Assembly (NCBI GenBank): GCA_017450485.1
Contig: JAFSTN010000040.1
Location: forward strand, 1-64,000
Origin: Lachnospiraceae bacterium
GTDB taxonomy: Bacteria > Bacillota > Clostridia > Lachnospirales > Lachnospiraceae
Length of the DNA: 64,000 nucleotides
Reading direction: 5' to 3'
Each line of letters begins with the position of its first letter. Position 1 is the stretch's first letter. The position numbers were made by a program, and so were the translations under genes. Shown here piece by piece: positions 1 to 64,000 of the stretch. The notes under the pieces were generated by a model. It was not told the origin of the DNA and did no database searches. It worked only from the letters and a program-made list of their open reading frames with translations.

Positions 1-157
1 AAATGCCCAATTCAATTCAAGGGCTTGCGTAGCAAGGCTTCCTTTTCAAGGGAATACGTGGTAGGATGAACATTGTTCAGATTCTTATCACAGACAGGGA
101 TAGTCTTTTCTGTTTATTCCGAATACAATTTTACGCTGCCGAAATGCACTTTTCCTC
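1..157. other. gene-free upstream stretch
   Basis: No coding region is supported here. A small hairpin, CTTGC-GTA-GCAAG at 24-36 followed by CTTCCTTTT, could be the tail of a terminator from a gene left of the window, but the stem is short. The rest up to the rplM promoter looks unstructured. Confidence 0.3.
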
Positions 158-186
158 TTGACATGACTTGCGGGGGAAGGTAAACT
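158..186 (+). promoter_or_regulatory. sigma-A-type promoter of rplM-rpsI
   Basis: TTGACA at 158-163, a 17-nt spacer and TAAACT at 181-186. This perfect -35 with ideal spacing predicts transcription from about 193, giving a leader of about 155 nt before rplM. Confidence 0.7.
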
Positions 187-192
187 CTATAT

Positions 193-347
193 TTGTGACG
201 GATTGCGGATATGTCAGCCATTGCCCCGGAGGACATGGAAGCGGTGTCAATTATCCGAGTGGATTTCGGGCCCGGACATCCCGAAGTTACCGGAGCAGTA
301 ACAAAGGATATGTATCCGCAGCTATGCTGCGATATAAGGAGACAGAT
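193..347 (+). promoter_or_regulatory. 5' leader of rplM-rpsI, possible r-protein leader
   Basis: About 155 nt lie between the predicted start site and the rplM start codon, with a small hairpin GCAGC-TAT-GCTGC near 318-330 just before the ribosome binding site AAGGAGA. Firmicute rplM operons often carry an autoregulatory L13 leader RNA. Position and length fit, but the consensus fold could not be verified by eye. Confidence 0.35.
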
Positions 348-776
348 ATGAAGACTTACATGGCTAATCCCGATACCATTGAGAGAAAATGGTATGTAGT
401 CGATGCTGATGGCAAGACACTCGGCCGTTTGGCATCAGAAGTAGCGAAGGTTTTAAGAGGAAAGAATAAGCCTCAGTTCACCCCTCACGAGGATCTCGGA
501 GATTATGTGATCATCGTTAATGCCGCTAAGGTTAAGGTTACAGGTCACAAGCTCGATCAGAAGATCTACTATCATCACTCCGATTATGTGGGAGGCATGA
601 AGGAGACCACTCTTCGCGAGATGCTTTCCAAGAAACCCGAGAGAGTAGTCGAACTGGCAGTTAAGGGTATGCTTCCCAAGGGCCCCCTTGGTCGCAAGAT
701 GTATACCAAGCTTCACGTATATGCAGGACCCGAGCATGAGCAGGCTGCTCAGAAGCCCGAAGTTCTTGAGTTTTAA
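348..776 (+). CDS. rplM: 50S ribosomal protein L13
   Basis: This is a structural protein of the large ribosomal subunit. The 142-residue product starting MKTYMANP shows the L13 core [12 protein letters not shown] near residue 20 and [10 protein letters not shown] near 110, and matches the usual L13 length. The frame stays open upstream to 168, but the ATG at 348 has AAGGAGA seven bases upstream and gives the family-standard N-terminus. It is followed after 22 nt by rpsI, the universal L13-S9 pairing, with the shared promoter at 158-186. Identification is certain from sequence and neighbour. Confidence 0.98.
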
Positions 777-798
777 GAATAGATAAAGGAGACAGATA

Positions 799-1206
799 AT
801 GGCAAGAGCAGCTAAGAATCAGGTAAGCTACTACGGAACAGGAAGACGTAAGAGCTCCGTAGCAAGAGTATACTTAAAGGCCGGAAAGGGCAATATCACC
901 ATCAACAAGAGAGACATCGATGATTACTTCGGGCAGGAGACACTTAAGGTTATCCTTCGTCAGCCTCTCGCAGCTACTGAGACACTGGATAAGTTCGATG
1001 TAGTGATATTCGTGAAGGGTGGCGGATACACAGGACAGGCAGGTGCATGCCGTCACGGTATTGCTAGAGCACTTCTTCAGGCAGATCCCGATTACAGACC
1101 GGCACTGAAGTCCGCAGGATACTTAACGAGAGATCCTCGTATGAAAGAGCGTAAGAAGTACGGTCTCAAAGCGGCCCGTCGCGCACCGCAGTTCAGCAAG
1201 AGATAA
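799..1206 (+). CDS. rpsI: 30S ribosomal protein S9
   Basis: This small-subunit ribosomal protein has 135 residues. The N-terminal [14 protein letters not shown] signature, the central [19 protein letters not shown] motif and the C-terminal FSKR tail, which reaches the P-site tRNA in the known ribosome structure, are all present. The start has an AAGGAGA site. It is second gene of the rplM operon and ends 27 nt before a strong terminator stem. Confidence 0.98.
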
Positions 1207-1232
1207 TCACATCGATCTCAAAAAGAATTTAC

Positions 1233-1268
1233 ATATCCCGGAGGCCATGTGCTTCCGGGATATTTTTC
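1233..1268 (+). terminator. Rho-independent terminator of rplM-rpsI
   Basis: ATATCCCGGA at 1233-1242 pairs perfectly with TCCGGGATAT at 1254-1263 across an 11-nt loop and runs into TTTTT. The hairpin ends only about 12 nt before the start codon of the next gene, so that gene is probably read by read-through or from a promoter hidden upstream. Confidence 0.85.
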
Positions 1269-1279
1269 GAGGTAAATAT

Positions 1280-2476
1280 ATGCAGACAAAAGCGAAATAC
1301 GGAAAAACATTACTGGCATGCTATCTGAGCTTCATCACTCAGGCCATATGCGCCAATTTCGTTCCGTTATTATATATGGTTTTTCATAAGGAATATGGGA
1401 TATCTTTCGGGAATCTGGCACTGATATCAACGACCTTCTTTTTCACGCAGCTGCTGGTCGATCTTATCTGTGCCAAGGTTGTGGACAGGATAGGTTACAG
1501 GCCGAGTATCATTGTGTCGGAGATAGCATGCGGCTGCGGGCTTGCCGGACTTTCCTTTCTTCCGGATATAATGCCGGCACCTTTTATCGGGATTCTTGTC
1601 TGTGTAGTGATATATGCGATAGGAAGCGGACTGATAGAGGTTCTGGCCAGCCCTATCATCGAAGCATGTCCGTTTGAGAATAAAGAGTCCATGATGAGCC
1701 TGCTCCATTCGTTTTATTGCTGGGGTTCGCTTGGCGTTATCCTGGGCTCGACATTGTTCTTTACGGTGTTCGGACTGGAACACTGGAAGATTATTGCCCT
1801 GATCTGGGCTTTGGTTCCGCTTTACAATATATATAACTTCGCTGTCTGCCCTATAGAAAAGCTTGTGGAAGAGGGGGAGAGCATGACGATGGGGCAGCTG
1901 CTTGCTTTAAAGTTTTTCTGGCTGTTTATAATACTGATGATCTGCGCGGGAGCATCGGAGATATCGATGGCGCAGTGGGCTTCCGCTTTTGCGGAATCCG
2001 CGCTTCATGTGTCAAAGACCGTGGGCGATCTTGCAGGCCCGTGCGGATTTGCCGTATGCATGGGTATCAGCCGTACGCTATACGGCAGATTCGGGGAAAA
2101 GGTCGATCTCTCGGTCTTTATGATCGCTTCGGGGGTGATGTGCCTGGTATGTTATCTGCTGGCGGGACTGGCTCCTTTCCCGGTCCTTGGTCTGATCGGA
2201 TGTGCCTTATGCGGTTTTTCCGTAGGTATCATGTGGCCCGGTTCTATCAGTATTTCATCGAGAGCCATTTCGAAGGGCGGTACGGCAATGTTCGCTTTAC
2301 TTGCTCTGGCGGGAGATCTGGGCGGATCCGTGGGCCCGGCAATAGTCGGTAATGTATCACAGGCCGCCGGCGATAATCTTCGGACAGGGGTTCTGGCCGG
2401 AATAGGATTCCCGGTAGGTCTGGTGCTTTGTGTACTGGCGATCCGGAGAAACGGTTACAGTCGCGACCTGACCTGA
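1280..2476 (+). CDS. MFS transporter
   Basis: This is a polytopic inner-membrane carrier of the major facilitator superfamily, 398 residues with about 12 hydrophobic segments and the usual mid-protein cytoplasmic loop (around residues 195-205, EKLVEEGESM). The first loop between TM2 and TM3 carries KVVDRIGYRPS, the degenerate MFS motif A. Substrate cannot be read from the sequence; fucose-permease-like or drug-transporter subfamilies are possible. The ATG at 1280 is chosen over upstream in-frame codons because these lie inside the rpsI terminator and GAGG precedes 1280. The downstream hybrid kinase begins 51 nt later, so the two may be co-transcribed. Confidence 0.85.
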   Translation: MQTKAKYGKTLLACYLSFITQAICANFVPLLYMVFHKEYGISFGNLALISTTFFFTQLLVDLICAKVVDRIGYRPSIIVSEIACGCGLAGLSFLPDIMPAPFIGILVCVVIYAIGSGLIEVLASPIIEACPFENKESMMSLLHSFYCWGSLGVILGSTLFFTVFGLEHWKIIALIWALVPLYNIYNFAVCPIEKLVEEGESMTMGQLLALKFFWLFIILMICAGASEISMAQWASAFAESALHVSKTVGDLAGPCGFAVCMGISRTLYGRFGEKVDLSVFMIASGVMCLVCYLLAGLAPFPVLGLIGCALCGFSVGIMWPGSISISSRAISKGGTAMFALLALAGDLGGSVGPAIVGNVSQAAGDNLRTGVLAGIGFPVGLVLCVLAIRRNGYSRDLT

Positions 2477-2527
2477 AATATGATATGATACATTTACTGT
2501 AACTGTTGATGCGATAAGAGGAATCTG

Positions 2528-4492
2528 ATGGGCGATCTGACGACACTGGAAACCATACACCGGATGTATATGTCCATAGTTGCACTGGTCTTCAACCTTA
2601 TGCTGTGCGTGATGTACAGGATGGTTGACAGCCATGAGAAGGACAGGAACAGGAGCTTCGGTGCGCTTGCTTTTGTTGTGCTCTTCGGTAATGCACTCAC
2701 TATCCTGACAACTTACATCAGACGTGCCGATTCCGTGACACTCCCACCGATGATAGTCTATCTGACATATCTTTTGCAGTGTCTTTCGAATATCTATGTT
2801 TGCAGTTTTTTTTCACAGTATATCGAAAGCTATTTCCACAAGGACGGGGAGAAGCTTAACCCTATCCAGCGTTTCAACCGTATACTGCTCATAGTGGCGA
2901 CGATCCTGCTGGCGGTATTGTATATATATAAGCTGCCTTCGTTTGATGCATCGCATGAGTCTGCCGCGGTGGAACCGTGGGTCAGATATATCTTCGGATA
3001 TGCTCTCGAACTCTACTACATCCTTTATTCGATCATCTATTTCATACGGTTCAGGAACAGACTCAACAAGCGTGCCGTTCTGACGGCTGTCTGGGGTATC
3101 ATCGTGACCATAGGCGGGATCATGGCTCAGCTGGCATTCTCTTCGATACTGGTGAATTACGTCGGGGCAACGCTGGGACTGTTTCTGTTCTACTTCGGTG
3201 TGGAGACACCCGACTACCGTAAACTCAGGCAGACCATGGAGGAACTCAGGGAAGCCAGGATCGCTGCCGACAGAGCCAATCATTCGAAATCCGAATTCCT
3301 GGCGAATATGAGCCATGAGATCAGAACTCCGATCAATGCCGTACTCGGCATGAACGAGATGATCCTGAGAGAGAGCGATAACGAGAAGATCACGTCGTAT
3401 GCACGCAATGTAGAGAGCTCCGGCAGGAATCTGCTCTCCATAATCAATGATATCCTGGATTTCTCCAAGATCGAAGCCGGACATATGGAGATCCTGGAGA
3501 ATAACTACAAGCTCAGTAAACTTCTGAACGACTTAAACAGCATGATCAGGTTCCGTGCCGAGAAAAAGGGACTTGAATTCGACATCTTCGTCGACAGGGA
3601 ACTGCCGGAAGATATGTATGGTGATGAAGTCCGGATCAGGCAGATAGTCACCAATCTTCTGACCAATTCGGTCAAATATACGCGCGAAGGTAATGTAAGC
3701 CTTACCGTGGAGGGGTACCGTAAGGCTGACCTTGCCGGCGATGAAACCATAGAACTTGAGGATGATGAGATACTGTTGACTTTTGCGGTCTCGGATACCG
3801 GTATCGGAATACGTGACGAAGATAAAGAAAAACTGTTCTCGCAATTCGAACGTGTGGATATGGATCAGACCAGAACCATCGAAGGAACCGGCCTGGGACT
3901 TGCCATAACATATGACCTGACAGTGATGATGGGCGGCCGGATCGATCTGGTAAGTTCGTACGGAGTGGGATCGACCTTTACGGTCAAACTCCCGCAAAAG
4001 GTTATAGGGGATAATCCTATAGGCGATTACAGTGTCGAGATACCCGAAGCCCGTGAGACAGAGAGCTATAAAGAGAGCTTCACGGCACCTGAAGCCAGGA
4101 TACTGGTGGTAGACGACACTGCCCTTAACCTGCTTGTATTCAAGGAATTGTTGAAGAAAACGCAGGTACAGATAGATACCGCCCGTAGTGCCGGAGAGGC
4201 CATCCGTCTGACCATGGGTACCGTATATGATGTGATATTCATGGATCAGCGCATGCCACACACCGACGGTATTCAGGCCATGAATATGATCCGTGAGCAG
4301 CACGGCGGATCGAATCGGGAGACTCCGATCATATGTCTGACCGCCGATGCCGTATCCGGAGCCAGGGAGAGGTATATAGCCGCCGGGTTCGTGGATTATC
4401 TCACGAAGCCCGTCGAGAGTGAGAAGCTGGAAGCGATGTTGTGCAGATACCTGCCGGAGACGAAGGTGATCAGGGAGAAAGCCGATGAGTAA
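2528..4492 (+). CDS. 7TM-sensor hybrid histidine kinase
   Basis: This membrane signalling kinase has 654 residues. About seven transmembrane helices span residues 15-228, followed by a short coiled coil and a HisKA dimerisation domain with the H-box SHEIRTPINAVLG (phospho-acceptor His263). A HATPase domain follows, with DTGIGI and GTGLGLAI boxes, then a C-terminal receiver domain (acidic pair Asp529/Asp530, phospho-acceptor Asp573 in FMDQRMP, conserved Lys627 in LTKP). No DNA-binding output domain or Hpt domain follows, so phosphate must pass to a partner elsewhere. AAGAGGA precedes the ATG. Its 3' end overlaps the next small gene by 8 nt, so the two are likely translationally coupled. The input signal is unknown. 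Confidence 0.93.
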   Translation: MGDLTTLETIHRMYMSIVALVFNLMLCVMYRMVDSHEKDRNRSFGALAFVVLFGNALTILTTYIRRADSVTLPPMIVYLTYLLQCLSNIYVCSFFSQYIESYFHKDGEKLNPIQRFNRILLIVATILLAVLYIYKLPSFDASHESAAVEPWVRYIFGYALELYYILYSIIYFIRFRNRLNKRAVLTAVWGIIVTIGGIMAQLAFSSILVNYVGATLGLFLFYFGVETPDYRKLRQTMEELREARIAADRANHSKSEFLANMSHEIRTPINAVLGMNEMILRESDNEKITSYARNVESSGRNLLSIINDILDFSKIEAGHMEILENNYKLSKLLNDLNSMIRFRAEKKGLEFDIFVDRELPEDMYGDEVRIRQIVTNLLTNSVKYTREGNVSLTVEGYRKADLAGDETIELEDDEILLTFAVSDTGIGIRDEDKEKLFSQFERVDMDQTRTIEGTGLGLAITYDLTVMMGGRIDLVSSYGVGSTFTVKLPQKVIGDNPIGDYSVEIPEARETESYKESFTAPEARILVVDDTALNLLVFKELLKKTQVQIDTARSAGEAIRLTMGTVYDVIFMDQRMPHTDGIQAMNMIREQHGGSNRETPIICLTADAVSGARERYIAAGFVDYLTKPVESEKLEAMLCRYLPETKVIREKADE

Positions 4493-4718
4493 CAATAATG
4501 ATGAGATCAAATACACGGAAGCGGATATAGAGAATGTGGTCAATCTGCTTGACGGATTCGGGGCCAGCGAGATAGGGAGGCTTAAGCTCAAGGTCGACCC
4601 CGTGCTGGAGGCGGAGTCGTTCACGTTTGCGTATCATCACGGGAGGTGCGACATAGGGAGTCCTTATGCTAAGGGAGACTGCTTCGACGCACCCGAAGCC
4701 TCCTGTGACAGGAAATGA
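4485..4718 (+). CDS. small Cys-containing protein of unknown function
   Basis: This 77-residue product is not recognised. It begins with an ATG inside the last codons of the hybrid kinase (8-nt overlap), which supports translation by coupling. The N-terminal half is acidic and helical-looking (TEADIENVVNLLDGF). The C-terminal half has a compact His/Cys-rich tail with HHGRCDIG, KGDCFD and EASCDRK, three Cys and two His that could bind a metal or form disulphides. No signal peptide or membrane segment is visible. Overlap with the kinase suggests a role in the same signalling path, but that is inference only. The structured repeat at 4732-4817 follows directly. Confidence 0.65.
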   Translation: MSNNNDEIKYTEADIENVVNLLDGFGASEIGRLKLKVDPVLEAESFTFAYHHGRCDIGSPYAKGDCFDAPEASCDRK

Positions 4719-4731
4719 AGAGATATCCGTG

Positions 4732-4817
4732 CGAGGCTTATATAGATATCCCTTGCTCCGACTACCGCAAGCAAGCTTGCGCGACAGTACTCGCTGCGGG
4801 ATACTATATAAGCCTCG
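4732..4817 (+). repeat. structured palindromic repeat, copy 1
   Basis: Left arm 4732-4752 and right arm 4798-4817 form a stem of 20 pairs with a single bulged A in the left arm. They enclose a 45-nt core (4753-4797) that itself folds (CGCAAG-CAAG-CTTGCG apex). The core is 44/45 identical to the reverse complement of 29488-29532. The element lies in the spacer between the small protein gene and the alpha-galactosidase, ending 35 nt before the start codon of the latter. Confidence 0.85.
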
Positions 4818-4852
4818 CCGTGAAGATATGCATTTCATAAAGGAGTTTTCAT

Positions 4853-6133
4853 ATGCTTGATTTAAAAAATGCCCCGCGCGGGTGGAACAGCTGGGATTGC
4901 TACGGTGCTGCAGTTACCGAGGATACGGTGAGGCGTAATGCCGATTACATGGCCGCCAACTTAAGGAACAGCGGATATGAATATGTTGTGGTCGATATAC
5001 AGTGGTATGAACCCGGATCGGTGAACAACGAGTATCATCCTTTTGCCGATGTATGCATGGACGAGTACGGCAGACTGATGCCGGCCGAGAACAGATTTCC
5101 GTCGGCAGCAGGCGGAGCCGGCTTTAAACCGCTGGCCGATTATATCCATTCTCTGGGACTTAAATTCGGCATACATATCATGAGAGGAATACCGAGACAG
5201 GCCGTCACACGTAATCTGCCCGTATACGGTACGGATGGGATACGTGCCCGCGATATAGCGAAGACAGCCTCGATATGCGTCTGGAATACGGACAACTACG
5301 GTGTGGATCCTGAGAAAGAAGGCGCCCGGGCTTATTATGATTCGATCTTTGCATTGTACGCATCATGGGGCGTGGATTTCATCAAATGTGATGATATCTG
5401 CAGAGAGCTGCCGCACGAGGAATCGGAGCTGGTGATGCTGTCGGAGGCATTGCACTCCTGCGGTCGTGATATGGTACTCTCGATATCTCCCGGCCCTGCG
5501 CTTCTCGAGAAATCCGAATTGTATAAAGATGTGGCCAATATGTGGCGTATCACGGATGATTTCTGGGATGACTGGAAACTGCTGTACGCGATGTTCGAGA
5601 GAGCCGAGAAGTGGAGCATACATACCGGGCACAACCATTTCCCCGATGCGGATATGCTGCCGCTGGGAGCGATACGCCAAGTATATGATCCGGATTACCG
5701 CACCGCTTTTACACCGTCGGAGCAGGAGACCATGATGATACTGTGGTGCATTATGAGATCACCTCTGATGATAGGCTGTGAGATGACCAAGAACGATGGA
5801 TATACTCTGAACCTGCTGACGAACGAAGGTCTGATGGAAATGCATGCATGCTCACGTCATGCACATCAGGTATTCAGACATAAAGAAGGCGGGAATGAGA
5901 TCATACTCTGGACGGCAATGAAGTCTGACGGAGCTTCCGGTTATGACGGGCAGTATGTAGCCGTGTTCAACGCTGACGGACCCGATGCGGAGATCGAGAT
6001 CCCTCTGTCCGAACTTGAACTTACGGGTGCTGTGACAGGTACTGATATTGTATCGCAGTATGAATCTTCTTATGAAGGCTCTATCCGGATCAAGGTCAAA
6101 GAACACGGAGCACGTGCGATACTGATAAGGTGA
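4853..6133 (+). CDS. alpha-galactosidase, GH27 family
   Basis: This enzyme releases terminal alpha-linked galactose, for example from raffinose-type sugars or galactomannan fragments. The 426-residue protein opens with the GH27 hallmark RGWNSWDCYG. It has VVVDIQWYEP on an early barrel strand, DFIKCDD with Asp180 as the likely nucleophile, and WRITDDFWDDW with Asp236 as the likely acid/base. A C-terminal beta domain follows after about residue 330. There is no signal peptide, so it should act in the cytoplasm on imported oligosaccharides. AAGGAG lies seven bases before the ATG. Related GH27 alpha-N-acetylgalactosaminidase activity cannot be ruled out. The GT11-like gene begins 4 nt after its stop. 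Confidence 0.9.
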   Translation: MLDLKNAPRGWNSWDCYGAAVTEDTVRRNADYMAANLRNSGYEYVVVDIQWYEPGSVNNEYHPFADVCMDEYGRLMPAENRFPSAAGGAGFKPLADYIHSLGLKFGIHIMRGIPRQAVTRNLPVYGTDGIRARDIAKTASICVWNTDNYGVDPEKEGARAYYDSIFALYASWGVDFIKCDDICRELPHEESELVMLSEALHSCGRDMVLSISPGPALLEKSELYKDVANMWRITDDFWDDWKLLYAMFERAEKWSIHTGHNHFPDADMLPLGAIRQVYDPDYRTAFTPSEQETMMILWCIMRSPLMIGCEMTKNDGYTLNLLTNEGLMEMHACSRHAHQVFRHKEGGNEIILWTAMKSDGASGYDGQYVAVFNADGPDAEIEIPLSELELTGAVTGTDIVSQYESSYEGSIRIKVKEHGARAILIR

Positions 6134-6137
6134 AATA

Positions 6138-7166
6138 ATGATAGGAACGGAACTTGACAGAGGGCAGGGGCTTGGCAATCAGCTTTTTGCCTATGTGACC
6201 GCGCGCGCCATAGCGACTGAGCGAGGGGTGCCTTTCGGCATAGCCGGGAAGGAGAACTTCGTACATAACATACACGATGACAGCGGCATGTACTTCATGG
6301 ATATAGATCTCGGTGAGGATATCACTCAGGAGATGAAGGAGAGCATGTCGCGCTTTGATGATGCCGATGACAGGATATATCTGGGTACATCGGCTCATGA
6401 TATCGTGCACGGCATCTATGTGAGTGCGGCCGATGACAGCATACATGAAGTTCCGGACAATACACTTCTGTACGGCAATCTTCAGGCGGAGAGTTATTTC
6501 GATAAATATTCGTCCGAGATCAGTGACTGGCTGAGGGTGAAGCCTGAGCATGACACGCACGAGTATACGTCGGATGATCTGTGCATCATACATATGAGAT
6601 GCGGTGACTACCGCAATGAGCCCGCACTTTTCCTGGGAAGAAGCTATTGGATGAAGGGTGTGCGCAATATGCGCCGCATCAATCCGGATATGAGATTTCT
6701 CATCATCACCGACGAGGTTGAAAATGCTCACAAGGTTCTCCCCGAGTTTGAAGCGATCACCAATGATATAGGTCGCGATTATGCGATCATCAAAAATGCA
6801 AGGTATCTGCTTTTATCCAATTCATCTTTTGCGGTATTTCCCGCAATGACCAGCACGGAGCTTAAGTATGCCATAGCTCCGAAGTACTGGGCGAGATACA
6901 ATGTGTCAAACGGCTACTGGGCGTCGGAACAGAATATCTACAGTTTCCTGCATTATATGGACAGGAAAGGCAGGATATGGGAACCCGCCGAATGCAAAGA
7001 AGAACTTGACAGATACAAAACACGCTCGGTAACATACAAAAGGGTTGGAGTCAGGCCGTCTTCGGGCATGGTGATGCTTCAAAAGATGAGAGCCAAAGCC
7101 ATTTATCTGCGGTATTATCTGGGGAGGATCGTTATGAGTCTGCTCAGACGAGTACATATAAAATAA
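6138..7166 (+). CDS. alpha-1,2-fucosyltransferase-like protein (GT11)
   Basis: This is a predicted cytoplasmic glycosyltransferase of 342 residues that would use GDP-fucose. The N-terminal GQGLGNQLFAYVTARAIA fits the GT11 motif GxGLGNQxFxY. The central HMRCGDYRN fits the HxRxGD nucleotide-sugar motif, and LLSNSSFAVFPAM fits the SNSSFSWWxA motif, though the two Trp are replaced. It starts 4 nt after the alpha-galactosidase stop with little ribosome binding site, so translation is probably coupled. The acceptor is unknown; cell-surface polysaccharide is the usual role. No other polysaccharide genes are beside it, which is odd for this family. Confidence 0.75.
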   Translation: MIGTELDRGQGLGNQLFAYVTARAIATERGVPFGIAGKENFVHNIHDDSGMYFMDIDLGEDITQEMKESMSRFDDADDRIYLGTSAHDIVHGIYVSAADDSIHEVPDNTLLYGNLQAESYFDKYSSEISDWLRVKPEHDTHEYTSDDLCIIHMRCGDYRNEPALFLGRSYWMKGVRNMRRINPDMRFLIITDEVENAHKVLPEFEAITNDIGRDYAIIKNARYLLLSNSSFAVFPAMTSTELKYAIAPKYWARYNVSNGYWASEQNIYSFLHYMDRKGRIWEPAECKEELDRYKTRSVTYKRVGVRPSSGMVMLQKMRAKAIYLRYYLGRIVMSLLRRVHIK

Positions 7167-7190
7167 TAATGTGAGAAAAGGAGTGAAGTT

Positions 7191-8732
7191 ATGTCAACCA
7201 TCTACATTATGATCGCCATTGCTTTATACCTGGGTGTACTGATCATTCTGGGTGCGCGATTCGCCAAGGATAATAACACGGTTGAAGATTATTATCTCGG
7301 CGGCAGGAAGCTGGGACCGTATGTGACCGCGATGAGTGCGGAAGCATCCGATATGTCATCCTGGCTGCTCATGGGTCTTCCGGGAGTAGCATATCTGTCG
7401 GGTGTGTGCGACGCTTTCTGGACCGCTTTGGGACTCGGGATCGGAACATACTTAAACTGGCTGCTGGAGGCAAAGAGGCTCAGATATTACACTGAGATCA
7501 TTGATGCCGACACGGTGCCCGATTTCTATGAGAAGAGATTCCGTGATAAGTCTCATGTCCTGATGGGCATATCCGCAGTCGTAATAGTTATTTTCTTCGT
7601 ACCTTATACCGCATCCGGATTCGCTGCCTGCGGCAAGCTGTTCTCGTCATTGTTCGGTATAGATTATGTGGTAGCAATGCTGATCAGTGCGATCATCATC
7701 ATAGCCTACACCGCCATGGGAGGCTTCATGGCTGCATCCACTACCGACTTTGTGCAGTCGATCGTCATGACGGTGGCCCTGATCGCAGTGGTATGCTTCG
7801 GCGTATCACAGTCCGGCGGCATACATGAGGTCAGCTCTTTCGCCAACTCACTTGACGGATATATCAGCATATTCAACATGAACGATTATGCAACCGGAGC
7901 TTCCGTAAGCTATGGCGGATTTATCACGATCATATCTACCATGGCTTGGGGGCTCGGATACTTCGGCATGCCTCATATCCTGCTCAGATTCATGGCTATA
8001 GAGAAGCCTGAGAAGATAGCACTTTCCAGACGTGTGGCTACGGTTTGGGTGTTCATAGCGATGGGCGTAGCCATTTTCATCGGTATCATGGCACGCGCCA
8101 TGGCGAACTACGGTGCGATCGGAGAACTCGAGGACGCTGAGAGAGCCGTTATCATCATTTCACAGAAACTCGCCGAGTTTGGCGTGTTCCCGGCATTGCT
8201 TGCCGGAGTTATCCTGGCAGGTATCCTCGCATGTACGATGTCGACCTGCGATTCACAGCTTCTGGCTGCATCATCATCCATATCCGAGAATATCCTTCAT
8301 GAAGTTCTGGGTATCAAAATGGATGAGAAAAAGAACATACTCATGGCACGTATCACTCTGGTAGTGATCGCCATCTTTGCAGTATTCGTAGCACGTAATC
8401 CTGACAGTAACGTGTTCAATATCGTATCATTTGCATGGGCCGGCTTCGGCGGCGCCTTCGGACCGGTCATGATCCTTGCCATCTTCTGGAGACGTACCAA
8501 CAGACAGGGTGCCCTTGCAGGTATGATCGGCGGCGGTGCAATGGTATTTATATGGCACTATCTGCTCAAACCTCTCGGAGGGATCTGGGGTATCTATGAG
8601 CTGCTTCCCGCATTTATCGTAGGGCTGGTATTATGTGTGGCAGTGAGTCTGCTTACTCCCGAACCGGAGCAGGAGATCCTGGATGAGTTTGACCGAGTTC
8701 TGACTCTCTCCAAGAGCAAGTCCAAAGAATAA
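7191..8732 (+). CDS. putP: sodium/proline symporter
   Basis: This sodium:solute symporter of the SSS family has 513 residues and about 13 membrane helices. The PutP-type signature DYYLGGRKLGPYVTAMSAEA near residue 32 and SDMSSWLLMGLPG directly after it are typical of proline transporters. It imports proline with Na+, for osmotic balance or as a nutrient. An AAGGAG site lies before the ATG, and the gene follows the glycosyltransferase by 24 nt. It converges with the small minus-strand gene at 8754. Substrate is inferred from the close PutP-like N-terminus. Confidence 0.88.
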   Translation: MSTIYIMIAIALYLGVLIILGARFAKDNNTVEDYYLGGRKLGPYVTAMSAEASDMSSWLLMGLPGVAYLSGVCDAFWTALGLGIGTYLNWLLEAKRLRYYTEIIDADTVPDFYEKRFRDKSHVLMGISAVVIVIFFVPYTASGFAACGKLFSSLFGIDYVVAMLISAIIIIAYTAMGGFMAASTTDFVQSIVMTVALIAVVCFGVSQSGGIHEVSSFANSLDGYISIFNMNDYATGASVSYGGFITIISTMAWGLGYFGMPHILLRFMAIEKPEKIALSRRVATVWVFIAMGVAIFIGIMARAMANYGAIGELEDAERAVIIISQKLAEFGVFPALLAGVILAGILACTMSTCDSQLLAASSSISENILHEVLGIKMDEKKNILMARITLVVIAIFAVFVARNPDSNVFNIVSFAWAGFGGAFGPVMILAIFWRRTNRQGALAGMIGGGAMVFIWHYLLKPLGGIWGIYELLPAFIVGLVLCVAVSLLTPEPEQEILDEFDRVLTLSKSKSKE

Positions 8733-8753
8733 AAGATACAGATACGGATGAGA

Positions 8754-9077
8754 TCACTTCATGAATGCTTTCATGGGATTAACGTCCCTGGCGGCATTCA
8801 TGATATCATCCATATTTTCGGTCAGATAAGCGAGGATTTCCTCGGTTTCCTCATCGGTATAACCGTTTACTGAGAGGATTTCCCCTTCGGGCATTCTGAT
8901 CTCGGCATGAGATGAATCCGTTTCGATCATTACGCATACAGACCTTTTGTCCCCTCTGTGCAGGATACCGGACACCGACATCCTGGTATCGGAGGTGATC
9001 GGAGAGGTCTGTATTGTTTTTTTATCTGCTCCCTCTGAGGGAGTTTTTTCTTTCGGAGCAGGTATATCGAAGTTCAT
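8754..9077 (-). CDS. small acidic protein of unknown function
   Basis: This product of 107 residues is not recognised. It has a low-complexity N-terminus rich in Lys, Pro and Thr (KEKTPSEGADKKT). A compact domain follows from about residue 33, with alternating beta-like and acidic helical segments (EETEEILAYLTENMDDIM). There is no signal peptide or membrane helix. A good minus-strand promoter (9114-9142) and an AGAGG site upstream of the ATG support it as a real gene. It is divergent from the M3 peptidase and convergent with putP. Confidence 0.6.
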   Translation of the reverse strand: MNFDIPAPKEKTPSEGADKKTIQTSPITSDTRMSVSGILHRGDKRSVCVMIETDSSHAEIRMPEGEILSVNGYTDEETEEILAYLTENMDDIMNAARDVNPMKAFMK

Positions 9078-9113
9078 AATCTCTTGCCTCTGAGTATTAT
9101 TGAAGATAAAATG

Positions 9114-9142
9114 ATTCTATATGTATTACCGGCTTTTGACAA
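9114..9142 (-). promoter_or_regulatory. promoter of the small minus-strand gene
   Basis: On the minus strand TTGTCA (9137-9142), a 17-nt spacer and TAGAAT (9114-9119) point toward the gene ending at 8754. Confidence 0.5.
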
Positions 9143-9160
9143 GCTGTTACGGAGACAGAC

Positions 9161-11071
9161 ATGAACAGAAAAATTCGAACTATCATACAGATGATGCTGA
9201 CCGTGATGATGCTGACTGCCGTTGTATTCTCAACGACGGATACCGCGCATGCGGAAGGCAGCACGGGGAATTATTACAATATCGAAAACGAGTACCACGC
9301 CGATGTCAACTTCTCGGATATGGAGATACAGTGGGTCGATGAGGACGCCGTGGCCGCTTTTCTCGATCAGTATGAGAAGGACGTGGAGGACGGGAACGAG
9401 GATGCTGTCGTGAGCGGATATGACAAAATGATCGCTCTTCTGGATCATGTATCCACTCAGTATACATTGAACGATATCAGACATAACCGTGATATCAACA
9501 ATGAAGAGTATGCCGAACTGAGTGACAGGATGCTGGAATTTGCAAATGACATGAGCGACAGGGCACTGCAGCTGATCAGGGAAGCGCTTAAGTCGGATGC
9601 CGGAGATGCACTCAAGGCGCATATAGATAACGAGTATCTGGTGGAGGATCTGCTGGAGTACGAGGATATGACTGATGAGGAGAAACAGCTTGATCTGGAA
9701 TATCAGAAGCTTACACAGGAGTATGAGAAGATCCTGATATCCGATACTCACGTGGAGGTTGACGGTAAGGACTGGAATCTTGATAAGCTCATGAACGACT
9801 ATTCGCTGGACCGGGACGGATACAGACGGATCGTTACAGAGATATACAAAGCCCGTAACGGACAGATGGCACCGATATATGATGAAATAGTGCATAACCG
9901 TAACAGGATAGCCGAGATCCGGGGATATGACAATTACGCCGATTATGTATACGAGCTGACGTTTAACAGAGACTATACCCCTGAGGATGTACAGATCATA
10001 TACTCCGGAGTACAGGAATATATAGTTCCCCTCAGTGAAGAACTGTCTCTGAAGGAAGAATACAATTTCAAACTCACGAACCTGAATCTGACGGCAGATG
10101 AGAGGATGGACCGGGTTGAGCCCGTTATAGAACGCATCCATCCGGATCTGCGTTATGCCTGGGATTATATGAGGAATCACGGCCTTTATGATATGGATAC
10201 ATCACCTACCAAGATGGAGACGGGATATACCGTTTCACTGTATACTTACGGCGTCCCTTTCATATTTGATCAGCCTTACGGCAACTGGAATGATATAGAG
10301 ACTGTGATCCATGAGTTCGGACACTATAACGAGATGTTCCACAATGAAGACATGCATGCGCTTACCAGCGTGCATAATACGGATGTCAGTGAGATACAGT
10401 CTCAGGGTCTCGAGCTTCTGTGTCTGGATTATGCGGATGAGATATACGGCAGCGGATGCAGGGAAGCGGTTGTCAATCAGGTCCTCGGTAATATGATCGA
10501 TGCTATCATATCAGGGTGTATCTACGATGAGTTCCAGTATCGTGCTTTTACGTATGACGGTGAGCTGACTGCGGATGTTTTGAACGAAATGTTCTGTGAG
10601 ATCTCCAATAAATACGGGAATGATTATACTACCGAAAGCGCTGAAGTATATTACTGGCCTGAGATCAATCACACTTTTGAACAGCCGATGTATTATATTT
10701 CCTACTGCACAAGCGCACTGGCCGCACTGGATATCCTGGCCATGTCGGAGCATGACAGGGATGCCGCGATCGACTGCTATATGAACCTGACCACGTATCA
10801 CGGAGAGATCCCGTTCAGGGAGACGCTTGCGGATGTGGGACTTCCGGATATATTCGAGGATGGTGTGATAGAGGATATAAGCATAGCCGTCAGAGAGTAT
10901 GCCGGTATCACTCCCGCTTCGCAGGTTCTGAAGATGATAAAGGATCCCGTGGTGATCGTGATCGCAGTCATACTGCTGGTGGCAGTGATCGTGATCATAG
11001 CGGTCAGGATCTCCACGAGAGCAGAGAGAAAAGCAGGAAAGCAGAAATCTAATCAGATGCAAATGCAGTAA
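9161..11071 (+). CDS. secreted membrane-anchored M3 family oligopeptidase
   Basis: This zinc peptidase of the oligoendopeptidase F/M3 type has 636 residues. It begins with a signal peptide (basic MNRK, hydrophobic core to about residue 27, AHA cleavage-like site near 31). The catalytic motif HEFGH at 384-388 gives His384, Glu385 and His388, with Glu411 a candidate third zinc ligand. A transmembrane helix near residues 600-620 (VIVIAVILLVAVIVIIAV) precedes a basic Lys/Arg tail. The layout suggests an extracytoplasmic catalytic domain tethered by its C-terminus. Most M3 enzymes are cytoplasmic, so this placement is notable. Peptides from the medium are the likely substrates. Confidence 0.85.
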   Translation: MNRKIRTIIQMMLTVMMLTAVVFSTTDTAHAEGSTGNYYNIENEYHADVNFSDMEIQWVDEDAVAAFLDQYEKDVEDGNEDAVVSGYDKMIALLDHVSTQYTLNDIRHNRDINNEEYAELSDRMLEFANDMSDRALQLIREALKSDAGDALKAHIDNEYLVEDLLEYEDMTDEEKQLDLEYQKLTQEYEKILISDTHVEVDGKDWNLDKLMNDYSLDRDGYRRIVTEIYKARNGQMAPIYDEIVHNRNRIAEIRGYDNYADYVYELTFNRDYTPEDVQIIYSGVQEYIVPLSEELSLKEEYNFKLTNLNLTADERMDRVEPVIERIHPDLRYAWDYMRNHGLYDMDTSPTKMETGYTVSLYTYGVPFIFDQPYGNWNDIETVIHEFGHYNEMFHNEDMHALTSVHNTDVSEIQSQGLELLCLDYADEIYGSGCREAVVNQVLGNMIDAIISGCIYDEFQYRAFTYDGELTADVLNEMFCEISNKYGNDYTTESAEVYYWPEINHTFEQPMYYISYCTSALAALDILAMSEHDRDAAIDCYMNLTTYHGEIPFRETLADVGLPDIFEDGVIEDISIAVREYAGITPASQVLKMIKDPVVIVIAVILLVAVIVIIAVRISTRAERKAGKQKSNQMQMQ

Positions 11072-11126
11072 ATATAGGTTATACTTATAATGTTACACTA
11101 CTTTTCAGATTGACCGGGGGGACTAC

Positions 11127-12086
11127 ATGGGATTTTTCGCGAAGAAAGAAACTGAAGCAGCAGAGACAGAGTTTAATGCAAGGGCAGAGGAGGAAGCAGC
11201 TCGCGCAGCGCGCAATAAGTCCGAGAGAGACAGCATTTTCGGATCCATGCGTGAGAATATTGATACGGCTAACGAGTTCTCCAACATGGCATCTTCGGAG
11301 ATGAGGGACCTGGAGTCTTCGATGAACCGGGTTTCCGATCAGGCAGCGGCGGTTAATTCGGATGTAAAGGCAGTCGGAGATCATGTCATAGAACTTGCGC
11401 AGGCATCGGAGGATCTCTTAAGCTACGCATCGCAGATGAGCCTGCGTGCGGATGAGATGAAGTCGAATGCCGAGAAGAACATGCAGAACACATCCGATGT
11501 GATGGGGGAGATACTGGTCGAGCTCAACAACTCCATCGAAGAGTCAAAGAGCGTGGAACAGGTCAATGTCCTGACCAAAGAGATACTGGCCATATCCAGC
11601 AAGACCAACCTGCTTGCACTCAATGCTTCCATAGAGGCGGCGCGTGCGGGTGAAGCCGGCAGAGGTTTCGCAGTGGTTGCGGATGAGATCAGAGAGCTGG
11701 CCGATCATTCCAGAGTGGCCGCCAATGATATACAGAATGTCAACAGCATGGTGGTCAAGGCTGTAAGCGGACTCATAGAGAGCTCCGACAATATGGTCAA
11801 GTATGTAAATGAAAGCGTTATGCCCGACTACGAGGGCTTCGTGGCATCGGGTCAGCAGTACAGTTCGGATGCATCCTACATCAATGAGATAGTCACGGAA
11901 GTAAGTCATATGGCAGTAGAGCTTCGTACCCTGGTCAAGAGCATCACGGCTGAGGTGGCCGAGATAGCCGAGACGGTTGAAGCGAGCACGGAGGAAGTCA
12001 GCGGATCGGCTGAGCATATCCGTGAGCTGTCGGGCCAGATAGATTCCCTGGTCACAAATATGGACCGTATCACCAAATATCTTTAA
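11127..12086 (+). CDS. soluble methyl-accepting chemotaxis-type protein
   Basis: This 319-residue protein is nearly all predicted coiled coil and ends in a chemoreceptor signalling domain. The hairpin tip is recognisable near residues 155-190 (SSKTNLLALNASIEAARAGE, then GRGFAVVADEIRELA), the surface that contacts CheA and CheW. There are no transmembrane helices and no recognisable ligand-binding domain in the first 90 residues, so it would be a cytoplasmic receptor or an adaptor in receptor arrays. A GGGGGG-like site precedes the ATG. It sits 18 nt upstream of malQ, possibly co-transcribed. Flagellar genes are present at the right end of the window. Confidence 0.9.
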   Translation: MGFFAKKETEAAETEFNARAEEEAARAARNKSERDSIFGSMRENIDTANEFSNMASSEMRDLESSMNRVSDQAAAVNSDVKAVGDHVIELAQASEDLLSYASQMSLRADEMKSNAEKNMQNTSDVMGEILVELNNSIEESKSVEQVNVLTKEILAISSKTNLLALNASIEAARAGEAGRGFAVVADEIRELADHSRVAANDIQNVNSMVVKAVSGLIESSDNMVKYVNESVMPDYEGFVASGQQYSSDASYINEIVTEVSHMAVELRTLVKSITAEVAEIAETVEASTEEVSGSAEHIRELSGQIDSLVTNMDRITKYL

Positions 12087-12104
12087 TTTCCGAGGTTATG
12101 CCAA

Positions 12105-13595
12105 ATGAGACGCAGCGGTATTCTTATGCCCATAACCGCCTTTCCGTCAGCGTACGGGATAGGTTCTTTTTCAAAAGAAGCATATGCTTTTGTAGACTTT
12201 CTGGCTCGAGCCGAGCAGTCACTGTGGCAGATACTGCCGCTTGGCCCCACCGGATACGGAGATTCTCCCTATCAGTCTTTCTCGACTTTTGCGGGTAATC
12301 CGTATTTCATAGATCCCGATGAGCTGGTCGCGAGAGGCTGGCTGACTCACAAGGAGTGTGCGGCAACGTACTCCGGAGCGGATGATGCCCCTGTAGATTA
12401 TGAGCATATATACAATACCCGTTTCAAACTTCTGCGTAAGGCATATGAGAAGAGCGGGATCGCATCCGATCCGGACTATAAGAACTATATAAAGGCAAAT
12501 GCTTTCTGGCTTGATGATTATGCACTCTACATGGCGGTGAAGAACTCGTTCGGAGGCTCGAGCTGGATAGAGTGGGATGAGGACATCAGGCTCCGCAGTA
12601 AGAAAGCTGTGGCCGAGTATACCGGTAAGTATGCCGATGAGATCGGCTTCTATAAGTTCCAGCAGTATATGTTCTCGGTTCAGTGGAATAAGCTGAAGGA
12701 CTACGCCAATGAACGCGGCATAAAGATAGTGGGTGATATTCCGATATATGTGGCTTTTGATTCCGCAGATACCTGGTCGCATCCCGAGCTTTTCCAGCTG
12801 GATGAGGACAATCGTCCCATAGGTGTGGCAGGTTGTCCGCCCGATGCTTTCTCGGCTACCGGGCAGCTGTGGGGCAATGCCCTGTATAAATGGGACTATC
12901 ATAAAAAGACCGGTTATAAATGGTGGATACAGAGATTTGAATACTGTTACAGACTGTATGATGTGATCCGCATAGATCATTTCAGAGGCTTCGACGAGTA
13001 TTATTCCATACCGTACGGTGATCCGACCGCGGAGTTCGGCCACTGGGAGAAGGGCCCCGGATATGATATCTTCAAGGCTATGAAGGATGCGCTCGGCAAG
13101 AGAGAAGTCATAGCCGAGGATCTGGGTTTCCTTACGGATACCGTTCTCAAGCTTGTTAAGAAGACGGGTTATCCCGGCATGAAGGTCCTGCTTTTTGCAT
13201 TTGATCACAGAGAGCCCAGCGATTATCTGCCGCACGCCTATACATCCAACAGCGTGGTATATACCGGTACTCATGACAACGATACCGTTGAGGGCTGGAT
13301 CCGTTCCGCATCCCCGCGTGATGTGAGATTCGCGATGAAGTATCTGGGAGTGAAGAGGCGATCACAGATACGGGAAGCTCTGATCAGGGCAGCGCATTCA
13401 TGCGTAGCCGATACATGTATCATACCCATGCAGGATTATCTGGGGCTCGACAACACGGCACGTATCAATATGCCGTCTACCGTGGGCGGTAACTGGGTAT
13501 GGCGCATGTCACCGGATGCATTGACCGATGAGCTGAGCGATGCGATCAGGGACATTACCATTCTGTACGGACGATCCGAGAAAACAGCGAGATAA
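12105..13595 (+). CDS. malQ: 4-alpha-glucanotransferase (amylomaltase)
   Basis: This cytoplasmic GH77 enzyme transfers maltosyl and longer glucan units in maltodextrin and glycogen metabolism. The 496-residue protein shows the N-terminal GILMPITAFPSAYGIG and WQILPLGPTGYGDSPYQSFS. Nucleophile Asp291 is in IRIDHFRG, acid/base Glu338 is in VIAEDLG, and the third acidic residue is in THDNDT. Length and motif order match bacterial MalQ. The ATG at 12105 is the first in frame that leaves the standard N-terminus intact, with CGAGG upstream. No other maltose genes are adjacent. Confidence 0.96.
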   Translation: MRRSGILMPITAFPSAYGIGSFSKEAYAFVDFLARAEQSLWQILPLGPTGYGDSPYQSFSTFAGNPYFIDPDELVARGWLTHKECAATYSGADDAPVDYEHIYNTRFKLLRKAYEKSGIASDPDYKNYIKANAFWLDDYALYMAVKNSFGGSSWIEWDEDIRLRSKKAVAEYTGKYADEIGFYKFQQYMFSVQWNKLKDYANERGIKIVGDIPIYVAFDSADTWSHPELFQLDEDNRPIGVAGCPPDAFSATGQLWGNALYKWDYHKKTGYKWWIQRFEYCYRLYDVIRIDHFRGFDEYYSIPYGDPTAEFGHWEKGPGYDIFKAMKDALGKREVIAEDLGFLTDTVLKLVKKTGYPGMKVLLFAFDHREPSDYLPHAYTSNSVVYTGTHDNDTVEGWIRSASPRDVRFAMKYLGVKRRSQIREALIRAAHSCVADTCIIPMQDYLGLDNTARINMPSTVGGNWVWRMSPDALTDELSDAIRDITILYGRSEKTAR

Positions 13596-13642
13596 AATAG
13601 ATTGATAGCCGGAACCGTACGGCGCGCCGGCGGGAGTTGTAT

Positions 13643-14356
13643 ATGAAAGCATTGGTTACCGGGGCATCCCGGGGTATAGGACAGGCTATTGCGGAAGCCC
13701 TGGCACGTGAGGGATACGATCTGTATCTGACGTGTGACAGGACTTTTGATTTATTGCGACAGGTGGCTGACGGTATCTCATCGGCTTATGCCGTGAATGT
13801 TACCCCCATAGAAGCGGACATGTCGGATGAGACGGCCGTGGATACTCTGTTTGAGCAGATAGGCGGACTCGATCTGCTGGTCAATAATGCGGGTATCTCA
13901 TATATAGGTCTGCTTCAGGATATGAGCCTTGATGAGTGGAGGCGTATCCAGAGCGTGAATCTTGATTCCGTTTTTCTGACATGCAGAGCTGCACTGAAGT
14001 TTATGATACCGGAGCAAAGAGGCCGGATCATCAATATATCATCGATATGGGGAGAGACCGGAGCGTCGATGGAGGTGGCATATTCCGCGTCCAAGGGTGG
14101 ATTGAACGCTTTTACCAAAGCTCTGGCCAAAGAAGTGGCAACAAGCAATATACAGGTTAATGCCATCGCCTGTGGTGTGATCGACACCGAAATGAACAGA
14201 CATTTGAGCACCGAAGAAATGGCATGTATCATAGAGAACATTCCCGCAGACAGACTGGGACTCCCTTCCGAGGTAGCCGCTCTGGCGGTTTCTCTGGCAG
14301 GCGCACCCGCGTATCTGACGGGACAGGTGATCACAATTGACGGAGGTTTTACATGA
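13643..14356 (+). CDS. SDR-family 3-oxoacyl-ACP reductase-like oxidoreductase
   Basis: This NAD(P)H-dependent short-chain dehydrogenase has 237 residues. It carries TGASRGIG at residues 7-14 for cofactor binding, NNAG, a catalytic Ser in NISSIWGE, and Tyr147/Lys151 in YSASKG. It resembles FabG, but no other fatty-acid genes are near, so the substrate is open. The ATG at 13643 follows CGGGAG at good spacing; a TTG two codons upstream is less likely. Its last four bases overlap the start of the thioredoxin-reductase-like gene (ATGA), implying coupled translation. Confidence 0.85.
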   Translation: MKALVTGASRGIGQAIAEALAREGYDLYLTCDRTFDLLRQVADGISSAYAVNVTPIEADMSDETAVDTLFEQIGGLDLLVNNAGISYIGLLQDMSLDEWRRIQSVNLDSVFLTCRAALKFMIPEQRGRIINISSIWGETGASMEVAYSASKGGLNAFTKALAKEVATSNIQVNAIACGVIDTEMNRHLSTEEMACIIENIPADRLGLPSEVAALAVSLAGAPAYLTGQVITIDGGFT

Positions 14357-15273
14357 ACGAGATCAGAGATATGTTGATAATAGGTTCGGGTCCTGCGGGA
14401 CTCGGGTGTGCGCTGTATGCGGCGAGAGCAGGTATCGATGCTCTGGTCGTGGAGAAAAATCCGCTCCCCGGCGGTCAGATCGTAAATACCACTGAAGTGG
14501 ACAATTATCTCGGTCTGCCCGGTATAGGCGGGTTTGAGATGGGAGATACATTTCGCAGGCATGCCGAGAAGATGGGTGCTGAGTTTGCAGAGGATGAGAT
14601 CTCATCTGTCCGTGCTGAGGACGGCATATATATAGTAAGCGGAGCTAAGGCGGAGTATAAGACCAAAACCGTGGTATTCGCCATGGGTGCACACAGATCG
14701 AAACTGGGTATCCCCGGTGAGGAAGAGTTTACCGGACGGGGCGTGTCATATTGCGCGACATGTGACGGGGCTTTTTTCCGCAACAAGGATACCGTCGTAA
14801 TAGGCGGCGGCGACGTGGCGGTCGAGGATGCCGTATATCTGGCAGGGCTATGCTCACACGTGACGCTGGTCCACAGAAGAGACGAGCTCAGAGCAGCCAA
14901 ATCCGTTCAGGACGCTCTCTTCGCAAAAGAAAACGTGACCGTTGCCTGGAACAGCATCCCGGATGAGGTAACAGGTGACGGAGTTGTCAAATCACTGAAC
15001 ATACATAATAAAGAAACCGGAGAGAAGAGCGAAGTGCCTGCATCGGGTGTGTTCATAGCGGTAGGCATGAAGCCCGATTCGGATCTCGCCGAGGGTGTAT
15101 GCGATCTGGATGAAAAAGGCTATATCATCGCAGGTGAAGATTGCCGCACATCCGCACCGGGCGTCTATGCTGTGGGGGATGTCAGGACCAAGACGCTGCG
15201 CCAGGTCATCACCGCAGTGGCGGATGGGGCATGTGCCGTGACAAGCGCGGAAGCGTACCTTAGAGAGCACTGA
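14353..15273 (+). CDS. trxB: thioredoxin reductase-like FAD oxidoreductase
   Basis: This FAD- and NADPH-dependent disulphide reductase has 306 residues, typical of low-molecular-weight TrxB. It has the FAD-binding GSGPAGLG at residues 12-19, the redox motif CATC (Cys134, Cys137) and an NADPH-binding GGGDVAVEDA. HRRDELRAAK is the Arg pattern that selects NADPH. The C-terminal AVGDV box closes the FAD site. It overlaps the upstream SDR gene by 4 nt. No thioredoxin gene is adjacent, so the protein partner is uncertain, and a ferredoxin-linked or AhpF-like role is possible. Confidence 0.85.
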   Translation: MNEIRDMLIIGSGPAGLGCALYAARAGIDALVVEKNPLPGGQIVNTTEVDNYLGLPGIGGFEMGDTFRRHAEKMGAEFAEDEISSVRAEDGIYIVSGAKAEYKTKTVVFAMGAHRSKLGIPGEEEFTGRGVSYCATCDGAFFRNKDTVVIGGGDVAVEDAVYLAGLCSHVTLVHRRDELRAAKSVQDALFAKENVTVAWNSIPDEVTGDGVVKSLNIHNKETGEKSEVPASGVFIAVGMKPDSDLAEGVCDLDEKGYIIAGEDCRTSAPGVYAVGDVRTKTLRQVITAVADGACAVTSAEAYLREH

Positions 15274-15316
15274 TATGCGGACTGTGGTGGACAGTTTACA
15301 TAATCAAGCTACAGTG

Positions 15317-15345
15317 TTGACAAATGTGAATGAAGATGTTACATT
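15317..15345 (+). promoter_or_regulatory. promoter of the NlpC/P60 gene
   Basis: TTGACA at 15317-15322, a 17-nt spacer and TACATT at 15340-15345. The leader that follows is AT-rich and about 48 nt long. Confidence 0.6.
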
Positions 15346-15399
15346 TACTATTGTGCGTAACAAAATTGTAACAATTCATTTAACATTTGTAAGGATTTT

Positions 15400-16761
15400 A
15401 TGAAGAAAAAAATAATCAAGATAGCAGCATATGTGATGGCGGGAGCGCTTACGGTTTCATCCGCAACAATAGATGCTCAGGCTTCCAGATCCACCAAGGA
15501 TGTGCTTCCTTCTACCGGTATAGGCTTTACGATGGGTACCAATGTGAAGTCACTCTCCGAACTCCAGCAGGAGTCCGATCAGAGCAGTGCAACTGCCGAA
15601 GCGGAAACTACCACAGAGAATGTACTCGGTGATATCAGATCCGAGAGCAGCCTGGTAGGCATGTCGGAAGAGTCACAGGAAACATCGGCTCTTGTTGATG
15701 CGAGCCCGATGTCAGCTGTTGCGGAAGCGGAAACTGCAGAGGTTAAGAACACATCCGGCAAGGTTATCCAGGATACGATCATCGTATCAAAAGGTTATAC
15801 CGATGACCTGAAGGCTGCATCGGGTACCGAGGATGATGAGGATGAAGGTTTTGAGAATCTGGTCATCGCTCAGGTTACCAATTATGTCAATGTCAGAGAT
15901 CTGCCGAGTGAGGAAGGCGAGATAGTCGGTAAACTCTATAACAATTCGGTGGGTAATTTCATAGAAGAGGAAGACGGCTGGTACAAGATCTCATCCGGAT
16001 CCGTAGAGGGATATGTAAAGGGTGAGTTCTGTGTGACGGGTGATGATGCCGTAGAACTGGCACGTAAGGTTGGAACCCGTATAGCTACCGTAAATACCAC
16101 TACACTGTATGTAAGGGAAGAAGCCACTACCGAGAGTTCGGTCATCGGTATGGTGCCTATTGAGGACGAACTGATCGTTGTAGAAGAGCTTGACGGATGG
16201 GTCAAGGTAAACATAGAGGAAGGTGACGGATACGTTTCAACCGACTATGTGGATCTTTCAACCGAGTTCGTTAAGGCTGAGTCCAAAGCCGAAGAGGAAG
16301 CCAGACTTGCGAAGGAAGAGGCAGAACGTAAGGCAGCTCAGAAGGCAGCAGCTTCCAGAAGCTCTTCAAGTGGCAGCAAGTATGTCGATACCGGCAATTA
16401 TGCTCCTGCAGGCAGCGGTACCGGACAGAACGTTATCAACTTCGCTATGCAGTTCGTAGGAAATCCGTATGTATACGGCGGAACCTCACTGACCAACGGA
16501 TGTGACTGCTCGGGATTCGTAATGAGCGTATACAATAACTTCGGTGTAAGCCTGCCTCATTCATCGGCAGCTGACAGAAATGTGGGTGCTACGGTCGGAT
16601 CACTCGAAGAAGCTCAGCCCGGCGATATCATCTGCTACTCAGGTCACGTAGCCCTGTACGCAGGTAACGGACAGATAGTACATGCTTCCACTTCGAGAAC
16701 CGGTATTATCGTATCCAGCGCAAGCTACCGTTCGATCCTTTCCATCAGAAGAATATTCTAA
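15400..16761 (+). CDS. secreted SH3-domain NlpC/P60 cell-wall hydrolase
   Basis: This is a predicted exported peptidoglycan endopeptidase of 453 residues. A basic signal peptide (MKKKIIK, hydrophobic stretch to about residue 27, DAQAS cleavage-like site) precedes an acidic Ser/Thr-rich linker. Two SH3b repeats (about residues 158-210 and 223-285) should bind the wall. An Ala/Lys/Glu helix follows, then the C-terminal NlpC/P60 domain with Cys370 in CDCSGF and His416 in SGHVALYAG as the catalytic pair. It likely cuts peptide stems during growth or separation. Its own promoter and terminator flank it, so it is a single-gene unit. Confidence 0.93.
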   Translation: MKKKIIKIAAYVMAGALTVSSATIDAQASRSTKDVLPSTGIGFTMGTNVKSLSELQQESDQSSATAEAETTTENVLGDIRSESSLVGMSEESQETSALVDASPMSAVAEAETAEVKNTSGKVIQDTIIVSKGYTDDLKAASGTEDDEDEGFENLVIAQVTNYVNVRDLPSEEGEIVGKLYNNSVGNFIEEEDGWYKISSGSVEGYVKGEFCVTGDDAVELARKVGTRIATVNTTTLYVREEATTESSVIGMVPIEDELIVVEELDGWVKVNIEEGDGYVSTDYVDLSTEFVKAESKAEEEARLAKEEAERKAAQKAAASRSSSSGSKYVDTGNYAPAGSGTGQNVINFAMQFVGNPYVYGGTSLTNGCDCSGFVMSVYNNFGVSLPHSSAADRNVGATVGSLEEAQPGDIICYSGHVALYAGNGQIVHASTSRTGIIVSSASYRSILSIRRIF

Positions 16762-16776
16762 TCAGATTTCTTTCAG

Positions 16777-16805
16777 GGCGCAGCCGAAAACGGCTGCGCC
16801 TTTTG
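16777..16805 (+). terminator. Rho-independent terminator of the NlpC/P60 gene
   Basis: GGCGCAGCCG at 16777-16786 pairs perfectly with CGGCTGCGCC at 16791-16800 around an AAAA loop and runs into TTTTG. Confidence 0.9.
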
Positions 16806-16809
16806 TATA

Positions 16810-16935
16810 TTATTCACAAAGGTATATGTGACCTTAAAATGTGACATATTATGAAATAGTATAAGTTATCCACAATCACGGTAACGCATTTATGGGAAAA
16901 GCCACTTATACACGAAGTTATCCACATTATCCACC
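16810..16935 (+). promoter_or_regulatory. DnaA-box cluster
   Basis: Exact matches to the DnaA-box consensus TTATNCACA are at 16810-16818 (TTATTCACA), 16866-16874 (TTATCCACA) and 16918-16926 (TTATCCACA). One-mismatch sites lie at 16906-16914 (TTATACACG) and 16927-16935 (TTATCCACC). All point the same way. No dnaA, dnaN or rpmH gene is near and no strand switch occurs here, so a titration or regulatory cluster is more likely than the chromosomal origin. Confidence 0.65.
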
Positions 16936-16938
16936 GAA

Positions 16939-16958
16939 ATGTGAAACATGTTTCACAT
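16939..16958. promoter_or_regulatory. perfect 20-bp palindrome
   Basis: ATGTGAAACATGTTTCACAT is a perfect palindrome just 3 bp after the last DnaA-box-like site. Its half-sites GTGAAACA and TGTTTCAC are those of the ParB site parS, but in the opposite order, so it is not a standard parS. A dimeric repressor operator is a plausible reading. Confidence 0.6.
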
Positions 16959-17071
16959 CGTTTTATGGAAACTATCGAACACACGTTCTTGTGAATTATC
17001 ACGAAAATTTTTCTTATTTTTGTTATCCCCTTGACTTATGAATGTTCAAAAATTAGCCCCATTTTGCCCTG

Positions 17072-17086
17072 AATTGTCTGAAAATC
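17072..17086 (+). promoter_or_regulatory. CodY-box-like site upstream of hpf
   Basis: AATTGTCTGAAAATC matches the published CodY consensus AATTTTCWGAAAATT at 13 of 15 positions. It ends 37 bp before the -35 box of the hpf promoter. CodY is encoded at 56075-56863. Confidence 0.45.
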
Positions 17087-17123
17087 AGGTTCAACGTTTA
17101 ATTCGATCCTTACTTTACGTCAG

Positions 17124-17152
17124 TTGGAAATAACCATCGCATGTGGTATTAT
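17124..17152 (+). promoter_or_regulatory. promoter of hpf
   Basis: TTGGAA at 17124-17129, a 17-nt spacer and TATTAT at 17147-17152. Confidence 0.55.
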
Positions 17153-17217
17153 TTATATATCGATATGGTTTGGAGCCTCATACTGAACCAAATAAATCGA
17201 AAGAGAGGGCAATGCAT

Positions 17218-17745
17218 ATGAAATTTGTAATAGTTGGCAAGAATATTGATGTAACCCCCGGTCTTAAGAGCGCTGTGGAGGATAAGCTCGGCAAGCTGGA
17301 CAAGTATTTTTCGGAAGATACCACGGTTCATGTAACACTCAGTGTGGAGCGTATGGATCAGAAGATAGAAGTGACTATTCCTGTAAAGGGCAGCATCATC
17401 AGATCCGAGCAGGTGAGCACCGATATGTATGTATCCATCGATCTGGTAGAGGAGATCATCGAGAGACAGCTTAAAAAATACAAGAACAAGATCATAGACA
17501 AGCATCAGGCAGCGGCTTCGTTTACGAAAAACTTCGTGGATGAGGATGTAGATGATGAAGAGGAAGTAAAGATCGACCGTGTCAAGAAATTCGATATCAA
17601 ACCCATGTATCCCGAGGATGCCTGCGTACAGATGGAACTTCTCGGACACAGCTTCTATGTATTCATGAATGCCGATACCGACCAGGTTAATGTGGTATAC
17701 AAGAGAAAGAACAATTCATACGGACTGATAGAACCTGAAGAATGA
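17218..17745 (+). CDS. hpf: long-form ribosome hibernation promoting factor
   Basis: This protein binds the 30S decoding region and drives 100S ribosome dimer formation when growth slows. The 175-residue product has the N-terminal YfiA/RaiA fold (MKFVIVGKNIDVTPGLKSAV, with KLGKLDKYF next). A charged linker follows near residue 100-118. The C-terminal dimerisation domain has KPMYPEDACVQMELLGHSFYVF, the mark of long HPF. The ATG at 17218 is preferred over 17212 because GAGAGG is then about eight bases away. The last four bases overlap the next gene (ATGA). A CodY-box-like site lies upstream, suggesting nutrient control. Confidence 0.96.
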   Translation: MKFVIVGKNIDVTPGLKSAVEDKLGKLDKYFSEDTTVHVTLSVERMDQKIEVTIPVKGSIIRSEQVSTDMYVSIDLVEEIIERQLKKYKNKIIDKHQAAASFTKNFVDEDVDDEEEVKIDRVKKFDIKPMYPEDACVQMELLGHSFYVFMNADTDQVNVVYKRKNNSYGLIEPEE

Positions 17746-19625
17746 TAGCATTGATCCATTGCATATCTTTTCTGGTGATAGCACTCACGGCAGGATATCT
17801 GCTTAAGGTTACCCTAAGCGATATGCTGCCGTTTGTATGGTGCGGGCTCATTCTCGTGCTGTATGTGCTGGCATACGGAAGAGTATTGAATTTCATAGAC
17901 ATACTCATGCCACTTGCGGCGGTTGCGCTTGCGGTCATTGTATGGCGAAGAGATGCCGGGCGCGGGTTCATCGTCTATGCCCGGGAGAATCTCCTTTCCG
18001 CCGGCTTCGTTACCTATCTCATCCTTTGTATCGCCATACCGCTTACGCAGAGTGCGCGTATCGTCACCTGGTGGGATGATATCAATTACTGGGCGTGCGA
18101 CTTGAAGAGCCTGTACTATCTGCACGGTTTCGCGGGAAAGTATGCGAATGTATCCGCGGCATACGGAGATTATCCGCCGGCGGTACAGCTGGCCAAATGG
18201 TATCTCGTACATATGGACAGGCACGTGTTCAGGGAGAGCCTGGCATTTACGGGATATTATCTGTTTAATCTCTCGTTCATCATGCCCTGCTTTAAGAAAA
18301 TAGAAGGCAGGAAGGCATGGATAAGTCCGTTGCTGGCTTTGGCTGCATGGGGCTTTGCCGGAATTGGAGATATATTCGGGTACGGCGGATTCTGTGCTGA
18401 TCTGTCGATGGCCTTTCTTTTCGGCAGTGTGCTGATAAGTGCTGTGGATGAGGAAGCCGGACAGTTGCGTACCTCCGTTCTTCTGGCTGTTCTTGTGATA
18501 GCGAAATCGACCGGCATGATATGGGCATTATTCGGGTTTGTGATATGGTTTGTATTTAAAATAATGAATATGACAGATGTCACAAAAACGAAAGTTCTGC
18601 GCATGTTTTCAACGCTCATTCTGCCGGCTGTGACCGGGGCGAGCTGGATGCTTTTCTGCCTGATAAACAGACGCGTGACTCAGAGTACCGCCACCATGGT
18701 CACCTATATAACCACGGACAGATATGGCCTGTCACCTTACAAGAATGAATTCGGTGCCGCTTTCATCAGGGCATTTCTGAGTGAACCCGTACATGTCAGC
18801 CATACCTGGTTCGATCTCTCGCCGGCGATGATGCTGGGACTGATAACGATCCTACTCTTGCTCATGAGGATATTCGGGCTTCTGCGCGGCAGGGGCGGGA
18901 CCTTCGTGTGTGTAGCCCTTCCGGTTATCGGGATGATCTATTATGTACTCATCTATATAGCGCACCTGACTATATTCGCGCTGGAGACTCAGTATCTGGA
19001 TGCGAAGGGAATGATAGCTTCGATCGAGAGATACGGGGCACCGTTCATCATAGGGTGTATGCTCTTCATCGCCTGGCTGTGGATGATGAAGGACATTGAG
19101 TTCCTGGCGGTGAAGGTCTTTCTTCTCACTGTTCTGGTGCTGACCAATATTCCGGAGGCTTACAGAGGCCTGATGGGATACAGGCAGGAGCTGAAAAATG
19201 AACTGAAGACCAGGAATGAGTTCATAGAAGATGAATCCGACAGATTCCTCAACGTGATCTGGGATGAGGAGAACGGTATCATGTCTCAGGACAAGCCCAC
19301 AGGCTCGCAGGTTCCGGATCTGAAGAGGGGACTCAGGATATGCAGAGTCAGAGACGGTGCGTATTATTATGTTCAGGATGCCTATGTGGCTTATGAAGCA
19401 TCACCCGTATCGGTCATATGCCCATCGCTGGATATTCAGGATACGACCGAGGATGTGTTTATCAACGCAGTGTCGCAGACACATGCAGATTATCTGTATG
19501 TAGACCGTCAGGTGTATACGGACACCTGGCTGGACGATATCTGTGAATCCGGCAGCTTTGAATATGAGAAGCTGTATCGTATCGAGTATTCGGACGGGCA
19601 GATGAGACTGGTGACATGCGACTGA
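17742..19625 (+). CDS. polytopic membrane protein, possible GT-C glycosyltransferase
   Basis: This 627-residue membrane protein is not assigned to a named family. About ten or eleven hydrophobic helices cover residues 1-490, followed by a soluble C-terminal domain of about 130 residues. The first large outside loop contains WWDDINYWACDLK; an acidic pair in that position is typical of GT-C glycosyltransferases such as lipid-linked sugar transferases, hence the tentative call. Later segments (PVHVSHTWFDLSP, LETQYLDAKGM) also look extracytoplasmic. It starts inside the hpf stop codon, so translation is probably coupled, an unusual partner for hpf. No polysaccharide genes are beside it. Confidence 0.6.
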   Translation: MIALIHCISFLVIALTAGYLLKVTLSDMLPFVWCGLILVLYVLAYGRVLNFIDILMPLAAVALAVIVWRRDAGRGFIVYARENLLSAGFVTYLILCIAIPLTQSARIVTWWDDINYWACDLKSLYYLHGFAGKYANVSAAYGDYPPAVQLAKWYLVHMDRHVFRESLAFTGYYLFNLSFIMPCFKKIEGRKAWISPLLALAAWGFAGIGDIFGYGGFCADLSMAFLFGSVLISAVDEEAGQLRTSVLLAVLVIAKSTGMIWALFGFVIWFVFKIMNMTDVTKTKVLRMFSTLILPAVTGASWMLFCLINRRVTQSTATMVTYITTDRYGLSPYKNEFGAAFIRAFLSEPVHVSHTWFDLSPAMMLGLITILLLLMRIFGLLRGRGGTFVCVALPVIGMIYYVLIYIAHLTIFALETQYLDAKGMIASIERYGAPFIIGCMLFIAWLWMMKDIEFLAVKVFLLTVLVLTNIPEAYRGLMGYRQELKNELKTRNEFIEDESDRFLNVIWDEENGIMSQDKPTGSQVPDLKRGLRICRVRDGAYYYVQDAYVAYEASPVSVICPSLDIQDTTEDVFINAVSQTHADYLYVDRQVYTDTWLDDICESGSFEYEKLYRIEYSDGQMRLVTCD

Positions 19626-19687
19626 TCGTCTGAGGATCGGGCGTACTTTTTTCGTGAGTTCTGTTTCGGCTTTTTTAGCGTGAGTTC

Positions 19688-19716
19688 TTGCTTTTTCCCC
19701 TTTCTTATTATATAAT
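19688..19716 (+). promoter_or_regulatory. promoter of the butyrate operon
   Basis: TTGCTT at 19688-19693, a 17-nt spacer and consensus TATAAT at 19711-19716, leaving a leader of about 68 nt before thl. Confidence 0.65.
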
Positions 19717-19790
19717 AAAGCTTGCTGTGTGACAAAAATTTAACAAACATCTCTTACACATCTAACATTCTATTTTACGGAGGGCTTAAC

Positions 19791-20984
19791 ATGTCAAAAA
19801 AAGTAGTTATTGCTAGTGCTTGTCGTACCGCGATCGGTACCATGGGCGGATCACTTTCCACCACTCCCGCAGCCGAACTCGGAGCTATCGTTATCAAGGA
19901 AGCTGTAAAGCGTGCAGGTATCAAACCTGAGGACGTGGAGCATGTATACATGGGCTGCGTTATTCAGGCAGGTCTGGGCCAGAACGTTGCAAGACAGGCA
20001 TCTATCAAGGCCGGACTTCCGATCGAAGTGCCCGCTGTTACTACCAACGTAGTCTGCGGTTCAGGTCTTAACTGTGTTAACCAGGCAGCTCAGATGATCA
20101 TGGCAGGTGATGCCGATGTAGTAGTAGCGGGAGGTATGGAGAACATGTCCATGGCTCCTTTTGCACTTCCTCAGGGCAGATACGGATATCGTATGACATG
20201 GCCCAGCCAGAGCCAGGGTGCTCTCGTGGATACCATGGTTAAGGATGCTCTGTGGGATGCATTCAATGATTATCATATGATCACTACCGCCGACAACGTA
20301 GCCAAGCAGTGGAATCTGACCAGAGAGGAACTCGACGAGTTCGCACTCCGCAGCCAGACCAAAGCATGTGCGGCTATCGAGAACGGCGCATTCAAGGATG
20401 AGATCGTTCCCGTAGAAGTCAAGAAAAAGAAAGAGGTCGTTGTATTCGATACTGATGAGGGTCCGAGACAGGGTTCTACCATCGAAGGCCTTGCAAAGCT
20501 TAAACCCCTTAATCCCGACGGTGTTGTTACCGCAGGTAATGCATCGGGTATCAACGACGGTGCTGCAGCTCTCGTTATCATGAGCGAGGATAAGGCTAAG
20601 GAACTCGGTGTTACACCTATGGCTACATTCGTGGCAGGCGCCCTTGCAGGTGTTGATCCCACCATCATGGGTATCGGACCTGTTGCAGCTACCCGCAAGG
20701 CAATGGCTAAGGCCGGCTACAAGATCGAAGACTTCGATATCATCGAGGCTAACGAGGCATTTGCGGCTCAGTCCGTAGCAGTAGGCAAGGACCTCGGCAT
20801 AGACGTAGACAGGCAGCTGAATCCCAACGGTGGTGCTATCGCACTCGGACATCCCGTAGGAGCATCCGGAGCACGTATCCTGGTTACCCTGCTTCACGAG
20901 ATGAAGAAGGCAGGTGCAAAGAAGGGTCTGGCTACACTGTGTATCGGTGGTGGCATGGGCTGCGCAACTATCGTAGAGATGTAA
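19791..20984 (+). CDS. thl: acetyl-CoA acetyltransferase (thiolase)
   Basis: This enzyme condenses two acetyl-CoA to acetoacetyl-CoA, the first step of butyrate formation. The 397-residue protein has the acyl-accepting Cys89 in [16 protein letters not shown] with the catalytic region around it, [11 protein letters not shown] with the active-site His, and CIGGGMG with the second catalytic Cys. Length is typical. The frame is open further upstream, but the ATG at 19791 follows GGAGGG and gives the standard N-terminus [15 protein letters not shown]. It leads a six-gene operon in which codon use shifts strongly to ATC and AAG, as expected for very high expression. Confidence 0.97.
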
Positions 20985-21018
20985 ATAACATCCATTTGTT
21001 TAAGAAAAGAGGAATAGT

Positions 21019-21813
21019 ATGGAATTCGTAAAGTACGAACAGAAAGACAAATACGGTATCATCACCATCGACCGTACGGCAGCTTTGAATGCCCTCAATT
21101 CACAGGTACTTGATGAACTGAACGAGGCTTTTGATGCGGTCGATCTTGATGCTGTCAGATGCCTGATCCTCACCGGTGCCGGTGAGAAGAGCTTCGTGGC
21201 AGGTGCAGACATCGGTGAGATGAGCACTCTGACCAAGGCTGAGGGAGAGGCATTCGGTAAGAAGGGTAATGATCTTTTCCGCAGGATCGAGACATTCCCC
21301 ATCCCCGTGATCGCCGCAGTGAATGGTTTTGCCCTCGGCGGAGGATGTGAGATCTCCATGAGCTGTGACATCCGTATCTGCTCCGACAATGCCATGTTCG
21401 GACAGCCCGAAGTAGGACTGGGTATCACTCCCGGATTCGGCGGCACTCAGAGACTTGCGCGTCTGGTAAGCCCCGGAATGGCTAAGCAGATGATCTATAC
21501 CGCACGCAATATCAAGGCTGATGAAGCGCTTCGCATCGGTCTGGTCAATGCCGTATATCCTCTCGAGGAGCTGCTTCCCGCAGCAGAGAAGATGGCAGCC
21601 GGCATCGCCGCACAGGCTCCCATCGCAGTACGTAACTGCAAGAAGGCCATCAACGACGGTCTTGAGGCATCCATGGATGATGCGATCGTGATCGAGGAGA
21701 AGCTTCTCGGCGACTGCTTCGAGACAGAGGATCAGAGAGCCGGCATGGGTAATTTCCTTAAGAAAAAGGATGATCCGACCAAGGTCAAGGTAGTTGACTT
21801 CAAGAACTGTTAA
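21019..21813 (+). CDS. crt: 3-hydroxybutyryl-CoA dehydratase (crotonase)
   Basis: This enzyme removes water from 3-hydroxybutyryl-CoA to give crotonyl-CoA. The 264-residue crotonase-fold protein shows the oxyanion-hole segment GADIGEM, the motif NGFALGGGCEISMSCD with the first catalytic Glu, and QPEVGLGITPGFGGTQRL with the second. It lies 34 nt after thl with AAGAGG before the ATG, and within the butyrate operon its specificity is clear from context. Confidence 0.95.
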   Translation: MEFVKYEQKDKYGIITIDRTAALNALNSQVLDELNEAFDAVDLDAVRCLILTGAGEKSFVAGADIGEMSTLTKAEGEAFGKKGNDLFRRIETFPIPVIAAVNGFALGGGCEISMSCDIRICSDNAMFGQPEVGLGITPGFGGTQRLARLVSPGMAKQMIYTARNIKADEALRIGLVNAVYPLEELLPAAEKMAAGIAAQAPIAVRNCKKAINDGLEASMDDAIVIEEKLLGDCFETEDQRAGMGNFLKKKDDPTKVKVVDFKNC

Positions 21814-21846
21814 TCATTAATCACTTATATATATGGAGGACACAAA

Positions 21847-22719
21847 ATGAAAGTAGGTATTATCGGTGCCGGTACTATGGGCCAGGGTATTGCCAAGGCA
21901 TTTGCTCAGACGCAAGGGTATGAGGTTATGCTCTGCGATATCAAGCAGGAATGGGCCGAGGGCGGCAAGGACAAGATCGCAAAGAGCTATGCCAAGCTCG
22001 TTGCAAAAGAGAAGATGACTCAGGACACAGCTGATGCTATCGTAGCAAAGATCACTCCCGGACTTAAGGAAGATCTGTGTGCTGACTGCGATCTGATCGT
22101 TGAAGCTGCATTTGAGAATATGGAAGTTAAGAAGACCACATTCTCGGAGCTTGACAAGATCTGCAAGCCCGAGTGTGTATTCGCTTCCAACACTTCATCT
22201 CTGTCGATCACCGAGATCGGAAACGGACTGACACGTCCTATGATCGGTATGCATTTCTTCAATCCCGCTGACCGCATGAAGCTGGTTGAGGTCATCGCAG
22301 GTGTCAACACTCCTCAGGAGACCGTTGACAAGATCGTGAAGATTTCCGAAGAGATCGGCAAGACTCCCGTACAGGTCAATGAGGCAGCAGGCTTCGTAGT
22401 TAACCGTATCCTGATCCCCATGATCAACGAAGCTATCTTCATCAAGATGGAAGGTGTATCCGATGTTGAGGGTATCGATGCAGCCATGAAGCTGGGTGCA
22501 AATCATCCCATGGGTCCCCTTGAGTTGGGCGACTTCATCGGTCTGGATATCTGTCTGGCTATTATGGACGTTCTTTACAATGAGACAGGCGACAGCAAGT
22601 ATCGTGCATGTCCTCTTCTCCGCAAGATGGTCAGAGGCGGCAACCTCGGTGTTAAGAGCGGCAAGGGCTTCTACATCTACAACGAAGACCGTACCAAGAC
22701 AGCTATTGATGCTAAATAA
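21847..22719 (+). CDS. hbd: 3-hydroxybutyryl-CoA dehydrogenase
   Basis: This enzyme reduces acetoacetyl-CoA to 3-hydroxybutyryl-CoA with NAD(P)H. The 290-residue product opens with the Rossmann motif GAGTMGQGIAKAFAQ. It has SNTSSLSITEI, GMHFFNPADRMKLVEVI with the catalytic His, and AGFVVNRILIPMINEA, the usual HAD order. GGAGG precedes the ATG. It is third gene of the operon, between crt and bcd. Confidence 0.97.
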   Translation: MKVGIIGAGTMGQGIAKAFAQTQGYEVMLCDIKQEWAEGGKDKIAKSYAKLVAKEKMTQDTADAIVAKITPGLKEDLCADCDLIVEAAFENMEVKKTTFSELDKICKPECVFASNTSSLSITEIGNGLTRPMIGMHFFNPADRMKLVEVIAGVNTPQETVDKIVKISEEIGKTPVQVNEAAGFVVNRILIPMINEAIFIKMEGVSDVEGIDAAMKLGANHPMGPLELGDFIGLDICLAIMDVLYNETGDSKYRACPLLRKMVRGGNLGVKSGKGFYIYNEDRTKTAIDAK

Positions 22720-22752
22720 GTAACTTTAAATATACAACGGAGGAAAACAATC

Positions 22753-23919
22753 ATGGATTTTTCTTTAAGCAAAGAACATGAGATGGTGAGAACCTTATTC
22801 AAGGAATTCGCCGAAAAAGAAGTTAAGCCTCTTGCTCAGGAGATCGACGAACAGCACAGATTTCCCAGAGAGACAGTAGACAAGATGGCTAAGTACGGCT
22901 TCATGGGTATACCCGTACCCAAGGAGTACGGCGGACAGGGTTGCGACACACTTGCATATGCAATGTGCGTTGAGGAACTGTCCAAGGTGTGCGGTACCAC
23001 AGGCGTTATCGTTTCCGCACATACATCACTGTGTATCGATCCCATACTTACCTTCGGTTCCGAGGAGCAGAAGCAGAAGTATGTTGTACCGCTTGCAAAG
23101 GGCGAGAAGCTCGGTGCATTCGGTCTGACTGAGCCCGGTGCAGGTACCGATGCTCAGGGACAGCAGACAAAAGCTGTTTTAGACGGTGACGAGTGGGTAC
23201 TGAACGGATCCAAGTGCTTCATCACCAACGGTAAGGAAGCTGACGTATATGTTATCTTCGCAGTTACCGGCAAGGTTGAGAAGCGCGGAAGGATCATGAA
23301 AGAGATCTCTGCATTTATCGTAGAGAAGGGCACACCCGGATTTACATTCGGTACCAAAGAGAACAAGATGGGTATCTGTGCATCCAGCACTTATGAGCTG
23401 ATCTTCACGGACTGCCGCATCCCGAAGGAGAACCTCCTCGGACAGCAGGGCAAGGGCTTCAACATTGCCATGCATACACTTGACGGCGGACGTATCGGTA
23501 TCGCTTCTCAGGCACTCGGACTTGCAGAGGGCGCACTTGAGACCACCATCAATTACGTAAAAGAGCGTAAGCAGTTCGGCAAAGCTATCGGACAGTTCCA
23601 GAACACCCAGTTCCAGCTGGCTGATATGGCTACCAAGGTTGAAGCTGCCAAGCTGCTCGTATACAAGGCTGCCCGGAAGAAAGATGAGTACAAGAAGGAT
23701 CCCAAGGTTTCCTACTCGGTAGAGGCAGCTATGGCTAAGCTCTGTGCGGCAGAGGTTGCCATGGAAGTGACTACCAAGTGTGTACAGCTCCACGGCGGAT
23801 ACGGCTACATCAAGGAGTACGATGTAGAGCGTATGATGCGCGACGCTAAGATCACTGAGATCTACGAGGGTACCAGCGAGGTACAGCGTATGGTCATCAG
23901 CGCAGCGCTGCTTAAGTAA
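22753..23919 (+). CDS. bcd: butyryl-CoA dehydrogenase
   Basis: This acyl-CoA dehydrogenase reduces crotonyl-CoA to butyryl-CoA. With EtfAB the clostridial complex bifurcates electrons from NADH to crotonyl-CoA and ferredoxin. The 388-residue flavoprotein has GAFGLTEPGAGTDAQ and CFITNG for FAD and substrate binding, then QLHGGYGYIKEYDVERMMRD. The catalytic Glu372 is in IYEGTSEVQR. It is followed directly by both etf genes, which supports the bifurcating complex. GGAGG precedes the ATG. Confidence 0.97.
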   Translation: MDFSLSKEHEMVRTLFKEFAEKEVKPLAQEIDEQHRFPRETVDKMAKYGFMGIPVPKEYGGQGCDTLAYAMCVEELSKVCGTTGVIVSAHTSLCIDPILTFGSEEQKQKYVVPLAKGEKLGAFGLTEPGAGTDAQGQQTKAVLDGDEWVLNGSKCFITNGKEADVYVIFAVTGKVEKRGRIMKEISAFIVEKGTPGFTFGTKENKMGICASSTYELIFTDCRIPKENLLGQQGKGFNIAMHTLDGGRIGIASQALGLAEGALETTINYVKERKQFGKAIGQFQNTQFQLADMATKVEAAKLLVYKAARKKDEYKKDPKVSYSVEAAMAKLCAAEVAMEVTTKCVQLHGGYGYIKEYDVERMMRDAKITEIYEGTSEVQRMVISAALLK

Positions 23920-23952
23920 GGTCACTGTCAAACATAAGAAGGAGATACAATA

Positions 23953-24738
23953 ATGAAAGTTGTTGTTTGTATTAAACAGGTACCTGACACAAAGGGTGGC
24001 GTTTCGTTTAACCCCGATGGTACCCTGAACAGAGCAGCAATGCTCGCAATCATGAATCCTGATGACAAGGCAGGATTGGAGGCAGCTCTCAGACTTAAGG
24101 ATCAGTATGGCGCAGAGGTTACCGTTCTGACCATGGGTCTTCCCAAGGCTGCCGATGTATTAAGAGAAGCACTGGCTATGGGCGCTGATAAGGCTGTCCT
24201 GGTTACCGACCGTGTACTCGGCGGTGCCGATACATGGGCTACTTCCACCACTATCGCAGGTGCACTCAGAAATCTGGAATACGATCTGATCATCACCGGC
24301 CGTCAGGCTATCGATGGTGATACCGCTCAGGTTGGCCCTCAGATCGCCGAGCATTTGGGACTTCCCGTTATATCCTATGCTCAGGATATCAAGGTTGAGG
24401 GAGACAAGGTTATCGTTGAGCGTCTTTATGACGATCGTTATCACGTACTTGAGGCTCAGATGCCCTGCCTGATCACAGCTCTTGCTGAACTCAACGAACC
24501 CAGATACATGACACCCGGCGGAATCTTCGATGCAGTCAATGCAGAGATCACCACATGGGGCAGAGCAGATCTGAAGGATGTTGAGGATGGTAACCTGGGT
24601 CTGAACGGTTCACCCACCAAGATTGCCAAGGCTTCCGATAAGGTGCGCAAGGGCGCAGGCGAGAAGGTTACTCCCGACTCACCTGACGAAGCAGTATCCT
24701 ACATCATCGGAAAACTTGATGAGAAGCATGTGATTTAA
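23953..24738 (+). CDS. etfB: electron transfer flavoprotein subunit beta
   Basis: This beta subunit partners EtfA and Bcd; in bifurcating clostridial complexes EtfB binds the bifurcating FAD and NADH. The 261 residues include MKVVVCIKQVPDTKG at the N-terminus and DLIITGRQAIDGDTAQVGPQ, the ETF beta signature. AAGGAGA lies before the ATG. It sits 33 nt after bcd. Confidence 0.96.
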   Translation: MKVVVCIKQVPDTKGGVSFNPDGTLNRAAMLAIMNPDDKAGLEAALRLKDQYGAEVTVLTMGLPKAADVLREALAMGADKAVLVTDRVLGGADTWATSTTIAGALRNLEYDLIITGRQAIDGDTAQVGPQIAEHLGLPVISYAQDIKVEGDKVIVERLYDDRYHVLEAQMPCLITALAELNEPRYMTPGGIFDAVNAEITTWGRADLKDVEDGNLGLNGSPTKIAKASDKVRKGAGEKVTPDSPDEAVSYIIGKLDEKHVI

Positions 24739-24757
24739 GGAAAGGCGGTGGAAAACA

Positions 24758-25828
24758 ATGAATATGACTCCTGAAGCAATAGCTGAATATAAAGGCGTAT
24801 ATGTTTTCGCACAGCAGGTAGACCATACCGTCGGAAGCATCGCCTATGAACTTCTGGGAAAGGCCAGAGATCTGGCCGCACCCCTTAATACCGAGGTAGT
24901 AGCTGTCCTGATCGGATCAGGCGTAAAGGACCTCGCAGACTCTCTTGCAGAGTACGGCGCTGACAAGGTCATCGTAGTAGATGATCCTGAGTTAAAAGAA
25001 TACAGAACCGAGCCTTATGCTCACGCTCTGGCAAGCGTCATCAACAAGTATAAGCCCGAGATCATGCTCGTAGGTGCTACAGCTATCGGCCGTGACTTAG
25101 GTCCTACCGTATCAGCACGTGTGGCTACCGGTCTGACAGCAGACTGTACAGTACTTGAGATCGGTGATTTCCCGCTCGTACCCATACCCGGTAAGGAAAA
25201 TGAGCAGCTCCACAATCAGCTTCTCATGACCCGTCCCGCATTCGGCGGCAACACGATCGCTACCATCGCCTGCCCTTACAATCGTCCTCAGATGGCGACT
25301 GTACGTCCCGGCGTTATGCAGAAGATCGAGCCCAAGAAGGGTGCGAAGGCAGTTGTTGAAGAGTTCAATCCCGGATTCACTCCCAATAACCGTTATGTGA
25401 CTATCAAAGAGGTAGTTAAGGCAGTTAAGGATACCGTAGATATCATGGATGCAAAGATCCTTGTATCCGGTGGCCGTGGCGTGGGTTCACCCGAGAACTT
25501 CAAGCTTCTTGAGGATCTCGCAGAGGCTATCGGCGGAACCGTAAGCTGCTCACGTGCGGTAGTTGATGCAGGTTGGAAACCGAAGGATCTGCAGGTAGGA
25601 CAGACCGGTAAGACCGTACGTCCCAATGTTTACTTCGCGATCGGTATCTCAGGTGCCATCCAGCACGTTGCCGGTATGGAAGAGAGTGACATCATCATCG
25701 CCATCAACAAGGATGAGGATGCTCCGATCTTCGATGTAGCCGATTATGGTGTAGTAGGCGATCTGAACAAGATCCTGCCTCAGCTGACCGAGCAGGTTAA
25801 GGCCGCAAGGGCAGCAAAGAAAAACTGA
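24758..25828 (+). CDS. etfA: electron transfer flavoprotein subunit alpha
   Basis: This alpha subunit carries the electron-transferring FAD. The 356-residue protein has an N-terminal alpha/beta domain (VYVFAQQVDHTVG) and the C-terminal FAD domain with SGGRGVGSPENFKLLEDLAE, SRAVVDAGW, GQTGKTVRPNVYFAIGISGA and IAINKDEDAPIFDVADYG. A good AAAGGCGG site precedes the ATG. It is the last gene of the butyrate operon and is followed by a terminator. Confidence 0.96.
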   Translation: MNMTPEAIAEYKGVYVFAQQVDHTVGSIAYELLGKARDLAAPLNTEVVAVLIGSGVKDLADSLAEYGADKVIVVDDPELKEYRTEPYAHALASVINKYKPEIMLVGATAIGRDLGPTVSARVATGLTADCTVLEIGDFPLVPIPGKENEQLHNQLLMTRPAFGGNTIATIACPYNRPQMATVRPGVMQKIEPKKGAKAVVEEFNPGFTPNNRYVTIKEVVKAVKDTVDIMDAKILVSGGRGVGSPENFKLLEDLAEAIGGTVSCSRAVVDAGWKPKDLQVGQTGKTVRPNVYFAIGISGAIQHVAGMEESDIIIAINKDEDAPIFDVADYGVVGDLNKILPQLTEQVKAARAAKKN

Positions 25829-25851
25829 TCTGTAAGAAATATCGATAAGAT

Positions 25852-25882
25852 CGCGGCGCCCCGAAAGGGGCGTCGCGTGTTT
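25852..25882 (+). terminator. terminator of the butyrate operon
   Basis: CGCGGCGCCCC at 25852-25862 pairs with GGGGCGTCGCG at 25867-25877 (one G-T wobble) around a GAAA tetraloop, then TGTTTATA. The stem is very strong although the T tract is short. Confidence 0.75.
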
Positions 25883-25920
25883 ATAACGGATAAATGACGG
25901 TATGACGGGTAAAAAACAGG

Positions 25921-25926
25921 TATAAT
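25921..25926 (+). promoter_or_regulatory. -10 box directly upstream of feoAB
   Basis: TATAAT lies only 6 bp before the feoAB start codon, so a transcript from it would be leaderless or nearly so. No good -35 is seen at the expected place. Confidence 0.3.
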
Positions 25927-25932
25927 GACGGT

Positions 25933-28263
25933 ATGAGACTGAATGAACTGACTGTCGGACAGGCAGCACAGATAAATACGGTAGGCGGTGAGGGAGCACT
26001 CAGACAGCATCTGCTCGATATGGGTGTGATACCCGGAGCTTATGTACATGTAGTCAAGTTCGCACCTATGGGTGATCCCATGGAGATCAAGATACATGAC
26101 TATGAACTGACTCTCAGACTTGCTGATGCCCGTCAGATAGAAATAACATTGACCGAATCGGTCCCTGAAGCCGGAACGAATGAAGGACCCGGGCACGAAC
26201 ATCCCGGATTGGGCGAGGGTGGCCGTTTTCATATGAAAGGCGACGGTGATCCGCTGCCGGATGGAACTGTTCTTACGTTTGCTCTGGTGGGAAATCAGAA
26301 CAGCGGTAAGACCACACTTTTTAATACTCTTACGGGCTCCAACCAGCATGTGGGCAATTTCCCCGGAGTGACTGTGGACCGCAAGGACGGCCCCATCCGA
26401 AATAGGCCCGATACAATGTTGACCGATCTGCCCGGCATCTATTCCATGTCACCGTATTCCACGGAGGAGATAGTATCCCGTGATTTCGTGCTGCAGAATA
26501 AGCCTGCGGGCATCATCAATATACTGGATGCCACGAACATAGAGCGTAATCTCTATCTGACGATGCAGCTTCTCGAGATGAATATCCCGATGGTCGTAGC
26601 ACTCAATATGATGGATGAAATGCGTGAAAACGGTGGAACGGTGGATATAAACGCCATGGAGCATATGCTGGGTGTGCCCGTAGTCCCGATATCGGCAGCG
26701 AATAACGAGGGTGTGGATGAACTTGTGGAACACGCACTTCACGTGGCACATTACCGCGAGAAGCCTTTGAGGCAGGATTTCTGCGATGAGAAAGACCACG
26801 GCGGAGCAGTCCATCGCGCTTTGCATGCAGTTTCCCACCTGATAGAGGACCATGCCGCACGTACTTCACTCCCGGTCAGATTTGCCGCATCAAAGGTCAT
26901 CGAGGGAGATGAACGGATCATCGATCAACTTGAACTGGATGACAATGAGAAAGAAATGATCGAGCATATCGTTCTTCAGATGGAAAAGGAGAGAGGATTG
27001 GATCGCTGTGCTGCAATAGCGGATATGCGCTTTGCCTTTATCGGAAAGGTCTGCTCCTCCTGCGTCAGAAAACCGAAAGAGAGTAAGGAACGAACCAGAA
27101 GTGAAAAGATAGATCGTGTACTGACCGGCAAGTATACCGCGATCCCCGCTTTCATAGCGATCATGGGACTGGTATGCTTCCTGACGTTCAATGTGCTGGG
27201 AGCCGGTCTCCAGCGGCTGCTGGAGATGGGAGTCGGGGCGGCGACCGATGCGGTCGACAGTGGCCTTAAGGCTGCCGGAGTCGGTGAAGTCCTGCACGGA
27301 CTTATCATCGACGGTATCTTTGAAGGCGTCGGCAGTGTTCTTTCATTTATGCCGATCGTCGTTGTCATGTTCCTTTTCCTGTCCCTGCTAGAGGACAGCG
27401 GATATATTGCCCGGGTGGCTTTCGTTATGGATAAGCTTCTGCGTCGTATCGGTTTATCCGGGCGCAGTGTCGTGCCTATGCTGATCGGTTTCGGATGTAC
27501 AGTTCCAGCAGTTATGTCAACCAGAACTCTGCCGAGTGAGAGAGACCGCCGCATGACCATCCTGCTTACACCGTTTATGAGCTGTTCAGCCAAGATGCCG
27601 ATATACGCCTTCTTTGTGGATGCTTTTTTCCCGAGATTCAAGGCACTTATCCTGATAGGACTGTATGTGCTCGGGATGGCGGTCGGGGTCCTGATCGCAT
27701 TTATCTATCGCAAGACTCTGTTTAAAGGCGAGGCTGTTCCTTTTGTTATGGAACTTCCGAACTATCGCATGCCACGTCCGCAGAACGTGCTGCGTCTTCT
27801 CTGGGAAAAGGCAAAAGACTTCCTGCAGAGAGCTTTCTCGATTATACTTATCGCGACGGTGGTCATATGGGTGCTGAAGAGCTTTGATACACATTTCAGA
27901 TTTCTGACAGATTCCGGTACCAGCATTTTGGCAGTCATTTCCGGATGGATCGCTCCAGTCATGAAGCCGGCGGGATTGGGGGACTGGAGGATATGCATCT
28001 CGCTGATCAGCGGATTCATGGCTAAAGAAAGTGTGGTATCTACACTGGAGGTTCTGTTTGAAGAAAATATCACGAATGTGATGACACCGGTCACAGCTGC
28101 ATCATTGCTTGTATTCTCACTCCTGTATACACCGTGCGTGGCAGCTGTGGCAGCGGTTAAGAGGGAACTCGGCGGCAAGTGGGCTGTCGGAATGATCGTA
28201 TGGCAGTGTGCGGTTGCCTGGATAGCAGCGGTCATAGTCCGTTTGATCGGAATGCTGCTATAG
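25933..28263 (+). CDS. feoB: FeoA-FeoB fusion ferrous iron transporter
   Basis: This is the main Fe2+ importer of anaerobes. The 776-residue protein joins an N-terminal SH3-like FeoA domain (residues 1-75) to FeoB through a His/Gly-rich linker (GHEHPGLGEGG, about residues 88-98). The G domain shows G1 GNQNSGKTT with Lys126, DLPGIYSM and NMMD, and the C-terminal half holds two Gate-type helical domains (SVVPMLIGFGCTVPA, SLLYTPCVAAVAA). No clear Shine-Dalgarno lies before the ATG. It converges with surE, the two stops being 3 nt apart. Confidence 0.95.
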   Translation: MRLNELTVGQAAQINTVGGEGALRQHLLDMGVIPGAYVHVVKFAPMGDPMEIKIHDYELTLRLADARQIEITLTESVPEAGTNEGPGHEHPGLGEGGRFHMKGDGDPLPDGTVLTFALVGNQNSGKTTLFNTLTGSNQHVGNFPGVTVDRKDGPIRNRPDTMLTDLPGIYSMSPYSTEEIVSRDFVLQNKPAGIINILDATNIERNLYLTMQLLEMNIPMVVALNMMDEMRENGGTVDINAMEHMLGVPVVPISAANNEGVDELVEHALHVAHYREKPLRQDFCDEKDHGGAVHRALHAVSHLIEDHAARTSLPVRFAASKVIEGDERIIDQLELDDNEKEMIEHIVLQMEKERGLDRCAAIADMRFAFIGKVCSSCVRKPKESKERTRSEKIDRVLTGKYTAIPAFIAIMGLVCFLTFNVLGAGLQRLLEMGVGAATDAVDSGLKAAGVGEVLHGLIIDGIFEGVGSVLSFMPIVVVMFLFLSLLEDSGYIARVAFVMDKLLRRIGLSGRSVVPMLIGFGCTVPAVMSTRTLPSERDRRMTILLTPFMSCSAKMPIYAFFVDAFFPRFKALILIGLYVLGMAVGVLIAFIYRKTLFKGEAVPFVMELPNYRMPRPQNVLRLLWEKAKDFLQRAFSIILIATVVIWVLKSFDTHFRFLTDSGTSILAVISGWIAPVMKPAGLGDWRICISLISGFMAKESVVSTLEVLFEENITNVMTPVTAASLLVFSLLYTPCVAAVAAVKRELGGKWAVGMIVWQCAVAWIAAVIVRLIGMLL

Positions 28264-28266
28264 AAA

Positions 28267-28983
28267 TTACCCCACGTTGTTTACTATGCCGACGGATATA
28301 CAGTTGTCTATAAGACTGTGGAAGTCGGTATCGGGTTCCGATTCGAGATTCAGATCTCCCTCAACCATATATCTTTTTCCACCGTTCTCCAGTTCGGATA
28401 TCACATTGTAATGATCGTGATAGAAGGAACTGCGAGATGTTTTGGCATTTCTGATGATCCCTTTACACTCGGCCAGAGCACACCCCGGGAAATTGATATT
28501 GATCACCTGTCCGTATTCGAGCGGATGATCCGCATATTCGGTCAGCAGGTCCGTAAGATAGGCATCCGTGACTTCATGGATGCCGTTTATATGCTCTGAG
28601 ACAGCTATTGCCTGATAGCCCTGAAAGGCGGCTTCAAAAGCAGCACCTACCGTAGCGGAGTACTGGATGTCGGTAGCCGCATTATAGCCGAAATTGATAC
28701 CGGACAGAACCAGATCCGGCTTTTCGGGCATCACGTTCAGACTGCCGACCCTGACACAGTCGGCGGGTGTGCCGGTGCAGGAGTATGCATGTACTCCTTT
28801 TACCGGAAAGTCATGCGGATAGACATCTATGGGCTCGCGTAAAGTGATGCTGTGCGAAGCGGCACTCCTCTGATGGAGCGGTGCGACAACCCAGACCTCG
28901 CCGAGCTTGAGAGCGGCGCGGGCCAGCCTGATGATGCCGTCAGCATCTATTCCGTCATCATTGGTTATCAGGATATTTCTCAT
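28267..28983 (-). CDS. surE: 5'/3'-nucleotidase SurE
   Basis: This metal-dependent phosphatase acts on nucleoside 5' and 3' monophosphates. The 238-residue product starts MRNILITNDDGIDADGI, in which the Asp pair binds the metal, and continues with VVAPLHQRSAASHSIT, GTPADCV and LSGINFGYN, all SurE landmarks. A GGAG site precedes this start, which is preferred over an in-frame ATG 39 nt upstream. Its first four bases overlap the pyrI stop, making it the last gene of pyrB-pyrI-surE, a sensible link to nucleotide metabolism. Confidence 0.93.
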   Translation of the reverse strand: MRNILITNDDGIDADGIIRLARAALKLGEVWVVAPLHQRSAASHSITLREPIDVYPHDFPVKGVHAYSCTGTPADCVRVGSLNVMPEKPDLVLSGINFGYNAATDIQYSATVGAAFEAAFQGYQAIAVSEHINGIHEVTDAYLTDLLTEYADHPLEYGQVININFPGCALAECKGIIRNAKTSRSSFYHDHYNVISELENGGKRYMVEGDLNLESEPDTDFHSLIDNCISVGIVNNVG

Positions 28984-29423
28984 ATATCGGACTCCGCTTT
29001 GGGGGCATATTTCTCTTCGCAATACTTACATCTGTAGACTTCGTTTTCTTCATCCGCCAGGACGAAGATATGCGGAAGCCCCTGCTCGATCGATGTGATG
29101 CAGCGGGGATTATGGCACTTGATGACGTTTCTTATCTCTTTGGGCAGAACGAGTTCTTTTTTGTCAACGATCTCACCGTCTTTGATCACGTTGACTGTGA
29201 TGTTATGATCGATGAATGCGAGGACGTCCAGATCCAGTGTGTTGATGTCACACTCAACCTTGAGGATATCTTTGCGTCCCATCTTGGCTGACTTGGCATT
29301 CTTGATGATGGCGACCGTATCGGCGTTCTTATCAAGTCCCAGGTGCTTGTATATCGAGAGGCTCTTGCCTGCTTTGATATGATCGAGCACGAAGCCTTCT
29401 TCTATTTTTCCTATATTTAGCAT
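28980..29423 (-). CDS. pyrI: aspartate carbamoyltransferase regulatory subunit
   Basis: PyrI binds ATP/CTP/UTP and confers allosteric control on the PyrB trimers. The 147-residue product has an N-terminal allosteric domain (FVLDHIKAGKSLSIYKHLGL) and a C-terminal zinc domain with four Cys (CHNPRC and CKYC), matching family length. It is separated from pyrB by 116 nt that contain the structured repeat copy 2. An AAAGGAAA site lies before its ATG. Confidence 0.96.
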   Translation of the reverse strand: MLNIGKIEEGFVLDHIKAGKSLSIYKHLGLDKNADTVAIIKNAKSAKMGRKDILKVECDINTLDLDVLAFIDHNITVNVIKDGEIVDKKELVLPKEIRNVIKCHNPRCITSIEQGLPHIFVLADEENEVYRCKYCEEKYAPKAESDI

Positions 29424-29473
29424 GACGATTTTTCCTTTCTGTTCAGGTTTATGTGTACTGTCCGAGGATGCGG

Positions 29474-29547
29474 CTCCATAGAAACCCGCAGCGAGTACTG
29501 TCGCGCAAGCTTGCTTGCGGTAGTCGCAGCAAGGGTTTGCTATGGAG
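29474..29547 (-). repeat. structured palindromic repeat, copy 2
   Basis: Read on the minus strand, the left arm is CTCCATAGCAAACCC (29547-29533) and the right arm GGGTTTCTATGGAG (29487-29474). They pair with a single bulged C and enclose a 45-nt core (29532-29488) that is 44/45 identical to 4753-4797. The left arm contains the last codon and stop of pyrB. The element ends 50 nt before pyrI. Confidence 0.85.
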
Positions 29548-30472
29548 TCGTATCCGTATCACTTACCAATCCCAGCAGCGTCATAATAAGCGCCATCCTT
29601 ACGTATACTCCATACTGCGCCTGCTTGAAATACACTGCCCTCGGATCGTCATCAACCTCTACGGAGATCTCATTGACTCTCGGTAGGGGATGGAGTACGA
29701 GCATGTCTTCACGGGCGAGCTGGAGCTTCTCGTTGGTCAGGATGTAGAAGTCTTTCAGTCTGACGTAATCTTCCTCGTTGAAGAAACGCTCTCTCTGCAC
29801 TCTGGTCATATAGAGGATATCGAGATCGCCTATGCTGACTTCGAGTTTGATCACTTCTTCATATTCAATGCCGGATTCGATCAACTTATCGGTGATGTAA
29901 TCCGGGATACGCAGCTCGGGAGGTGAGATGAATATGAACTTGATGCCCTCGTATCTGATGAGGGCGTTTATCAGTGAGTGGACGGTACGGCCGAATTTCA
30001 GATCACCGCAGAGACCTATGGTGAAGTTGCCGAGCCTGCCTTTGAGCGCTCTGATGGTCATCAGGTCGGTCAGGGTCTGTGTAGGGTGCTGGTGCCCGCC
30101 GTCGCCGGCATTGATCACCGGTATGCCTGACTTGCTCGCGGCCACCATCGGCGCGCCTTCTTTGGGGTGCCTCATTGCGCATATATCCGCATAGCAGGAG
30201 ATGACACGGATCGTATCGGATACGCTTTCACCTTTTGCTGCGGATGACGATGATGCTTCGGAGAAGCCCAGAACCTGTCCGCCCAGATGTATCATGGCGG
30301 ATTCGAAACTTAAGCGTGTCCGGGTACTCGGCTCGTAGAAGCATGTCGCCAGTGTTTTGCCGTCGCATACATGTGCATATTTGGCCGGATCGGCGGAGAT
30401 GCTTTCCGCCAGATCGAAGAGTTTGTCGAGCTCCTCCACGGAGAAGTCGAGCGGATTCATCAGATGTCTCAT
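29540..30472 (-). CDS. pyrB: aspartate carbamoyltransferase catalytic subunit
   Basis: This enzyme joins carbamoyl phosphate and aspartate in the committed step of pyrimidine synthesis. The 310-residue protein has the carbamoyl-phosphate loop [41 protein letters not shown] and [10 protein letters not shown] strong GGGAGGG site precedes the ATG. Downstream pyrI makes this a PyrB3/PyrI2-type holoenzyme. It lies only 60 nt after the nitroreductase gene, with a terminator hairpin in between. Confidence 0.97.
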
Positions 30473-30503
30473 ATTCCCTCCCTGATATGTGTATGCAAAA
30501 GAA

Positions 30504-30527
30504 AAGGAAGATCAAACGATCTTCCTT
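30504..30527 (-). terminator. terminator between nitroreductase gene and pyrB
   Basis: On the minus strand AAGGAAGATC pairs perfectly with GATCTTCCTT around a GTTT loop and is followed by TTCTTTT. It ends the nitroreductase transcript and also lies just upstream of pyrB, where it could act as an attenuator. Confidence 0.75.
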
Positions 30528-30532
30528 AACAA

Positions 30533-31075
30533 CTATGATCTAAATGAAACTAATTCGGCTACTTCCTTACGCTTCGGAGCTTCGGGATCGATATCGGGAT
30601 ATCCGATCGGTATAAGTGCCGATACGGAACGACCTTCCTCGATTCCCAGAATATCGATCACGGTACTCTCATCATAGAGCCCCATGATAACGGTACCGAG
30701 GCCGTGGTCGTGAGCCGACAGGCACAGCGTCTGTGAAGCAACACCGGCATCGTACATAGTCCATCCGTCTCCCTTGGGAGTGGAAGCGGAACCGTCACGC
30801 TCGTAACCGCTTCTCTTATCAATGGATACTACAACTATAAGAGCAGGAGCCTGTTTGATGATGGCACCGTTGCCGGGCCATATGGTGGTGGCTTCATCCG
30901 CGATACGGTCCTTGATGGCACCTTCGGCCACTATGTAACGTACGGTCTGAGAATTCTTCCAGCTGGGGGCGTATGCTGCATCACCGATCAGCTCTTCGAT
31001 AACGGAGTGATCTATTGCATCGCTTTTGAATTTACGGATACTTCTGCGAGTTTTGATACAATCCTGAACAGTCAT
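30533..31075 (-). CDS. nitroreductase family FMN oxidoreductase
   Basis: This is a predicted FMN-dependent NAD(P)H oxidoreductase of 180 residues. The N-terminal CIKTRRSIRKFKSD is the phosphate-binding Arg cluster of the nitroreductase fold. APSWKNSQTVRYIV continues the flavin site, and GLGTVIMGLYDE plus ALIPIGYPD are the usual C-terminal landmarks. The natural substrate is not evident. GGAGG precedes the ATG, with its own promoter and terminator. Confidence 0.9.
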   Translation of the reverse strand: MTVQDCIKTRRSIRKFKSDAIDHSVIEELIGDAAYAPSWKNSQTVRYIVAEGAIKDRIADEATTIWPGNGAIIKQAPALIVVVSIDKRSGYERDGSASTPKGDGWTMYDAGVASQTLCLSAHDHGLGTVIMGLYDESTVIDILGIEEGRSVSALIPIGYPDIDPEAPKRKEVAELVSFRS

Positions 31076-31133
31076 GTGACACCTCCTGAATCTGAGTTTG
31101 ATGACAGATGGGTTTGCTTAACCCTTATCGTGT

Positions 31134-31162
31134 AGTATAGCAAATTGATATCGGGCTTTCAA
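31134..31162 (-). promoter_or_regulatory. promoter of the nitroreductase gene
   Basis: Minus-strand TTGAAA (31157-31162), a 17-nt spacer and TATACT (31134-31139). Confidence 0.65.
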
Positions 31163-31256
31163 TGAGGAAATGTATGATTCTCCGATGAATTGTGGTAAAC
31201 TCGTAGACATAAACCTAACAGTATTGTAACCCCTCGAGGGTACGGATCGGAGGAAC

Positions 31257-31700
31257 ATGAGCGAAGAGAGAACGAACGCCGCATCGGATAATGCAGGCTA
31301 TGTGGAAGAAGAAAAGAAGCAGTATGTTGCACGTAAGAGATGGCTTCTGTTCGGCCTTCCTTTTACATTTACAAAATATACGATCGGTGAGGATGTTCTG
31401 ACCATCGATACCGGCTTCTTTACCCGTAATGAGAACGACTGCTATATGTATAAGATTCAGGATGTTCAGTATTCGGCTTCCATCATGGAGCGCCTGGCCG
31501 GTCTGGGTACTATCACCTGCTTCACCGGTGATACGACCGATCCCACGCTTGTGATCAGGCATATCAAGAAGTCGAAGGAAATCAAGAACTTCATCCTGGA
31601 TGCATCCGAGAGGGCGCGTATACGCCGCAGAACGATGAACATGCTCAACATCGGCGCAGCCGGAGAGGGAATGGATGTTGATATCGCAGACTTTACCTGA
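31257..31700 (+). CDS. bacterial PH-domain protein
   Basis: This 147-residue protein appears to be a single bacterial pleckstrin-homology-like domain (DUF304/bPH type). A polar N-terminus is followed from about residue 30 by a beta-rich run (FTFTKYTIGEDVLTIDTGFF). The typical helix-loop KIQDVQYSASIMERLAGLGT follows, then TLVIRHIKKSKEIKNFIL. No transmembrane helix is seen, so it may sit at the membrane by its domain or a partner. The function is unknown. GGAGG precedes the ATG, and the ROK kinase follows after 52 nt. Confidence 0.75.
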   Translation: MSEERTNAASDNAGYVEEEKKQYVARKRWLLFGLPFTFTKYTIGEDVLTIDTGFFTRNENDCYMYKIQDVQYSASIMERLAGLGTITCFTGDTTDPTLVIRHIKKSKEIKNFILDASERARIRRRTMNMLNIGAAGEGMDVDIADFT

Positions 31701-31752
31701 TATCCGCAGGATACGGCGTATGTCAGCCGGGTGAGTACGGGGAGCACAATTA

Positions 31753-32622
31753 ATGTACGGAGCACTTGAAGCCGGCGGTACCAAGATGGTATGCGCGATC
31801 GGTGATGAAAAAGGACATATCACGGAGAGAAAGGTTATCCCGACTCTTACACCGGCGGAAACCATACCGCCGATGATCGATTTCTTCAGATCGTATGATA
31901 TCGAAGCACTCGGCATAGCCTGTTTCGGTCCGATAGATCTGATACCGGGATCGCCCACTTACGGTCATATCACTTCCACACCCAAGCTGGAGTGGCGCGA
32001 TACGGATATAGTAGGATCTTTTGCCGAAGCCCTGGGTATTCCGATAGGATTTGATACCGATGTGAACGGGTCGCTCCTCGGAGAAGTGACCTGGGGCAGT
32101 GCCCGGGGGCTTGATGATGTGGTTTATATAACCATAGGCACCGGTGTCGGCGGCGGAGTAATGAGCGGAGGCAGGCTCGTTCACGGCATGCTGCATCCTG
32201 AGCTTGGTCATATGATCATACCGCGAAGGGACGGTGATATATACCCCGGTGTGTGCCCGTATCACGGCGATTGCCTGGAGGGACTCGTATCGGGCCCTTC
32301 CATAGAGCGCAGATACGGAGTAAAAGCCGCAGAGCTTGCGGACCGCCCCGAAGTATGGGAGCTTGAAGCATACTATATAGCGGAAGCGCTGGTAAATATA
32401 ATCCTGACTCTAAGCCCTCAGCGGATCATACTCGGCGGCGGAGTCATGCATCAGGAGCAGCTCTATGCACTCATCAGATCGCATGTGTCTGATATGCTGG
32501 CGGGATATATACAGGCCGCACCGCTGAGCGATATGGACAGGTACATCGTTCCTCCGTCACTGAACGACGATCAGGGGATAATGGGAGCTGTCCGACTTGC
32601 CATGGAAGCACTGGGACAGTAA
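31753..32622 (+). CDS. ROK family fructokinase
   Basis: This is a predicted ATP-dependent sugar kinase, most likely fructokinase. The 289-residue product has the ATP loop LEAGGTKMVCAIG and FDTDVNGSLLGE with the catalytic Asp. GTGVGGGVMSGG comes next, then the ROK zinc site spread over ELGHMI, VCPYHGDCLEGL (His/Cys ligands). The pattern GHMIIPRRDGD with CPYH is that of the ScrK/GmuE branch. folC starts 4 nt after its stop, so the sugar kinase and folate genes form one operon. Confidence 0.88.
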   Translation: MYGALEAGGTKMVCAIGDEKGHITERKVIPTLTPAETIPPMIDFFRSYDIEALGIACFGPIDLIPGSPTYGHITSTPKLEWRDTDIVGSFAEALGIPIGFDTDVNGSLLGEVTWGSARGLDDVVYITIGTGVGGGVMSGGRLVHGMLHPELGHMIIPRRDGDIYPGVCPYHGDCLEGLVSGPSIERRYGVKAAELADRPEVWELEAYYIAEALVNIILTLSPQRIILGGGVMHQEQLYALIRSHVSDMLAGYIQAAPLSDMDRYIVPPSLNDDQGIMGAVRLAMEALGQ

Positions 32623-32626
32623 ATAT

Positions 32627-33958
32627 ATGAACATCAGAGAAGCACAACAATATAAGGAGAGACTCGCTGCAGCCGGCATGAAGCCCGGGCTGGAGCGGAT
32701 GAGTGTACTCTGCTCCAAGCTGGGCAATCCACAGAACGGACTTAACTTCATTCATGTGGCAGGTACCAACGGCAAGGGCTCCGTATGTGCTTTTATCTCA
32801 AGTATATTGGATGAGGCAGGATATAAAGTCGGACGCTATACGTCTCCGGCAGTCATAGAAGACAGGGAACGATACCGGATAGGCGGAAGGAATGTTTCAC
32901 AGAGTGCGTATTGCCGTAATCTGGAGGAGGTCAAGGCCGCAGCGGATATGATGGTCCTGGAGGGCGGAGAGGAGAATGAGCCTACGCTCTTTGAGGTCGA
33001 GACTGCGCTTGCTTTTATGATCTTCGCCGAAGCCGGATGCGATATCGTGGTCCTCGAATGCGGGATGGGCGGAGCCGGGGATGCCACGAATATCATCCAT
33101 GCTCCCGCGGTCAGCGTGATCACGCGCGTAAGTCTGGATCATACCAGATACCTCGGCAGGACGGTGGATGCCATAGCTCGTGAGAAAGTAGGCATCATAA
33201 AGAAGGGCACGAATGTGGTCACGATATCACAGACTCCCGAGGTGATCTCCGTTATCAAGGCAAAAGCCTCACTCGAGAAGGCCCCGCTGACCATAGCTGA
33301 TCCGGCGGGTATCAAAAATGCCAAAGCCGGACTTAAGACAACCACATTTGATTACGGCAGATATAAGGGGCTGAAGATATCCCTGATCGGCTCCTGGCAG
33401 ATAGAGAATGCGATCGTGGCCATATCGGCCGTGGAGTCGCTTCGCAAGGTGCGGATCAGGATCGATGAGAAATCCATCAAAGAGGGACTGCTTAAAGCCG
33501 TATGGCCGGGCAGATTTGAGATCATATCGCATAACCCGACCGTGATAATTGACGGTGCTCATAATGAAAATGCGGCAAAGAGACTCTCGAAGACCGTCGA
33601 ATATTTCTTCCATAATGAAGAAGAAGCGGGCAAGCTGATATTCATCATGGGTGTGCTGGGGGATAAGAATTATCCCGCGATCTGTGAGTACATGGCGCCC
33701 CATGCGGCCCATGTCATCACATTGACACCTGATAATCCGCGTGCCCTGCCGGCACAGGAATTGGCCGAGACCGTGAAGAAGTATAATGACATGGTGAGTG
33801 TGGCCACTTCCCCCGACGAAGCGCTGGAGATGGCATATCTGTTGGCCGATAAGGATTCCGTGATCATAGCGTTCGGATCGCTGTCGTTTCTGGGAGCCAT
33901 CAGGACACTGACTGACTCAAAGGGAGCAGCTCTGAAGAAAAAACAGATCGTGCCGTAG
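32627..33958 (+). CDS. folC: folylpolyglutamate/dihydrofolate synthase
   Basis: This Mur-ligase-fold enzyme adds glutamates to folates (and may also form dihydrofolate from dihydropteroate). The 443 residues include the P-loop AGTNGKGSVCAFIS, TSPAVIEDRERYRIGG, the acidic ECGMGGAGDATN segment and VIIDGAHNENAAKRL in the C-terminal domain. The ATG at 32627 is chosen; in-frame codons further upstream lie within the kinase gene. It heads folC-folE-folP-folBK. Confidence 0.95.
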   Translation: MNIREAQQYKERLAAAGMKPGLERMSVLCSKLGNPQNGLNFIHVAGTNGKGSVCAFISSILDEAGYKVGRYTSPAVIEDRERYRIGGRNVSQSAYCRNLEEVKAAADMMVLEGGEENEPTLFEVETALAFMIFAEAGCDIVVLECGMGGAGDATNIIHAPAVSVITRVSLDHTRYLGRTVDAIAREKVGIIKKGTNVVTISQTPEVISVIKAKASLEKAPLTIADPAGIKNAKAGLKTTTFDYGRYKGLKISLIGSWQIENAIVAISAVESLRKVRIRIDEKSIKEGLLKAVWPGRFEIISHNPTVIIDGAHNENAAKRLSKTVEYFFHNEEEAGKLIFIMGVLGDKNYPAICEYMAPHAAHVITLTPDNPRALPAQELAETVKKYNDMVSVATSPDEALEMAYLLADKDSVIIAFGSLSFLGAIRTLTDSKGAALKKKQIVP

Positions 33959-33995
33959 GCCGATCGATACAGACAGTATACATGGTGATTATGAG

Positions 33996-34556
33996 ATGAT
34001 CGATGAAGAGAAGATTAAACAGGCGATAAAGATGATCCTCGAAGGGATCGGAGAGGATCCGGAGCGTGAAGGACTGGCAGGCACTCCCGACAGAGTGGCC
34101 AGAATGTACGGAGAGATATTCGCGGGAATGGATGATGATCCGGCGAACTATCTGTCACGGACTTTCTCGGCCGAGGGTACGGACATGGTAGTGGAAAGGG
34201 AGATACCGTTCTACTCCATGTGCGAGCATCATCTCATGCCTTTCTTCGGTCATGCGTATATCGGATATATACCGAAGGACAGAGTAGTTGGCTTAAGCAA
34301 GCTGGCACGTGCCGTGGATGTATATGCGAAGCGCCCCCAGATCCAGGAGCAGATGACTGCGCAGATAGCTGATGCGATATATGAGGATCTCGACTGTGCC
34401 GGCGTCATCGTAGTGCTCAAAGCCGAGCATATGTGTATGTCCATGCGAGGTGTGAAAAAGGGCGGGACACTGACCGTGACCGAAGCCAGACGTGGCGTAT
34501 TTGAATCCGATCATGGGCTGGAGGAACGCTTCTTCCGTATGATCGGGATCAGGTGA
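33996..34556 (+). CDS. folE: GTP cyclohydrolase I
   Basis: This enzyme opens GTP to dihydroneopterin triphosphate, the first pterin step of folate synthesis. The 186-residue protein has the zinc and catalytic motif MCEHHLMPFFG, then GLSKLARAVDVYAKRPQIQE. The second Cys ligand lies in EHMCMSMRGVKK. Length and motifs are those of type IA FolE. Confidence 0.97.
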   Translation: MIDEEKIKQAIKMILEGIGEDPEREGLAGTPDRVARMYGEIFAGMDDDPANYLSRTFSAEGTDMVVEREIPFYSMCEHHLMPFFGHAYIGYIPKDRVVGLSKLARAVDVYAKRPQIQEQMTAQIADAIYEDLDCAGVIVVLKAEHMCMSMRGVKKGGTLTVTEARRGVFESDHGLEERFFRMIGIR

Positions 34557-34583
34557 TCCGGATCCGGAGATATGGAGCAGATT

Positions 34584-35393
34584 ATGCGTATAGGTAACAG
34601 AGAATTCGATACCGCTAACCATACATATGTCATGGGCATTCTCAATGTCACACCCGATTCCTTCTGGGACGGTGGTAAGTATCGCGGAATGGATGTGGCT
34701 CTGGGGCACGTGGCGCAGATGATCCGTGACGGTGCCGATATCATCGATATAGGCGGGGAATCGACCAGACCCGGAGCTTCTCCGGTTGAGGCTGTTGATG
34801 AGATCGAGCGGGTGATGCCGGTCATCGAAGCGATCAAGGACAGATTCGACATACCTGTCAGCCTGGATACATATAAGAACACGGTCGCCTGGACCGGTAT
34901 CGGTGCGGGCGTGGATATGATAAATGATGTGTGGGGACTTAAGGGTGATGAGCGTATGGCTGAGGTCATAGCACAGTCGCATGTTCCCGTATGCATTATG
35001 CACAACCGACAAAAAGCGGTCTATAACGATGTTGTGACAGATGTCATATCAGACCTTGAAGAATCGGTTAAAACAGCGATTGGTGCCGGGATTCCCAACG
35101 AAAATATAATGATAGACCCCGGTATCGGATTTGCCAAGGATTACGATCAGAATATGAAAGTGATGGCACATCTGGATGACCTGCGCGGACTGGGATATCC
35201 GGTGCTCCTCGGAACAAGCCGTAAGTCCGTGATCGGACAGACACTTGATCTGGCTGCCGGTGAGAGACTCGAAGGCAGCCTCGCCACCACGGCATGGGGC
35301 ATGCAGCAGGGTGTGTCGTTCGTGCGCGTGCACGACGTGAAGGAGCATGTGCGGCTGATACGTATGATAGAGGCTATAAGAAATTGTCGATGA
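34584..35393 (+). CDS. folP: dihydropteroate synthase
   Basis: This TIM-barrel enzyme, the sulfonamide target, joins 6-hydroxymethyl-dihydropterin diphosphate with p-aminobenzoate. The 269 residues show MGILNVTPDSFWDGG, DIGGESTRPGA, DPGIGFAKD and LLGTSRKS. The ATG at 34584 has GGAG six bases upstream; an ATG at 34572 in the same frame is possible but has poor spacing. The stop codon lies within the left arm of a hairpin (35382-35421). Confidence 0.95.
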   Translation: MRIGNREFDTANHTYVMGILNVTPDSFWDGGKYRGMDVALGHVAQMIRDGADIIDIGGESTRPGASPVEAVDEIERVMPVIEAIKDRFDIPVSLDTYKNTVAWTGIGAGVDMINDVWGLKGDERMAEVIAQSHVPVCIMHNRQKAVYNDVVTDVISDLEESVKTAIGAGIPNENIMIDPGIGFAKDYDQNMKVMAHLDDLRGLGYPVLLGTSRKSVIGQTLDLAAGERLEGSLATTAWGMQQGVSFVRVHDVKEHVRLIRMIEAIRNCR

Positions 35394-35536
35394 TGATCCT
35401 GGCTCGATCATCATCACAATTCCCCGCAGGCACGCTCTCGCTACTGATCGCTCGCAGCGCATGCTAGGCTCGTGAAATACCTCGCCAAGCAGCGGCGGCT
35501 CTCAAGTACCTGCGAGGAACAATGATAATGCTCGAG
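35382..35536 (+). repeat. complex inverted-repeat element between folP and folBK
   Basis: AATTGTCGATGATGAT (35382-35397, spanning the folP stop) pairs with ATCATCATCACAATT (35407-35421). The same segment, as part of 35403-35430, can instead pair with 35509-35536 (22 of 28 positions). The 78-nt interior is GC-rich. A short part (CCGCAGGCACGCT at 35424-35436) resembles CCGCAAGCAAGCT of the other repeats, a weak similarity. Confidence 0.6.
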
Positions 35537-35547
35537 CCTTGATAAAC

Positions 35548-36315
35548 ATGGACAAGATCACGATAGAGAAACTGCATATATACGCATATCATGGGGTGCA
35601 CGCGAGTGAGAAGGAGAACGGGCAGGACTTCTATGTGAGCGCTGTCCTTTTTACTGATCTGTACAGGGCCGGACACAGCGATGCGCTGGAAGATACGGTG
35701 AACTACAGTGATGCGGCCAAACTCATACACAGGGTTTTTACCGCAGAGAAGTATGACCTTATAGAGAGAGCAGCGAACGCAGTCGCCGAAGCACTTCTTG
35801 ATCGGTATCCGTCCCTTGGATCCGCCACGATCCGGGTGGATAAACCGGATGCCCCCATTGGACTTGAATTTGACACCGTCTCGGTTAACATAACACTGTC
35901 ACGCCATACCGCTTATTTGGGTATCGGTTCCAACATGGGCGACAGACAAGGATTCATTGATAAGGCACTTGCCATGCTGGATGAGACCCCCGGCATAAGC
36001 GTTACCGCAAAATCCTCGATCATCGAGACCGAGCCTTACGGCGGCGTCGAACAGGATCCTTTTCTGAACGGGGTGGTAGAAATCTGCACATACATGTCTC
36101 CCTATGCGCTCCTGGACAGGCTCCATGAGATCGAGAATGCATGCGGCAGAGTGCGCACGATACATTGGGGACCGCGCACTCTTGACCTGGATATCCTTCT
36201 CTATGATGATCTTCATATGAACGAAAAAGAACTCACGATCCCTCATCCCGATATGAAGAATCGCGAGTTTGTTCTCAAGCCCCTTGCGGAGATCGCTCCG
36301 CATCTCATTCTATAG
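35548..36315 (+). CDS. folK: FolB-FolK fusion: dihydroneopterin aldolase and HPPK
   Basis: This bifunctional folate enzyme has 255 residues. Residues 1-118 are dihydroneopterin aldolase (IEKLHIYAYHGVHASEKENG, with the catalytic Tyr/Glu region). Residues 122-255 are hydroxymethyl-dihydropterin pyrophosphokinase (YLGIGSNMGDRQGFI, GPRTLDLDILLYDD, IPHPDMKNREFVLKPLAEI). The fusion is common in Firmicutes. The ATG at 35548 is chosen; the only longer in-frame start is a TTG at 35539. It converges with the next gene with a one-base gap. Confidence 0.95.
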   Translation: MDKITIEKLHIYAYHGVHASEKENGQDFYVSAVLFTDLYRAGHSDALEDTVNYSDAAKLIHRVFTAEKYDLIERAANAVAEALLDRYPSLGSATIRVDKPDAPIGLEFDTVSVNITLSRHTAYLGIGSNMGDRQGFIDKALAMLDETPGISVTAKSSIIETEPYGGVEQDPFLNGVVEICTYMSPYALLDRLHEIENACGRVRTIHWGPRTLDLDILLYDDLHMNEKELTIPHPDMKNREFVLKPLAEIAPHLIL

Positions 36316-36316
36316 T

Positions 36317-37357
36317 TTATTTCGCCAGTGCGGCATCCTTTGCGGCGGTGAATTCGTAAGCACTTCCACCCGCTGTCGGTACACAGTATATCGGATAATC
36401 GGTACCGAATTCCCTGAAGTAAGTATAAGTTGATGTCATGTTCACATCACATACGTAACCCGTATAGACAGGCTCTCTGCCACTGCCGTCTATGCGCATA
36501 CGATACAGCCCGGGCATATCACCCACAGATACCGTGTAATAGACATATCCGTAGCCTACATTGAAGTTATCCGCTCTGTCATGGCACAGGATCTCAACAG
36601 TCTGGTTGGATGGAGAGTATCTGCATATCTTGTAATCGTCGGATATGTCCATGTAGTAGAAGTATCCGCCTTCGTATACCGGATTCCATACGTCTCCGTC
36701 CCAGATCGCACTTGAGGAGTCGCTTGTGGGATTATAAGCATAGAGATAGTGATCCTTCTGGGTTCCGCCGTAGTAGATGATACCGTCTACGGCGCATGCG
36801 GGATTGAGCACGAAGGTGTCTTCTATGATCACGGGATCCTCATCACCTCTGATGTCTACTTTCTTAAGTCCCACGCCCGTACCCGTGCCGGCTTGGTAGT
36901 AGAGGTTGCTGCCGACCAGGTTCATGATCAGCGAATCATCTGAGGTCAGACATTCCACCTTGCCGCCGTTTAACTTTGAACGATAGATGCCCGCCGTCTT
37001 GATGACGAAGCCGAGTCCCGTACCACCCTTGGGTGTTTCCATGCAGAAGTACAGGTACTTCCCGCCGACACATATATTGGAGCAGTCACTGTTGTACAGA
37101 CGTTTGAAGTCTGTCTGCTCGGGAGTCATGGAGTAGAGATAACCGTGATCGTATGCATTGGCAAAGTATACCACGCCGTCCTTTTCGCAGAAGTAGCCTC
37201 CGTTATTCAGGTTGCCCGCCGTAGCGCCCACACAGGATGGGTCATTGTCCGGCACTTTATTGATCAGACGCACGATCACAGCGGTTATTACGAGTACGAC
37301 GATCAGGCACGCTGCGATCACCAGCATTAGTATGTTTGCGGTGTTGTTTTTTTTCAT
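36317..37357 (-). CDS. membrane-anchored DUF5050-like beta-propeller protein
   Basis: This is a predicted extracytoplasmic protein of 346 residues. After MKKNNTAN a single transmembrane helix (ILMLVIAACLIVVLVITAVI, residues 9-28) anchors it. The outside part contains repeated units with aromatic Y/F and G patterns (for example VVYFANAYDHGYLYSM, GKYLYFCME, GYVYYTVSVGD) spaced about 40 residues, as in DUF5050 or receptor-type beta propellers. Role unknown; sensing or adhesion is possible. AAGAGG precedes the start at 37357, which is preferred over a longer frame. A promoter at 37404-37432 serves it. Confidence 0.75.
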   Translation of the reverse strand: MKKNNTANILMLVIAACLIVVLVITAVIVRLINKVPDNDPSCVGATAGNLNNGGYFCEKDGVVYFANAYDHGYLYSMTPEQTDFKRLYNSDCSNICVGGKYLYFCMETPKGGTGLGFVIKTAGIYRSKLNGGKVECLTSDDSLIMNLVGSNLYYQAGTGTGVGLKKVDIRGDEDPVIIEDTFVLNPACAVDGIIYYGGTQKDHYLYAYNPTSDSSSAIWDGDVWNPVYEGGYFYYMDISDDYKICRYSPSNQTVEILCHDRADNFNVGYGYVYYTVSVGDMPGLYRMRIDGSGREPVYTGYVCDVNMTSTYTYFREFGTDYPIYCVPTAGGSAYEFTAAKDAALAK

Positions 37358-37403
37358 CTTATACCTCTTGAGTCCTGTCCCTGGAAATATGGATTTCACC
37401 TTA

Positions 37404-37432
37404 AGTATAGAGGTTTCCGAAGTTGCTATCAA
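37404..37432 (-). promoter_or_regulatory. promoter of the DUF5050-like gene
   Basis: Minus-strand TTGATA (37427-37432), a 17-nt spacer and TATACT (37404-37409). Its -35 box overlaps that of the divergent pheA promoter by two bases. Confidence 0.55.
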
Positions 37433-37451
37433 GGGAAATTAGCGGTACAAT
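37423..37451 (+). promoter_or_regulatory. promoter of the pheA-ppk operon
   Basis: TTGCTA at 37423-37428, a 17-nt spacer and TACAAT at 37446-37451, about 44 bp before pheA. Confidence 0.6.
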
Positions 37452-37494
37452 CTTCCATATATATTCAATTTTTTTATAAGAAAAGGACATACCG

Positions 37495-38637
37495 ATGGGG
37501 ACTGATAAACCGGACCTGAGCGAGCTTAGAGCCCGCCTCGATGACATAGATTCACAGATAGTGAGACTGTATGAAGAACGCATGGATATATGCGCCGATG
37601 TGGCCGAGGTGAAGATCGCTACCGGCAAACGCGTGCTGGATCCCGAGCGTGAGAAAAGCAAGCTTTCGACACTTAAGGCATTGACGCATAATTCCTTTAA
37701 TTCAAAAGGGGTGGAAGAGCTTTTCGAACAGATCATGAGTATGTCCCGCAAGCTCCAGTATTCCAAGCTGGCGGAGAGCGGTGCCACGGGCAGACTGCCT
37801 TTTATTGCGGTCGACAGGCTCGATACGGAGCAGGCCAGAGTGGTTTTCCAGGGAGCCGAGGGGGCGTATTCACAGCTTGCGATGGAGACTTACTTCGGCG
37901 AGCAGGTCAACAGCTTCCATGTGGACACCTTCAGAGATGCATTTACGGCTCTCGATGAGGGGAGTGCGGATTTTGCCGTTCTGCCTATAGAGAACTCAAC
38001 GGCCGGCACGGTTTCGCAGGTATTTGATCTGCTGGTCGAATTCGAAAACTATATAGTAGGTGAGCAGGTCATCAAAGTTGAGCATTGTCTGATGGGACTG
38101 CCGGAGAGCGATTTATCGCATATTACCACGGTGTACTCACACCCGCAGTCGCTTCTGCAGTCTGCGAGATACTTAAATGAACATCCGGAATGGAAGCAGA
38201 TAGGTATGCAGAATAATGCTTTTGCCGCAGCCAGAGTCAGAGACGACCGCGATCCGTCCCAGGCCGCCATTGCCAGTGAGCGTGCCGCATCCATATACGG
38301 ATTGAAGGTTTACGAAAAGGGGGTGAACCAGGCCGAGGATAACCAGACCAGGTTCATCATAGTCTGCAATCAGAAGATATTCCTGCGTGATTCGACTCAT
38401 GTGAGCATATGTCTGGAGGTGCCCCATGCGAGCGGTTCACTGTACCATATGCTGTCTCATTTCATATATAACGATCTGAATATGACCAAGATCGAATCCC
38501 GTCCCATAGAGGACAGGGATTGGGAATACAGGTTTTTCATAGAATTTGAAGGCAACCTGTCAGAGCCCGCCGTGAAGAATGCGATCCGGGGACTCAGAGA
38601 GGAAGCCAGGATGCTGAAGGTGATAGGATGTTTCTAG
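37495..38637 (+). CDS. pheA: chorismate mutase/prephenate dehydratase
   Basis: This bifunctional enzyme of phenylalanine synthesis has 380 residues. Residues 1-90 form an AroQ-type chorismate mutase (LSELRARLDDIDSQIVRLYEERM). Residues 113-290 are prephenate dehydratase (VVFQGAEGAYSQLAMETYFG, IENSTAGTVSQ, DNQTRFIIV). The last 75 residues form the ACT domain with the Phe-binding ESRPIEDR, giving feedback inhibition. A good promoter lies upstream. The 3' end overlaps the next ATPase gene by 10 nt. Confidence 0.96.
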   Translation: MGTDKPDLSELRARLDDIDSQIVRLYEERMDICADVAEVKIATGKRVLDPEREKSKLSTLKALTHNSFNSKGVEELFEQIMSMSRKLQYSKLAESGATGRLPFIAVDRLDTEQARVVFQGAEGAYSQLAMETYFGEQVNSFHVDTFRDAFTALDEGSADFAVLPIENSTAGTVSQVFDLLVEFENYIVGEQVIKVEHCLMGLPESDLSHITTVYSHPQSLLQSARYLNEHPEWKQIGMQNNAFAAARVRDDRDPSQAAIASERAASIYGLKVYEKGVNQAEDNQTRFIIVCNQKIFLRDSTHVSICLEVPHASGSLYHMLSHFIYNDLNMTKIESRPIEDRDWEYRFFIEFEGNLSEPAVKNAIRGLREEARMLKVIGCF

Positions 38638-39935
38638 AATACGATGAACTGATCATATACAAGGAACTTGCGGATGACCCTGTTCTGGCGCTTATGTGCG
38701 AGTGCCTGTCGTCATATTCCTCTACCGAGACCAGGGATATGGAGCTGGCCCGCAAACAGCTGGTCGGCGCGATCAGACCGATGGTCGCGTATTGTGAGGA
38801 AAGGGCACTGAAGGGAAATCTGTGGTCCGCATACCTGACGGACCGCCTGCTGAATGCCGAGAACGCATATACATATGCCTGTGAGGCGAATGCAGATACG
38901 GCGGGCAGTATAGCTGATCTGGTCCTTCATGATATGGAGATCATTTTCCGTATGTTCAATGCCGATCTGAAAGGTGCGCTCAAAGCTCTGGGGCTGAGCG
39001 GGCTCGAGATTGTGCTCGATTATGTGCCGGCCTGTGACTCACGTATTTACAGTGTTCAGATACGCGATCGCATATGTGATCTGGCAGAACAGCTCGCATG
39101 CAGCGGTTCCGCCATACGCTTTAAGGACATACTCACCAGGTTCTATATAGGATACGGGGCAGGAGCGCTGGGGCTTCACAGGGCCTTTTCAATAGAAGCG
39201 GACAGAGACGGGGCTATGCACATCGTACCCGTGCTCAATATGATCCCGATGACGCTGGATGATCTGGTCGGATATGAGAATGCGAAGCACAAGCTTACCG
39301 AGAACACGGAGGCTTTCGTGGAAAAGAAGCCTGCCAATAATTGCCTCCTGTACGGGGATGCCGGTACCGGCAAATCCAGCTGTATACGTGCACTTGCCAC
39401 ACAATACTACAATCGCGGACTCCGAATCATACAGGTTCACCGTGACCAGTTCGAGTATCTGTCAGAGCTGATTTCGGTCATCAAAAACCGGAATTACCGA
39501 TTCATCATATATATGGACGACCTGAGTTTCGAGGATTTCGAGACCGATTATAAATATCTGAAAGCCGTCATAGAGGGCGGGCTGGAGCAGCGCCCCGGTA
39601 ATGTGCTGATCTATGCGACTTCCAACAGACGTCATCTGATCAAGGAGACCTCATCCGATCGTAATGATTATGATGAAGATATGCACAGATCGGATACCAT
39701 GGCCGAGAAGCTTTCTTTGAGCCAGAGATTCGGAGTTCAGATATATTTCGGAGCTCCCGTCAAAAAGGAATACGATCTGATAGTCACGGAGCTTGCCAAG
39801 CGCGCGGGAATCAACATGAGCGAAGATGAACTGATCCTGGAAGCGAATAAATGGGAGCTGTCACACGGCGGCAGATCGGGCCGCACGGCGAGACAGTTTA
39901 TCGACCATCTTCTGGGTTGCGGACAGGAGGGGTGA
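38628..39935 (+). CDS. DUF815-family AAA ATPase
   Basis: This predicted P-loop ATPase of 435 residues has an N-terminal helical region of about 200 residues followed by the AAA core. Walker A is GDAGTGKSS at 243-251 (Lys249), and a Walker B-like FIIYMDDLSFEDFE is seen near residue 295. Sensor-type ATSNRRHL follows near 330, and the protein ends with a C-terminal arm. The family is widespread but of unknown role. It starts within pheA and its stop abuts the Ppx/GppA gene, so it belongs to the pheA-ppx-ppk operon. Confidence 0.88.
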   Translation: MFLEYDELIIYKELADDPVLALMCECLSSYSSTETRDMELARKQLVGAIRPMVAYCEERALKGNLWSAYLTDRLLNAENAYTYACEANADTAGSIADLVLHDMEIIFRMFNADLKGALKALGLSGLEIVLDYVPACDSRIYSVQIRDRICDLAEQLACSGSAIRFKDILTRFYIGYGAGALGLHRAFSIEADRDGAMHIVPVLNMIPMTLDDLVGYENAKHKLTENTEAFVEKKPANNCLLYGDAGTGKSSCIRALATQYYNRGLRIIQVHRDQFEYLSELISVIKNRNYRFIIYMDDLSFEDFETDYKYLKAVIEGGLEQRPGNVLIYATSNRRHLIKETSSDRNDYDEDMHRSDTMAEKLSLSQRFGVQIYFGAPVKKEYDLIVTELAKRAGINMSEDELILEANKWELSHGGRSGRTARQFIDHLLGCGQEG

Positions 39936-39940
39936 AAGGA

Positions 39941-41479
39941 TTGAAAACTTTTGCAGCGATCGACATAGGTTCATATGAACTGGAACTCAAGCTGTTTGAG
40001 ATGTCAGTGAAGAACGGGATCAAGCAGATCGATTCGATACGCCATCAGATAGATCTGGGTACGGATGCGTATGTGAGTGACAAGATCAGCAATGCAAAAC
40101 TCGATGAAATGTGCCGTGTGCTCAAGGAGTACAAGGATATCTGTGATGCGATGAAGATCGATGACTATGTCGCATATTGTACATCGGCGGTCAGGGAGGC
40201 ATCCAACTCGGCGATCATCCTGGACCGTATCAAGCTGCGCAGCGGCCTGGAGGCATCGATACTCAGCAATTCCGAGCAGAGATTCCTGCATTACAAGGCA
40301 GTGGCATACAGGGACAGTGAGATATTTGAGGATATGGTAAAGGAGCCGACAGCCATACTGGATATAGGAGGCAGCTCCATACAGGTATCCCTGTTCGAGG
40401 ACGGCAAGCTCATCACGACTCAGAATATGATGCTCGGCGTATTGAGGCTGGCTGAGCGCATGGCACATCTGAATGCCAGGACGAGTCAGTATGAGGACGT
40501 GCTTGCGGAGCTCACCGATACACAGCTTTCGGTTTTTAAGAAGCTTTATCTGAAAGATTTCGTCATCAGGAACCTGATCCTGGTGGATGACTATATTTCC
40601 AAAGCCTATACGAGACTTCCCGCGGAGTACGTTTCGCAGGAGCTTGACACGGATTCGGTGGATAATCTTCTGAGGATCATGCGCAAGCATACTCTCTCGG
40701 AAGTTTCAAAGATACTTGCTCTTCCCGAGGATGATGTGACATTATGTCACATATCGGCCATTATGCTCAAGAGGATATGTGATATTTCTGATGTGAAGCG
40801 CATATGGATCCCGGGTGTCACTCTCGGCGATGGCATGGCATACGACTATGCCGAAGCTCATAAGTTCATCAGCAAAGGCCATGATTTCGAAGCCGATATC
40901 ATAAGTTCGGCACGTGCATTGGCCAGGAAATACATGGGTTCAAAGAAAAGGGGAGAAACTCTCGAAAGCATTGCCCTGGGCATATTCGATGCAATGAAAA
41001 AGAAGCACGGCCTCGGCGCGCGTGAGAGACTTATGCTCCGCATAACCACCATATTGCATGACTGCGGCAAGTACATCAGCATGGCCAATCTCGGGGAATG
41101 CTCATATAACATCATCATGTATTCCGAGATCATCGGACTCTCACACATCGAACGGGAGATAGTGGCCAACGTGGTCAAGTACAATCATCTGGAATACTCG
41201 TATCGTGATGTGTGGGAACAGTCTTCGGATCTGGATGAGAGAGACTGCCTGATCATGGCTAAGCTGATCGCTATCCTTCGCCTTGCGAACGGACTTGACA
41301 GATCCCACAAGCAGAAGTTTAAGGATGTGAAGATATCACTTAAAGAAGATGAACTGATCTTTACACTTGATACGCAGGTTGATATAACGCTGGAGAAAGG
41401 CCTGTTTTATAACCGGGCGGAGTTTTTTGATGAAGTGTTCAGCGTTCATCCGGTCATAAGACAGAAGTCTCAGGTATAG
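39941..41479 (+). CDS. ppx: Ppx/GppA phosphatase with HD domain
   Basis: This is an exopolyphosphatase or pppGpp phosphohydrolase of the actin-like ASKHA fold. The 512-residue protein has the phosphate-1 loop FAAIDIGSYELELKLFEM, AYCTSAVREASNS, and AILDIGGSSIQVSLFEDG. A C-terminal HD-type helical domain follows (TTILHDCGKYISM). A TTG at 39941 is chosen as start since AGGAGG lies ten bases before it; a GTG at 39932 overlaps the previous stop but would leave the site too close. The next gene is polyphosphate kinase, so polyphosphate is the most likely substrate. Confidence 0.9.
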   Translation: MKTFAAIDIGSYELELKLFEMSVKNGIKQIDSIRHQIDLGTDAYVSDKISNAKLDEMCRVLKEYKDICDAMKIDDYVAYCTSAVREASNSAIILDRIKLRSGLEASILSNSEQRFLHYKAVAYRDSEIFEDMVKEPTAILDIGGSSIQVSLFEDGKLITTQNMMLGVLRLAERMAHLNARTSQYEDVLAELTDTQLSVFKKLYLKDFVIRNLILVDDYISKAYTRLPAEYVSQELDTDSVDNLLRIMRKHTLSEVSKILALPEDDVTLCHISAIMLKRICDISDVKRIWIPGVTLGDGMAYDYAEAHKFISKGHDFEADIISSARALARKYMGSKKRGETLESIALGIFDAMKKKHGLGARERLMLRITTILHDCGKYISMANLGECSYNIIMYSEIIGLSHIEREIVANVVKYNHLEYSYRDVWEQSSDLDERDCLIMAKLIAILRLANGLDRSHKQKFKDVKISLKEDELIFTLDTQVDITLEKGLFYNRAEFFDEVFSVHPVIRQKSQV

Positions 41480-41515
41480 TCCGGCACACCGTGGATGGAC
41501 GGCGGAGGAATCGAT

Positions 41516-43720
41516 ATGGCAACTAAGGAAAAGGATAAGGTCAAAGAAAAGGATAAGATCAGGAAGGCGCGCGACTATACGGATCCTTCACTGTATATCA
41601 ACAGGGAGCTGAGCTGGCTTGAATTTGATGAACGTATACTTGAGGAAGCCAGAGACAGGAACAATCCTTTGATGGAGCGCGCGAAATTCCTGGGGATAGC
41701 CATGTCAAATCTGGATGAATTCTTTATGGTGCGTGTTGCTTCACTCAAGGATATGGTTGAAGCCGGTTATACCAAAAGGGACATTGCCGGAATGACCGCC
41801 GCACAGCAGCTTAAGGCTGTCAGCTCCGCAGCTCAGGAACTGTCAAGGAGTGCCTATAATACTCTGAATCATATGCTCATACCCGCATTCAAAAAAAAGG
41901 GTATAGAGATTCTCTGTGACCACGCTGAAATGACCGAAGCGGAATGCGATTTCGCCGACAGATATTTCGAGGAAAGCGTATATCCGGTACTGACGCCTAT
42001 GGCAGTGGATTCCTCGAGACCTTTTCCCGTGATCGCCAATAAGACATTGAATATCTGCGCGCTGGTCGCAGTGCCCGAGGGCGGACTTCTCGGAAATGCG
42101 CCGTCAAAGGGGAATATGTTCGCCACGGTCCAGGTTCCGTCGGGACTTCCCAGGTTCATAGAGCTGCCCGTATCCGGAACCAGACGGTTCATCCTCCTGG
42201 AGCAGATCATACTGCGCAATATCCACAAGGTTTTCACCGGATATGCCATTGCGGGACTGGCAGTCTACAGAGTGACCAGGAGTGCCGACTTTAATATAGA
42301 TGAGGATGAGAGCGGAGATCTGCTCCATGAGATAGAGAAGCAGCTCAAGGAACGTCGCCGCGGACATGCCGTGGAGCTTGAGATAGATAAGGGAGCGGAC
42401 AAAAGGCTTCTGGACAAGCTGCGTAACGAACTCGAACTGGATGATGATGACGTATACCGGGCTGACGGCCCGCTGGATCTCTCGTTCCTGATGAAATTGT
42501 ACGGCATCTCCGGAGTGGATGATCTGAAGGAACATTCCTATGCCTCACCGCAGCCGGTGCCGGAGTTTGAGGGAGCCGATGATCTGTTTGAGGTAATAAG
42601 GAACGGAGATGTTCTGATGCATCATCCCTATGAGAGCTTCACTCCCGTGGTGGATTTCATATCCGGGGCCGCTTCAGATCCCGATGTGCTCGCGATCAAG
42701 CAGACGCTCTATCGCGTGAGCGGCAATTCGCCGATCATCAAAGCACTGGCCAGGGCCGCCGAGAACGGCAAGCAGGTCACCGTGCTTGTTGAGCTTAAGG
42801 CCAGATTCGATGAAGAGAATAATATCGTATGGGCGAGGATGCTTGAGAATGCGGGCTGCCATGTCATATACGGTCTGGTAGGGCTGAAGACCCACTCGAA
42901 GATAACTCTCGTAGTCAGACGGGAGGAGGACGGCATACGCAGATATGTGCATTTGAGTACAGGCAACTATAATGATACTACTGCCAAACTCTACACCGAT
43001 CTCGGCCTGTTCACCTGCTCGGAGCTGATCGGAGAAGATGCTACCGCAGTGTTTAATATGCTCAGCGGTTATTCGGAACCCAGAGGATGGAATAAACTCT
43101 CTGTCGCTCCGCTCTGGCTCAAGGACAGATTCCTGTATCTGATAGAACGTGAGAAAGAGAATGCTCTGGCCGGCCGTGAAGCGCATATTATAGCTAAAAT
43201 GAACGCGCTGTGCGATCCGGATATCATCGCCGCGCTCTATGCGGCTTCGGCGGCGGGCGTACGTACGGAACTGATCGTCAGGGGGATATGTTCGCTCAGA
43301 GTGGGGATCCCCGGAATAAGCGAGAATATCACCGTCAGGTCTATAGTCGGCAACTATCTGGAGCATGCCAGGATATTCTATTTCTGCAATGACGGTAAAG
43401 ACGAGTACTACCTCGCCAGTTCCGACTGGATGCCACGTAATCTGGAGAGGCGTGTGGAGATCATGTTCCCGGTAGAGAAACCCGAGCTCAGGGAAAAACT
43501 TGCACACATACTGGATGTGCAGCTGCGGGATACGCTCAAAGCTCATGAGATGATGCCTGACGGTAATTACAGGCGCATAGACTTAAGAGGTAAGGAGAAG
43601 CTGTGTGCTCAGCTGGTGCTGAGCCGCGAGACCGTGATGGAAGCCGACAGGATCAAGAGCGAAGCAGCCCAGAGCCGGGTATTCATACCGGAAACCGGCA
43701 GGCCGCACGGTGCGATATAA
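41516..43720 (+). CDS. ppk1: polyphosphate kinase 1
   Basis: PPK1 makes long-chain polyphosphate reversibly from ATP. The 734-residue protein has a charged Lys-rich N-terminus and the RELSWLEFDERILEEA helix of the N domain. The autophosphorylated His479 is in RYVHLSTGNYND, and the second-half phospholipase-D-like SSDWMPRNLERRVEIMFPV supplies the other active-site His/Arg region. A strong GGAGG site fixes the ATG at 41516 over an upstream in-frame codon. It is paired with ppx and followed immediately by maf. Confidence 0.96.
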   Translation: MATKEKDKVKEKDKIRKARDYTDPSLYINRELSWLEFDERILEEARDRNNPLMERAKFLGIAMSNLDEFFMVRVASLKDMVEAGYTKRDIAGMTAAQQLKAVSSAAQELSRSAYNTLNHMLIPAFKKKGIEILCDHAEMTEAECDFADRYFEESVYPVLTPMAVDSSRPFPVIANKTLNICALVAVPEGGLLGNAPSKGNMFATVQVPSGLPRFIELPVSGTRRFILLEQIILRNIHKVFTGYAIAGLAVYRVTRSADFNIDEDESGDLLHEIEKQLKERRRGHAVELEIDKGADKRLLDKLRNELELDDDDVYRADGPLDLSFLMKLYGISGVDDLKEHSYASPQPVPEFEGADDLFEVIRNGDVLMHHPYESFTPVVDFISGAASDPDVLAIKQTLYRVSGNSPIIKALARAAENGKQVTVLVELKARFDEENNIVWARMLENAGCHVIYGLVGLKTHSKITLVVRREEDGIRRYVHLSTGNYNDTTAKLYTDLGLFTCSELIGEDATAVFNMLSGYSEPRGWNKLSVAPLWLKDRFLYLIEREKENALAGREAHIIAKMNALCDPDIIAALYAASAAGVRTELIVRGICSLRVGIPGISENITVRSIVGNYLEHARIFYFCNDGKDEYYLASSDWMPRNLERRVEIMFPVEKPELREKLAHILDVQLRDTLKAHEMMPDGNYRRIDLRGKEKLCAQLVLSRETVMEADRIKSEAAQSRVFIPETGRPHGAI

Positions 43721-44347
43721 ATGATGAAGATATACCTGGCAAGCGCATCGCCAAGGCGGCGCGAGATCATGGAGAAAATAGGAATAGACGCACAGATATG
43801 TGTATCGGGGGCTGATGAGGAGACCGAGCTTGCGGATCCCGCTGACATCGTCGAACTGCTATCCGGACGCAAGGCCGAGAGCGTAGCCGATGAGATAGAT
43901 GCCGATCGGGGCATTGATCTGTCAGAGGGATACTGTGTGATAGGCGCGGATACCGTAGTCAGCATAGACGGACATATATTGGGCAAGCCGGAGGATGAGG
44001 CCGATGCCCGGCGGATGCTGGAAACACTCTCGGGACGCACACATCAGGTTTACACGGGCGTATCGCTCGTGATCAGGCAGCCGTCGTCTTCCGCAGGTGA
44101 GAACAGAGGGGATCGTGAGATCGTGTCTTTCCATGAGAAGACCGATGTGGTGTTCTGCGAGATGACGGATGAGGAGATAGATGCATACATCGCCACCGGA
44201 GACCCGATGGATAAGGCGGGGGCATACGGAGTGCAATCCTATGCCGCGCCCTTTGTCAGTGCGATATACGGAGATTATTACAACGTGATGGGGCTTCCCG
44301 CATGCCGCCTCTATCATGAGTTGAAACGGAGGATCAACTATGTATGA
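43721..44347 (+). CDS. maf: Maf family nucleotide pyrophosphatase
   Basis: This enzyme hydrolyses non-canonical or modified nucleoside triphosphates and can delay septum formation. The 208-residue protein starts (M)MKIYLASASPRRREIM. It has IGADTVVSIDGHILGKP with the catalytic Asp, SGRTHQVYTGVSLV, and GDPMDKAGAYGVQ. Its ATG touches the ppk1 stop, and no separate ribosome binding site is seen, so translation is coupled. A second ATG at 43724 is equally possible. Confidence 0.93.
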   Translation: MMKIYLASASPRRREIMEKIGIDAQICVSGADEETELADPADIVELLSGRKAESVADEIDADRGIDLSEGYCVIGADTVVSIDGHILGKPEDEADARRMLETLSGRTHQVYTGVSLVIRQPSSSAGENRGDREIVSFHEKTDVVFCEMTDEEIDAYIATGDPMDKAGAYGVQSYAAPFVSAIYGDYYNVMGLPACRLYHELKRRINYV

Positions 44348-44597
44348 TGAAAGGGTCATAACCGCTTTTCTGGATCATCAGCTGGATCTGTATCCCGAAC
44401 CGGTGGCCGACAGTGCCGAGGAGGCCGGAGATTTTCTGGAGGAGACCATGGCAGCCGTGGCCGATTCCCGCCGTGAAGTAACAGAGTATCTCGAAGAGGT
44501 TGGTGTGGATACGGAAGGACTGAGCGAAGAGGAGATATTTGCCATGCCTGAGATCATTGAGGTCGGAGACGGACGATATCTGATACTGGAGATATGA
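44340..44597 (+). CDS. small acidic protein of unknown function
   Basis: This is an unrecognised 85-residue protein, strongly acidic and predicted mostly helical (AEEAGDFLEETMAAVADSRR, EVTEYLEEVGVD). It ends in a short beta-like segment GDGRYLILEI. Its ATG lies within the maf stop region (8-nt overlap), so it is translated from the same transcript. No signal peptide, membrane helix or Cys is present. It closes the pheA operon before rpsT. Confidence 0.6.
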   Translation: MYDERVITAFLDHQLDLYPEPVADSAEEAGDFLEETMAAVADSRREVTEYLEEVGVDTEGLSEEEIFAMPEIIEVGDGRYLILEI

Positions 44598-44634
44598 GAT
44601 ATGCGCAAAACTTCCGTTTAAGCGCAAAAATCTC

Positions 44635-44663
44635 TTGACACGGGGAGTTACCTCGCATACAAT
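44635..44663 (+). promoter_or_regulatory. promoter of rpsT
   Basis: Perfect TTGACA at 44635-44640, a 17-nt spacer and TACAAT at 44658-44663. Confidence 0.8.
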
Positions 44664-44706
44664 AGATTCCGCACGTTTTAGTTTTATTTTTTGAGGAGGA
44701 TGGATC

Positions 44707-44967
44707 GTGGCTAATATCAAATCTGCTAAGAAGCGTATTCTGGTTACACAGACCAAGACTGATCGTAATAAAGCCATCAAGTCCGGTGTTAAGACCGCAA
44801 TCAAGAAGGTCGAAGCCGCTGTAGAGTCAGGTGATAAGGCAGCAGCAACAGAAGCACTTACCGCTGCTACTTCCACTATTGACAAGGCTTGCACCAAGGG
44901 TGTGTATCATAAGAACAACGCGTCACGCAAGGTTTCAAGACTTGCCGGTGCAGTAGCACAGATGTGA
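44707..44967 (+). CDS. rpsT: 30S ribosomal protein S20
   Basis: This ribosomal protein binds the 5' region of 16S rRNA. The 86-residue Lys/Ala-rich product reads M(GTG)ANIKSAKKRILVTQTKTDRN at the N-terminus and ends GVYHKNNASRKVSRLAGAVA, as in all S20 proteins. It starts with GTG, directly after a strong GAGGAGG. It is a single-gene unit with its own promoter and terminator. Confidence 0.97.
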   Translation: MANIKSAKKRILVTQTKTDRNKAIKSGVKTAIKKVEAAVESGDKAAATEALTAATSTIDKACTKGVYHKNNASRKVSRLAGAVAQM

Positions 44968-45000
44968 CATTGTTCTTTCACCGATAGCTTATAAAATATA

Positions 45001-45025
45001 AACCCCCGGATTATCGGGGGTTTTT
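45001..45025 (+). terminator. Rho-independent terminator of rpsT
   Basis: AACCCCCG at 45001-45008 pairs with CGGGGGTT at 45015-45022 around a 6-nt loop and runs into TTTTT. On the other strand it is also followed by a T-rich stretch and may end carD. Confidence 0.9.
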
Positions 45026-45080
45026 GTCGTGTGATTCGCCGCCGGTATCCCGCGGCTTTCGAATATGGCTCTTGTTCCTG

Positions 45081-45602
45081 TCAGGACTTTTTCTTCGGGG
45101 CCCGACCACGTATACGGGTGGTGATGTAGTCGTTTACTTCAGCCTTATCCATGCCGAGAGCAAACGCGATCTCTGCATACAGAAGCTCTTCAGCCTGCTT
45201 AAAGTATCTCTCGTCAACGGCGGTGTTCTTTTTGCCCTGATCCTCTCTGAGCTTCTTGCGGGAGTATATGGTCTTGATTATACCGACCAGAGCTTCCGGA
45301 GAGCCGCTTCTGACAGCATTCTTATAACACTGTTCCCTAAGCTTGTCATTCTCGACCCAGACCTCCTCTATACTGGGGATCGAGTCGATCACATCCTCGG
45401 CTTCGCCCTTCGTCATGGCCGCGCGGATGCTGCTGGCATCGGCATCGACGGAGACATACAGCGTTGATCCTCTGCCATCAAGGGGAGTCATCACATAAAA
45501 CAGTTTATCCCTGTCGATTCCGGCCATATCAAGGTGAGTTATGTCATCTATGTGGCATACACCCTTGCTTGTCTTCATTACATAATCACCTACTGCAAAC
45601 AC
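45081..45602 (-). CDS. CarD family transcription regulator
   Basis: This RNA-polymerase-binding regulator has 173 residues. The N-terminal Tudor-like RNAP-interacting domain reads VFAVGDYVMKTSKGVCHI and continues to DGRGSTLYVSVD. The C-terminal half is helical (AEELLYAEIAFALGMDK) and ends with a basic tail RGRAPKKKS. A GTG at 45602 follows AGGAG at eight bases and gives the family N-terminus. Its promoter (45634-45663) overlaps a palindrome. Confidence 0.88.
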   Translation of the reverse strand: MFAVGDYVMKTSKGVCHIDDITHLDMAGIDRDKLFYVMTPLDGRGSTLYVSVDADASSIRAAMTKGEAEDVIDSIPSIEEVWVENDKLREQCYKNAVRSGSPEALVGIIKTIYSRKKLREDQGKKNTAVDERYFKQAEELLYAEIAFALGMDKAEVNDYITTRIRGRAPKKKS

Positions 45603-45625
45603 TGTACCTTCTCCTTTCCACAAAT

Positions 45626-45640
45626 ATACAATGATTGTAT
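45626..45640. promoter_or_regulatory. 15-bp palindrome over the carD -10 box
   Basis: ATACAATGATTGTAT is a perfect palindrome around a central G and includes the minus-strand -10 TACAAT. It could be an operator for a dimeric repressor, possibly autoregulation. Confidence 0.45.
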
Positions 45641-45663
45641 CATATTTGATTTTTGAATTTCAA
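45634..45663 (-). promoter_or_regulatory. promoter of carD
   Basis: Minus-strand TTGAAA (45658-45663), an 18-nt spacer and TACAAT (45634-45639). Confidence 0.55.
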
Positions 45664-45827
45664 AGTGTTTTTTGACGAAAATTTACAGAGAAAGCACTGA
45701 AAATACGCGTGTTATATATATTTTTTTTTCGAGATATGGTATTATTTTTAGGGTATATGTGTGATAATGCGGAAGATGTTGTATTATGGCATTTTTCAGT
45801 ACAAAATATACGATCATGGAATAATTA

Positions 45828-45856
45828 TTGACGGACTTTCCGATTGCATATGTTAT
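45828..45856 (+). promoter_or_regulatory. possible promoter of lepA-hemW
   Basis: TTGACG at 45828-45833, a 17-nt spacer and TGTTAT at 45851-45856, 35 bp before lepA. The upstream AT-rich stretch with a T tract near 45720-45729 may also hold promoter elements. Confidence 0.4.
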
Positions 45857-45890
45857 TGCTGCGGATCGGGTGCGGACAGAGGAGTCATAA

Positions 45891-47696
45891 GTGGATCAAC
45901 AGCATATTAGAAATTTCTGTATAGTGGCACATATCGACCACGGTAAATCCACTCTCGCAGACCGTATCATAGAAGCAACCGGACTGCTTACCAGCCGTGA
46001 GATGCAGGAGCAGGTCCTGGACAATATGGATCTGGAACGCGAGCGTGGCATCACGATCAAATCCCAGGCGGTCAGGACCGTATATAAGGCAAAGAACGGT
46101 GAGGAGTATATTTTCAATCTGATAGACACTCCCGGACACGTGGACTTCAATTATGAGGTATCCAGATCGCTGGCAGCCTGCGACGGAGCCATTCTGGTAG
46201 TGGATGCGGCCCAGGGCATAGAGGCGCAGACCCTGGCGAACGTCTATCTGGCTCTGGACCATGACCTGGATGTATTCCCGGTCATCAATAAGATCGACCT
46301 GCCGAGCGCAGACCCCGACCGGGTGAAGGACGAGATAGAGGACTGCATCGGCATAGAGGCTCAGGATGCTCCCCTCATCAGCGCGAAGCAGGGGATAGGT
46401 ATCGATGAGGTGCTGGAGGCTGTAGTTGAGAAGATCCCCGCACCCCAGGGTGATCCCGATGCTCCGCTGAAGGCGCTGATATTCGATTCCATATATGATT
46501 CGTATAAGGGTGTGATCATTTTCTGCCGAATCAGAGAGGGCAGGGTGAGGAAGGGTACCCGCATCAGGATGATGGCTACCGGTGCATGCGAAGAAGTGGT
46601 GGAGGTAGGCTTTTTCGGCGCGGGAGCATTCAATCCCTGTGAAGAGCTGTCTGCCGGCATGGTCGGCTATATCACCGCATCGATCAAGAATGTCAAGATG
46701 ACCCGCGTGGGCGATACGGTAACGGATGATGACAGACCCTGTGCGGAGCCTTTGCCGGGATATAAAAAGGTCAATTCGATGGTCTACTGTGGCATGTATC
46801 CCGCGGACGGCGCGAAATATCCGGATCTGCGAGATGCACTGGAGAAGCTGCAGTTAAATGATGCCTCTCTCAACTATGAGCCCGAGACTTCGATCGCACT
46901 GGGTTTCGGATTCAGGTGCGGTTTCCTCGGACTGCTCCATCTGGAGATCATCCAGGAGAGACTGGAGAGAGAGTATAATCTCGATCTGGTGACTACAGCC
47001 CCCGGCGTGGTATACCGTGTACACAAGACTGACGGAGAGGTCATAGAGCTGACCAACCCGTCCAACCTGCCTGAGGCGAATCTGATAGATTATATGGAGG
47101 AGCCCGTGGTCTCGGCGGAGATTATGGTGAACGGAGAGTTCATAGGCTCCATTATGCAGCTGTGCCAGGAGAGACGCGGCAAATACATCAGTACGGAATA
47201 CATAGAGAGCACCAGGGCTTTGCTTAAGTACGAGCTCCCGCTCAATGAGATCATCTACGATTTCTTCGATGCGCTTAAGAGCAGGTCCAGGGGATATGCT
47301 TCTTTTGACTATGAGTTCAAGGGCTACGAAAAGGCAGAACTCGTGAAGCTCGACATATTGATCAACCGTGAGGAGGTTGATGCGCTCAGCTTCATCGTGC
47401 ATGCTGACTCAGCCTACGAACGCGGACGCAAAATGTGCGTCAAGCTCAAGGATGAGATACCGAGACACCTCTTCGAGATCCCGATCCAGGCGGCTGTCGG
47501 TGGCAAGATCATAGCACGCGAGACAGTGAAGGCCATGCGCAAGGATGTGCTTGCCAAGTGCTACGGCGGTGATATCACACGTAAGAAGAAGCTGCTCGAG
47601 AAACAGAAAGAGGGCAAGAAGCGCATGAGGCAGATCGGCACCGTGGAGGTACCGCAGGCTGCATTTATGAGCGTGCTCAAGCTGGATGATGAGTAA
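45891..47696 (+). CDS. lepA: elongation factor 4 (LepA)
   Basis: This ribosome-associated GTPase acts on stalled or back-translocated ribosomes. The 601-residue protein shows [39 protein letters not shown] and [13 protein letters not shown]. Its unique C-terminal domain ends in [20 protein letters not shown] and [12 protein letters not shown]. It starts with GTG after GAGGAG. Its last codons overlap hemW. Confidence 0.98.
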
Positions 47697-48801
47697 GCTG
47701 GCACTATATATACATATTCCTTTCTGTGCGCGCAAATGCAGATACTGTGACTTCCTGTCATTCGATGACAGGTATGCATTGACCGGCAGATATATCGACA
47801 GGCTGGGGCGTGAGATAGGCGACGGGGCTGATGAGTACGGTGAATATGAAGTCAGCAGTATATATATAGGCGGAGGCACACCGTCGATACTCCGAACCGG
47901 CATGATCGGTGATCTGATGAGGATCGTTCATGAAGCATATGATGTGGATGAGGACGCGGAGATCAGCATAGAGGTCAATCCGGGCAGTGCTGACGCAGCC
48001 AAACTTGCAGAGTACAGAAGCTGCGGTATCAACAGATTAAGTATAGGATTGCAGTCGGCGCACGACCATGAGCTTATTACACTCGGACGCATACATACAC
48101 TGGCTGATTTTGAGGATACCTACCGTACGGCCCGGGAAGCCGGGTTTGATAATATAAATATAGATCTGATATCCGCGATTCCGGGGCAGGATACAGAGAG
48201 CTGGAGATCGACTCTTGATTACGTCACGGCTCTTGAGCCTGAGCACATATCAGCCTACAGCCTCCAGCTGGAGGAAGGGACGTACTTTGACGATCATCGG
48301 GATGAATATGACTGGGTCGACGAGGACACGGACCGCGAGATGTATCATATGACAGCGGATGTACTTGGGAATGCCGGATATGACAGATACGAGATATCCA
48401 ATTATGCACGCCCGGGGTATGAGTGCAGACATAATATTGTTTACTGGCGGGGCGGCGCTTACCTGGGATTCGGCATTGGCGCAGCATCATATGCGGACGG
48501 TGTCAGATTCAGGAATACCGACAGCATAGAGGAGTATCTCAAGGGGGCCGGATGTACGGAGAGTATTCCCTTATCCGAGTCGGATATGATGGCGGAATTC
48601 ATGTTTCTGGGATTGCGCATGACAGCAGGTGTCAGCAGGAAAGAGTTTGAAGACAGATTTTTCCGTTCGATCGAGGATGTTTATCCGCATCAGATCGGGG
48701 AGTGCATCAGGGACGGTCTTATCACGGATACGCAGGACGGATATCGTCTTACGGATCGCGGATCAGATATAAGTAATTTTGTTTTTGCAAAGTTTCTTTA
48801 A
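47686..48801 (+). CDS. hemW: HemW-like radical SAM protein
   Basis: This radical SAM enzyme of the HemN-like group is thought to act as a heme chaperone. The 371-residue product has the cluster motif CARKCRYC near residue 16, [22 protein letters not shown] and [11 protein letters not shown]. It lacks features of true oxygen-independent coproporphyrinogen oxidase at the N-terminus, hence HemW rather than HemN. It starts within lepA at 47686 or 47689, and lepA-hemW is a frequent pair in Firmicutes. Confidence 0.9.
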
Positions 48802-48818
48802 GGACGCAAGGGGGAATC

Positions 48819-49955
48819 ATGCAATTTGTCAAAATCGAAGATCTAAAGCCCGGAATGAGGATCGCCAGACCTATCTATTCCAAAAAGGGAGTACTGCTTT
48901 TTGAACGTGACTCCAAGCTTAACCAGAACGGAATAGACAGCATCAAGAACTTCGGTCTGATAGGATTGTTCGTGCTCGAGCCCGCCGAACCCGCTCCGCC
49001 GATGACGCCGGAGGATATAGAGTTTGAGCGTTTCCAGACCATTAATTCGTTTGCGATACAGGATGAGCTTAATTCCATGCTCAATAACCGGAAGTTTATC
49101 AAGCTTCCCAACATAGTGGCTGATATCACCAAGAGTTACGGTCTGCTCGATAAGAAGATCAATTTTGCCCAGAGCCTGCGTACCAAAGAGGACTACATAT
49201 ACAGACACTGTCTGAATGTCGCTATGCTGTGTGCCATTCTCGGTCATAAGTACGGCCTCAGAAATGAGGAAATGAGAGATACCATCACATCGGCCATAGT
49301 GCACGATATCGGCAAACTGATGGCTCCGGCCGAATTAAGGGATAAGGAAGACCGTGATATTCAGGATGAGAGAGCGCTTGAGAACTACCAGCTGGAGGGC
49401 TTTGATATACTCGATGAGATGTTCCAGAGCTCACCGAATGTAAAGCGTATAGCTGCACAGTCCCTGACCATACTCCAAAACTACAGGGAAGGGATCGAGC
49501 GTCCGAATATGAAGCAGGTAGAGGGCACCAAGATCATGGTCGTGGCCGAGTATTTCGATACGCTCACTGCGATGAGGTTTGGCGGAAAGCCGGAGTCCGA
49601 GTTGGATGTACTCCGTAACATGCAGGCTGCTCCCGAGACTTTTGACCCGGGCGCGGTCAAAGCGCTTATCGACAGTATCAACATATTATCCGAAGGCATA
49701 AGCGTAGTCCTGAGTACGGGTGACACGGCGCTTATCCTGCAGGAGAATCCCAGAAATATACTCAGGCCCACGGTCCTGTGCTTCAGAGACAATACGATCA
49801 TGAACCTGGCTGATACATATATGTTCGGTGACATAGAAGTGACCAGCATCATGAAGACACTGGATAACAGGCACGTAATGAGCAGAGATATGCTGAACGG
49901 GCAATCCGGTGATGCGGCTGACGCTGCAAATGCCGGCGGGGAGGACGACCAATGA
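48819..49955 (+). CDS. HD-domain protein with degenerate HD-GYP motif
   Basis: This is a 378-residue protein of the HD-GYP phosphodiesterase family. The N-terminal 60 residues (EDLKPGMRIARPIYSKKGVLL) form the DUF3391-like domain common before HD-GYP. The HD core is present (YIYRHCLNVAML, then IVHDIGKLM), but the HHExxDGxGYP stretch is replaced by QSLTILQNYREGIERPN, so the second metal-binding set is missing. It may bind rather than cut cyclic-di-GMP. Its last four bases overlap pilT, tying it to pilus retraction or surface motility. Confidence 0.82.
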   Translation: MQFVKIEDLKPGMRIARPIYSKKGVLLFERDSKLNQNGIDSIKNFGLIGLFVLEPAEPAPPMTPEDIEFERFQTINSFAIQDELNSMLNNRKFIKLPNIVADITKSYGLLDKKINFAQSLRTKEDYIYRHCLNVAMLCAILGHKYGLRNEEMRDTITSAIVHDIGKLMAPAELRDKEDRDIQDERALENYQLEGFDILDEMFQSSPNVKRIAAQSLTILQNYREGIERPNMKQVEGTKIMVVAEYFDTLTAMRFGGKPESELDVLRNMQAAPETFDPGAVKALIDSINILSEGISVVLSTGDTALILQENPRNILRPTVLCFRDNTIMNLADTYMFGDIEVTSIMKTLDNRHVMSRDMLNGQSGDAADAANAGGEDDQ

Positions 49956-51031
49956 TTGATATTAACAGATTACTTACTACGGCAGTTGAGGCAGGCGCTT
50001 CGGATATACATCTGACAGTCGGGATCCCGCCCAAGATGCGTGTGAACGGCAGACTGCTGAGCCTGCCGGCTTATGATGAAGAAGGCCATGAAGTCACTGC
50101 CAGACTGATGCCTCCGGACACTCTCGCCATCGCCAGCTCGATCATGGACGACAAGCAGATGGCCCTGTTTGAAGAGAGGGGCGAGTATGATATGTCATAC
50201 TCGGTGCTGCATGTCGGACGATATCGTGTGAATGTGTTTAAACAGAGAGGTTCGATCGCGATGGCGCTCAGACTCGTGGGCACGGAGATACCCGATCCCG
50301 TGGCTCTGGGACTGCCCGAGTCTGTTGTTAAGCTGGCAGAGTGCAAGAGAGGCCTGGTCCTGGTTACCGGACCTACGGGCTCCGGTAAGTCAACCACTCT
50401 GGCCAGTATCATAGACCGGATCAACAAGACCAGAGATGCTCATGTCATCACTCTGGAAGACCCGATAGAGTATCTGCACAGACATGATATGTCGATAGTC
50501 AATCAGCGAGAGATCGGACTGGATTCGTCTTCATATGCCTTGGCTCTGCGCGCGGCACTCAGAGAGGATCCCGATGTCATACAGGTCGGTGAGATGAGAG
50601 ACTACGATACCATGTCGGTGGCTATCACCGCAGCTGAGACCGGCCATCTGGTTTTGTCTACACTGCATACCATGAATGCTCCGTCTACCGTGGAGCGTAT
50701 CATAGATATATTCCCGTCTCATCAGCAGCAGCAGGTCAAGATACAGCTCTCCAACGTGCTTCAGGCCGTTATATCACAGCAGCTGGTTCCCACAGCTGAC
50801 GGCAAGGGGCGTATCGCAGCATTTGAACTGATGTACCCCGACCCCGCTATCAGACATTCCATTCATGATGGTAACGTGAACATGCTGGCCGGACAGATCC
50901 AGACCGGTGCTTCGCGCGGTATGATCTCGATGGACGATGCCCTGATTAAGCTGTTCAGGGAGGGCAGGATCACACGCGAGACAGCCATTGAGTTCGCGCA
51001 GAACAAGGAAACCATGGCCAACAAGGTCTGA
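49952..51031 (+). CDS. pilT: type IV pilus retraction ATPase PilT
   Basis: This secretion-type ATPase powers pilus retraction. The 359-residue protein has the PilT start INRLLTTAVEAGASDIHLTVG, Walker A GPTGSGKST (Lys146), the Asp box TLEDPIEYLHRH, REDPDVIQVGEMRD (Walker B) and the His box AAETGHLVLSTLHT. The C-terminal motif AFELM follows, then RGMISMDDALIKLF. No pilin, PilB or PilC gene is near. It is coupled to the HD-domain gene and faces dprA/comM. Confidence 0.95.
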   Translation: MIDINRLLTTAVEAGASDIHLTVGIPPKMRVNGRLLSLPAYDEEGHEVTARLMPPDTLAIASSIMDDKQMALFEERGEYDMSYSVLHVGRYRVNVFKQRGSIAMALRLVGTEIPDPVALGLPESVVKLAECKRGLVLVTGPTGSGKSTTLASIIDRINKTRDAHVITLEDPIEYLHRHDMSIVNQREIGLDSSSYALALRAALREDPDVIQVGEMRDYDTMSVAITAAETGHLVLSTLHTMNAPSTVERIIDIFPSHQQQQVKIQLSNVLQAVISQQLVPTADGKGRIAAFELMYPDPAIRHSIHDGNVNMLAGQIQTGASRGMISMDDALIKLFREGRITRETAIEFAQNKETMANKV

Positions 51032-51055
51032 CACCCGGGGACGGTCGGTCAGTAC

Positions 51056-51073
51056 CTGAACCTAGCGGTTCAG
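51056..51073. terminator. weak hairpin between convergent pilT and dprA
   Basis: CTGAACC-TAGC-GGTTCAG forms a 7-bp stem that overlaps the dprA stop codon. There is no clear T tract, so terminator function is uncertain. Confidence 0.3.
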
Positions 51074-52243
51074 TTGTTCATTTCCGCCGTCTAATACATA
51101 CCGGCTCCCCTTCTGCAATATATATCCCTTCATCGACAGCTGCATGAGTAGCGTATACAGCCTGCCGGCATCGAGCCCCGTTGCATTCTGCAGAGCCGAG
51201 ATGGTCTGCGGATGATAGTCCATAGCTGACATGAGCGTCTTCTCATCATCCGAGAGCATACCCGCAGTCGCCAGAGTCATCTGGACAGCCTCATCTGCGC
51301 TTCTTCTCGTATCTGCGTTCTTTTTCGTATCCTCGTTCATATTTGGTACAGGATAGTGCTCTTCTCCGCGATATATCGATATATCCTTGAGAAAATCCTG
51401 CACGGATGTGATTATCCCCGCACCCTGGCGGATAAGTCTGTTGCATCCTTGACTGAGCGGGTCGCATACTCTGCCGGGGAGTGCATAGACATCCCGCCCC
51501 TGTTCGAGGGCCTGATCCGCAGTGATGAGAGAACCCGAACGTTCTCTGGCTTCCACGACTATGACTATATCGGACAATGCAGATATGATTCGGTTCCTCA
51601 GGGGGAACTGTCCGCTCTGCGGACTGACCCCGGGATGATATTCGGATATCAGTCCTCCCGACACGGAGAGTTTATCGTACAGATTCCTGTTTCCCTCCGG
51701 ATAGCAGATATCCACTCCGCATCCGAGTACTCCGCACGAGTATCCTCCACCCTCGAGAGCGGCTTCCTGTGCGATACCGTCTATACCTCTTGCCATACCG
51801 CTTATGACCGGGATTTTGGCATCCGCCAGAGCGAGAGCGAGCTTCCGGGCCATCAGCCTGCCGTATTCCGAACAGTTCCTGGCACCTACTATGGCTATGC
51901 TCATAACATCGGGATCGGGCAGTTTTCCTTTGACATATATTCCCTGAGGGGGATCGTAAATATTCTTCAGCTTACGCGGATACAGTGGATGCCCGTAGTG
52001 ATAGAATGTGATCCCTGTGCGGAGCATTTCTTCGTAGCTTCTCCTGACTTCCGATTCATCTCTGGATGAGATGATGAGCTGACTGACCGGGAGGGAGAGC
52101 TTTAATTCCGCGGAATCCAATTCTTTTGGGGTCAGCTTCCATATTTCCTCCAGACTTCCGGCATATTCCAGCAGGTTTCTTACCGTTCCGTTTCCTACAC
52201 CGTCGAGATTCGACAGCCAGTATGCATACAGTATTTCTTCCAT
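51062..52243 (-). CDS. dprA: DNA processing protein DprA
   Basis: DprA binds incoming single-stranded DNA and loads RecA during natural transformation. The 393 residues have an N-terminal HhH-like region (LSNLDGVGNGTVRNLLEYAG) and the Rossmann-fold core (IAIVGARNCSEYGRLMARKL, ISGMARGIDGIAQEAAL, ISEYHPGVSP, FPLRNRIISALSD). A C-terminal winged-helix domain follows (ISALQNATGLDAGRLYTLLM). AGGAG precedes the ATG at 52243. It lies downstream of comM on the same strand. Confidence 0.95.
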   Translation of the reverse strand: MEEILYAYWLSNLDGVGNGTVRNLLEYAGSLEEIWKLTPKELDSAELKLSLPVSQLIISSRDESEVRRSYEEMLRTGITFYHYGHPLYPRKLKNIYDPPQGIYVKGKLPDPDVMSIAIVGARNCSEYGRLMARKLALALADAKIPVISGMARGIDGIAQEAALEGGGYSCGVLGCGVDICYPEGNRNLYDKLSVSGGLISEYHPGVSPQSGQFPLRNRIISALSDIVIVVEARERSGSLITADQALEQGRDVYALPGRVCDPLSQGCNRLIRQGAGIITSVQDFLKDISIYRGEEHYPVPNMNEDTKKNADTRRSADEAVQMTLATAGMLSDDEKTLMSAMDYHPQTISALQNATGLDAGRLYTLLMQLSMKGYILQKGSRYVLDGGNEQLNR

Positions 52244-52307
52244 ATATAATATCTCCTTTCCGTTGGACGATGCCGGCCCCAATACATGGGACGACTTCCG
52301 CCCTGCT

Positions 52308-53894
52308 CTACCTTCCCCAGTATCCGGCGCCGCTGGTACGGTAGAAGAGAGCTTCCGACAGATGTGCCTCGGTTATATTATCGCAGTCTTCGAGGTCAGC
52401 GATGGTTCTCGACAGCTTGAGTATCCGGTGATAACTCCTGGCGGACAGCCCCAGGCTTTCGTATGCCGAGCTTATCAGGAGCTGTTCCCGGGAACCCAGC
52501 CTGCAGTATTTCTCGATGTCGTGTCCGCTCATCTCTGCATTGAAACGTATCTTCATATCCCTGAAACGGCAGGTCTGCCGTTCTCTCGCAGCTTCTATCC
52601 GGGATCTCATGTCGGCGCTGGACATCGAGGGACCCTGATCGGCATATTCGGGATTGCACAGCTCCACCGCTTCCGCTTCACAGCAGATATCTATCCTGTC
52701 AAGCAGCGGACCGGAGATACGGTTGATGTACCTGGAGACCTGTGAAGGCGAGCACCTGCATTTGTTCATGTCCGGATAGTATCCGCAGGGGCAGGGATTA
52801 CATGCCGCTACCAGCATGAAGTCGGCGGGATAGGTATACGCCCCCGCATTTCTTATGATCCGTATCTGTTTATCCTCAAGAGGCTGTCGCATTACATCAA
52901 GAGTGCTTCTGTCAAACTCGGTCATTTCGTCTAGAAAAAGCACTCCTCTGTGAGCGAGTGATATGATACCGGGACGCGGGTGGTTGCCGCCTCCGGCCAG
53001 TGCCTGCTCGGTCACCGTATGATGCGGGGCTATATACGGACGCGAGGCCACCAGGGGTTCGCCGCTTTTCAACATTCCGGCTACCGAATATATGGCCGTC
53101 ACTTCCAACGCTTCCTCCGGAGTCAGAGGAGGGAGGATAGACGGCATGCGTTTGGCGATCATGGTTTTGCCCGATCCCGGCGGACCTATCATGAGCATAT
53201 GGTGAAAACCGGCTGCCGCGACCATGGCGGCGCGCTTGATGGTATCCTGGCCACGTACATCCAGGAAGTCCGGAGCTTCCCTCAGTGCTGTGTTCAGATA
53301 TGCCTCGATATCGAAGCTGTCAGCTTTTCGGAGCGATATGAAGCCGCCTTCTTCTCTGCCGTCGCTGCCGTCACCAGGTCCTGCTCCGCTCTGCATATAC
53401 TCACACACTTCACTTAAGTATGACGCTCCGAGTACTTCTATGCCGGGGACCAGAGAACCTTCGCGGATGTTCACGATGGGGAGTATCACCTTTTTGATTC
53501 CGTGAGAGGCGGCCGAACGCACGATGGGGAGTATCCCGCGTACACTGCGCAGATCTCCGTCGAGACCGAGTTCTCCGATGAAGAGCGTGCTCTCGAGGTC
53601 ACGAGCGGGTATCTGACCGGTTGCGACCAGTATGCCTATGGCTATGGGCAGATCGTAGGATGTACCGGATTTGCGTATGCTTGCGGGAGAAAGATTGACG
53701 TTCAGGCAGGATGCAGGCAGAGAGAAACCGCTGTTCCTGAGGGCGACTTTAACACGCTCCCGGGCTTCTCTTACCTCGCTGCCGAGATAACCTACCATTT
53801 GGAAACATGGGAGTCCTGCGGAAGAGTCTACTTCCACACGTATCAGATCGCATTGGAGACCGGACAAAGCTCCGGTCATGATATGACAGAACAT
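52308..53894 (-). CDS. comM: YifB/ComM-type Mg-chelatase-like AAA ATPase
   Basis: This ATPase is related to ComM, a helicase for branch migration in transformation. The 528-residue protein begins with the ChlI/Lon-like domain (LIRVEVDSSAGLPCFQMVGY, ASIRKSGTSYDLPIAIGIL). The AAA core carries Walker A GPPGSGKTMIAKR and Walker B LFLDEMTEFDRSTLD. A Cys cluster follows (ACNPCPCGYYPDMNKCRCSP), and the protein ends with the Mg-chelatase C-terminal helical domain (LSARSYHRILKLSRTIADLE). GGAAAGG lies eight bases before the start. It leads comM-dprA and is divergent from topA. Confidence 0.92.
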   Translation of the reverse strand: MFCHIMTGALSGLQCDLIRVEVDSSAGLPCFQMVGYLGSEVREARERVKVALRNSGFSLPASCLNVNLSPASIRKSGTSYDLPIAIGILVATGQIPARDLESTLFIGELGLDGDLRSVRGILPIVRSAASHGIKKVILPIVNIREGSLVPGIEVLGASYLSEVCEYMQSGAGPGDGSDGREEGGFISLRKADSFDIEAYLNTALREAPDFLDVRGQDTIKRAAMVAAAGFHHMLMIGPPGSGKTMIAKRMPSILPPLTPEEALEVTAIYSVAGMLKSGEPLVASRPYIAPHHTVTEQALAGGGNHPRPGIISLAHRGVLFLDEMTEFDRSTLDVMRQPLEDKQIRIIRNAGAYTYPADFMLVAACNPCPCGYYPDMNKCRCSPSQVSRYINRISGPLLDRIDICCEAEAVELCNPEYADQGPSMSSADMRSRIEAARERQTCRFRDMKIRFNAEMSGHDIEKYCRLGSREQLLISSAYESLGLSARSYHRILKLSRTIADLEDCDNITEAHLSEALFYRTSGAGYWGR

Positions 53895-53993
53895 ATGATG
53901 TGCCTTTCCGCATGAGAGACACAGGATATGTGCTTATGAACAGTGGAATCATTGTAATTGAGTGCCGGCGGACATGTCAATGCTTTTTTATTC

Positions 53994-54022
53994 TTGCCAA
54001 CTGATTTTTTTTGGTGTATATT
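53994..54022 (+). promoter_or_regulatory. promoter of topA-codY
   Basis: TTGCCA at 53994-53999, a 17-nt spacer containing a T8 tract, and TATATT at 54017-54022. Confidence 0.6.
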
Positions 54023-54085
54023 CGTTGTTATCGTGTCCGGACTGTATGCATTGCCCGGCACAATCAAGTTATTCAGAGGAGTATT

Positions 54086-56071
54086 ATGGCGAAGTATCTG
54101 GTTATAGTGGAGTCACCTGCCAAGGTGAAGACCATCAGTAAATTCCTGGGTTCAAACTACACAGTCATGGCCAGCAACGGTCATGTGAGAGATCTGCCGA
54201 AGTCATCTCTCGGTATAGATACCGAGCATGATTATGAACCTAAATACATCACGATCCGCGGCAAAGGTGACATTCTGGCAGCCCTTCGTAAGGAAGTAAA
54301 GAAAGCCGAGAAGATCTATCTTGCAACGGACCCTGACCGTGAGGGAGAGGCTATCAGTTGGCACCTCATGGCGGCCTTGAACCTGCAGGATAAGAAGGTG
54401 TATCGAATCACCTTCAATGAGATCACGAAGAATGCGGTTAAGGAATCTCTTAAGAATGCGCGCGAGATAGATATGGATCTCGTAGATGCGCAGCAGGCCA
54501 GAAGATGCCTGGACAGAGTAGTGGGATATCGTATATCTCCTCTCCTGTGGGCTAAGATCAAGAGAGGCCTGTCGGCCGGCAGAGTGCAGTCCGTGGCATT
54601 GCGTATCATATGTGACAGAGAAGAAGAAATAGATGCGTTTGTTCCCGAGGAGTATTGGACTATAGATGCCTCTTTTGACATAAAAGGAGCGAAGCTCCCT
54701 CTGGTGGCGCACTATTACGGCACCTCATCCGAGAAGTGCGACATACATAACGAGTCCGAAGCAGATGAGATACTCAAAAGACTCCACTCGCAGAAGTTCA
54801 TCGTAGATGAAGTTAAGAATTCAACCAGAACCCGTAAGGCTCCGCTTCCTTTCACCACATCCACGCTTCAGCAGGAAGCTTCCAAAACACTGAATTATTC
54901 CACACAGAAGACCATGAGACTTGCGCAGCAGCTGTATGAGGGAGTGGAAGTCAAAGGACAGGGGACCATAGGACTCATCACCTACCTGCGTACCGATTCC
55001 ACCAGAGTGTCCGCGGAAGCCGAGGCCATGGCACAGAGCTATATCAAGGCCAATTACGGAGATAAATATCTGGGCAGCAGGCAGCAGGCCGATAAGGATG
55101 ATCACAAGATCCAGGATGCGCACGAAGCCATCCGCCCGTCGAATATTGAGCTGACACCACAGGCTGTTAGGAACGATCTGTCCAGAGATCTGCTTAGACT
55201 CTATACGCTTATTTGGAAAAGATTCGCAGCCAGCCGTATGAGCGATGCGGTCTACGATACCACATCCGTAAAGATCGGAGCGGGAAGTGATGTGTTCACG
55301 GTATCTGCATCGAGTCTGGGATTTGACGGATTTATGAGCGTATACAAGGATGATGATGACAAGGCCGAGCCCAACGTTCTGCCCAAGAAACTGGATAAGG
55401 GTGAGGAACTTAAGCTCGCCGATCTGGAGAAAAAACAGCATTTCACGCAGAGTGCGCCTCATTATACCGAGGCTTCGCTTGTCAGAGCCATGGAAGAGCT
55501 CGGTATCGGACGTCCCAGTACCTATGCGCCTACCATCACCACGATACTCGGCCGCAGATATATCATCAAGGAAGACAAGAATCTCTATGTCACCGAGCTT
55601 GGCGAAGTGGTCAATAAGATGATGAAGGAATCGTTCCCGTCTATCGTAGATGTGAACTTCACCGCCAATATGGAAACGCTTCTGGACGGTGTCGAAGAGG
55701 GCAAGGTCAAATGGAAGACCGTGCTGGAGAACTTCTATCCCGATCTGGACGAAGCGGTCAGGGAGGCGGAAAAAAACCTGGAACAGGTTAAGATTGCCGA
55801 CGAAGAATCCGATGAAATATGTGAGCTCTGTGGCAGGACTATGGTTTATAAATATGGTCCCCACGGCAAATTCCTGGCCTGCCCCGGTTTCCCGGAGTGC
55901 CGCAACACCAAGCCTTTCCTTGAGAAGACCGGTGCCAAATGTCCTAAATGCGGTAATGACATAGTGGTCAGGAAGACCAAGAAAGGGCGCAGATATTACG
56001 GCTGTATCGGATATCCCGACTGCGATTATATGTCATGGCAGAGACCGAAGACCCCCGAGAAAGAGGATTGA
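54086..56071 (+). CDS. topA: DNA topoisomerase I
   Basis: This type IA topoisomerase relaxes negative supercoils. The 661-residue protein has the Toprim domain (KYLVIVESPAKVKTISKFLG, TDPDREGEAISWHL), the active-site Tyr300 in ITYLRTDSTR and HEAIRPSNIE. Two C-terminal zinc ribbons carry four Cys each (CELCG with CPGFPEC, CPKCG with CIGYPDC). The ATG at 54086 follows AGAGGA; the frame is open 75 nt further upstream without support. codY starts 3 nt after its stop. Confidence 0.98.
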   Translation: MAKYLVIVESPAKVKTISKFLGSNYTVMASNGHVRDLPKSSLGIDTEHDYEPKYITIRGKGDILAALRKEVKKAEKIYLATDPDREGEAISWHLMAALNLQDKKVYRITFNEITKNAVKESLKNAREIDMDLVDAQQARRCLDRVVGYRISPLLWAKIKRGLSAGRVQSVALRIICDREEEIDAFVPEEYWTIDASFDIKGAKLPLVAHYYGTSSEKCDIHNESEADEILKRLHSQKFIVDEVKNSTRTRKAPLPFTTSTLQQEASKTLNYSTQKTMRLAQQLYEGVEVKGQGTIGLITYLRTDSTRVSAEAEAMAQSYIKANYGDKYLGSRQQADKDDHKIQDAHEAIRPSNIELTPQAVRNDLSRDLLRLYTLIWKRFAASRMSDAVYDTTSVKIGAGSDVFTVSASSLGFDGFMSVYKDDDDKAEPNVLPKKLDKGEELKLADLEKKQHFTQSAPHYTEASLVRAMEELGIGRPSTYAPTITTILGRRYIIKEDKNLYVTELGEVVNKMMKESFPSIVDVNFTANMETLLDGVEEGKVKWKTVLENFYPDLDEAVREAEKNLEQVKIADEESDEICELCGRTMVYKYGPHGKFLACPGFPECRNTKPFLEKTGAKCPKCGNDIVVRKTKKGRRYYGCIGYPDCDYMSWQRPKTPEKED

Positions 56072-56074
56072 TCT

Positions 56075-56863
56075 ATGGGAAACGTGCAGCTTCTTGACAA
56101 GACCCGGAAGATAGGAAAACTTCTGCATAACAACAATTCGGGTAAAGTTGTATTTAATGATATTTGCCGGATTATGGGCGATACACTCGGATCAAGTGTA
56201 ATGGTCATAAGCCGTAAGGGCAAGATACTGGGAGTGAGCCATCATAAGGACGTGGATGCCATCGAGGAATATGTGAGCGGGGACATCGCCACATTCATAG
56301 ATGCATCTCTGAATGACCGTCTCCTGAGTGTTCTGTCGACCAAGGAAAACGTCAATCTGTCCACTCTTGGTTTTGAACGTACGGATACGTCCAAGTACAT
56401 GGCGATGATCACACCGATAGTGATTTCGGGAGAGCGTCTGGGTACGCTTTTCCTCTACAAGAGTGGCGAACAGTACGATATAGATGATATAATACTGTGT
56501 GAGTACGGTACTACCGTTGTCGGATTGGAAATGCTCAGAGCCGTCAGTGAAGAGACGGCCGAGGAGGATCGTAAGGTCGCAGTAGTACAGGGTGCGATAG
56601 CCACTCTGTCATATTCGGAGCTGGATGCCATCGTCAGGGTGTTTGACGAGCTGAACGGTTTCGAAGGCATGATAGTTGCCAGCCGTGTGGCGGACAGGGC
56701 CGGGATCACCAGATCCGTGATCGTCAATGCGATGCGCAAGTTTGAGAGCGCAGGCGTTATAGAATCCAGATCATCCGGAATGAAAGGAACATACATCAAG
56801 GTCGTCAATGATGCGGTGTATGATGAGCTGGATAAGGTTAAGCGGTCCGGCAAGGTGAAATAG
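56075..56863 (+). CDS. codY: global regulator CodY
   Basis: CodY is the GTP- and branched-chain-amino-acid-sensing repressor of low-GC Gram-positives. The 262-residue protein has an N-terminal GAF domain (LLDKTRKIGKLLHNNN, ISRKGKILG). A long linker helix leads to a C-terminal winged helix-turn-helix with SRVADRAGITRSVIVNAMRK, the conserved CodY recognition region. It sits between topA and the flagellar operon, a known CodY neighbourhood. A terminator follows, separating it from flgB. Confidence 0.97.
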   Translation: MGNVQLLDKTRKIGKLLHNNNSGKVVFNDICRIMGDTLGSSVMVISRKGKILGVSHHKDVDAIEEYVSGDIATFIDASLNDRLLSVLSTKENVNLSTLGFERTDTSKYMAMITPIVISGERLGTLFLYKSGEQYDIDDIILCEYGTTVVGLEMLRAVSEETAEEDRKVAVVQGAIATLSYSELDAIVRVFDELNGFEGMIVASRVADRAGITRSVIVNAMRKFESAGVIESRSSGMKGTYIKVVNDAVYDELDKVKRSGKVK

Positions 56864-56908
56864 ATCATCATTTAATAACGGATTATGGACAGCGGATACG
56901 CTGTATGT

Positions 56909-56945
56909 AAAGGGACTTCAGATGACTGGGGTCCCTTTTGTGTTT
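56909..56945 (+). terminator. terminator of topA-codY
   Basis: AAAGGGAC at 56909-56916 pairs with GTCCCTTT at 56931-56938 over a 14-nt loop and is followed by a T-rich tract (TTGTGTTTTT). Confidence 0.75.
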
Positions 56946-57022
56946 TTCCGGATCCGCACTGTATCGACCATGGCATTCGGGGATGCCACCGCTCCACAAC
57001 AGAATGTGGTTTACATAATGAT

Positions 57023-57047
57023 AAAGCACTATATCTTGTGCTTTTTT
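57023..57047 (+). terminator. second terminator before the flagellar operon
   Basis: AAAGCAC at 57023-57029 pairs with GTGCTTT at 57038-57044 over an 8-nt loop, followed by TTT. Together with the preceding hairpin it insulates flgB from codY. Confidence 0.7.
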
Positions 57048-57059
57048 GGTCAAAAGACC

Positions 57060-57087
57060 TTGAAGTTTGGTTTTATTATTCTATAAT
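57060..57087 (+). promoter_or_regulatory. promoter of the flagellar operon
   Basis: TTGAAG at 57060-57065, a 16-nt spacer and consensus TATAAT at 57082-57087. It looks sigma-A-like rather than a sigma-28 type promoter. Confidence 0.65.
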
Positions 57088-57119
57088 AGTAGTGTGTATA
57101 TTTATGGAGGAGTATGCCT

Positions 57120-57518
57120 ATGAGTACGCTGATCGACACACATGCCTTTGATTACATCAATGTTCTGGATAAGGCAGCCGATGCTTCCTGGCTTCGTAAC
57201 GAAGCCATTGCGAACAATATCGCAAACATCGATACGCCGTATTACAAGAGACAGGATGTCAATTTTGAGGATGCACTTAATCAGGCACTGAAATGGACAC
57301 ATATGTCCGATCTGGATCGTCAGGTGCATAACGTGAGTATGCGCAGACTGTCGGTAGGCACATATACCGATTCCGCGGGATATAGCTATCGCGTAGACGA
57401 TAACAACGTCGATCTGGATACCGAGTCGGCAGAGCTGGCAGCCAACCAGATCAAGTACAACGGTATAGCGAATTCCATCAAAGCGGAGTTCCAGAACCTG
57501 AGAACGGTCATCAAGTAG
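57120..57518 (+). CDS. flgB: flagellar basal body rod protein FlgB
   Basis: FlgB is a proximal rod subunit exported by the flagellar type III system. The 132-residue protein shows the typical N-terminal NEAIANNIANIDTPYYKRQDV and the C-terminal DTESAELAANQIKYN. The ATG at 57120 has GGAGGAG seven bases upstream, preferred over an ATG at 57114. It is first gene of the fla operon. Confidence 0.97.
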   Translation: MSTLIDTHAFDYINVLDKAADASWLRNEAIANNIANIDTPYYKRQDVNFEDALNQALKWTHMSDLDRQVHNVSMRRLSVGTYTDSAGYSYRVDDNNVDLDTESAELAANQIKYNGIANSIKAEFQNLRTVIK

Positions 57519-57535
57519 GGTAGGAGGGCACAGAT

Positions 57536-57982
57536 ATGAGTATATTCAATTCATTTGATATAAATGCTTCCGGTCTGACCGCCCAGCGGTTCCGTATGGA
57601 TATCATATCCGAGAACGTGGCCAATGCGAATACGACACGTACCGAAGACGGCACCCCTTATGTACGCAAGGTCGTTACTTTTGAGGAAAAAGGAGAAGCC
57701 AAGTCCTTCTCAAGGATATTCCACAGTGCGCTTAACGACCGCAAGCAGGGCGGCGTTAAGGTCGGCGGCGTGTATGAGGATACCTGGACCCAGGCGAATA
57801 TGGTATATGATCCCTCTCATCCCGATGCCGATGAGAACGGATATGTGACTTATCCCAACGTCAATATCGTCACCGAGATGACGAACCTGATAGATGCGAG
57901 CCGTTCATACGAGGCGAATGCCACAGCGTTCAACGCCTCCAAGTCCATCGCTTCCCGCGGACTTGATATGGGCAACACCTGA
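57536..57982 (+). CDS. flgC: flagellar basal body rod protein FlgC
   Basis: FlgC is a proximal rod subunit of 148 residues. The N-terminal INASGLTAQRFRMDIISENV, followed by ANANTTRTEDGTPYVRK, is the FlgC signature, and EMTNLIDASRSYEANATAFN near the C-terminus is the rod-family helix. AGGAGGG precedes the ATG, 17 nt after flgB. Confidence 0.97.
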   Translation: MSIFNSFDINASGLTAQRFRMDIISENVANANTTRTEDGTPYVRKVVTFEEKGEAKSFSRIFHSALNDRKQGGVKVGGVYEDTWTQANMVYDPSHPDADENGYVTYPNVNIVTEMTNLIDASRSYEANATAFNASKSIASRGLDMGNT

Positions 57983-58002
57983 TGAGAGGAGTGTGATGAT
58001 AT

Positions 58003-58344
58003 ATGCCTATGGTCAGTGATGCTATAGATATCACCCGTCTTCGCAATGTGTCATCGGGTGCCGTCAGACAGGTGGCAAAGAGTGCACCGACCAATTCGAT
58101 CGACGCATATAATACCAATAAATTCAGCGATCTGCTCACCACTGCGATGGATAATCTGTCGGTTACGAACGGATATCTGTCTGATATGGAGAATGAGGAG
58201 ATCAAGTGGTCTCTGGGCGAGTCAAAGAACACTCATGACCTTACTATCGCCATACAGAAGGCCAGCACAGCATTGCAATACACGGTTGCGGTGCGAGATA
58301 AGATAATCGAAGCATACAAGGAACTTATGCAGATGCAGATCTGA
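58003..58344 (+). CDS. fliE: flagellar hook-basal body protein FliE
   Basis: FliE joins the MS ring to the rod. The 113-residue product has a variable N-terminus and the conserved C-terminal part HDLTIAIQKASTALQYTVAV, followed by RDKIIEAYKELMQMQI. It lies 20 nt after flgC, in the usual place. Confidence 0.96.
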   Translation: MPMVSDAIDITRLRNVSSGAVRQVAKSAPTNSIDAYNTNKFSDLLTTAMDNLSVTNGYLSDMENEEIKWSLGESKNTHDLTIAIQKASTALQYTVAVRDKIIEAYKELMQMQI

Positions 58345-58373
58345 TATATGAGCAGGCATGCTGAGGAGAGATT

Positions 58374-59981
58374 ATGATTGACAGATTGAGGAGTATCTGG
58401 CAGAGGATACTGGAGTGGTGGAACAGATTCACCACCAGACAGAAGACCATAATAATCGTGGTCGCAGCCGTTGTGCTGATCGCGATAGGTATACTGGTGA
58501 CGGTACTCACGAGAGACAAGTATATCACCATATATGTTGCCGAGACTACCGAAGAGACCACTGCCGTGACGACGGTATTGGAAGAAAACGATATTGCTTA
58601 CAAGGTTTCCGATGACGGTCTGAGTGTATTGATACTCGAGGAGAATCAGTCTCAGGCGAATCTCGCACTCGGATCCAACAGTCTGAAGTCCAGCTCCTAC
58701 GGCATAGAGAATGTTACGGAGGGCGGCATCGCCACCACGGAGGCGAACACGCAGCGTAAGTACATCGTATATCTGGAAAGCCAGCTGGAGAATGATTTTA
58801 TAGCACAGTTTGATGCGATCAAATCTGCTCATGTGGAACTTCATATTCCCACAGATGACGGCACTCTGATCGCAAAACAGGAAGAGTCAAGCGCATCCAT
58901 ATTGCTCGAGCTGGAGGAGGAATTCACTCCGGAGCAGGCATCGTTCCTCGCCAGAGCCGTAGCTACCGCGATAGGCAATGAGACCACCAATAACGTGGTC
59001 GTTATGGATACACAGGGCAATATGCTCTTTTCCGGTGAAGACAATTACTCTACGGCCGGTACGACAGGGTCGGCCCTGACAGTTAAAGGACAGGCCGAGA
59101 CCGCACTTAAGAACGAAGTGCGGTCGGTATTGCTTGGAACCAAGGAATTTGACGAGGTTGAAGTGGCATGTACTCTGAGCATGGATTTTTCCACCAGAGA
59201 GGATACAGACCATACATATACCCCCGCAGAAGGCCAGAAGCAGGGTGTACTCGCTCATGAAGAGAATTATTCGTCCGACAGTGCGAACAACGGCGGCGGA
59301 GTACCCGGCACGGACTCCAATACCGAGAACGATACCACGTATGTGATCCAGGATAACAGCCGGAGTAACTCGTCGGTGAACGAGGAACTCCGTGACTATC
59401 TGCCGAACGAGCACATCACAGTGACTTCCACTCCTGCAGGCAAGATCAATTACGGTGATTCGTCAATAGCGCTCACGGCCATATCCTATAACGTGATCCG
59501 TGAGGAGGATGCCGAGACACAGGGCCTGCTGGACGGCATAACCTGGGAGGAATACAAGCTCGCCAACAACACCCGTACCAAGCTTGATGTAGACGAGGAT
59601 CTGGTTGATGTTGTATCCAAGGCAACCGGCATCCCGGTCGCGAAGATCGCCTTTGCGGCATATTCACAGAATGTATTCTTCGACAAAGAGGGTTCGAAGT
59701 TCAGTCCTACCGACTTCATACAGATAGCACTGATCGTGATCATACTGGCACTGCTCGCCTTCGTAGTGCTCAGAAGCATGCAGAGAGAGAAAACCGAGGA
59801 AGAGCCTCAGGAAGAACTCAGTGTGGAGGATCTGCTTCAGTCCACACCGGAGTCCGAACTGGAGGATATATCCATGGAGGATGAATCCGAGACCAAGAAG
59901 GCGATCAACAAGTTCGTTGAAGACAACCCCGAAGCCGCAGCGTTACTCTTGCGTAACTGGCTGAACGAGGAATGGGGATAA
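58374..59981 (+). CDS. fliF: flagellar MS-ring protein FliF
   Basis: FliF forms the membrane-supramembrane ring. The 535 residues have a transmembrane helix near the N-terminus (IIIVVAAVVLIAIGILVTVL). The YscJ-type ring domain follows (VTTVLEENDIAYKVSDDG). A variable middle, a second transmembrane helix near residues 445-462 and the FliG-binding tail (PEAAALLLRNWLNEEW) complete it. GGAGAG precedes the ATG. Confidence 0.97.
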   Translation: MIDRLRSIWQRILEWWNRFTTRQKTIIIVVAAVVLIAIGILVTVLTRDKYITIYVAETTEETTAVTTVLEENDIAYKVSDDGLSVLILEENQSQANLALGSNSLKSSSYGIENVTEGGIATTEANTQRKYIVYLESQLENDFIAQFDAIKSAHVELHIPTDDGTLIAKQEESSASILLELEEEFTPEQASFLARAVATAIGNETTNNVVVMDTQGNMLFSGEDNYSTAGTTGSALTVKGQAETALKNEVRSVLLGTKEFDEVEVACTLSMDFSTREDTDHTYTPAEGQKQGVLAHEENYSSDSANNGGGVPGTDSNTENDTTYVIQDNSRSNSSVNEELRDYLPNEHITVTSTPAGKINYGDSSIALTAISYNVIREEDAETQGLLDGITWEEYKLANNTRTKLDVDEDLVDVVSKATGIPVAKIAFAAYSQNVFFDKEGSKFSPTDFIQIALIVIILALLAFVVLRSMQREKTEEEPQEELSVEDLLQSTPESELEDISMEDESETKKAINKFVEDNPEAAALLLRNWLNEEWG

Positions 59982-60009
59982 GGAGTAGAATTAGGAGTTA
60001 AGCTACGTA

Positions 60010-61023
60010 ATGGCTAAGTTGAGCGATGAAATGGGAGGCCTTCAGAAGGCTGCGATACTGCTGATAGCACTTGGGCCCGAGAAGTCTGCTTTGATATTCA
60101 AGCATCTCAAGGAGGAGGAGATAGAGGAACTCACTCTCGAGATCGCCAATACCAGAAGCATAACCCCACAGATCAAGGAAGATGTCATAAACGAATTCTA
60201 TCAGGTGTGTCTGGCCCAGCAATACATTGCGGAGGGCGGTATTTCCTATGCGAAGGAGCTGCTCGAAAAATCCTTCGGCGAGGACCGTGCAAAGGACGTT
60301 ATCGGCAAGCTGACCGCATCTCTTCAGGTCAAGCCGTTCGAATTTATCAGAAAAACAGATGCTTCCCAGTTACTTAACTTCATACAGGATGAGCATCCTC
60401 AAACCATTGCCCTGATCCTTTCGTATCTGTCATCCGCACAGGCCGCACTTATCATCAGTGCCCTGCATCCGGACAGACAGGCGGATGTGGCGAAGAGAAT
60501 CGCTGTTATGGACAGGACCTCTCCCGAGGTCATCAAGGAGGTCGAGAAAGTGCTCGAATCCAAACTCTCGAGTCTGGTCAATCAGGATTACACGATCATC
60601 GGCGGCGTCGACAGCGTGGTCGAGATACTCAATACGGTGGACCGTGGTACAGAGAAGCATATCATGGAGACTCTGGAGATCGAGGAGCCCGAGCTGGCAG
60701 ACGAGATCCGGCGCAAGATGTTCGTGTTCGAGGATATTCTGCTTCTGGACGACCGTGCTATACAGAGGGTGCTGCGTGATGTCGAGAATAATGATCTGGC
60801 TATCTCGCTCAAGGGTGCCAATCAGGAGGTTCAGAATGCTATATTCAACAACCTGTCCAAGCGTCTTGCATCCATGATCAAGGAAGATATGGAATTCATG
60901 GGTCCTGTACGTATGAAGGATGTTGAGGAAGCACAGCAGAAGATAGTTAATGTAATACGTAAGCTCGAAGATTCGGGTGAGATCGTAATATCCAGAGGCG
61001 GAGGAGACGAGATAATTGTCTAG
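60010..61023 (+). CDS. fliG: flagellar motor switch protein FliG
   Basis: FliG is the rotor torque protein that contacts MotA. The 337-residue protein has the N-terminal KAAILLIALGPEKSALIFKH, the middle EHPQTIALILSYL armadillo (with the downstream helix), and the C-terminal torque helix DDRAIQRVLRDVENNDLAIS. Full length and motif order are kept. fliH starts inside its last codons. Confidence 0.98.
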   Translation: MAKLSDEMGGLQKAAILLIALGPEKSALIFKHLKEEEIEELTLEIANTRSITPQIKEDVINEFYQVCLAQQYIAEGGISYAKELLEKSFGEDRAKDVIGKLTASLQVKPFEFIRKTDASQLLNFIQDEHPQTIALILSYLSSAQAALIISALHPDRQADVAKRIAVMDRTSPEVIKEVEKVLESKLSSLVNQDYTIIGGVDSVVEILNTVDRGTEKHIMETLEIEEPELADEIRRKMFVFEDILLLDDRAIQRVLRDVENNDLAISLKGANQEVQNAIFNNLSKRLASMIKEDMEFMGPVRMKDVEEAQQKIVNVIRKLEDSGEIVISRGGGDEIIV

Positions 61024-61924
61024 TAATCTGGTTAAATTCTACAATACGACTCCTCAGGAAGATTCCAAACTCATTGATACCAACAGCCTCGTAGAAAAGA
61101 AATTAAAAGAGGTGGCCGCCAAAGCCAAAAAGAAGGCGGAAGCTAAGCCCGCGAGCGGTGAGACACTGGTGGCCAGTGAGAATGCAGAGGCGGGATTTGT
61201 CGAAGGACTTGATGCGGATCAGATAGAAGCTCTGATCACGGACGGAGATGACGAGAGTAATGTCATCAAAGCGGTCGATCCCACGGAGGAGGCTGAGAAC
61301 ATACGCCTGGCCGCCAGAGCGGAAGCTGACGAGATAGTTGCTACCGCAGAGCAGCTGGCCAGAGAGTTCAAGGAGAACAGCCGCCGCGAAGCTGAGATCG
61401 AATGTACCAGAATCCGTGCCGATGCCAAGCAGGAAGGGTATCAGGCGGGACTGGTACAGGCTCAGGATGAGTATGCCGCGCGTATGCAGGAAGTGGATAT
61501 GCGTGAGCAGGAGCTGATGCAGAATTATGAGGCTCTGTGCGACGAACTGGAACCACGGTTCATCAGTGCGATCACGAGCATCTACGAGCAGATATTCAAG
61601 GTCGAGCTCGGACAGTATGAACCCATACTCGCACAGCTGATAGCCGGCGCGATGCGCGGAGTCGAGAGCAGCAAGTCGTATATAGTCCATATATCACGTG
61701 AAGACTATGAGGATATCAACGATACCCACAGGAAGCTTCTCGAGGAAGCGGCACCGGGATGTAAAGTGGATATCATAGAGGATGTGGGGCTGAACCGCAA
61801 TCAATGTATGCTGGAGACCGAGAACGGGATATTTGACTGCGGGCTGGATACTCAGCTGACAGAGCTTCGCAATAAGCTGATGATATTAAGCTTCGAGCCT
61901 GCGGGTCCCGTGGCGGAGGGGTGA
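61016..61924 (+). CDS. fliH: flagellar assembly protein FliH
   Basis: FliH regulates the FliI export ATPase. The 302-residue protein is rich in Glu, Lys and Ala with a long coiled coil (about residues 90-170, AARAEADEIVATAEQLAREF). The C-terminal FliH domain is ISAITSIYEQIFKVELGQYE and what follows. The probable start is a TTG at 61016 overlapping fliG, with GGAGGAG just upstream. The position between fliG and fliI confirms it despite low sequence conservation. Confidence 0.9.
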   Translation: MSSNLVKFYNTTPQEDSKLIDTNSLVEKKLKEVAAKAKKKAEAKPASGETLVASENAEAGFVEGLDADQIEALITDGDDESNVIKAVDPTEEAENIRLAARAEADEIVATAEQLAREFKENSRREAEIECTRIRADAKQEGYQAGLVQAQDEYAARMQEVDMREQELMQNYEALCDELEPRFISAITSIYEQIFKVELGQYEPILAQLIAGAMRGVESSKSYIVHISREDYEDINDTHRKLLEEAAPGCKVDIIEDVGLNRNQCMLETENGIFDCGLDTQLTELRNKLMILSFEPAGPVAEG

Positions 61925-61925
61925 C

Positions 61926-63248
61926 GTGGGTCTTGATATCGATTTCGAAAAATACAACCGTGTATTGGATGAACCGCTGATCCGCAATATGGGCAGGATC
62001 GAAAATGTCATCGGTCTGAGTATAGAGTCCAAGGGCCCCGAGGCAAAACTCGGCGATCTGTGTAAGATATTCACCGGATCGGATGATGAGTTCATATATG
62101 CAGAAGTTATCGGTTTCAAAGACGGCAAAACTCTGCTGAGCCCCTATCAGGCAACTGACGGTATATCGATAGGATGCCGCGTGGAGAATACGAATGCACC
62201 TCTTATGGTGACCGTATCCGATCAGCTGCTCGGACATGTGCTGGACAGTCTGGGCAATTGCGAAGAGCTCGGATTTATCGAAGGCCCCAGGGTTGAGGTG
62301 GATGCCCAGGCCATCAGCGCCATGGACAGAGTGGTCATAGATGAGGTCCTGTCACTGGGCGTCAAAGCTGTAGACGGTTTGCTGACTATAGGTAAAGGTC
62401 AGCGTATCGGCATCTTCGCCGGGTCCGGTGTCGGCAAGTCTACTCTGATGGGTATGTTTGCACGTAATACCAATGCCGATATCAATGTGATCGCTCTGAT
62501 CGGAGAGCGAGGCAGAGAAGTCAAGGAATTCATAGAGCGTGACCTGGGTCCGGAAGGTATGGCCAGATCGGTCGTAGTGGTCGCCACCAGCGACAGGACA
62601 GCTCTTGAACGCAAAAAAGCCGCTATGACCGCCACTGCGATAGCTGAATATTTCAGAGATCAGGGACGGGATGTATTGCTGATGATGGATTCGCTCACCC
62701 GTTTCTCAATGGCGCAGCGAGAGATAGGTCTGGCGAGCGGAGAGCCTCCGGTGTCGAGAGGATATCCGCCGAGTGTATACTCGCAGATGCCGAGACTGCT
62801 GGAGCGCGCGGGCAAGAATGCCAAAGGCTCTATAACCGGACTGTACACCGTACTGGTGGATGGAGATGACTTCAACGAACCCATAACAGATACCGCGAGA
62901 GGTATCCTTGACGGGCATATAGTACTGGACCGCAAGCTTGCCCAGAAGAATCATTATCCCGCCATAGATGTACTTGCCTCGGTGTCGAGGTGCATGTCCA
63001 GCCTGGTGAGCAAGGAACATAAGCGCTACGCCGGCAAGCTCAAGAGCACGATGGCCACATATCGTGACGCAGAGGACCTGATCAATATAGGCGCATATAA
63101 GGCCGGATCGAACCCGGATATAGATTATTCCATCAGCATGAACGGACCGATCAACGAGTTTCTCTGCCAGGAAACTGACGAGAAGCTTGATTACGATGAT
63201 GCGCTGGCTCTGCTGGCTAAGATGTTCGGATCGGAGCAAGGCGCGTAA
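61926..63248 (+). CDS. fliI: flagellum-specific export ATPase FliI
   Basis: FliI energises export of rod, hook and filament proteins. The 440-residue F1-beta-like ATPase has Walker A GIFAGSGVGKSTLMGMFA, GERGREVKEFIERDLG, and Walker B VLLMMDSLTRFSMAQREI. It shows the typical PPVSRGYPPSVYSQMPRLLE loop. A GTG start at 61926 follows GGAGGGG by a short spacer. Confidence 0.97.
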   Translation: MGLDIDFEKYNRVLDEPLIRNMGRIENVIGLSIESKGPEAKLGDLCKIFTGSDDEFIYAEVIGFKDGKTLLSPYQATDGISIGCRVENTNAPLMVTVSDQLLGHVLDSLGNCEELGFIEGPRVEVDAQAISAMDRVVIDEVLSLGVKAVDGLLTIGKGQRIGIFAGSGVGKSTLMGMFARNTNADINVIALIGERGREVKEFIERDLGPEGMARSVVVVATSDRTALERKKAAMTATAIAEYFRDQGRDVLLMMDSLTRFSMAQREIGLASGEPPVSRGYPPSVYSQMPRLLERAGKNAKGSITGLYTVLVDGDDFNEPITDTARGILDGHIVLDRKLAQKNHYPAIDVLASVSRCMSSLVSKEHKRYAGKLKSTMATYRDAEDLINIGAYKAGSNPDIDYSISMNGPINEFLCQETDEKLDYDDALALLAKMFGSEQGA

Positions 63249-63266
63249 GCCTGCGGGTAGTATCAT

Positions 63267-63725
63267 ATGGCGGTATTCAGATACAGACTGCAGAACATAC
63301 TCAATATCAAGAACCAGCTGGAAACCCAGGCTGAGATGGAGTTTGGGCTGGCCCAGGCCAGACTCAACGAAGAGGAAGCCAGACTTGAAGCTCTCATAGC
63401 CCGCAGGGACGGATATATCGAGGAAGGCCGGAGGTTGCGCCTGGACGAGCTGGACGTTGTCAAACTGGCAGAGAACGAACGCTCCGTCAAGGTTATGGAA
63501 GAGTTTATCGAGGGCCAGAGAGAAAATGTCAGGCTGGCCGAGAGGGCAGTGGAAACCGCCAGAGTCAAACTCACCGAGGCGATGAAAGAGGTCAAGGTCC
63601 AGGAAAAACTCAGGGAACATGCTTTTGAAGAGTTCCTGGAAGAACAGAAAGCTGTAGAGGCCAAAGAAATAGACGAACTGGTTAGTTATAAATACGGTCA
63701 AAAAGGAAACTTAAACAATGGCTGA
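63267..63725 (+). CDS. fliJ: flagellar export chaperone FliJ
   Basis: FliJ is a coiled-coil chaperone and the central stalk of the export ATPase. The 152-residue protein starts FRYRLQNILNIKNQLETQAE and is helical and highly charged throughout (ARLNEEEARLEALIAR). It follows fliI by 18 nt and overlaps the next gene by 8 nt. Confidence 0.93.
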   Translation: MAVFRYRLQNILNIKNQLETQAEMEFGLAQARLNEEEARLEALIARRDGYIEEGRRLRLDELDVVKLAENERSVKVMEEFIEGQRENVRLAERAVETARVKLTEAMKEVKVQEKLREHAFEEFLEEQKAVEAKEIDELVSYKYGQKGNLNNG

Positions 63726-64000
63726 CGAAGCGGTACTTGATCCCGAAGAAGAGAAAAAACAAATAAAGGCAGAGAAAAAGGCTCTTAAGAAGGAACAGAA
63801 AGAGGCACAGAAGGAAGCCAAAGCGAGAGCCAAGGAAATCGCCAAAAGAGAGGACGAGCTGCTGGACGGAGAAGATGATGCGGGTGGTCTGTCTATTGCC
63901 ATGGTCACGATCATTATCATCGTGATATGGATAGCCATCCTTGCACTTCTTATCAAGCTCGATGTCGGCGGACTCGGCTCCACGGTCATGAGACCGCTGA
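63718..64000 (+). CDS. MotE/YlxF-like flagellar protein, truncated by window end
   Basis: This is a partial gene whose frame stays open to the window edge. The visible 94 residues begin MADEAVLDPEEEKKQIKAEK and form a charged helix of about 55 residues. A single transmembrane segment follows (IAMVTIIIIVIWIAILALL, about residues 62-80) and then LDVGGLGS. This is the layout of MotE/YlxF, usually found right after fliJ. Overlap with fliJ by 8 nt supports coupling. Confidence 0.75.
   Translation, partial: MADEAVLDPEEEKKQIKAEKKALKKEQKEAQKEAKARAKEIAKREDELLDGEDDAGGLSIAMVTIIIIVIWIAILALLIKLDVGGLGSTVMRPL

Follow-up and report, generated by a model that had tools for sequence, protein, structure and literature searches.

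Short intergenic hairpins with a conserved head and private stems suggest a tiny mobile element in one genus of Lachnospiraceae

Two hairpins on a Lachnospiraceae contig belong to a dispersed family in which a conserved head is carried on a stem that pairs within each copy and differs between copies. Comparison of orthologous spacers across the genus suggests an undescribed kind of tiny mobile element, whose hairpins appear, vanish, and flip in place. We give about an even chance to a genus-level family of short mobile hairpins, with a conserved head on a private stem, that fold as single-stranded DNA, are spread by an enzyme, and are maintained by template switching. The window referred to below is the whole 64,000-nt stretch of DNA that was analyzed.

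The window hairpins and their family in the genome

The two window copies fit the features that the original prediction had listed for them. Their cores are near-identical (4753-4797 matches the reverse complement of 29488-29532 at 44 of 45 positions), and their arms differ while both stems pair, the outer 13 nt of the left stems matching at only 4 of 13 positions. Each has an unpaired base, at 4746 in copy 1 and at 29539 in copy 2, and both lie between co-oriented genes in the same orientation, with the head antisense in each. We define the head-forward strand as the one reading GCAGCGAG..., which is minus at copy 1 and plus at copy 2. The features are as follows.

4731..4745, minus strand: copy 1, low-coordinate arm, outer stem GCGAGGCTTATATAG; 15-bp perfect inverted repeat with 4804-4818
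4746, minus strand: copy 1, bulged base, A on the plus strand and T on the head-forward strand, read from the sequence
4747..4752, minus strand: copy 1, inner helix TATCCC, pairs with 4798-4803
4753..4797, minus strand: copy 1, conserved head of long type A, containing the CGCAAGCTTGCTTGCG internal hairpin; 44/45 to copy 2
4798..4803, minus strand: copy 1, inner helix GGGATA, pairs with 4747-4752
4804..4818, minus strand: copy 1, other arm CTATATAAGCCTCGC; inverted repeat with 4731-4745
29466..29481, plus strand: copy 2, left arm GGATGCGGCTCCATAG, pairs with 29540-29555
29482..29487, plus strand: copy 2, inner helix AAACCC, read from the sequence
29488..29532, plus strand: copy 2, conserved head, long type A, internal hairpin as in copy 1; 44/45 to copy 1
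29533..29538, plus strand: copy 2, inner helix GGGTTT, read from the sequence
29539, plus strand: copy 2, bulged G, read from the sequence
29540..29555, plus strand: copy 2, right arm, over the last pyrB codons; pairs with 29466-29481
29455..29555, no strand: stretch missing from the pyrB-pyrI spacer of genome G003, where the flanks are joined directly (BLAST against locus L137; flanks 97% and 94% identical)

According to Pfam, an alpha-galactosidase lies on one side of copy 1; on the other are a sensor kinase and, after it, a 77-codon ORF that matches no Pfam family. Copy 2 separates pyrB from pyrI. Among the loci fetched, the CGCAAGCTTGCTTGCG head insertion occurs only in the two window copies, on unrelated stems. 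Rfam gave 0 matches above the gathering threshold in the window; at a lax threshold, 4 loci gave 3 matches, all below threshold, of which one overlaps a copy (group I intron, 17.4 bits versus 50, E 2). An intrinsic terminator was considered and rejected, because neither window stem is followed by a T run or overlapped by a terminator-like site in a scan for loops of 3-8. A scan for sigma-70 type promoters found no site around copy 1 and one (9/12) upstream of copy 2 on the head-forward strand (29354-29383), which is at chance level. An unrelated hairpin, TCATGAATGC...GCATTCATGA, lies at window positions 8759-8803, in the spacer after an ORF ending at 8732.

The original prediction was to be given up if the genome held no further copies. 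R1, a covariance model built from nine short copies, finds 20, including copy 1 (G000:C25:4728-4820:-, E 2.1e-11) and copy 2 (G000:C25:29465-29556:+, E 1.0e-11). The 16-mer GCAGCGAGTACTGTCG alone gives 15 matches in the genome at up to 2 mismatches, 14 of them exact, whereas its reversed control gives 0. All 15 of these copies share one fold of arms, bulge, helix, and head. Arm length ranges from 10 to 21 pairs, with one or two mismatches interrupting some arms; the bulged base is T in 14 of 15 and G in window copy 2; and the inner helix has 6 bp, or 8 in one copy. Across the family, this covarying helix has 5-8 bp, usually with a bulged base. R1 matches are 69-97 nt long, and the head measures 26-50 nt where its ends are clear (31 of 45 copies). 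Heads come as type A GCGAGTACTGTCGGGTCGC, as type B GCGAGGACTAACGGGCCGC, and as a form with a GACA or GATA tip. Long forms carry an extra hairpin, itself variable, and one base differs in one of nine short type A heads.

Gene calls here are mechanical ORFs, and 37 of 46 copies overlap neighboring ones by at most 20 nt. One flanking gene was checked by Pfam for each of ten copies in the genome. Nine have a match at E 1e-10, all to ordinary cellular functions (for example, a gyrase/topoisomerase IV subunit, an aspartokinase-type kinase, and glutamine synthetase), and no mobilizing enzyme was among the nine.

Private stems and the strand that folds

Arms that failed to pair, or a lack of covariation, would likewise have spoken against the predicted structure, and both are contradicted by the data. 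In the A4 alignment of 45 copies, pairing holds in 93.7% of cells, and both sides have changed in 23 of 29 pairs. The covariation score is 0.732, compared with 0.155 ± 0.012 for shuffled alignments and no more than 0.129 for slid structures; 366 cells have changes on both sides, versus 96 after shuffling. A4 was fitted to the structure, which favors the covariation score; the slid and shuffled controls are still far lower. A chance origin is ruled out by the 16-mer control (15 versus 0) together with the covariation relative to shuffles.

The outer stems are nonetheless unrelated between copies. Over all pairs of the 20 copies in the genome, the outer 10 nt of the left arms share a mean of 4.05 matches versus 3.82 when shuffled, and the largest match is 7 versus a mean largest of 7.26. 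The inner 7 arm nucleotides are similar (CATATATG-like, mean 4.45/7). Simple duplication is rejected because the stems are paired but unrelated: if the arms were copied along with the element, some copies would share a stem, and none are seen to do so in this genome. The structure of the original prediction is supported as a real, covarying, dispersed one, but its premise that only selection could change bases while keeping pairing was too strong, because template switching during replication homogenizes the arms of quasi-palindromes and inverts their spacers, as described in excerpts of PMC8604942 and PMC8794818. This weakens covariation as proof of selection. We argue for selection on the folded strand from the asymmetry of its pairs instead.

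On the head-forward strand, the 1023 arm and inner-helix cells of A4 comprise 931 Watson-Crick pairs, 42 G.T, 3 A.C, and 47 others. The last are 33 A.G or G.A, 6 A.A, 4 G.G, and 4 T.T, with no C.C or C.T, so that 43 mismatches are purine-purine and 4 pyrimidine-pyrimidine (all T.T). A4 was fitted to an RNA model and leans to G.U; the count from the 15 copies found with the 16-mer alone is free of such bias and gives 12 G.T, 0 A.C, 9 purine-purine, and 0 pyrimidine-pyrimidine. If the opposite strand were folding, it would show A.C and mostly pyrimidine mismatches, and the head-forward strand therefore appears, from these pair counts, to be the one under selection to fold. It is also the more stable strand in 43 of 45 copies with RNA parameters and in 40 of 45 with DNA parameters, heads included.

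Copies antisense to their flanking genes show 18 G.T versus 1 A.C on the head-forward strand, with sense and antisense labels partly set by hand. This disfavors the flanking mRNA as the folding molecule at those sites and leaves single-stranded DNA or a separate transcript, of which we infer the former. The same asymmetry would be expected of an RNA transcribed on its own, and, according to an excerpt of PMC8794818, template switching itself can explain unequal base pair frequencies in stems.

Gains, losses, and inversions among species

Within the seven genomes of the genus that were searched, R1 finds 20 copies in the genome that holds the window (G000), 11 in G001, 8 in G006, 6 in G003, 1 in G005, and 0 in G002 and G004; it missed at least one copy each in G001 and G006. 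These genomes are mostly drafts, one per species and 82-99% complete, and G003 is the only close relative. The family (family 1 hereafter) was also sought more widely. A 15-mer with one mismatch allowed has matches in 9 of 98 relatives: those in G000, G001 (5), and G006 (4) are the family, and six single one-mismatch matches in other relatives fold unlike it. The type B pattern is found in 4 of 195 genomes, all within the genus. A relaxed head pattern occurs in 6 of 397 genomes of the bacterial family (G000, G001, G016, G374, G258, and G432), with unrelated middles in G258 and G432, and in 3 of 398 genomes of the phylum (G000 and two single matches with unrelated middles). The model R2, applied to 397 genomes of the bacterial family with no more than 12 candidates scored in each, finds G000, G001, G374 (2), and G016 (1, weak). 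A wider contig scan gave 42 candidate stretches, 5 of them in Lachnospiraceae bacterium XBB2008, 4 in Red_deer_4_mag_18, and the rest in other records. Two strict patterns, for family 1 and family 2 heads, had 0 matches in viral contigs. Literature searches returned no paper with the five oligonucleotides searched and none naming XBB2008; in a search on palindromic repeats and Lachnospiraceae, nothing was recognized as this hairpin family among the best 15 of 37 matches.

The distant relatives have their own peculiarities. In G016, locus L170 holds two head-like units, CGCAGCGACTTTTGGACTGAGCGCAGCGAGG, in tandem, the second of which is followed by a long inverted repeat of the upstream arm. G374, from another genus, has two relatives of family 1 (L169 and L171) with heads around GCAGCGARGAAATTCCGGGCCGCAGCA, and one of these hairpins lies directly downstream of a terminator-like hairpin.

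We retrieved and compared the orthologous spacers of relatives for the 12 copies in G000 that had no known ortholog. Family 1 is absent from all resolved relatives at six of these sites: L053 (5 relatives), L066 (4), L081 (5), L012 (3), L015 (2), and L127:3012 (2). G003 and G006 are among the resolved relatives at all six. They are the only ones compared at L127:3012, the comparison at L015 is without G002, and spacers that could not be aligned were left out (L066 in G002; L012 and L015 in G001 and G005). Run over 58 loci of relatives, R2 finds a single member of family 1, in L267, the G006 site of L129; G003, G001, G005, and G002 have none there. At the L070 site, G003 and G001 are without the element and the G006 spacer is different. 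At the L062, L018, L058, and copy 1 sites, relatives have no family 1 hairpin, and some have a different one. The six copies without counterpart are thus, most simply, insertions on the lineage of G000, with unrelated arms, as judged from species comparison; absence in relatives could partly be deletion, and at L058 and L053 G003 retains something like one arm.

The converse is seen between pyrB and pyrI, where the gap in G003 is probably a loss, because G001 and G006 carry the element. G005 and G002 have short spacers at this site, and G004 has a different hairpin. Part of the family is old, since copies are shared across species. By eye, no consistent target duplication was seen at empty sites, whose spacers are strongly diverged. 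Inverted target duplication was not adopted as the source of the arms: also by eye, sequence resembling the left arm is present in G003 at L058 and, less clearly, sequence resembling the right arm at L053, with none seen at the other empty sites.

Head orientation is mixed. Among 46 copies, 16 are sense and 19 antisense to co-directional flanking ORFs, and 11 lie between convergent or divergent ones; this count uses mechanical ORFs, and copy 1 is scored as divergent through a spurious ORF. Orientation also differs at shared sites. Comparison of flanks gave 12 ortholog groups, of which 7 agree throughout, 4 are opposite with both flanks matched (pyrB-pyrI; L011/L063; L064/L077; and L128 and L073 versus L133), and 1 (L075/L080), with a single flank matched, was excluded from the inversion count. 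A thirteenth shared site, L129/L267, is opposite too, making 5 of 13. The L064/L077 copies belong to different subfamilies and are possibly separate insertions in one spacer.

Heads differ at shared sites as well. The pyrB-pyrI element has a long type A head in G000 and type B heads in G001 and G006, on stems that can be aligned: compared head-forward over 17 pairs, 12 are identical and 2 changed on both sides with respect to G006, and 11 are identical and 4 changed on both sides with respect to G001. At the epimerase site, G000 has head A and G003 head B, with both sides changed in 2 of 16 pairs. That heads differ where the stems can still be aligned implies that heads change independently of the stem. 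At another shared locus (L126 in G000, L065 in G003), the element plus 15 nt of flank on each side is identical over 104 nt, although the wider flanks are 90-93% identical.

Other hairpins occupy some of the same spacers in other species. A second, larger family, with a core like GGCGAGGTATTTCACGAGCC, has a conserved head and species-specific arms, with one inverted copy at a single orthologous site. That is the L058 site, where it is present in G006, G001, and G002, inverted in G005, and has different arms in each. It is also found at the copy 1 site of G003 (L254); its loci are L254, L257, L269, L280, and L290. A third family, of about 190 nt, is represented by L250 and L262, the L018 site in G003 and G006. 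The long hairpin in the G004 pyrB-pyrI spacer (L140, about 2391-2540) has a different head. In the G006 spacer of L062 (L258), a hairpin TTCC..GGAA with a one-base bulge and a long stem has the architecture of family 1 with another head, and the G005 spacer of L053 (L279) has the similar palindromes GGAAATGCATCCATGCATTTCC and GGAAATACATCCATGTATTTCC close together. The behavior of heads and arms seems common to several hairpin families.

Explanations and their weight

In the mobile-hairpin reading that we prefer, the head-forward strand would fold as single-stranded DNA, for example behind the replication fork, and the folded DNA would be the substrate of a putative enzyme responsible for its spread. 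At the quasi-palindrome so formed, template switching would keep the arms complementary and could flip the element in place. Stems that change yet remain paired, and the flips, are explained in this way; template switching does not account for a new stem at a new site and, in its plain form, gives no strand bias. Searches for a mobilizing enzyme in G000, covering Y1 transposases and one flanking gene of each of ten copies, found none, and no transposition intermediate was found. Horizontal transfer that draws on a diverse pool could also be the source of private stems. A more tentative proposal is that a new stem is written at each insertion: the single-stranded head would join the site, and its folded 3' end would prime snap-back synthesis over some 20 nt, giving each insertion perfectly complementary arms of its own. 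On this view, stems would be side products of insertion, with one machinery serving several unrelated head families in the genus.

Template switching alone could also have reshaped inherited intergenic repeats that have no present mobility, with arms being homogenized, heads flipped, and hairpins decaying and being deleted. Homogenized arms, inverted spacers, and perfect stems created in one step are documented in excerpts of PMC8604942 and PMC8794818, the latter of which credits asymmetric base pair frequencies to the same process. Orthologous stems that diverge with changes on both sides, orientations that differ in place, and the probable loss at pyrB-pyrI all agree with this. However, the six copies without counterpart in resolved relatives make gains seem to occur, outer stems are unrelated although short heads match, and strand-neutral homogenization predicts equal numbers of G.T and A.C where we find 42 versus 3 and 12 versus 0, so we consider this explanation rather unlikely. 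Somewhat less likely still is that the copies are dispersed genes for small trans-acting RNAs, with transcription on the head-forward strand in each. Such genes would explain the strand asymmetry (A/G mismatches included), the conserved head with interchangeable tips, and the strong covariation, and copy 2 has its promoter-like site; but this is at chance level and copy 1 has none, the stem extends to the two ends of the element, many of the copies between co-directional ORFs are antisense, and orientation differs between species at some sites.

The original prediction offered a choice between a new cis-acting RNA motif and a REPIN-like mobile palindrome. The mobile palindrome fits better. An element acting in cis on flanking mRNAs, as a processing site, stabilizer, or attenuator, would suit the small overlaps with neighboring ORFs, and other hairpin families sit in the same spacers of other species as if a hairpin were useful there. 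We nevertheless regard it as quite improbable, since heads point both ways, at some shared sites in opposite directions; antisense copies have G.T and not A.C on the head-forward strand, the opposite of what selection on mRNA would leave; and the window stems have neither the T run nor the terminator-like site sought above. The REPIN-like part fares worst. REP and REPIN elements moved by a Y1 (RAYT) transposase resemble family 1 in size, extragenic dispersal, likely mobility, and a hairpin that forms in single-stranded DNA, and compensatory changes are also reported in REPIN spacers (excerpts of PMC3116915 and PMC3733652, the former for the changes). In contrast, REPINs conserve their two ends and vary the spacer, whereas family 1 conserves the middle and varies the stem. 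GTAG or CTAC, the REPIN tag, is found in the 8 nt at either end of the match in only 1 of 45 copies. The Y1 transposase profile (Y1_Tnp, PF01797) has no match in six of the seven genomes (G000, G001, G002, G003, G005, and G006) and one partial match (profile positions 2-57 of 121) in G004, which has no R1 copy. We therefore hold movement by a Y1 transposase to be very improbable.

Other known systems are similarly partial likenesses. Unlike MITEs of DDE transposases, nonorthologous copies in G000 differ at their arm ends and have no conserved terminal inverted repeats. ERIC, Efa-1, and Sta-1 are also intergenic repeats that fold as long stem-loops, but they are defined by clustering of shared sequence, and neither copy-specific stems nor in-place inversion is described in the excerpt of PMC2267715. 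The repetitive hairpin-forming elements of sponge mitochondria are likewise dispersed in spacers, yet have conserved stems with substitutions in the loops, which is the opposite pattern (excerpt of PMC2800124). Template switching at quasi-palindromes shares the homogenized arms and inverted spacers, but is a mutation mechanism rather than an element, and it moves no head to new sites.

A conserved head, a private stem, inversion in place, and replacement by other hairpins lie outside the REPIN, MITE, and ERIC pictures. If the stems are made at insertion, the chemistry of transposition would be an undescribed one. If they are not, these hairpins would document in nature, and unusually cleanly, how template switching and selection act together to maintain such structures, which bears on how far covariation proves RNA function.
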